DNA of 21,820 nt, taken from IMG/VR virus record IMGVR_UViG_3300032213_001053, positions 1-21,820 of that record, one strand, 5' to 3'. How positions within the stretch are numbered: position 1 is the stretch's first letter; each line of letters starts with the position of its first letter. The notes under the pieces are model-generated. The model did no database searches and was not told the origin of the DNA. It was given only the letters and a program-made list of their open reading frames with translations. The stretch comes from a virus. Below, one piece after another: positions 1 to 21,820 of this stretch. Made by a program: the position numbers and the translations under genes.

Positions 1-462
1 GGCGGAGATAGAACAGCAGAGAACATTCCAGAAATGACTGTACCCGATGTTGAATTTGTATTTGGTGTCGGTGGTGAAAACAAAATGAATTCAAGTAGTT
101 GGATTCTACGAGAGTGGAAACAACCTAAAACTTTGCGTCAATGGGGATACTATCGTGTATTACATGATGTGCCAGGCTGCAAAGTTAAAGAGTTAACAAT
201 AGAACCCGGAAAAAGTTTAAGTATGCAAAAACACTTTAAAAGAAACGAACATTGGTTAGTCGCTGAGGGTAAATGTAATGTACTATCTATTTTAAGTAGC
301 AGATATACTTTACCAACAACAACTTTGTCTAAACATAATTCATATCATGTTCCCCTAGGTGAATGGCATCAACTAAGCAATCCTTATAATGAAGCATGCC
401 GTATTATTGAAATTCAATATGGTGAAGCTTGCATTGAAGAAGATATAGAAAGAAAAGAATGA
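1..462 (+). CDS. Nucleotidyltransferase C-terminus fused to cupin (5' partial)
   Basis: The frame is open from base 1, so the gene begins upstream of the window. The first ~30 residues (GGDRTAENIPEM, then VFGVGGENKMNSSSW) resemble the end of HxGH-type nucleotidyltransferases of the RfaE-C/TagD class, which carry a late NGGDR stretch and a final SSSxL-type motif. The next ~110 residues look like a single-domain cupin of the type II phosphomannose isomerase class: WGYYRVL, then IEPGKSLSMQKHFKRNEHW, then the barrel-closing GEWHQLSNP. Such a fusion would activate a sugar phosphate and act on a related sugar. The family's usual metal-ligand HxH is replaced here by QKHF...EHW, so the cupin may be only partly canonical. 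An ATG at 34 exists but lies in the middle of the nucleotidyltransferase-like segment, so it is unlikely to be the start. The gene overlaps the following glycosyltransferase by an ATGA junction, implying translational coupling. Family assignment is inference from motifs. Confidence 0.7.
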   Translation, partial: GGDRTAENIPEMTVPDVEFVFGVGGENKMNSSSWILREWKQPKTLRQWGYYRVLHDVPGCKVKELTIEPGKSLSMQKHFKRNEHWLVAEGKCNVLSILSSRYTLPTTTLSKHNSYHVPLGEWHQLSNPYNEACRIIEIQYGEACIEEDIERKE

Positions 463-1646
463 GAAAACTATATTACATGGGTTTAGAGCAATATAAAGCC
501 CGGTATACCTTACAACTAACTGAGTGGAACGAGCGTATATTTAAACGCAGGGGTATTAATTATGTAATTGTACCAGGTGAAACACTCAGTAATGATCAAG
601 CTATCGTTACTGGTCAAGTGCTTGATGCACATGGCAGATCATATTTTGGCATGAGTCAATTAATGAACTTAGTTAAAATGATGAAAGCAGGTGAGGTTAC
701 TAATCAAGATATTATCTACTTTGAAGATATGTTCCAGCCAGGCATTGAAAGCCTGCCCTACATTCTCAATCAAGTTCCTACAGAAATGCGTCCTCGCATT
801 TTTGTTCGGTGTCTTGCTCAAAGTATTGACCCTGATGATTTTGTTCATGTTTGGGGTATGTCAAAGTGGATGGGCTATTATGAAAAAATGGTTTGTGAAT
901 TAGTTCGTGATTCTAATGGCGCTGTACTAGCCTCAAATGAAGAAATGGTAACTCATATGAAGATTGCTGGTTGGGATTGTCCAATATATAATATCAGTGG
1001 TCTAGCATTTGGTAAAGATGAGGTTATTGAGCGAGTAAGCTCTATTAAATCCTTCACTGAACGAAAACACCGTGTAGTCTTTTCAGCACGATGGGATCAA
1101 GAAAAGCAACCTAATTTTTACATGGATTTGATTGAAGAATATTTTAAGCGTCATCCAGATAGTGCAACTGAGTTTGCAGTGTGTAGTGGTTCAAAACTAA
1201 AATCTAATAATAGTAGTTATATGCAACGCACACATGATATGCAAAATACAGGAAAATTAAAGATATACGAGGATCTATCTAAAAATCAATATTATGAAAT
1301 TGTCAATGATTCTAGAATAGTATTCAACTGTGCATTGCAAGATTGGGTGAGTAATACAGTAAGTGAAGCAGACAGTCTAGGATGTAATGTATTATATCCA
1401 GCATATCGCAGTTTTCCTGAAACATTCGCAAATGACAATGAGCGTATGTACATTCCATGGTCTATTGATGATGCATTGGACAAATTAGAAAAATTGTTGA
1501 AAAAACCTCATGATAATATGGGGAAAATCAGTAACTGGACTGATAAAACAGTAGATAGAATCTGTGATATTATTGAAGGTAACGGCGAAGAGTGGAATCG
1601 TTCTATGAATGATTATCGAAAATTTATCACTCAATCAAAATATTAA
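459..1646 (+). CDS. GT-B (GT4-like) glycosyltransferase
   Basis: A 395-residue protein with the two-lobed look of GT-B glycosyltransferases. The C-terminal lobe opens with VVFSARWDQEKQPNFYMDLI (about residue 206), the usual 'I-found-the-donor-domain' strand and helix of GT4 enzymes. A nucleotide-sugar-binding region near residues 275-310 contains the stretch FNCALQDWVSNTVSEADSLG, where the glutamate of SEAD sits at the position of the conserved donor-ribose glutamate. It would transfer a sugar to an unknown acceptor (host surface glycan, virion protein or DNA). The start ATG overlaps the previous stop (ATGA), so it is probably in one operon with the nucleotidyltransferase-cupin gene that could supply its donor. 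It resembles the second GT-B gene at 7832-9169 in size and style, though they do not look like recent duplicates. No transmembrane segment is visible, so it is probably cytoplasmic. Confidence 0.75.
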   Translation: MRKLYYMGLEQYKARYTLQLTEWNERIFKRRGINYVIVPGETLSNDQAIVTGQVLDAHGRSYFGMSQLMNLVKMMKAGEVTNQDIIYFEDMFQPGIESLPYILNQVPTEMRPRIFVRCLAQSIDPDDFVHVWGMSKWMGYYEKMVCELVRDSNGAVLASNEEMVTHMKIAGWDCPIYNISGLAFGKDEVIERVSSIKSFTERKHRVVFSARWDQEKQPNFYMDLIEEYFKRHPDSATEFAVCSGSKLKSNNSSYMQRTHDMQNTGKLKIYEDLSKNQYYEIVNDSRIVFNCALQDWVSNTVSEADSLGCNVLYPAYRSFPETFANDNERMYIPWSIDDALDKLEKLLKKPHDNMGKISNWTDKTVDRICDIIEGNGEEWNRSMNDYRKFITQSKY

Positions 1647-1667
1647 ACAATTTAATTTTTAACAAAG

Positions 1668-1675
1668 TATAAATA
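1668..1675 (+). promoter_or_regulatory. Candidate T4-type late promoter upstream of dnaK
   Basis: The octamer TATAAATA is an exact match to the T4 late-promoter consensus (recognised by the gp55 sigma factor with the gp33 and gp45 proteins; established for T4). It lies about 60 bases before the dnaK start in a non-coding gap. Use here is inference; the octamer can occur by chance in AT-rich DNA. Confidence 0.5.
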
Positions 1676-1676
1676 T

Positions 1677-1709
1677 ATTTGCGGGCTGCCTATTTAGGGA
1701 CTCGCAAAT
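1677..1709 (+). other. Hairpin in the dnaK 5' leader
   Basis: The arms 1677-1685 and 1701-1709 (ATTTGCGGG and CTCGCAAAT) pair over nine positions with one G-U, and the interior CCTA/TAGG can pair further. It is not followed by a T run, so it does not look like a simple terminator. It begins directly after the TATAAATA octamer and ends 18 bases before the ribosome site AAAGGAG. It could be an mRNA-stabilising or regulatory stem. It has no resemblance to the CIRCE heat-shock element. Confidence 0.4.
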
Positions 1710-1735
1710 TCTTGCTTAATCAAAGGAGAAAAATT

Positions 1736-2668
1736 ATGAGCAAAGTTATTGGTATTGATTTGGGTACCACAAATAGCTGTGTGGCTATTGTAGAAAATGG
1801 TACAACTAAAGTTATAGAAAATAGTGAAGGAGCACGAACTACCCCTAGTATCGTAGCTTACACTTCTGAAGAAGTTTTAGTAGGTGCAACTGCTAAACGA
1901 CAAGCAATCACAAACCCTAAAAATACAATCTACGCAGCCAAGCGTTTGATCGGAAGAAAATTTAAAGAAGACGCGGTTCAAAAGGACATTGACCTAATGC
2001 CCTATAAAATTATTGAATCAAGTAACGGTGATGCTTGGGTTCATGCACAAGACAAAGAATTGGCACCCCCGCAAATTTCAGCAGAAGTTTTGCGTAAAAT
2101 GAAGAAAACGGCTGAAGATTACTTAGGTGAAGAAGTAAGTAAAGCAGTTATTACTGTACCTGCTTATTTCAACGACAGCCAGCGACAAGCAACAAAAGAT
2201 GCAGGTAGAATTGCAGGACTAGAAGTTCTACGAATTATCAATGAACCAACTGCTGCGGCTCTTGCATATGGTGTTGACAAAGCTGACAAAACTGATCGCA
2301 AGATTGCAGTGTATGATCTAGGTGGCGGTACATTTGATGTTTCTATCATTGAAATTGCTAATGTCGATGGTGAAAAACAAATTGAAGTATTGTCAACAAA
2401 CGGTGATACTTTTCTAGGTGGTGAAGACTTTGACCAGCGCATCATGGATTACTTAGTTGAAGAATTCTTAAAAGATTCTGGAATCGACTTGACTAAAGAT
2501 GTGTTAGCATTGCAACGATTGAAAGATGCAGCAGAAAAAGCAAAAATTGAATTGTCTAGCTCACAACAAACTGATGTAAACTTACCATACATTACAGCAG
2601 ATAGTTCCGGTCCTAAGCATATGAATGTTAAATTGACCCGCGCAAAACTAGAAAGTTTAGTTGATTAA
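1736..2668 (+). CDS. dnaK: DnaK (Hsp70) N-terminal part, ended by in-frame TAA
   Basis: The Hsp70 ATPase domain up to residue 310. Phosphate-1 motif GIDLGTTNS is at residues 6-14, [18 protein letters not shown] near 145-162, [12 protein letters not shown] at 168-179 and the phosphate-2 motif [11 protein letters not shown] at 193-203. The start ATG is set by a strong AAAGGAG site nine bases upstream and matches the family N-terminus ([14 protein letters not shown]). The reading frame stops at TAA inside the stretch that reads LESLVxxLIxR in Burkholderiales-like DnaK, and the same frame then continues into the C-terminal part. Alone this piece lacks the rest of subdomain IIB, including the adenosine-binding VGGxTRMP loop, so it should not be a working ATPase. 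The sequence is close to my memory of betaproteobacterial DnaK, which suggests capture from a host. No dnaJ or grpE is seen nearby. It could be a pseudogene, a sequencing or assembly error, or a read-through gene. Confidence 0.85.
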
Positions 2669-2704
2669 CTAATTCAACGAAGCACTAAGCCTTGTGAAGT
2701 TGCT

Positions 2705-3616
2705 ATGAAGGATGCAGGTGTTAGTGCAAGTGACATTGACGAAGTTATCTTAGTTGGTGGACAAACTCGTATGCCTAAGGTGCAAGAAGTAGTAGAGAAA
2801 TTATTCGGTAAGACACCTCGCAGAGATGTGAACCCAGATGAAGCAGTTGCTGCTGGCGCCGCAATTCAAGGTTCAGTTTTAGCTGGTGATCGCACAGATG
2901 TATTATTGCTTGATGTTACACCATTAAGTTTGGGCATTGAAACAATGGGCGGTGTGTTTACTAAATTGATTAAGAAAAACACAACAATTCCAACTAAAGC
3001 AAGTCAGACATTTAGCACAGCCGAAGATAATCAACCTGCAGTTGATATTAAAGTTGCTCAAGGTGAGCGTGAGTTGTTTAAATATAACAAGGCACTAGGC
3101 GAATTTAAGTTAGATGGAATTGCACCTGCACCCCGTGGAATGCCACAAATTGAAGTAACATTTGATATTGACGCAAATGGTATTATGAAAATCAGTGCAA
3201 AAGACAAAGGTACTGGTAAAGAAAACAAAATCACTATCAAGTCTAACTCTGGATTGTCTGAAGCTGAAATTCAACAAATGGTTAAAGAAGCTGAAGAAAA
3301 TCAAGAAGCCGACAAAAAATTAGTTGAGTTGATTCAAACTAAAAACAATGCTGAAGGTACTTTAAATAGTTTTAAGAAAGACTTTGATCAATATAAAGAT
3401 CAAATTACCGAAGATGAAAAAAATCAAGCTCAACAAGCACTTGATAATTTAGAAAAATCTTTAACAGGTGATGATGTTGAAGCTATCAATACATCAGTAA
3501 CAGAATTATATAAAGCTATCGGTCCTATAACTGGGAAAAAACAAGAAGCTGAACAAAAGGCTTCAGCTAAATCCGATGATAATATAGTTGACGCTGAAGT
3601 TACTGAAGCTAACTAA
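2705..3616 (+). CDS. dnaK: DnaK (Hsp70) C-terminal part, same frame after TAA
   Basis: This continues the dnaK frame after the stop at 2666-2668. The first ATG after the stop is 2705, but twelve codons between them still encode DnaK-like sequence (LIQRS...EVA), showing that one gene was interrupted. It contains the adenosine motif VGGQTRMP at residues 18-24, [14 protein letters not shown] near 40-53, the interdomain linker VLLLDVTP at 66-73, the substrate-binding beta-sandwich (to about 190; [21 protein letters not shown] is typical), the helical lid, and the usual acidic end (DDNIVDAEV). Joined, the two parts give about 626 residues, normal for DnaK (E. coli 638). Upstream of 2705 there is only a weak ribosome site (GTGAAG), so independent translation as a deliberate split protein is possible but unconvincing. 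A strong terminator follows at once, so dnaK is probably its own transcription unit. Confidence 0.8.
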
Positions 3617-3649
3617 AAAATAAACGGGATTAATTTCCCGTTTATTTTT
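3616..3649 (+). terminator. Rho-independent terminator after dnaK
   Basis: A perfect stem begins at the last base of the dnaK stop: arms 3618-3629 (AAATAAACGGGA) and 3636-3647, loop TTAATT, ending in a T-rich run. The A-rich left side makes it partly bidirectional. Confidence 0.85.
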
Positions 3650-3697
3650 ATATATTAGTAAATTTATAGTATTATAGATCATCAAAGGAATTCAATA

Positions 3698-3904
3698 ATG
3701 AAAAGCAAATCAACATCTAACTGGCCTAAAGTTACTAAAGGATCTCATTTAACAGTAACTACATATGAAAATGGAAAAACTGAATTAGAATGGGATGATG
3801 TACAACTAGCAAAAGATGTACATATGGCCATCAATGAATATGAAAAAACATTAGTAAGTAACGAGATTCCAATTAAAAAATCAAGAAAAAAGAAACAAGC
3901 ATAA
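3698..3904 (+). CDS. Small conserved phage protein, 68 aa
   Basis: A 68-residue protein preceded by a good ribosome site (CAAAGGAA, seven bases from ATG). It has a short beta-rich core, SHLTVTTYENGKTELEWDD, then an amphipathic helix (QLAKDVHMAINEYEKTL) and a very basic tail (KKSRKKKQA). From memory, proteins with the pattern WPxVxKGSHLTVTTxxxGxTxLxWDD occur in T4-like marine phages; their function is unknown to me. The basic tail could bind nucleic acid, but this is only a guess. It stands alone between the dnaK terminator and folE, 62 bases from folE, and may share a transcript with it. Confidence 0.75.
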   Translation: MKSKSTSNWPKVTKGSHLTVTTYENGKTELEWDDVQLAKDVHMAINEYEKTLVSNEIPIKKSRKKKQA

Positions 3905-3907
3905 ATA
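3900..3907 (+). promoter_or_regulatory. Candidate late promoter upstream of folE (7/8 match)
   Basis: CATAAATA followed by TAG matches the T4 late consensus TATAAATA in seven of eight positions and sits 60 bases before the folE ATG, the same distance as the exact octamer before dnaK. It overlaps the stop codon of the previous gene. A small stem (TGTAAC...GTTACA, 3912-3928) follows. Weak evidence alone. Confidence 0.3.
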
Positions 3908-3966
3908 TAGATGTAACACGAGGTTACAAAATATCAAAATAAAACCATCACAAAGGAAGGTTGTCT

Positions 3967-4641
3967 ATGTCATTTAATAAAAATAAAGCAGATCCTGAGT
4001 TGGGTCAAAAAGTACACGAATATCTAGTTAAGATGGGTGTAGAAACACCAACAGTACCAAACAAGTACGACCGTAAAGAAAAGATTGAAAAAATCGAAGC
4101 ACATTTTCATTCTATCATGCAAACATTAGGCTTAGACTTATCTGATGATAGTCTTATCGAAACACCCAAGCGTGTAGCAAAAATGTATGTTAGTGAGATT
4201 TTTTATGGTCTTGACTATGATGCATTTCCAAAATGCACTACCGTTGATAATAAAATGAAATACAATGAAATGGTAGTAGAAAGAAATGTTAATGTACAAA
4301 GTTCATGTGAACATCATTTTATTACTATTGCAGGACATGCTACTGTTGCTTATGTTCCTAAAGATAAAGTGTTAGGTCTCAGTAAGATTAATAGAATCGT
4401 AGAATATTTCAGTAAGCGACCACAAATTCAAGAACGACTCACTGAACAAATTTTTCATTCATTGCAGTATATCCTAGATACAGAGGATGTTGCAGTTATG
4501 ATTGATGCTAAACATTATTGTGTAGCTGCAAGGGGTGTAGAGGATACTGGTAGTTCTACAGTTACAGTACGATTAGGTGGTGGTTTTAAAACTGACCCAG
4601 CAGCAAGAGCAGAATTTTTAAGTATTGCTAGAAAGGATTAA
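3967..4641 (+). CDS. folE: GTP cyclohydrolase I
   Basis: This enzyme converts GTP to 7,8-dihydroneopterin triphosphate, the first step of both folate and 7-deazaguanine (queuosine/preQ0) synthesis. At 224 residues it matches the E. coli length (222). The family motifs are intact: TPKRVAKMY at 66-74, SSCEHHF at 112-118, GLSKINRIVEYF at 137-148, RPQIQERLT at 151-159, HYCVAARGV at 183-191 and the SSTVT segment near 196. Zinc ligands appear as C114, H117 and C185, with the catalytic His at 183. The start is the ATG at 3967, set by AAGGAAGG seven bases upstream; the TTG at 3961 is too close to that site. With queD and queE downstream, the likely role is preQ0-derived base synthesis rather than folate. 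It is followed by a tightly spaced small zinc-finger-like gene. Confidence 0.95.
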   Translation: MSFNKNKADPELGQKVHEYLVKMGVETPTVPNKYDRKEKIEKIEAHFHSIMQTLGLDLSDDSLIETPKRVAKMYVSEIFYGLDYDAFPKCTTVDNKMKYNEMVVERNVNVQSSCEHHFITIAGHATVAYVPKDKVLGLSKINRIVEYFSKRPQIQERLTEQIFHSLQYILDTEDVAVMIDAKHYCVAARGVEDTGSSTVTVRLGGGFKTDPAARAEFLSIARKD

Positions 4642-4643
4642 CA

Positions 4644-4811
4644 ATGAAATGTAACATTTGTAACAAAGAATTTAGCCCTGATTGCGACTATAATCAAGGT
4701 AGATGCCCGCATTTACCTTCTATGGCTGAAGAAATATTAAACAGCAAATATAAAACTAGGTATTATGATCTAGTTCAAAAAATTAAAGCTTGGTTTAATA
4801 AAAAACAATAA
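4644..4811 (+). CDS. Small Cys-rich protein, 55 aa
   Basis: A 55-residue reading frame starting two bases after the folE stop, with ribosome site AAAGGA seven bases before ATG. It begins MKCNICNKEF and has further cysteines in DCDYNQGRCPHLP, giving C3, C6, C14 and C21 plus H23, which looks like a small zinc-binding knuckle. The second half (residues 27-55) is an amphipathic, basic helix (YYDLVQKIKAWFNKKQ). Tight spacing suggests co-translation with folE. Function unknown to me; protein binding or nucleic-acid binding are both possible. Confidence 0.7.
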   Translation: MKCNICNKEFSPDCDYNQGRCPHLPSMAEEILNSKYKTRYYDLVQKIKAWFNKKQ

Positions 4812-4823
4812 GAAACTGATATT

Positions 4824-5060
4824 ATGGGATTTCGTAAACCAATCGATTACAATTCAGTACATCATCAAATTTATATGACTGGTGTAGAATTACACAGTCC
4901 GAACAATGATGGGTTTAATCAGTGGATGCTCAAACAAGAGTTATACAAACTTAAGTGGCTATTGGATAGTATCTTAAAAGATAGCCCCACATTTACTGAA
5001 GAAAACGAGTTCATACAAGAACACGAAAAGCAAATTATTTGGCGTACTATTAAACAATGA
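4824..5060 (+). CDS. Conserved hypothetical phage protein, 78 aa
   Basis: A 78-residue soluble protein opening MGFRKPIDYNSVHHQIY. Openings of this form (MGFRKPIDxNSV) are familiar to me from T4-like cyanophage proteins of unknown function. It is predicted mostly helical, with an aromatic- and acid-rich middle (NDGFNQWMLKQELYKLKWLLD). The ribosome site before 4824 is weak. Its stop overlaps the next start in an ATGA junction, so the two are probably translated together. No motif suggests an activity. Confidence 0.7.
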   Translation: MGFRKPIDYNSVHHQIYMTGVELHSPNNDGFNQWMLKQELYKLKWLLDSILKDSPTFTEENEFIQEHEKQIIWRTIKQ

Positions 5061-5308
5061 ATGATGATGATAAAACTGAGTTCTTGAAAAAAATCGGCTA
5101 TAAAAAGCGCAGACTTTTAGAAGGCGATGAAAGAAAAAGAATGCTAACATTTTTATTATTGTTAGATCCTATTCAAAAAAATAGATTACAAACAGCATTT
5201 ATTGAAAATTATTATCACGCAGGAAAAGAATATGAAGTTACTTATGGGTTTAGTGACACTGAGCCTACACCATATATAGAAGAAATAACAACTCATTATG
5301 ATCTTTAA
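5057..5308 (+). CDS. Conserved hypothetical protein, 83 aa
   Basis: An 83-residue acidic and helical protein, coupled to the previous gene by ATGA and overlapping the next by eleven bases. The first half is charged (KKIGYKKRRLLEGDERKRM) and is followed by a hydrophobic helix FLLLLDPIQKNRL that is too interrupted to be a clear membrane segment; the C-terminus is acidic. An alternative ATG lies four bases further on, but in another frame. I do not recognise a family. Its position in the folE-queD run suggests co-expression, not a proven shared role. Confidence 0.65.
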   Translation: MNDDDKTEFLKKIGYKKRRLLEGDERKRMLTFLLLLDPIQKNRLQTAFIENYYHAGKEYEVTYGFSDTEPTPYIEEITTHYDL

Positions 5309-5768
5309 TAAAATTCGTCAACTTAAACAAGAAGGTAAAAAAATTGGCGTAACTTTTAGCACCTTCGATTTGCTTCATGCTGGACATATTGCAATGTTAA
5401 GTGAAGCTAAAAATCATTGCGATTATTTGATTTGTGGATTACAAACTGATCCAACGATTGATAGACCAGACACAAAAAACAAACCTGTACAAAGTATTGT
5501 AGAAAGACAAATACAACTATCTAGTTGTCGTTTTGTTGATGAGGTAGTTGTATATTCTACTGAACAAGATTTAATTGACCTTATTCTTATACTTCCTATT
5601 GATGTTAGAATTTTGGGAGTTGAGTATAGTGATAAAGAATTTACAGGTAAAAAAGAAGGAATCAGTAAAGGTATAGAGCATATCTTTAATAGTCGTGACC
5701 ATAGTTTTAGTAGTTCTAGTTTGCGTAAGCGTGTAGCTGAAACAGAGAACAATAAACAAAAATGGTAA
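5298..5768 (+). CDS. HxGH nucleotidyltransferase (cytidylyltransferase-like)
   Basis: A 156-residue member of the small nucleotidyltransferase superfamily (TagD, RfaE C-domain and related), which joins a phosphorylated alcohol or sugar to CMP or AMP. The signature FSTFDLLHAGH is at residues 20-30, with the catalytic HxGH at 27-30. DYLICGLQTDPTID follows near 42-55, a canonical binding loop. The closing SSSSLRKRV, near residues 138-146, corresponds to the (R/I)SSxLR substrate motif. The length is typical (TagD is about 130 residues). The start ATG is inside the end of the previous gene. With the fused nucleotidyltransferase at the left edge, this is the second such enzyme in the window, so it likely feeds the glycosyltransferases. 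Choice of CTP versus ATP and of substrate cannot be read from the sequence. Confidence 0.85.
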   Translation: MIFNKIRQLKQEGKKIGVTFSTFDLLHAGHIAMLSEAKNHCDYLICGLQTDPTIDRPDTKNKPVQSIVERQIQLSSCRFVDEVVVYSTEQDLIDLILILPIDVRILGVEYSDKEFTGKKEGISKGIEHIFNSRDHSFSSSSLRKRVAETENNKQKW

Positions 5769-5776
5769 ATATAATT

Positions 5777-5799
5777 AGCGGTCTTAGCATCATCCCGCT
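5777..5799 (+). promoter_or_regulatory. Hairpin in queD leader, weakly preQ1-I-like
   Basis: Five-base arms AGCGG (5777-5781) and CCGCT (5795-5799) enclose a 13-base loop, TCTTAGCATCATC, 44 bases before queD. The arm length, the loop length and the UAGC core recall class I preQ1 riboswitches, but the A-rich tail that should pair back with the loop is a poor match. A structural element is visible; riboswitch function is speculative. Confidence 0.2.
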
Positions 5800-5842
5800 T
5801 GATAAATTCTGCTGCCTATGTTAAGATAATATAGGAGAAATT

Positions 5843-6340
5843 ATGACACCAATAACATACAAATATGTGAGTACCAAAGAGTACCATGATAGTTTTCCAT
5901 GTGCCTATCGTCAATGGCGTGCAGATAGCCATTGTAATTTGATTCATGGATATAGTTTCAGCATGAAGTTTTATTTCGGCACTGATAATTTAGATGTTCG
6001 TAACTGGGCTATGGATTACGGTGGTTTAAAAGAACTTAAAAAGATACTAGAAGATCAATTCGATCACACCTTGCTAGTATCACAAGATGACCCGGAGCTT
6101 GAAACATACAAATTACTTGAGTCTAAAAAAATGGCTAAACTAACTATTCTTCCAAGACTAGGATGTGAGGGTCTAGCAGATATGCTTTACAAATATGTCA
6201 ACGGAGTTTATATTCCTGACTTGCTAGGTCAAGTTGAAGCAGATAGACTTTGGTGCTATCGTGTAGAGGTTCGTGAAACACAAAGTAACATGGCATTTAG
6301 AGAGGGTCACCGCGAATGGAATGAGGATTTGTTCGCATGA
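5843..6340 (+). CDS. queD: QueD-like 6-carboxytetrahydropterin synthase (PTPS family)
   Basis: In the preQ0 pathway QueD turns dihydroneopterin triphosphate into 6-carboxytetrahydropterin. The 165-residue protein keeps the family's catalytic Cys (C31 in HCNLIHGYS), H35, the MDYGGLKELK segment at 57-66, the Asp-His pair in DQFDHTLL (D74, H75) and the substrate-binding Glu in VEVRET (E145). Two of the three usual zinc histidines appear replaced by tyrosine: Y22 in FPCAYRQW where the family has AHRL, and Y37 in HGYS where it has HGHS. I recall phage homologues with this same HGY form, so it may be a distinct subfamily. It is longer than E. coli QueD (121 aa), with an insert around 80-105. The start follows ATAGGAG; the gene overlaps its neighbour by ATGA. 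Membership is fairly sure, exact activity less so. Confidence 0.8.
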   Translation: MTPITYKYVSTKEYHDSFPCAYRQWRADSHCNLIHGYSFSMKFYFGTDNLDVRNWAMDYGGLKELKKILEDQFDHTLLVSQDDPELETYKLLESKKMAKLTILPRLGCEGLADMLYKYVNGVYIPDLLGQVEADRLWCYRVEVRETQSNMAFREGHREWNEDLFA

Positions 6341-6555
6341 GTTCTGAATCGGACTTCAAAATGTTTAAGTGGGTATCTGATGGTACCTATGATTACAGTG
6401 AGTTTCTATGTCGCTATATTATTGTTAATAACAATCCCAAAATTGTAATCAGTAAAGACTGGATAGATAACGGTGGCCCAAATGATGTGTCAGATGAACT
6501 AAGACAACCATGGGGATCGTTTCCTGATATGCCACCCAAACCAGCTAAGAAATGA
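6337..6555 (+). CDS. Conserved hypothetical protein, 72 aa
   Basis: A 72-residue acidic protein coupled by ATGA to queD. The core VSDGTYDYSEFLCRYIIVNNNP is beta-like, followed by KDWIDNGGPNDVSDELRQPW and a proline-lysine tail (PDMPPKPAKK). I do not recognise a named family. The stop overlaps the start of the next gene (ATGATG). Placement between queD and queE suggests co-expression with the 7-deazaguanine genes, but no motif supports a catalytic role. Confidence 0.7.
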   Translation: MSSESDFKMFKWVSDGTYDYSEFLCRYIIVNNNPKIVISKDWIDNGGPNDVSDELRQPWGSFPDMPPKPAKK

Positions 6556-6713
6556 TGAAAAATATCTGGCGTATCTGGGCAAAAGCATTGGGTGAGAAGG
6601 CAGGCAGTTCAGACAATGAGGCTGACCGTATTGCATTGATCCGCACAATAATAGTGATATCATACATTGTCACTAATTGTTTTATTATAGCAGGCGTTAT
6701 TCGCCATTGGTAA
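6552..6713 (+). CDS. Small single-pass membrane protein, 53 aa
   Basis: A 53-residue protein with a basic amphipathic N-terminus (KNIWRIWAKALGEKAG), a short polar stretch and one hydrophobic helix at about residues 32-50 (TIIVISYIVTNCFIIAGVI), ending in RHW. I recall near-identical architecture (NIWRIWAKALGEK ... TNCFIIAGVxRHW) in T4-like cyanophage and pelagiphage genomes, so it is a conserved phage gene and not chance. Two tandem ATGs overlap the previous stop; the second, at 6555, may be the true start. It probably sits in the inner membrane. Function unknown. Confidence 0.75.
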   Translation: MMKNIWRIWAKALGEKAGSSDNEADRIALIRTIIVISYIVTNCFIIAGVIRHW

Positions 6714-6720
6714 ATAATAT

Positions 6721-7602
6721 ATGAATAAATTAAAAATAGCAGAACTTTTTTATAGTATACAAGGAGAAGGCCGATATATGGGTGGGCCCTCCGTGTTTCT
6801 AAGAACATTTGGATGTAATTTTACATGTTCTGGATTTGGCATGCCTAATGGAGAATTAAGTCTTGAAGCAGATACTGTTGCAACAACACATGTATTAACT
6901 CCTTTTAAAGATTATAAAGATTTACCTTTAGTTAGCACAGGTTGCGATAGTTATGCAAGCTGGCATCCTAGTTTCAAAGACTTGAGTCCACTATTAACTA
7001 CTGATGCAATCACAGAACGAATTATGGAAATTCTGCCGTATAATGAATGGCGTGATGAGCATCTAGTTATTACAGGTGGAGAGCCACTGTTAGGCTGGCA
7101 ACGAAGTTATCCTGAATTACTTGATAATGATAAAATGAAAAGTTTAAAAGAACTTACATTTGAAACTAACGGTACTCAACAACTTAGTAAAGAATTTCGT
7201 CACTATCTATTAAACTGGACATTGAATAGTAAATATTACTCAGAAAACGAGCGCCGTGGAAAAGACAGTTTGACATTTAGTGTCAGTCCAAAATTGAGTA
7301 ACAGCGGAGAAAAAAGAACTGATGCAATTTGTCCTGATATCGTAGTAGATTATCAAGATGTTGGATATACATATTTAAAATTCGTAGTATCTATTCACGA
7401 TCATGTAGATGAAGCATTAGAAGTAACTGATATTTACCGTAAGGCTGGATTTAAAGGTCCTGTCTATCTAATGCCAGTGGGCGGAGTTGAAAACATATAT
7501 GCATTAAACAATCGTCGAGTTGCAAATCTTGCTATGAAATATGGATTGCGTTATAGTGATAGACTTCAAGTACCTTTGTTCAAAAACGAATGGGGCACAT
7601 AA
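6721..7602 (+). CDS. queE: QueE-like 7-carboxy-7-deazaguanine synthase (radical SAM)
   Basis: QueE rearranges 6-carboxytetrahydropterin to 7-carboxy-7-deazaguanine with a [4Fe-4S] cluster and SAM. The opening IAELFYSIQGEGRYMGGPSV (6-25) and LRTFGCNFTC (27-36) are typical. ITGGEPLLGWQ (117-127) is the SAM-binding GGEP, and ETNGT follows. The cluster cysteines appear as C32, C36 and a third at C75 in TGCDSYASW, giving a CX3CX38C arrangement instead of compact CX3CX2C; residue 39, where the third Cys would sit, is Phe. At 293 residues it is longer than typical bacterial QueE (about 210-225), in agreement with an insertion. I recall phage QueE proteins with GCDSYASWHP. The ribosome site is weak. 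It forms the third preQ0 step with folE and queD; no queC is seen in the window. Confidence 0.88.
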   Translation: MNKLKIAELFYSIQGEGRYMGGPSVFLRTFGCNFTCSGFGMPNGELSLEADTVATTHVLTPFKDYKDLPLVSTGCDSYASWHPSFKDLSPLLTTDAITERIMEILPYNEWRDEHLVITGGEPLLGWQRSYPELLDNDKMKSLKELTFETNGTQQLSKEFRHYLLNWTLNSKYYSENERRGKDSLTFSVSPKLSNSGEKRTDAICPDIVVDYQDVGYTYLKFVVSIHDHVDEALEVTDIYRKAGFKGPVYLMPVGGVENIYALNNRRVANLAMKYGLRYSDRLQVPLFKNEWGT

Positions 7603-7604
7603 AA

Positions 7605-7835
7605 ATGCCACAACAAAAATATTATTACGATGAAATTGAACATTTTCATAATAAATGTTTAGGATGGGAACTTAAGTTTGCACTGTTGCCTAAATATTGT
7701 ATCCTATCAGGAAAAAAAATCTGGTTGAAATTTGGATATAAAGGATACGCAATGTATTTTGGTCCCGGAGATCCTGTAATTGATTATAGATGGCATGATA
7801 AGAATGAGCATATTGTTTGGAAACTAAAAAGATGA
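7605..7835 (+). CDS. Conserved hypothetical phage protein, 76 aa
   Basis: A 76-residue protein beginning MPQQKYYYDEIEHFHNKCLGWELKF written across residues 1-25 in two parts: MPQQKYYYDEIEHF and HNKCLGWELKF. It ends with GYAMYFGPGDPVIDYRW and HDKNEHIVWKL. The pattern (aromatic N-terminus, CxxSGKKIWLK, MYFGPGDPV) is one I recall from T4-like marine phages with no known role. The start at 7605 has a GGGG nine bases upstream; an in-frame ATG at 7590 would overlap queE and has no ribosome site. It ends in an ATGA junction with the next glycosyltransferase. Confidence 0.75.
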   Translation: MPQQKYYYDEIEHFHNKCLGWELKFALLPKYCILSGKKIWLKFGYKGYAMYFGPGDPVIDYRWHDKNEHIVWKLKR

Positions 7836-9169
7836 GAACTTATGATAAGCGAATAGGGTTTTTAGTAAGCTATCAAACTCTTATTCCACATGGTGGTATT
7901 GGTCAGTTTGCAAAAAGTTTTTGCGAGTTGATGGATGAACACAATATCAAAGTTGATATTATTACTGACAAACAACCAAAAGATAATGAGTTTATAAAGT
8001 CACTTAAAGCAAATATAGTTGCACCAAAAGAATCGTTACCATATACAACACATAGTAACATCTTTATGTATGGTGACACATTTTGCTATGAAAGAATGGC
8101 TAACTTTCGTAACGCAATTATTGAAGCATTGGAACATAATATATACGATGTATTTGTTTGCAACACTTACGAAACTATTCAAGTAGCCAGTACTATGGGT
8201 CTTGAAGATTGCATTCAAATCATTGGTTACACACACTTAGAAAGCCAGATTTTTAAAGATACAAAGAATCCATTCTTATCAAGCACCAATGACATGATGC
8301 GTAAGCAACTTGAATGCAACAGTCTGTGGATTGGTACACAAAGTAAGTTTAATCAAATTTCTATGAGCAATGGTGCTTGGCATCTTCCTATTCCTATTAC
8401 TGAAAAAGCATTGTTAGAAGAATATCACGGTGATCGTGAAGGTATATTGTTTGTTGGTCGTTGGGAAGAAGGCAAGAATCCTGAATTATTTATTGAACTA
8501 ATTGAACAAACTAGACTTCCCGCTAAAGTAATGACTAGCCCCAATGGTGCTAAAAAGTTTGAAGAACGATTAAAGAAACTAGGTGTCAAATATGATATTC
8601 GTACTAGTATCATTGGTAAAGAAAAAGTAGACTTTATCAAGTCAAGTAGAATTGCATTTAATCCTAGTATTGTCGAAAGTTACGGTATGGCTTTCTATGA
8701 GCAGCATATCCAACTACCTACACTAGTATTAGAGAATCAAAGATGGACAAAGAATTTTAACGATGAATTCTTTTACAAGTGTACTAAAAAGAACATGGCT
8801 GAACGAGCAAAACAATTGTATGATAGTTTTGAAAAAGCAGAAACATATTACAACTTAGAAGCAATCAAGCACTACAACATTATGGAAAAACAAGTGTTTC
8901 ATAAATGGAATGAATGCTTTAATGAATTTAATCCAAAACAATCTAATAATTCTACAGCAAAAATCTTAGATAGTATAACTGTAAAATACAATGATTATAT
9001 TAGAGATTTAGATCGCAAAGTAATTTGCATTGATGATGTGCGTAGTGTATTAACTAATAAACACAAATATCGTATAATCTATACTGATGAGAATACATAT
9101 TTGTCAAAAAATCCTAGCTTCGAACCAAAAGAAGAAGTAATGGGATTAGCGTTATTTGAAGGATTATAA
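7832..9169 (+). CDS. GT-B (GT4-like) glycosyltransferase, 445 aa
   Basis: The N-terminal lobe opens with IGFLVSYQTLIPHGGIGQFAKSF, split here as IGFLVSYQTLIP and HGGIGQFAKSF; the glycine-rich acceptor-side loop is typical of GT4 enzymes. The donor lobe starts at GILFVGRWEEGKNPELFIEL (near residue 203), and IAFNPSIVESYGMAFYEQ near 280 carries the ESYGMAFYE form of the E-x7-E donor-binding motif. About 100 C-terminal residues beyond the GT fold are charged and of unknown role. The ATG at 7832 overlaps the previous stop (ATGA); an upstream TTG at 7817 is unlikely. The stop overlaps the epimerase start by one base, so the two likely work on the same sugar pathway. Donor and acceptor cannot be read from the sequence. 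Confidence 0.8.
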   Translation: MRTYDKRIGFLVSYQTLIPHGGIGQFAKSFCELMDEHNIKVDIITDKQPKDNEFIKSLKANIVAPKESLPYTTHSNIFMYGDTFCYERMANFRNAIIEALEHNIYDVFVCNTYETIQVASTMGLEDCIQIIGYTHLESQIFKDTKNPFLSSTNDMMRKQLECNSLWIGTQSKFNQISMSNGAWHLPIPITEKALLEEYHGDREGILFVGRWEEGKNPELFIELIEQTRLPAKVMTSPNGAKKFEERLKKLGVKYDIRTSIIGKEKVDFIKSSRIAFNPSIVESYGMAFYEQHIQLPTLVLENQRWTKNFNDEFFYKCTKKNMAERAKQLYDSFEKAETYYNLEAIKHYNIMEKQVFHKWNECFNEFNPKQSNNSTAKILDSITVKYNDYIRDLDRKVICIDDVRSVLTNKHKYRIIYTDENTYLSKNPSFEPKEEVMGLALFEGL

Positions 9170-9999
9170 TGAAAAAAGTTTTAATTACCGGAGTATCAGG
9201 TTACATTGGTTCGCATCTATGTAAAATGTTGGGAGACACTTATGAAGTTCATGGCTTAGATATAGTAGATCCACAAGCACCATTAAATGAATTTTATAGA
9301 TGTGATATAAATCGTTTGTTCACTATTCCAGATGATATTGAATTTGATGCAGTAATACATTTGGCTGCATTGGTTCGTGTAGGTGAAAGCGAACAGATGC
9401 CTATTAGATATTATATTACTAATATCAATGGTACAATGAATGTATTGAATAAAGTAAAAACACAGAATTTTATTTTTGCTAGTACAGGTACTGCACAAGA
9501 TTGCAGTAGTGTATATGGTATAAGTAAACGAGCCGCAGAAGATGTAGTTCGTGAGTTTTGTACTCAACACCGAGTTAAAGATTATACTATTTTTAGATTC
9601 TACAATGTAATTGGTAGTGATGGTTTTAGCCCAACAAACCCTGACGGACTAATGCATAATTTAATAAACGCTAAAGAATCAGGTGAGTTTACTATACATG
9701 GCAATGATTATGATATAAGTAAAGACGGCACATGTGTCAGAGATTATGTACATGTTATGGAAATATGTGATGCACTAAAACAAGCAATTGAAAAACCCAG
9801 TAATCAAGTTGAATGTTTAGGTCATGGTGTAGGTTATACTGTTAAAGAGATTGTTAATCTATTTCAAAAAGTAAATGATGTGGATTTTACTGTAAATTAC
9901 GGCCCAAGAAGAAACGGTGATTTACCTTCAAGTGTATTAGAAAATGTGTCACCCTATATGCGTAACTTATATACAATAGAAGAACTTTTAAAAATTTGA
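9169..9999 (+). CDS. NAD-dependent sugar epimerase, GalE-like (SDR)
   Basis: A 276-residue extended short-chain dehydrogenase/reductase. The Rossmann motif GVSGYIG is at residues 8-14, D31 (GLDIVD) would bind the NAD ribose, and the catalytic YxxxK is at 116-120 (VYGISK) with a serine/threonine in FASTGTA at 103-109. DGTCVRDYVHV at 186-196 and GPRRNGDLPSSVLEN at 245-259 closely follow the UDP-glucose 4-epimerase pattern. It is about 60 residues shorter than GalE (338), mainly in the middle. It likely epimerises or otherwise modifies an NDP-sugar for the adjacent glycosyltransferase. TAATG start, one-base overlap; the stop overlaps the TTG start of the next gene. Confidence 0.85.
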   Translation: MKKVLITGVSGYIGSHLCKMLGDTYEVHGLDIVDPQAPLNEFYRCDINRLFTIPDDIEFDAVIHLAALVRVGESEQMPIRYYITNINGTMNVLNKVKTQNFIFASTGTAQDCSSVYGISKRAAEDVVREFCTQHRVKDYTIFRFYNVIGSDGFSPTNPDGLMHNLINAKESGEFTIHGNDYDISKDGTCVRDYVHVMEICDALKQAIEKPSNQVECLGHGVGYTVKEIVNLFQKVNDVDFTVNYGPRRNGDLPSSVLENVSPYMRNLYTIEELLKI

Positions 10000-10211
10000 T
10001 AGTTATTATTGTACCAAATTTAGACAGTAATGAGATTAGTCAATTAGTTAGAGAACTAAAAAGCCAAGGGTATATTGTGGGCAATGACTTTGACTTTGAA
10101 TTTTCTGCTGGTAGATATGATTATGATACTAGAGAAAGTATCCCACGGCAAACTAAGTTTACATTTTATAATGAAGCAATGGCTAGCTATTTTAGTTTAA
10201 AATATCTTTAA
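9996..10211 (+). CDS. Conserved hypothetical protein with TTG start, 71 aa
   Basis: A 71-residue protein with no in-frame ATG before its conserved core, so it appears to start at TTG in a TTGA overlap with the epimerase. It opens IVIIVPNLDSNEISQLVREL, an alpha/beta start, and contains a notable acidic-aromatic stretch DFDFEFSAGRYDYDTRESIP, ending PRQTKFTFYNEAMASYFSLKY. I recall similar small proteins in T4-like phages but no function. Its stop overlaps by four bases the stop of the converging minus-strand gene, with no visible terminator between them. Confidence 0.65.
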   Translation: MIVIIVPNLDSNEISQLVRELKSQGYIVGNDFDFEFSAGRYDYDTRESIPRQTKFTFYNEAMASYFSLKYL

Positions 10212-13200
10212 TGCTTTAATAATAGTGTACTTAATACGCCACTACTCTTAGCAGTAATATCAGGTTCACCAGGTGTAATAATTACATTATATTTAATAGG
10301 CGTTTCTTTTTTACCACCTTGAGTTTTTTGATCCCACTCAGTATAGCTTAAAATACTGCTAGGAGATATGCCGTATTCTTTTGCTATTCTTTGTTTTAGT
10401 TCAGGTAACTTGTCAGGTATAACTTGCCATTGGCCTTCTGCACCCTTAACTAAGTTCTTCTTTTCGTCCTTAACTAACAAATCATAGAATAAATTACTTG
10501 GAACAATACGACTGTTCTTTGTTCTTTCTAAGTTTGGATCAGCAGCTTTAACTTGTTTCTCTTGTGAAGTATGAGCACCTTCACTCCAGTTAATCATAAA
10601 GTTGTCAGGTTTTTGACCTAATGCAACACCAGCTATTTTCGTATAAGCATAGAACTGAACATTGGGTAATTCATTTGCTAACTTGAACGCCAAGCCTGCA
10701 TATTCAGGGCTAAAGAAATCTCCTGCGTCATGCCAACGAATACTTACTTTGTATCCACCCTTCTTACCTTTTAGTTCTTCTTTTTCAATTTCAGATTTTA
10801 ATTGACTAAAGAAACCATCTGGATTATTTAATAGATATGTAAGAATACGGCCATCACTTAACCATGGACCTTGAAACTGTATCTTACCACCCTTCATTGC
10901 AAAACAATCTACTTTACAACTACCAGCTCCTGGACATGTGTTTACTATAATAATCTCATTTGTATTTTCATCTAGTGCTATTCCAGTCAATGCTGCAAAA
11001 CCAATATTAAAGAATTGTTCTTGCTCACCGTCACTGTGCTTCATTTTTTCGTTTTTCTTCAATAAAGCTTTTGGTCTTTCTTTCAATGCGGCTTTGATAG
11101 CATCAGTATTGTATTTTTTACCAGATTCATCATAGTATCCCAACACACTACTACGGTGAATATAGGGCATCTTATATTTGTCTGTTTTTTGTTTTTCTTG
11201 ATTGCGAATACGATCCAAATATGCTTCTAGTTCATCACCCTTTAGATCACGGGTTTGCGCTGGAAGTTTGGTTGCCTCCGCCACACCTTCCTCGTTGGTT
11301 TTCTTTTTACAACTTCCGGGAGCACCAGCAGGAACACCACGAACTCTTGTGTACCCTGGCCAACACTTTAACTCATCTAGTTGCTCTTCTGCCATTGCTG
11401 GTTTTACTGCTGGTTGTTTGAATGTAGTACTCACACTGGCGTAACCAGTTGGACCTCTACTAGAGTTCGCAGATTTTGCAACTGCCGGTTTAGCATACTT
11501 TTCCATACCAGGCATCTTCATTACATTACTAGCATTAAAACCTTGAGGTGTTGTGGACGCGGCTGCTTTAGCTACAGGTGCTACTTGAGGTATAGTTGTT
11601 TGTTGAGCAGGAACTGCTATTTTATTTGCAGGTGCTGCCACTGGAGCCGATGCAGGAGTTGCCTGTTGTGTACGTTTGGCTGATTGAGGCATAGCTCCGC
11701 CGCCTGGTTCGCCGGCGAATGGTATCTTCATTGAACCATATACTTGTTTAATAGTGGCAGATGGTATACCTGCTTTTTGAATGATACTAGCAACATCTAA
11801 ACTATCCATTGGGCTACCGGCTTTTTTCCATGCTTGTAATAGTTTATCAGCAGTAACTTTAGTTGTTAAGTTAGTACCTTTAGTTTTAGCCCAGTTCACT
11901 GCTTTTTCGGCAGCGCCTTTAATGGTGTCCATGATACCTTCGTCAAGTTTGCGCTGACGCTCAACAATTTTACCAATCATTAAATAGAGTTGAGATTCTG
12001 ATAAGTTGATGGATTCGTTTACTCCTGCAGATTTTTTCATAACATCCAATATTTGCTGACCTGTGTAGATACCTGCTTTTCGCATACTAGGATCAGATGC
12101 TATTGATTGCACCAAGTTGCCTGCTTTATCATAAACAAAAACGTTCATGCCTTTAGGAACATAATCGTAAGTGTTCATATCAAAGTTTTTAACAGCCCAA
12201 TTAGCTAATCTCTGAACGCCAGGATTTTCTGCAGCCGAGACAAAAGATCCGCCCATGTCCACTGATTGACCAGCACCTTGACCAGCAGTAGGTGTCATGA
12301 TGTCAGGTTTATATGTCATACTGGGATCAGCTTTTGCTGCCATTTGTCCTTTGACCAAATCACCAACTTTGCTTGCACCATAAGCCATTGCGCCAGTCTT
12401 AGCACCAGCGTATGCGGCACTACTAAATTTCTCGCCTTGCAACAACTTATCTACTAATTTAAATAAGCCTAATGCGGCTGCACCCCCTAAGCCAGCACCT
12501 GAGATGCCTGCGGCAGCAATCAATGCTGAATAAATCAAACTCTGTGCTACTGGATGTTTTTTAGCAAAATCACGATACTTCTGAACATACTTCATTACAC
12601 CTTGATCGCCACCAGTTGCTTGTTTCAACTGTTCAGCAGCCTTGTCATACATAGCATCAACACCTTTAATAGGGCCGCTATTCTGAACTTTAGTCTTTAA
12701 GTTTTCCCATGCTTTGTTAACTGCACTTACCGCATCTTTGCCTCTACCAAGCATGGTGCGATTACCGCCAGCGGCAGTAGCACCTTGTTCTACTTGTTGA
12801 AAGATTTGATTAATTTGGTCAGCAGTTAGTTGTGCTTCCATCAACTTGCGACCAGCATTTTCCCATAACTTTTGTGCAATCAACGCTTCAGTGATTATTG
12901 TTTTATTATTGTGATAGCCTTCCGCCACACCTTGCTTATTATGACTCAAAATATTATTTTTAGGAACGCGATACTTTGCCACAGTCTTTTCAGTGTTTCT
13001 TGGTGTTGGGTCAATTGATTTAACAATAAGATGACCGTCTTTCCACCCAACCACAGTGCCTTCAATTTCAGGATGATGATTACTATGATACCAAGTAATC
13101 TTGTCACCTGGTTCATAACCTTCCGCCATGCCTTGGCCTAATCGAGTCAAATCACGAACAAGAACACCACGATACACTTTACCGTTCCTATCCTCAACCT

Positions 13201-13504
13201 CACAGGTCTGTCCGTTTGGGTGAATTGAATTCACTATTACTGGGATACCATCATACTTGACTTTCTCACCAGCTGCTAATCGCTTCATAGTAACGCCGCC
13301 GATATCTACTTTAGAATCTCCAGCAAATCGACCTTGTGGTCCCCAGATATGATCATCATTGCCTTCTGCCACATCTTTTTCTGGTCCAGGTTCTTCGCCT
13401 GCTGCACTCTTAGCAACGAATTGCTGAGGTGTCATAATCTGTATTCCGGATACTGCACCGGGTAGTTTTGGCTCTGTGCCTTCTAATAAATGCTTGATTT
13501 TCAT
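10208..13504 (-). CDS. Mosaic capsid-targeted protein with GP88-like C-domain
   Basis: A 1098-residue protein; ATG 13504 is chosen for its CGGA site and because MKIKHLLEG looks like the T4 capsid-targeting sequence cut after (I/L)xE by the prohead protease. More (hydrophobic)xE sites follow: VAE 45-47, MAE 126-128, VAE 193-195, ITE 204-206, LME 221-223, LDE 520-522, MAE 704-706, LDE 709-711, VAE 741-743. Between them lie different modules: SH3/KOW-like beta segments (64-118, 131-180), helical region with Gly/Ala hydrophobic stretch (318-348), second helical module (520-595), Ala/Pro/Gln linker (600-700), and a Cys module (CWPGY...GSCKKK, 714-734). From about 746 on, CPGAGSCKVDCFA (cysteines 857, 863, 867), RWHDAGDF (H925, D929) and a later NVQFYAYTK resemble the mycobacteriophage GP88 family. 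Packaging and cleavage are inference. Base composition is somewhat richer in GC than its neighbours. Confidence 0.75.
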   Translation of the reverse strand: MKIKHLLEGTEPKLPGAVSGIQIMTPQQFVAKSAAGEEPGPEKDVAEGNDDHIWGPQGRFAGDSKVDIGGVTMKRLAAGEKVKYDGIPVIVNSIHPNGQTCEVEDRNGKVYRGVLVRDLTRLGQGMAEGYEPGDKITWYHSNHHPEIEGTVVGWKDGHLIVKSIDPTPRNTEKTVAKYRVPKNNILSHNKQGVAEGYHNNKTIITEALIAQKLWENAGRKLMEAQLTADQINQIFQQVEQGATAAGGNRTMLGRGKDAVSAVNKAWENLKTKVQNSGPIKGVDAMYDKAAEQLKQATGGDQGVMKYVQKYRDFAKKHPVAQSLIYSALIAAAGISGAGLGGAAALGLFKLVDKLLQGEKFSSAAYAGAKTGAMAYGASKVGDLVKGQMAAKADPSMTYKPDIMTPTAGQGAGQSVDMGGSFVSAAENPGVQRLANWAVKNFDMNTYDYVPKGMNVFVYDKAGNLVQSIASDPSMRKAGIYTGQQILDVMKKSAGVNESINLSESQLYLMIGKIVERQRKLDEGIMDTIKGAAEKAVNWAKTKGTNLTTKVTADKLLQAWKKAGSPMDSLDVASIIQKAGIPSATIKQVYGSMKIPFAGEPGGGAMPQSAKRTQQATPASAPVAAPANKIAVPAQQTTIPQVAPVAKAAASTTPQGFNASNVMKMPGMEKYAKPAVAKSANSSRGPTGYASVSTTFKQPAVKPAMAEEQLDELKCWPGYTRVRGVPAGAPGSCKKKTNEEGVAEATKLPAQTRDLKGDELEAYLDRIRNQEKQKTDKYKMPYIHRSSVLGYYDESGKKYNTDAIKAALKERPKALLKKNEKMKHSDGEQEQFFNIGFAALTGIALDENTNEIIIVNTCPGAGSCKVDCFAMKGGKIQFQGPWLSDGRILTYLLNNPDGFFSQLKSEIEKEELKGKKGGYKVSIRWHDAGDFFSPEYAGLAFKLANELPNVQFYAYTKIAGVALGQKPDNFMINWSEGAHTSQEKQVKAADPNLERTKNSRIVPSNLFYDLLVKDEKKNLVKGAEGQWQVIPDKLPELKQRIAKEYGISPSSILSYTEWDQKTQGGKKETPIKYNVIITPGEPDITAKSSGVLSTLLLKH
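11275..11290 (-). repeat. VAE-encoding short repeat, copy near the GP88-like domain
   Basis: CCTCCGCCACACCTTC on the plus strand, coding EGVAEA on the minus strand. Differs at few positions from copies at 12918-12934 and 13119-13135. It marks the seam before the GP88-like domain. Confidence 0.45.
12918..12934 (-). repeat. VAE-encoding short repeat
   Basis: CCTTCCGCCACACCTTG (plus strand) encodes QGVAEG on the minus strand, at the border between an SH3/KOW-like segment and the helical module. Fifteen of seventeen bases match the copy at 13119-13135. Confidence 0.5.
13119..13135 (-). repeat. MAE-encoding short repeat
   Basis: CCTTCCGCCATGCCTTG (plus strand) encodes QGMAEG, located between the two SH3/KOW-like segments. 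Near-identical DNA to the copy at 12918, suggesting shared ancestry of module borders or strong constraint on the peptide. Confidence 0.5.
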
Positions 13505-13520
13505 AGTAATTCCGTAAAAT

Positions 13521-13549
13521 TTGACTTTAATTGAGTGTGATGCTACACT
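13521..13549 (+). promoter_or_regulatory. uvdE: Possible sigma-70 promoter for uvdE
   Basis: TTGACT (13521-13526), 17-base spacer, TACACT (13544-13549). Transcription would begin near 13556, leaving only about 13 bases before ATG 13569. Moderate match, no other support. Confidence 0.4.
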
Positions 13550-13557
13550 ATATACTA

Positions 13558-13565
13558 TATTTATC
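13558..13565 (-). promoter_or_regulatory. Candidate late promoter for the mosaic protein gene (7/8)
   Basis: Read on the minus strand, GATAAATA followed by TAG matches T4 late TATAAATA at seven of eight positions, 53 bases before ATG 13504. Late expression would suit a head-packaged protein. The downstream bases TATAG are shared with the site at 3900. Confidence 0.35.
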
Positions 13566-13568
13566 ACT

Positions 13569-14612
13569 ATGGACTTTTATATGCATTCTTTCGACATGAC
13601 TGTTAAGCGTATTGGCTTTGCCTGCAAATGGGCAGAAATCAATAAAAAAGGTGAAATCGCTAGTGCCGAGGGTTTAAACACTGGCGGCACTACCCTAGCA
13701 TGGGCTAATCGCAACAATCGTTCTATAGTTGAGAACAAAATCATTGATGTTGCTAAGACCAACATTATGAATACTCACAATCTTATTAAAAAGGTTGCTA
13801 CACTTCCCCGTGAATTGCGTATGTTGCGTATCACTAGTGATATGCTTAGTTTCTATACCCATGAAGATTATCGTGACTTTTGGAAGTCTACTGATGTTCA
13901 AAACAAACTAGCACATTGGTTCGCTCCTCTAGGTGAAACTGCACGACAAAATGATGTTCGTCTAAGTTTTCATCCTGACCAATTTGTAGTTCTTGCAAGT
14001 GATCGTCCTGAGGTAGTAAATAAGAGTATAGAGGAGTTTGAATATCATGTTGACATGGCCCGTTGGATGGGGTTCGGTAAACAATTTCAGGACATTAAAA
14101 TCAATGTCCACATCTCGGGTCGAGCCGGTCCCGAAGGTATTCGATCTGCCTACAAAAGACTTACCCCCGAAGCAAGAAACACACTCACAATCGAAAACGA
14201 GGAAATGACACATGATTTACACACAGTTCTTGAAATTGCAGACTTGGTTCCAATCGTTATGGACATACATCACCATTGGGTCCATTGTGGAGAATACATT
14301 GAACCTACTGACGACCGTGTTAAAAAGGTTATTGATAGTTGGCGTGGTATTCGTCCTACTATGCATTACAGTGTATCTAGGGAAGATTGCCTTGTTGGCC
14401 ACGCCCGTGACCAGCGTCCCGCCCGTGATGCGTTAATGGAGAGTGGACACAATAGGCAAAAACTTCGTGCCCATAGTGACTACTACTGGAACGATGCAGT
14501 CAACGATTGGGCATTGACATTCAATGATAACTTTGATATTATGTGTGAAAGCAAAGCTAAGAACCTTGCAAGTATGAAACTTTACGAGAAAAAATATGGG
14601 ACTATTCGATAA
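13569..14612 (+). CDS. uvdE: UV-damage endonuclease (UvdE/UvsE family)
   Basis: This TIM-barrel endonuclease nicks DNA directly 5' to cyclobutane dimers and 6-4 photoproducts. The 347-residue length and motifs fit: IGFACKW at 15-21, LRITSD at 86-91, LSFHPDQFV at 132-140, INVHISGR at 178-185, LTIENEE at 206-212, VMDIHHHWVHCGEYIEP at 230-246, MHYSVSRE at 265-272 and AHSDYYW at 301-307. Probable metal ligands include H135, H181, E209, D232 and H302. No clear ribosome site precedes ATG 13569, ATG 13581 or ATG 13596, so the start is uncertain and the message may be nearly leaderless. It is divergent from the mosaic protein gene and overlaps the next gene by 17 bases. T4 itself uses the unrelated DenV, so this is a different repair choice, useful for a phage exposed to sunlight. 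Confidence 0.93.
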   Translation: MDFYMHSFDMTVKRIGFACKWAEINKKGEIASAEGLNTGGTTLAWANRNNRSIVENKIIDVAKTNIMNTHNLIKKVATLPRELRMLRITSDMLSFYTHEDYRDFWKSTDVQNKLAHWFAPLGETARQNDVRLSFHPDQFVVLASDRPEVVNKSIEEFEYHVDMARWMGFGKQFQDIKINVHISGRAGPEGIRSAYKRLTPEARNTLTIENEEMTHDLHTVLEIADLVPIVMDIHHHWVHCGEYIEPTDDRVKKVIDSWRGIRPTMHYSVSREDCLVGHARDQRPARDALMESGHNRQKLRAHSDYYWNDAVNDWALTFNDNFDIMCESKAKNLASMKLYEKKYGTIR

Positions 14613-15042
14613 ACTATTTGGCAAAAAGTCAGAACCTATTAAGGAGGTCAAGGAACCTCCTAAACCTAAAAAACCACGCAAACCTAAAGAATCTAAAGAA
14701 CCTAAAGCTGAATTAACCCCTAAGCAAATTGCCACACAAAAGGGAGAGCCTTATGTTAATATTATTCGCATGGAAGTAGATCCCAATGACATTAACTCTG
14801 GTGCATTTGAATTAGATTGGAATGATAAATTTGTTCTAAATTTAATAAAATCTGGATATAAGATACGAGAGGACGACACAGATACAACTATAGTTGATAG
14901 ATGGTTTCAAACAGTATGTAGAAATGTAGCACTTGAATTATATGAACAACAACAGGCCGACCCTGAGAATAGAGCGATGACTGGAGATATGAGAGTAGTT
15001 AAAGCTAAAGATTTGGGTGATGGAAGAACCGAGGTGAGTTAA
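14596..15042 (+). CDS. Conserved phage protein with Lys/Pro-rich linker, 148 aa
   Basis: It starts MGLFDKLFGKKSEP, a short amphipathic helix, then has a Lys/Pro/Glu-rich disordered linker to residue 40 (repeated KxPKxP units). A folded C-terminal domain follows with GEPYVNIIRMEVDPNDINSG, FELDWNDKFVLNL, WFQTVCRNVALELYEQQ and KDLGDGRTEV. This architecture, including FELDWNxxFVxxL and RNVxLExYEQQ, is familiar to me from T4-like cyanophages, without known function. The N-terminal helix plus linker suggests tethering to a membrane or a partner. The start lies inside the end of uvdE with a weak ribosome site. Next ATG follows its stop directly. Confidence 0.8.
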   Translation: MGLFDKLFGKKSEPIKEVKEPPKPKKPRKPKESKEPKAELTPKQIATQKGEPYVNIIRMEVDPNDINSGAFELDWNDKFVLNLIKSGYKIREDDTDTTIVDRWFQTVCRNVALELYEQQQADPENRAMTGDMRVVKAKDLGDGRTEVS

Positions 15043-15627
15043 ATGTTACAAAATATTAATTTGTTAAAACCAGATTTTGTGATTGAATGTTCAAAATTAA
15101 AAAATTGCAGAGATATCTATGCAAGTATGAGAAACAATGGAATCGTAAAGGCATATGTCTATGGCATGTGCTTTAAGCCTGGCCCCCTAACATACGACTT
15201 TTCAAAAGTAGGAATGAGTTGTCCTAATCTTGGTGATAAAAGAGAACATCAAGTCGGCGAAAGAATCACCAGACAATTAAGTTGGCTACCAGGATGGGAG
15301 GAAGAACATGTGCGCAGTTCGCACGGTGCTGATTTTTGGGGCGGAATTCAAAATTTCTTAATTCCAAAAGGGTTGTTACCTGCATCATTCAATAAAAATG
15401 ATGTAACTATTGCAGTTTGGGATGTGACCAAAAGAATGATTGATGCAGATGTTTGCGAAAGTGACGAATTGAAGGCAACTGGTTGGGCTGAAGGTGAGTT
15501 GGCAAAACAATACAAAATGTCATTTGGTCGTTTACCTTATCTCAACATACAAGATCCTACAAATACTAAACACTTTAAAAAAGGTGTTATACCTAAATCT
15601 GTGCAAAATTTGTTTGTTTTTGAATAA
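15043..15627 (+). CDS. Hypothetical protein, possibly GIY-YIG-related, 194 aa
   Basis: A 194-residue soluble protein that starts immediately after the previous stop (TAAATG). The segment KAYVYGMCF ... FSKVGMSCPN (about 36-62), followed by REHQVGERITRQ, recalls the start of GIY-YIG domains (two short strands, each ending in a Y/G motif, then a basic helix with Arg). The usual catalytic Glu downstream is not clear; E88-E90 and the HGADFWGGI region do not fit obviously. The C-terminal half (GRLPYLNIQDPTNTKHFKKG) is unrecognised. Read as a nuclease only tentatively. It could equally be an unrelated phage family. Confidence 0.6.
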   Translation: MLQNINLLKPDFVIECSKLKNCRDIYASMRNNGIVKAYVYGMCFKPGPLTYDFSKVGMSCPNLGDKREHQVGERITRQLSWLPGWEEEHVRSSHGADFWGGIQNFLIPKGLLPASFNKNDVTIAVWDVTKRMIDADVCESDELKATGWAEGELAKQYKMSFGRLPYLNIQDPTNTKHFKKGVIPKSVQNLFVFE

Positions 15628-15661
15628 CATATATCTTTGGGTATTTGTTAAAAAAATAAAC

Positions 15662-15691
15662 TTGACAAAAAATGCAAAATAGTCGTATAAT
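15662..15691 (+). promoter_or_regulatory. Sigma-70-like promoter of the FEN nuclease operon
   Basis: TTGACA (15662-15667), 18-base spacer, TATAAT (15686-15691), 36 bases before the nuclease ATG. The -10 box sits in an odd palindrome, CGTATAATATACG (15684-15696). The gap 15628-15726 holds no other visible feature. The spacer is unlike the promoter family at 20515-21774. Confidence 0.7.
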
Positions 15692-15726
15692 ATACGCATA
15701 TTATCAAACTATATATTTGTCCATTC

Positions 15727-16731
15727 ATGAAATACGCACTCATTGATACCGCAAACACTTTCTTCCGTGCTCGGCATATTGCAAGTCGCAATAGTGACAC
15801 ATGGGAAAAGATTGGTATGGCACTTCATCTTACACTAGCAAGTGTTAACATGGTTGTTCGTAATCACGGTATCGACCATGTGGTATTTTGTTTAGAAGGT
15901 AGATCGTGGCGTAAGGATGTATACGAGCCTTACAAAAAGAATCGTGTGGTTGATCAAATGTCAATCACTGAAACTGAAAAAGAAGAAAATGAAATGTTTT
16001 GGGATACTTATGAAAAGTTTACTACATTTCTTAAAGAAAAAACTAATGTTAGTGTACTCAGGCATGAACGGGCTGAGGCTGATGACTTGATCGCCCGTTT
16101 TATTCATCTACATCCTAATGATACGCATTACATTATTTCTACTGACAGTGATTATGTTCAACTCATTAGTGAGAATGTCCTACAATATAACGGAGTCACA
16201 AATGAATTGGTCACACTCAATGGATATTTTAAAGACAATGGCAAGCCAGTAATTGATAAGAAAACTAAAGAACAAAAACTCATGGAAGACAAACCCGAGT
16301 ATTTGTTGTTTAAAAAGATTATTCGCGGTGATGGTGGTGATAATGTGTTTAGTGCATATCCCGGCGTGCGTGAAAAGGGTACTAAGAATAGTGTAGGTAT
16401 TCGTGAAGCATTCGAGGATCGTGAAAAACAAGGCTTCAATTGGAATAACTTCATGTTGCAAAAGTGGGTTGACCATAATGAAGTTGAACACCGTGTGCGT
16501 GATGACTATGAACGCAACCGTATGCTTATTGATTTGACTGCACAACCACAAGACATTAAAAATCAAATTGACCAACGCATTCGTGAATCCATAAGAGTTA
16601 CAACTACCCCGCAAGTTGGAGTTCACTTTATGAAGTTTTGCGGTAAGTATGAATTGGAGAAGATTAGTCAACAAGCTGATGCGTATGCTAAATGGTTAAA
16701 CAATCCATACACGGGACGAATTGAAAAATGA
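15727..16731 (+). CDS. FEN-family 5' nuclease (T4 RNase H-like)
   Basis: A 334-residue flap endonuclease/5'-3' exonuclease, like T4 RNase H (305 aa), which removes RNA primers and 5' flaps behind the replication fork. The acidic metal-binding residues are visible in order: D7 in YALIDTANTFF, the EGRSWRKDVYEPYKKNR arch at 57-73 (E57, with Arg and Lys for 5' phosphate contacts), AEADDLIARF at 116-125, STDSDYVQLI at 138-147 (D140, D142) and GDGGDNV at 201-207. The helix-hairpin-helix region follows GDGGDN. The ribosome site is weak although a strong promoter precedes the gene. It overlaps the next gene by ATGA and leads a coupled set of small genes. Whether it acts mostly on RNA primers or DNA flaps cannot be told. 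Confidence 0.9.
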   Translation: MKYALIDTANTFFRARHIASRNSDTWEKIGMALHLTLASVNMVVRNHGIDHVVFCLEGRSWRKDVYEPYKKNRVVDQMSITETEKEENEMFWDTYEKFTTFLKEKTNVSVLRHERAEADDLIARFIHLHPNDTHYIISTDSDYVQLISENVLQYNGVTNELVTLNGYFKDNGKPVIDKKTKEQKLMEDKPEYLLFKKIIRGDGGDNVFSAYPGVREKGTKNSVGIREAFEDREKQGFNWNNFMLQKWVDHNEVEHRVRDDYERNRMLIDLTAQPQDIKNQIDQRIRESIRVTTTPQVGVHFMKFCGKYELEKISQQADAYAKWLNNPYTGRIEK

Positions 16732-16919
16732 AATCAATTACACTTAACCGTAAACAAATTAATGACCTAATAAAAATGGTAGAACATTTTAAAGAGGTTG
16801 ACAAATTTACTATTAAATGTGATAATTCAAATGGCATAGGACCTGTGATTAGTGTGTCTTTTGATTTGTTTGATAAAAATCAAACATCGGTAGACATAAC
16901 TGATGTAGAAAGTTGGTAA
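16728..16919 (+). CDS. Hypothetical protein, 63 aa
   Basis: A 63-residue protein, coupled to the nuclease gene (ATGA) and to the next gene (TAATG). It opens with a helix (LNRKQINDLIKMVEHFKEV) and ends in alternating beta-like residues (FTIKCDNSNGIGPVISVSFDLF) and an acidic tail. No recognised motif. Its position suggests co-regulation with replication-type genes. Confidence 0.65.
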   Translation: MKSITLNRKQINDLIKMVEHFKEVDKFTIKCDNSNGIGPVISVSFDLFDKNQTSVDITDVESW

Positions 16920-17152
16920 TGTTTAAAGTAAATGTAACTAATACTAAAATTAAAACACTTAAACGAGGTGATCGTGGCTTCACTATCGTTACTGATGGCT
17001 TTACTGTCTCACCAAGAGCAGGATTTCAAATTAATAATAAATGTCCAAAAAATTATAGAATGATTATTAGTGAATGTATTAATAATGGTTGGATTGAACC
17101 TGTTGCATTTATTACCGAGCAAGAATTCGCATGGGATGAGTTGAAAAAATGA
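16919..17152 (+). CDS. Hypothetical protein, 77 aa
   Basis: Start ATG 16919 overlaps the previous stop (TAATG); a TTG at 16913 is less likely. It reads MFKVNVTNTKIKTLKRGDRGF, with a beta-strand-rich first half, TDGFTVSPRAGFQIN, then KCPKNYRMIISECINNGWIEP. The pattern PRAGFxInxxCPxNYrxxixxCIxxGWIxPVA looks like a conserved phage family in my memory, with no known activity. ATGA overlap with the following gene. Confidence 0.7.
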   Translation: MFKVNVTNTKIKTLKRGDRGFTIVTDGFTVSPRAGFQINNKCPKNYRMIISECINNGWIEPVAFITEQEFAWDELKK

Positions 17153-17619
17153 AAGAAGTTTTTTACAAAAAAGTTGGTCGTAAGTATGTACCTGTATACG
17201 AATATGATCAAACTCTATTGGATGCCTTTCCTAAAGGTACACATATTGTAATGTGTTACCCTGGTGGACAATCACGGCGATATAATATAGAACCTAATCA
17301 TGCTGCATTGATTGCAGCGGCTAGAATTGCCGAAGAGGATATGCACAAAGCAATTCGTGAAGCCAGTGAAATGCGGCCGCAACGAACAATGTTGACCGAA
17401 GGACAACGCAAGGCATGGAATAAACTTGCGAAAGAATTTGGTGATGACTTAGCTACACTAAGCATTAAAAGCGCACATGACATTGCAGAGGCGGGTATAC
17501 AAGCTATAGTTAAAGAAGCAGAAAAATTAATGACTGTGCCAGCAGTCAAAAAAGCCTACGAGCAATTTTTGCTTGTAGTAGAACTAACAAAGGATAACAA
17601 ACATGAATCTAATTGCTAA
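17149..17619 (+). CDS. Conserved hypothetical helical protein, 156 aa
   Basis: The first third is beta-like (KEVFYKKVGRKYVPVYEYDQ), then FPKGTHIVMCYPGGQSRRYN. The remaining two thirds are long charged helices (HAALIAAARIAEEDMHKAI; EGQRKAWNKLAKEFGDDL; AHDIAEAGIQAIVKEAEKLM), which could form a coiled or bundled structure. I do not recognise a function. It overlaps the neighbours on both sides (ATGA at the start, 17 bases at the end). Possible role as a protein scaffold or inhibitor is only conjecture. Confidence 0.75.
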   Translation: MKEVFYKKVGRKYVPVYEYDQTLLDAFPKGTHIVMCYPGGQSRRYNIEPNHAALIAAARIAEEDMHKAIREASEMRPQRTMLTEGQRKAWNKLAKEFGDDLATLSIKSAHDIAEAGIQAIVKEAEKLMTVPAVKKAYEQFLLVVELTKDNKHESNC

Positions 17620-18055
17620 ACCCATCGTTAAAGGTGAGTATTGGGTAGTAACTGACGGAGATAAAAAAGTAGGCAATGTTGTTGCCACCAACTCTGGGTA
17701 TGATGTTAAACTAAACGGAAATTTTGCTCATTTTAAAAATACAAAAGCAATTGAGAAACAGGTTAATATTGAATTTGAGCATATCAAAAAATCTAATCAA
17801 CCTGAAAATCCGTTTGGTGAATTTCCGACCACAAATAAAGTATATAATTCTATTTTAGATGTTAAACGCAGATTGCATGTGTTTACTAAATCTCCCAAAA
17901 GTAAATGTTATCATGTTGCAGGGTGGTTTACAATCACACAAGGTAATGAAAAATCAGTAGTTTTTTGTCCAAAATATATCTTTGTTCAACGATATCCCTA
18001 TCAGGGGCCATTTAAAACAAAATTAGAAGCCCAAGAAGTGATAAATAGTAGATGA
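17603..18055 (+). CDS. Hypothetical protein, 150 aa
   Basis: The start is set by AAAGGA eight bases upstream, inside the previous gene. The N-terminal half contains beta hairpins (GEYWVVTDGDKKVGNVVATN, YDVKLNGNFAHF) and the C-terminal half has CYHVAGWFTITQGNE, VVFCPKYIFVQRYPYQGPFKT and an AQEVINSR end. The final 'YPYQGPFxTxxEA' element reads like a 'SPYxGPFxTxxEA' segment I recall from small T4-like phage proteins. Function unknown. ATGA overlap into the next gene. Confidence 0.7.
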   Translation: MNLIAKPIVKGEYWVVTDGDKKVGNVVATNSGYDVKLNGNFAHFKNTKAIEKQVNIEFEHIKKSNQPENPFGEFPTTNKVYNSILDVKRRLHVFTKSPKSKCYHVAGWFTITQGNEKSVVFCPKYIFVQRYPYQGPFKTKLEAQEVINSR

Positions 18056-18252
18056 TTTATATTAAAAAATTCGTTGATAAAATATCCTACATGGATAGCA
18101 AACAAGGAAGAGATGTTATCTTACCTATTGTTGAAGCAAGGGGATTGCGTGACGAATTAACTAAATTATTAGCAGACCTCAATGAATTAAAGAATATTAA
18201 AAAAACAGATGATACAGAAATCGAAGTTAGAATAGTAGGTGGTAAATTTTAA
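18052..18252 (+). CDS. Small conserved phage protein, 66 aa
   Basis: A 66-residue helical protein: IKKFVDKISYMDSKQGRD, then PIVEARGLRDELTKLLADLNEL, then a short beta end EIEVRIVGGKF. The middle helix has a heptad-like leucine pattern that could dimerise. The form 'FVDKxSYMxSxxxRDxxxPxxxARxLRDELxKLL' is familiar from T4-like phages. It is coupled at both ends (ATGA at its start; its stop shares one base with the next ATG). Role unknown. Confidence 0.7.
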   Translation: MIYIKKFVDKISYMDSKQGRDVILPIVEARGLRDELTKLLADLNELKNIKKTDDTEIEVRIVGGKF

Positions 18253-18548
18253 TGTCTAGGTCTCAGCCAAAAGTATTACTTGAACTAGTTGATAAAAATA
18301 CATACAAGTGTGATCAAATAGTAGAAGCCGCTGGCATATGGGCAGTGTTCTTTGACGGGCAACCTATAAATTTAAAATCACAACATTATTTGGACAACGA
18401 AACTACACCTAAATATAAAAAAACTAGTTTTAGTAATCCTGGACATGCTAGAAATCTATGTAGAAAATTAAATAATCAATTTAAAACTACTAAGTTTACT
18501 GTAGTGTTTATGAATAACGGGTCAACTGTATACCCAAATGCTGAGTGA
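18252..18548 (+). CDS. Hypothetical protein, 98 aa
   Basis: A 98-residue basic protein. Beta-like opening KVLLELVDKNTYKC, then AAGIWAVFFDGQPINLKS, then a polar helix with PGHARNLCRKLNNQF and a final strand KFTVVFMNNG. The sequence between AVFFDGQPINLK and SNPGHARNLCRKLN looks like a small alpha/beta domain conserved in phages, in my judgement; no function known. It overlaps the next gene by eleven bases. Confidence 0.7.
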   Translation: MSRSQPKVLLELVDKNTYKCDQIVEAAGIWAVFFDGQPINLKSQHYLDNETTPKYKKTSFSNPGHARNLCRKLNNQFKTTKFTVVFMNNGSTVYPNAE

Positions 18549-18939
18549 AAAAAAATCTACTAAAATAATAATTACTGAAAAGATTCTCTATGAATTGAGT
18601 ATCCCATCAGAACCTTTACAAAGAGTTATAAATGATTGGTGGTATACTAAATCGACTGAAGGTTTAAGACTAACTATGATAGGTGACGAGATGTTTAGGA
18701 AAGCAGAAATACAATTTTTTGATTTACCTTTGCCAAAATCACTTAATATGAACAACTGGCATAGTTTTCTAATAAACTGTAGCAGAAAACTTAAATGTCC
18801 CTACTATATAGGATTAAATAAAAACGAAGATATTAATGCAAGACTTTTTATTAGATTGTATGATGATAAGATTGCTGTACTAGTATCTTTATATGGTGAT
18901 ATAACTAGTTACTTAGAATCTGTAAGGGTACGAAAATGA
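18538..18939 (+). CDS. Conserved hypothetical protein, 133 aa
   Basis: A 133-residue mixed alpha/beta protein. Conserved-looking landmarks are ILYELSIPSEPLQRVINDWW (17-36), STEGLRLTMIGDEMFRKAEI (39-58), WHSFLINCSRKLKCPYYIGL (75-94) and ARLFIRLYDDKIAVLVSLYGD (101-121). I recall similar proteins in T4-like phages, annotated as hypothetical. The pattern 'LRLTxxGDxxFrxAxI' suggests a compact fold, perhaps a small winged-helix or restriction-like fold, but this is not established. ATGA junction with the next small gene. Confidence 0.72.
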   Translation: MLSEKKSTKIIITEKILYELSIPSEPLQRVINDWWYTKSTEGLRLTMIGDEMFRKAEIQFFDLPLPKSLNMNNWHSFLINCSRKLKCPYYIGLNKNEDINARLFIRLYDDKIAVLVSLYGDITSYLESVRVRK

Positions 18940-19103
18940 CCGAAGAAAAGAAAAGTAAAAACCCATTCATTAATTTAGCAAACGAAGCCAAAAAATCCAA
19001 TGCACCGCATGTGTTGGGAAAGCTTAAGACCCAGAAAGTTCCCAAGCCAAGTAAAGGGTTTGGTGGACCAACTATGGTTAAAAGAAGTGGGCGAGGTGGC
19101 TAA
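18936..19103 (+). CDS. Small basic protein, 55 aa
   Basis: A 55-residue, Lys- and Gly-rich protein beginning MTEEKKSKNPFINLANEAKK and ending with GFGGPTMVKRSGRGG. It starts in an ATGA overlap with the preceding gene. The strongly basic, low-complexity sequence suggests a disordered nucleic-acid-binding or packaged peptide; the middle (VLGKLKTQKVPKPSKG) resembles a short linear motif. No named family. It is the last gene of the coupled run that starts at the FEN nuclease. Confidence 0.65.
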   Translation: MTEEKKSKNPFINLANEAKKSNAPHVLGKLKTQKVPKPSKGFGGPTMVKRSGRGG

Positions 19104-19145
19104 ATTATTGTAAGCCAATAGCGTCCTCAGGCGTTATATTATATA

Positions 19146-19162
19146 GACAAATAACATTTGTC
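19146..19162 (+). repeat. Inverted repeat before the exported-peptide gene
   Basis: Perfect arms GACAAAT and ATTTGTC with an AAC loop, 23 bases before ATG 19186 and just before a T run (ATTTTT). It could be an operator for a dimeric repressor or a weak terminator for the upstream operon. Confidence 0.4.
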
Positions 19163-19185
19163 ACATTTTTAAAAAAGGAAATAAA

Positions 19186-19434
19186 ATGAAAACTATCGCT
19201 ACTCTAATCGCTACTTTGGTGGCAACAAGTGTCTTTGCTGCTGAACCAGCTAAGAAAGAAGAAAAGAAAGCTGCACCTGCTGTGGCTGCTGCTCCAGCTG
19301 CTCCTGCAGCAAAAGCTGAAGAAAAGAAGGACATGAAGCTACCTAAGAAAGAAGAAAAGAAGGCTGATGCTAAGCCAGCTGCTGCTCCCGCAGCTCCTGC
19401 TGCTGCACCAGCTACTTCTGCACCTAAGAAGTAA
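19186..19434 (+). CDS. Exported Ala/Lys/Pro-rich peptide, 82 aa
   Basis: A clear signal peptide: MKTIATLIATLVATSVFA, ending AxA-like before AEPAKK. The mature 64 residues are nearly all Ala, Lys, Glu and Pro in repeats (KKEEKKA twice, APAAPAA-like runs), so it is disordered and probably periplasmic. From memory, Burkholderiales genomes carry many such small exported Ala/Lys/Pro proteins, so it is likely host-derived. AAAAAAGGAA gives a strong ribosome site seven bases upstream. The DNA contains two identical 18-base units (19251-19268 and 19344-19361, TAAGAAAGAAGAAAAGAA). It stands alone between an upstream inverted repeat and a downstream stable hairpin, so it is probably separately transcribed. 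Possible roles: cell-envelope change or superinfection exclusion; both guesses. Confidence 0.75.
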   Translation: MKTIATLIATLVATSVFAAEPAKKEEKKAAPAVAAAPAAPAAKAEEKKDMKLPKKEEKKADAKPAAAPAAPAAAPATSAPKK

Positions 19435-19453
19435 TTTTCTTAAAAAGACGCAC

Positions 19454-19479
19454 TTTATTGGGACTACGGTCCCAATAAA
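19454..19479 (+). terminator. Very stable C(UACG)G hairpin after the exported-peptide gene
   Basis: An 11-base perfect stem (19454-19464 and 19469-19479) closed by C(TACG)G, a tetraloop of the extra-stable UNCG class. No T run follows (TACTTATAC), so it may protect the 3' end of the message or stop transcription inefficiently. Confidence 0.5.
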
Positions 19480-19481
19480 TA
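19474..19481 (+). promoter_or_regulatory. Possible late promoter before the phasin-like gene (7/8)
   Basis: AATAAATA differs from TATAAATA only at the first base and lies 62 bases before ATG 19543. It overlaps the 3' arm of the hairpin. Weak alone; supported only by the similar spacing seen at dnaK and folE. Confidence 0.3.
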
Positions 19482-19542
19482 CTTATACAGTTAGAGTTCT
19501 GTAAAAACTCAATTAAACACATACACAGAAAAGGAAATTATT

Positions 19543-19824
19543 ATGTTTAACGCTTTTACCGATGCCGCAATCGATGCGGTTCAGACTTCTAAAAAACAAT
19601 TTGTTGACACTTTCGTAACTCATGAAGGTATCAATTCAGCATTGAATCAATTTGTAGATTCACAAACCAAATATACTAAAGCTGCTGTAGATTCAAGCAT
19701 CCAGACAGTAACATCATTGGGTATGCTATTTACTAGCAAACAATTTTTTGATGAAATTGTTAACGGTTACAAATCTATTATACCAGCATACACCACAAAT
19801 TCATTGTCTAAAAAGGCAAAATAA
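19543..19824 (+). CDS. Phasin-like helical protein, 93 aa
   Basis: A 93-residue, almost entirely helical and amphipathic protein: FTDAAIDAVQTSKKQFVDTF, then INSALNQFVDSQTKYTKAAV, then IQTVTSLGMLFTSKQFFDEI. The 'F-x-D-x-Q-T-x-Y-T-K-A-A' helix and general composition recall phasins, which coat polyhydroxyalkanoate granules in Burkholderiales hosts. A phage phasin could alter carbon-storage use during infection; this is inference and the similarity is moderate at best. A strong AAAAGGAA ribosome site precedes it. It ends in a short basic tail (SLSKKAK). Alternative: an unrelated small helical virion or host-takeover protein. Confidence 0.6.
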   Translation: MFNAFTDAAIDAVQTSKKQFVDTFVTHEGINSALNQFVDSQTKYTKAAVDSSIQTVTSLGMLFTSKQFFDEIVNGYKSIIPAYTTNSLSKKAK

Positions 19825-19828
19825 TAGA

Positions 19829-19984
19829 ATGCGAGTGTTGGCTGAAATTATCAGACACCTATTTCCTATTAGGACATATGGGTATGAACTAAAATCGTAT
19901 ATATTAAAAAATAATCCAAAAGATATTATAGATGTAGAACGATTAACAATAGAATATCAAAGAAAGAAAGATTCATTTATATGA
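19829..19984 (+). CDS. Small conserved phage protein, 51 aa
   Basis: A 51-residue protein, RVLAEIIRHLFPIRTYGYEL then SYILKNNPKDIIDVERLT and EYQRKKDSFI. The form '(L)FPxxTYGxxLExYIxxxNPxxxxDVExLTxEYxR' is familiar to me from T4-like marine phages (function unknown). Start ATG 19829 sits four bases after the previous stop; the ribosome site is poor. A longer frame extends up to 19748 but overlaps the phasin-like gene and is unlikely. It overlaps the next gene by ATGA. Confidence 0.65.
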   Translation: MRVLAEIIRHLFPIRTYGYELKSYILKNNPKDIIDVERLTIEYQRKKDSFI

Positions 19985-20073
19985 CAATATTTAAAAAATT
20001 TTATGAGATTATGGTTTCTTGGGGGGAAGTGATATATGAATATCGTAACAGCAAAGCAAGTAAACCTCAATAA
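19981..20073 (+). CDS. Very small protein, 30 aa
   Basis: A 30-codon frame coupled by ATGA to the previous gene: MTIFKKFYEIMVSWGEVIYE followed by YRNSKASKPQ. The 'WGExIYEYR' segment resembles small T4-like phage proteins I recall. It is amphipathic and could lie on the membrane. It overlaps the next small gene in another frame by 38 bases. Moderate confidence because of its size. Confidence 0.45.
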   Translation: MTIFKKFYEIMVSWGEVIYEYRNSKASKPQ

Positions 20074-20146
20074 TTGGTGGCCAGTAAGTGATGAAGAATG
20101 GGAAAGATTAAATTTCCCAGAAAGATTTAAAAAATCTAGTATTTGA
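20036..20146 (+). CDS. Small protein, 36 aa
   Basis: A 36-codon frame with a strong ribosome site (GGGGGGAAG, six bases before ATG). Sequence MNIVTAKQVNLNNWWPVSDE, then EWERLNFPERFKKSSI: a Trp-rich centre and a charged end. The strong ribosome site inside the preceding short frame argues that it is real. Function unknown. Confidence 0.5.
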   Translation: MNIVTAKQVNLNNWWPVSDEEWERLNFPERFKKSSI

Positions 20147-20184
20147 ATATACAATCAAACTACATTAACACACAAGGAGACAAT

Positions 20185-20460
20185 ATGTCAGAATTTACAC
20201 CAAAACTACCCGAAGTTAAATTTAACAAGAATGGTTACGAAATTCGTAGCGATATTCTAGCATTGGCTAAAGAACATGCCGAGCAAGAGTACAAGTACAA
20301 GTATGCAGGCTGGGAAGTCTCAGCCAAGCGCGACGAAAAGACTGGGCAACTTGTATCTACTGTAGCAATGCCAGAATTTCCTGGATTAGACAAGATCCTA
20401 GAAGCCGCAGAAAGAATGTATGGTTTTGTAAACCAAAGCAATCAATCTACAAAAAAGTAA
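20185..20460 (+). CDS. Conserved phage protein, 91 aa
   Basis: ATG 20185 is chosen for its AAGGAGA site eight bases upstream; an earlier TTG at 20143 is unlikely. Landmarks: FTPKLPEVKFNKNGYEIRSD, then a helix LALAKEHAEQEYKYKYAGWE, KRDEKTGQLVSTVAMPEFPG and LDKILEAAERMYGFVN. I recall this arrangement ('LPxVxFxKNGYEIRxxIL...MPxFPGxxKVLExAExMYxFV') as a widespread T4-like phage protein of unknown function. It is the last gene before a strong terminator. Confidence 0.8.
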   Translation: MSEFTPKLPEVKFNKNGYEIRSDILALAKEHAEQEYKYKYAGWEVSAKRDEKTGQLVSTVAMPEFPGLDKILEAAERMYGFVNQSNQSTKK

Positions 20461-20474
20461 TTAATTTTACAATT

Positions 20475-20503
20475 AAAAAACCCGCTTAATTGCGGGTTTT
20501 TTT
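20475..20503 (+). terminator. Rho-independent terminator
   Basis: AAAAAACCCGC (20475-20485), loop TTAATT, GCGGGTTTTTTT. The loop is the same as that of the terminator after dnaK. It separates the preceding genes from the promoter array. Confidence 0.92.
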
Positions 20504-20514
20504 GTATCCAAAAT

Positions 20515-20543
20515 TTGACAATAAATCGTTTTGGGCATATACT
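20515..20543 (+). promoter_or_regulatory. Early-type sigma-70 promoter, copy 1
   Basis: TTGACA (20515-20520), 17-base spacer ATAAATCGTTTTGGGCA, TATACT (20538-20543). Member of a family of four near-identical promoters. The leader to ATG 20577 includes ACGGAG. Confidence 0.9.
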
Positions 20544-20576
20544 ACATGTATTGATCGTTAACTAACGGAGCTTTTT

Positions 20577-20849
20577 ATGACCGCAATCTATGACCGTCTC
20601 AGTGATTCTCAAAAGCGTGAAATCCGTATGTACGGTGTGACTGAGGCTGAAATGCGTGAGGCTGTAGAACAAAGTATTACTTTCCGTCATAGTGGTCCTG
20701 CAATGATGGCTGCTAGCATCATGAGTGATTGTCAGGAAATGTTGTCCTCTGACAACGGTGGTTCTTACGATTTTATGATTGTAGAGGATGTCCGTCAGGC
20801 TCTGAATCGTGCTAAGTGGATTTTGTTTGAATACTGTGATAAAAAGTAA
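20577..20849 (+). CDS. Probable early protein, 90 aa
   Basis: A 90-residue acidic protein led by promoter copy 1 and an ACGGAG ribosome site. It is helical: IYDRLSDSQKREIRMYGVTE, EMREAVEQSI, then MMAASIMSDCQEMLSSDNGG and VEDVRQALNRAKWILFEY. No recognised motif. The codons use more C and G than the genes upstream of 20460. Single-gene units under consensus host promoters are typical of phage takeover proteins, so an interaction with a host process is plausible, but nothing in the sequence names it. Confidence 0.8.
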   Translation: MTAIYDRLSDSQKREIRMYGVTEAEMREAVEQSITFRHSGPAMMAASIMSDCQEMLSSDNGGSYDFMIVEDVRQALNRAKWILFEYCDKK

Positions 20850-20873
20850 TACTTTGTATTACATTGCCCAAAC

Positions 20874-20902
20874 TTGACAATAAATCGGTTTGGGCATATA
20901 AT
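20874..20902 (+). promoter_or_regulatory. Early-type sigma-70 promoter, copy 2
   Basis: TTGACA (20874-20879), spacer ATAAATCGGTTTGGGCA, perfect TATAAT (20897-20902). TGCCCAAAC at 20865-20873 is the exact reverse complement of GTTTGGGCA at 20888-20896, so the -35 box lies within a stem-like inverted repeat. Confidence 0.93.
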
Positions 20903-20935
20903 ACTTGTATTGACAGTAAAGAAACGGAGTAACAA

Positions 20936-21202
20936 ATGAAATCCAAAAAGCATCTTTTCGTGGTTCTTGACAAGTTTTTCAATACCGACAAATATACTAA
21001 AAACAAGTTGAATTCTGTGGGTAATGAGACCTATGGCAAAAAGTCTATGATTTATGTGGATACTGGTGACTCTAAAATCCGTGTAAAACTGGAAGCTTTT
21101 TTGCAGGCTGATGGGTTTGTTGTTAACACGAACTACTACCCCGGTAGCGGCACGGTAGAAGTGCAGGTATCTTACTTCCGCGGCGACAATTGGAATGCAT
21201 AA
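20936..21202 (+). CDS. Probable early protein, 88 aa
   Basis: An 88-residue basic protein after promoter copy 2 and ACGGAG. It starts MKSKKHLFVVLDKFFNTDKY and includes YGKKSMIYVDTGDSKIRVKL, LQADGFVVNTNYYPGSGTVE and VSYFRGDNW, suggesting an alpha/beta fold with a C-terminal beta sheet. No family recognised. The stop lies only five bases before the next -35 box. Confidence 0.8.
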   Translation: MKSKKHLFVVLDKFFNTDKYTKNKLNSVGNETYGKKSMIYVDTGDSKIRVKLEAFLQADGFVVNTNYYPGSGTVEVQVSYFRGDNWNA

Positions 21203-21207
21203 AAAGG

Positions 21208-21236
21208 TTGACAATAAATCATTTTGGGCATATAAT
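21208..21236 (+). promoter_or_regulatory. Early-type sigma-70 promoter, copy 3
   Basis: TTGACA (21208-21213), 17-base spacer ATAAATCATTTTGGGCA, perfect TATAAT (21231-21236), then a leader with ACGGAG before ATG 21269. Confidence 0.93.
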
Positions 21237-21268
21237 ATAGTCTTAGACAGTTAAACAACGGAGCAAAT

Positions 21269-21736
21269 ATGAAGATCGCAATCTACACTCAAGTCCGCGA
21301 AAATTACGGTACTGTTGCTGAACCCTACTGGAAGATGAAGGGTGGCGAGGTGTTCATTGTCCCGGATCTGACTCCCCTTCAGGTTCTCAAAGTTACAAAC
21401 TACGGTATCCCGACCCTTAAGGCTCTGATCGAAACCCGTTCCGATATGTATGAGGAGTATGTTGTTGACTACGCAATCCTTGATAATGACGCCGTAGTCT
21501 GTGAGGAGTGGGAGACCCCGTTTGAATTGCGTTGGATCGGTGGTCGTTGGGTTGCTAATCGCACCGTTGAGAATGGTGAGTATGGGTACATGAACTCCAA
21601 GGTCGAGCGTAAGACCGAAGAGTACGATATGCTCATGGGTGGTGAGCGTGGTAACTACCGAGTAGTGTACACCATGCGTAACGGTGACATGGTTACTGGT
21701 AAGCAGGTGTCTGATTATCTGGCTAAAGCCGCATAA
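21269..21736 (+). CDS. Probable early protein, 155 aa
   Basis: A 155-residue acidic protein after promoter copy 3. It begins MKIAIYTQVRENYGTVAEPY, has GGEVFIVPDLTPLQ, EYVVDYAILDNDAVVCEEWE, FELRWIGGRW and ends VVYTMRNGDMVTGKQVSDYL. The 'KIAIYTQxxENYG' opening is one I associate with small phage proteins of unknown function; it looks like a beta-rich domain. Its codons are clearly GC-richer than the genes before 20460. An overlapping frame on the minus strand is a shadow. Confidence 0.8.
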   Translation: MKIAIYTQVRENYGTVAEPYWKMKGGEVFIVPDLTPLQVLKVTNYGIPTLKALIETRSDMYEEYVVDYAILDNDAVVCEEWETPFELRWIGGRWVANRTVENGEYGYMNSKVERKTEEYDMLMGGERGNYRVVYTMRNGDMVTGKQVSDYLAKAA

Positions 21737-21745
21737 GACCCGAGG

Positions 21746-21774
21746 TTGACAATAAATCAGTTTGGGCATATAAT
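21746..21774 (+). promoter_or_regulatory. Early-type sigma-70 promoter, copy 4
   Basis: TTGACA (21746-21751), spacer ATAAATCAGTTTGGGCA, perfect TATAAT (21769-21774). The leader after it is shorter and diverges from copies 1-3. Confidence 0.92.
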
Positions 21775-21791
21775 ACTTGACGGAAGTAGTC

Positions 21792-21820
21792 ATGACTCTG
21801 TGTGATAAAGTTGAAACCGA
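21792..21820 (+). CDS. Start of a further early gene (3' partial)
   Basis: ATG 21792 follows promoter copy 4 and CGGA with suitable spacing; the frame reads MTLCDKVET and is open at the window end. By the pattern of the preceding units an early protein gene is expected here. The predicted leader would be only about ten bases, so the true start could lie further on. Confidence 0.45.

Follow-up and report, generated by a model that had tools for sequence, protein, structure and literature searches.

The internal head proteins of phage T4 (IPI, IPII, IPIII and Alt) carry a short N-terminal targeting leader that ends in hydrophobic-x-E (PMC9026906; PMC3012670; PMC12373910), and combine diverse small payloads behind this conserved leader with a protease of the gp21 family (S77). 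The specificity of gp21 in T4 is L/I-x-E and short N-terminal leaders suffice for packaging (PMC9026906), while among T-even phages the payload genes vary and the leader is kept (PMC9026906; PMC3012670; PMC12373910). A second system is that of the phiKZ and SPN3US head proteins, where a gp21-like protease makes several x-E cuts per protein, with a consensus of A-x-E in SPN3US (PMC10052503); ejected proteins are known here too, and what is cut off is propeptide belonging to a single mature domain. A third is represented by the polyvalent proteins (Iyer et al., 2017; PMC5512222), which are large, multi-domain and presumed to be packaged and injected, include GNAT and similar modules and often contain a metallopeptidase or assemblin-like domain of their own.

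The window, i.e., the whole stretch of viral DNA that was analysed (21,820 nucleotides), contains an ORF with its ATG at 13504 and its stop at 10208-10210, the product of which has the N-terminus MKIKHLLEG. The original prediction gave the extent of this gene correctly and did not mention that it lies on the minus strand. It also inferred that the product is packaged in the prohead and cut as a polyprotein; this inference is supported within sequence-based tests, and presence in the virion, cutting and injection remain unproven. The features of the locus are as follows (↓ marks the predicted cut).

13558..13565, minus strand: late-promoter-like motif GATAAATA, 54-61 nt upstream of the ATG
10208..13504, minus strand: whole polyprotein gene, 1098 aa plus stop
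13481..13504, minus strand: capsid-targeting-like leader MKIKHLLE, residues 1-8, resembling the T4 capsid-targeting sequence (CTS; PMC9026906)
13478..13489, minus strand: candidate site LLE↓G after residue 8, backed by shuffle count and ortholog conservation
13364..13480, minus strand: module 9-47 (GTEPKLPGAVSGIQIMTPQQFVAKS...DVAE), always the first module in orthologs
13361..13372, minus strand: candidate site VAE↓G after residue 47, where DNA homology with several relatives stops (47.3-48.7)
13121..13363, minus strand: module 48-128, small beta-barrel (SH3/Tudor-like), pLDDT >90 over residues 81-120
13118..13135, minus strand: junction element CAAGGCATGGCGGAAGGT, QGMAE↓G after residue 128
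12920..13120, minus strand: cassette 129-195, small beta-rich module
12917..12934, minus strand: junction element CAAGGTGTGGCGGAAGGC, QGVAE↓G after residue 195
11939..12919, minus strand: module 196-522, helical, with a hydrophobic Gly/Ala-rich segment at about 310-360
12884..12895, minus strand: ITE↓A after residue 206, inside a homologous block, weaker candidate
12833..12844, minus strand: LME↓A after residue 223, inside a homologous block, weaker candidate
12011..12022, minus strand: candidate site VNE↓S after residue 497; DNA homology blocks begin around 492-505
11993..12004, minus strand: candidate site LSE↓S after residue 503
11936..11947, minus strand: candidate site LDE↓G after residue 522
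11276..11938, minus strand: module(s) 523-743, helical, then Pro/Ala-rich and disordered
11273..11290, minus strand: junction element GAAGGTGTGGCGGAGGCA, EGVAE↓A after residue 743; [VILM]xE↓A in 27/27 orthologs
10211..11275, minus strand: C-terminal GP88-family domain, residues 744-1098

In T4 each internal protein has its own gene and one leader, whereas here many modules lie in one chain with a candidate site at each border, and the border DNA itself is conserved. By analogy, the window protein may be likened to a T4 internal protein made as a polyprotein, virion data to this effect being lacking. The favored reading, which is considered probable, is that of a head-internal polyprotein of a jumbo T4-like phage, cut by a gp21-type protease, delivered with the DNA and built of modules that are shuffled through the junctions; packaging, cleavage, injection, the route of recombination and the functions of the modules are inferred in the absence of proteomics. 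According to this model, the polyprotein would be expressed late, its T4-type leader would draw it into the prohead core, and the gp21-type prohead protease would cut after hydrophobic-x-Glu, both at the leader and at several of the borders between modules. The released small modules and the GP88 domain would then remain with the DNA and enter the host alongside it. Across the clade, payload strings would be assembled out of exchangeable in-frame cassettes, homologous recombination through the ~20-bp QGVAE↓G junction swapping modules while frame and cut are kept. Polyproteins are known from RNA viruses; for a tailed phage it would be unusual, if the model is true, to deliver its cargo in this form and have its own head protease cut it.

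Neither capsid nor prohead-protease genes are present on the 21.8-kb contig (those of this phage lie outside the fragment), and the neighbors of the polyprotein gene are metabolic and DNA-repair genes and not a head cluster. The head proteins were therefore inspected in relatives carrying both a gp21-family protease and a gp23-type major capsid protein (MCP), namely six large relatives of the window protein and six found via the junction element. The gp21-family protease (S77) occurs in 12/12 large relatives that carry the MCP gene. In these 12 metagenomic records and in the cultured Vibrio phage 2.275.O, the gp23 maturation position at the end of the MCP propeptide reads L-x-E↓S/A/N. In the scaffold encoded between MCP and protease, about 15 hydrophobic-x-E↓small sites are conserved and include VAE↓G, and in most relatives the protease itself carries VVE↓S or a similar site near its start. 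P3 is always L in the MCP sites and mostly V in the polyprotein junctions, which speaks against the favored reading, as does the position of the gene outside a head cluster. The capsid and scaffold of 13 relatives show the same motif, and a different consensus, which would have refuted the original prediction, was not encountered; V in the first position of the site, which had been regarded as looser than the T4 rule allows, is normal in this clade, as the scaffold VAE↓G illustrates.

A scan of viral contigs yielded 59 loci. Orthologs retain their first ~40 residues and the GP88 domain, the latter invariably at the C-terminus, and have the middle exchanged for other sequence, with lengths of about 390 to 1098 aa; the middle block (residues 190-720) is found in other proteins with other ends (L007, L018, L038, L042, L043). 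Module 9-47 is, by inference, part of the head-entry leader. The N-terminal site reads L[LMFY]E↓G in 20/20 orthologs with this leader, and the border preceding GP88 reads [VILM]xE↓A in all 27 (VDE in 9, VAE in 7, IDE in 3, and others), the four residues before it being unrelated among these orthologs. Nothing else indicates as clearly as these two columns that a cut site, and not a linker, is under selection.

The DNA of the relatives places the exchange of modules at the same positions. The leftmost blocks of homology stop at residue 47.3-48.7 in several loci, rightward blocks begin at residues 190.3, 191.3 and 195.0, and most GP88 blocks begin at 735-743. The window gene and L223, the host protein of which is otherwise unrelated to the window protein, have in common a cassette of 67 aa, the shared DNA spanning residues 126.3-196.3 (213 bp, 89% identity); identity is about 0.83-0.93 inside the cassette and 0.2-0.4 outside, and on both sides the switch falls within the junction. 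Over 136 genes, 21% of DNA breakpoints lie no more than 21 nt from a GVAE site vs. 5% at random (4-fold), and 27% vs. 8% at other [LIVMF]xE[GAS] sites (about 3.5-fold); redundancy inflates the significance of both figures, the P-values being too small with related proteins that are not independent. Modules are, by these comparisons of DNA, swapped exactly at the predicted cut sites. The claim that sites sit at module borders is thus borne out by homology for those after residues 47, 128, 195 and 743, and fails for those after 206 and 223, which lie inside a homologous block. A further site proposed earlier, after residue 706, is MAE↓E and represents a weaker form; residues 706-739 are a separate small module that is also present in L181, L234 and L264.

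Other proteins with modules ending in xAEG, a search for which had been suggested as a check, were found in large numbers. In the contigs, 135 proteins contain at least one K(Q/E)GVAE↓G junction, and some consist of up to eight modules with near-identical copies of it between them (L042:86+, L251, L228, L244). Internal modules (n = 116) have a median of 82 aa (IQR 63-139), close to the 76 residues of mature T4 IPI (PMC3012670). Module families recur beside different neighbors, in any position and also in proteins without GP88, and no domain is constant across the junction-bearing families. From the window protein, module 48-128 recurs in L277, L038, L251 and L023, and module 196-522 recurs with different neighbors in L007, L018, L038, L042, L043 and L136. 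Pfam recognizes GNAT acetyltransferases, a cytidine deaminase, LysM, GP88 and DUFs among the modules, most of which remain unrecognized, and one module matches PHROGs of head-and-packaging virion proteins. In this mosaic, multi-domain architecture and in the effector-like GNAT and deaminase modules of the relatives, the polyvalent type is matched; polyvalent proteins often bring their own peptidase, whereas here cutting would occur in trans at repeated short sites, and no peptidase family (MPTase, assemblin-like) is among the Pfam hits of P0001 or of 42 related proteins. CTS-like N-termini are found in 34/73 complete junction-bearing proteins vs. 350/3149 others, with the reservation that relatives are not independent, and P-values are accordingly too small here as well. 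The enrichment of these N-termini was stated as 7-fold. Modules are also shared with hypothetical cyanophage proteins encoded between gp15/gp16 and gp17 (e.g., PSSM2_123), namely KKDACY..., CWKGY... and a DUF5872-like one, and the QGVAEG DNA element is absent from the four cyanophage stretches read. No description of QGVAEG junctions or of such a head-protease polyprotein was found in the open-access literature.

The same cuts could instead only clear everything before GP88, the chain being a long multi-cut propeptide whose released modules exit the head and are not payload. This is the main rival reading, and it draws on precedents, as in SPN3US most of the propeptide material is lost after multiple cuts (PMC10052503) and T4 gp22 and gp67 are cut into pieces and mostly removed (PMC9026906), as well as on the invariable C-terminal position of GP88 in this family. 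It is nevertheless judged unlikely, since the modules have a fold or resemble enzymes (beta barrel, GNAT, deaminase), are not tied to a position or to the presence of GP88, and are exchanged like cargo. Additionally, the features of the SPN3US/phiKZ type are not seen: P3 is V/L/I/M here instead of the A of A-x-E, and exchangeable modules lie between the cuts in place of propeptides of one constant mature domain. If the chain is a delivered polyprotein, its modules would likely have roles in counter-defence or host takeover, a matter of inference; anti-phage-defence profiles gave no match to the polyproteins. Each piece between two QGVAE↓G junctions would be a candidate for such a role, and through these sites a large reservoir of phage proteins that are likely injected can be located by sequence.

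Besides being a peptide site, the QGVAE↓G junction is conserved as a DNA element of ~20 bp. In a set assembled independently of the DNA motif, the junction Ala is encoded by GCG in 26/33 cases vs. 6% in the rest of the same proteins (P=2e-25) and the junction Val by GTG in 21/29 vs. 14% elsewhere, and no such bias is seen at other [LIVMF]AE[GAS] sites (GCG in 10/163). The 16-mer CAAGGTGTGGCGGAAG occurs in at least 120 contig stretches, and all 112 copies read in other contigs are in frame; conservation is at background beyond about -2 to +18 around it, the inner 16 positions being fixed by the search. The 13-mer GGTGTGGCGGAAG has 38 matches in 14 jumbo records, and the reversed pattern has none. 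Conservation at the DNA level had escaped the original prediction. A Chi-like hotspot was ruled out as the identity of the element, every occurrence being in frame inside these genes, and an internal translation start was dropped by reasoning on spacing alone. On the plain reading, the element spread alongside its cassettes via homologous recombination; a dedicated enzyme acting at it is possible, with no evidence for one. Recombination history, and not the protease, explains the DNA bias of QGVAEG, so the case for selection by the protease rests on the ortholog columns.

Such conservation of synonymous positions, found in QGVAEG and not in the other sites, is also what would be expected if QGVAEG merely marked the joins of cassettes in a protein that stays intact, its likeness to protease sites being coincidental. 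This explanation is held to be quite improbable, as junctions other than QGVAEG keep hydrophobic-x-E↓small with free flanks (27/27), breakpoints are enriched at these sites too, MCP and scaffold carry the same consensus, and the N-termini are CTS-like. For the cut polyprotein, a dual role of the element can be entertained tentatively, with slightly less than even confidence: the ~20 bp would be at once the crossover point of modules and an in-frame prohead-protease site, such that joined modules are automatically cut free and delivered. Its strongest form adds a dedicated nuclease or recombinase at the element, which is not excluded and for which there is no evidence. The DNA-level junction represents a testable route for the spread of payload modules between phages, and could serve as a modular packaging tag in laboratory phages.

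The composition of the window protein itself bears on the sites. The motif [LIVMF]xE[GAS] occurs 10 times (after residues 8, 47, 128, 195, 206, 223, 497, 503, 522 and 743) vs. 3.8 expected in 5000 composition-preserving shuffles (P=0.003), [LIVM][ASTD]E[GA] occurs 6 times vs. 0.7 (a count reached by 0/5000 shuffles), and G[VIM]AE[GAS] 3 times vs. 0.02. The excess of sites noted before does not hold for bare [LIVM]xE, as it had been counted (17 vs. 12.9, P=0.13), and does hold for sites with a small residue after the Glu; no [LIVMF]xE[GAS] site falls within the C-terminal GP88 domain. In an AlphaFold2 model of modest quality (mean pLDDT 55), 9/10 sites lie where pLDDT is <50, as is the case for 51% of the chain (P about 0.01). 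A mosaic protein of an ordinary structural or DNA-binding kind, with chance matches to a short motif in its E-rich linkers, as the unenriched bare motif and the commonness of low-complexity linkers might suggest, is very hard to reconcile with a small-P1' site that is enriched and invariant in orthologs despite varying flanks, and with module ends that coincide with sites.

In the same model, confidence is high for a beta barrel at 81-120 and for the GP88 domain (pLDDT 76.5 when the latter is modelled alone), and partial for a second barrel at 135-180. A fold search of the PDB returned nothing at E<=0.001 for the whole chain, its weak matches to Tudor/SH3-like barrels being consistent with module 48-128, and no convincing fold relative for the GP88 domain; a sequence search of solved structures gave no match. 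GP88 (PF17338) is the sole Pfam domain of the window protein (residues 815-983, E=2.1e-22, 80.6 bits vs. a curated cut-off of 24.4). The nearest match in a cultured phage is a hypothetical protein of Streptomyces phage Gilgamesh, with 29% identity over this domain only. Cys and HDxGDFFSP residues are invariant in the GP88 alignment, which suggests that the domain may be an enzyme.

Late expression of the polyprotein is inferred from the upstream motif only, without transcript data. The strict T4 promoter TATAAATA is absent, and the broader ATAAATA suits the clade instead. This 7-mer is 6- to 17-fold enriched upstream of genes in six relatives, as expected of T4-type late promoters, and the ortholog in G007 has GATAAATAGT at -64.

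In the GP88 domain at the C-terminus of the polyprotein (window 10211-11275, minus strand), two motifs, C-x5-C-x3-C (CPGAGSCKxDC) and HDxGDFFSPxY, are invariant, distant relatives included. Judging from these residues alone, the domain looks like an unknown enzyme.

Several modules are common to T4-like phages of Synechococcus and Prochlorococcus (viral loci L318, L319, L320 and L197), where the hypothetical proteins that carry them are encoded between gp15/gp16 and gp17, and some of the module borders read VEE|G, VNE|G and LME|G (the bar marks the presumed cut). In another related locus (L042:86-2299, plus strand), the module directly after a QGVAE|G junction scores above the Pfam cut-off as a twin-arginine (Tat) signal sequence; a cut at this junction would place the Tat-like signal near the new N-terminus, exposed. 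Additionally, one protein of L223 (4139-6505, minus strand) contains several copies of a short unit, SKYPWLD(S/N)PRK...EKDVAEG, perhaps a cassette duplication.

Divergent from the polyprotein gene, and having one upstream region in common with it, is the following gene:

13569-14612, plus strand, UV-endonuclease UvdE (PF03851, E=1.4e-37)

Elsewhere in the window, GTP cyclohydrolase-like, QueD-like and QueE-like genes (3967-7602, plus strand), identified by eye, suggest 7-deazaguanine-type chemistry; a comparable set is annotated in the cultured Vibrio phage 2.275.O. The DnaK gene (1736-3616, plus strand) is interrupted by a single in-frame stop codon at about 2666-2668, either a real mutation or a sequencing error; the related viral record G004 carries an uninterrupted copy of 625 aa. 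Finally, a small protein (19186-19434, plus strand) has a signal-peptide-like start and a body rich in Ala, Lys and Pro.
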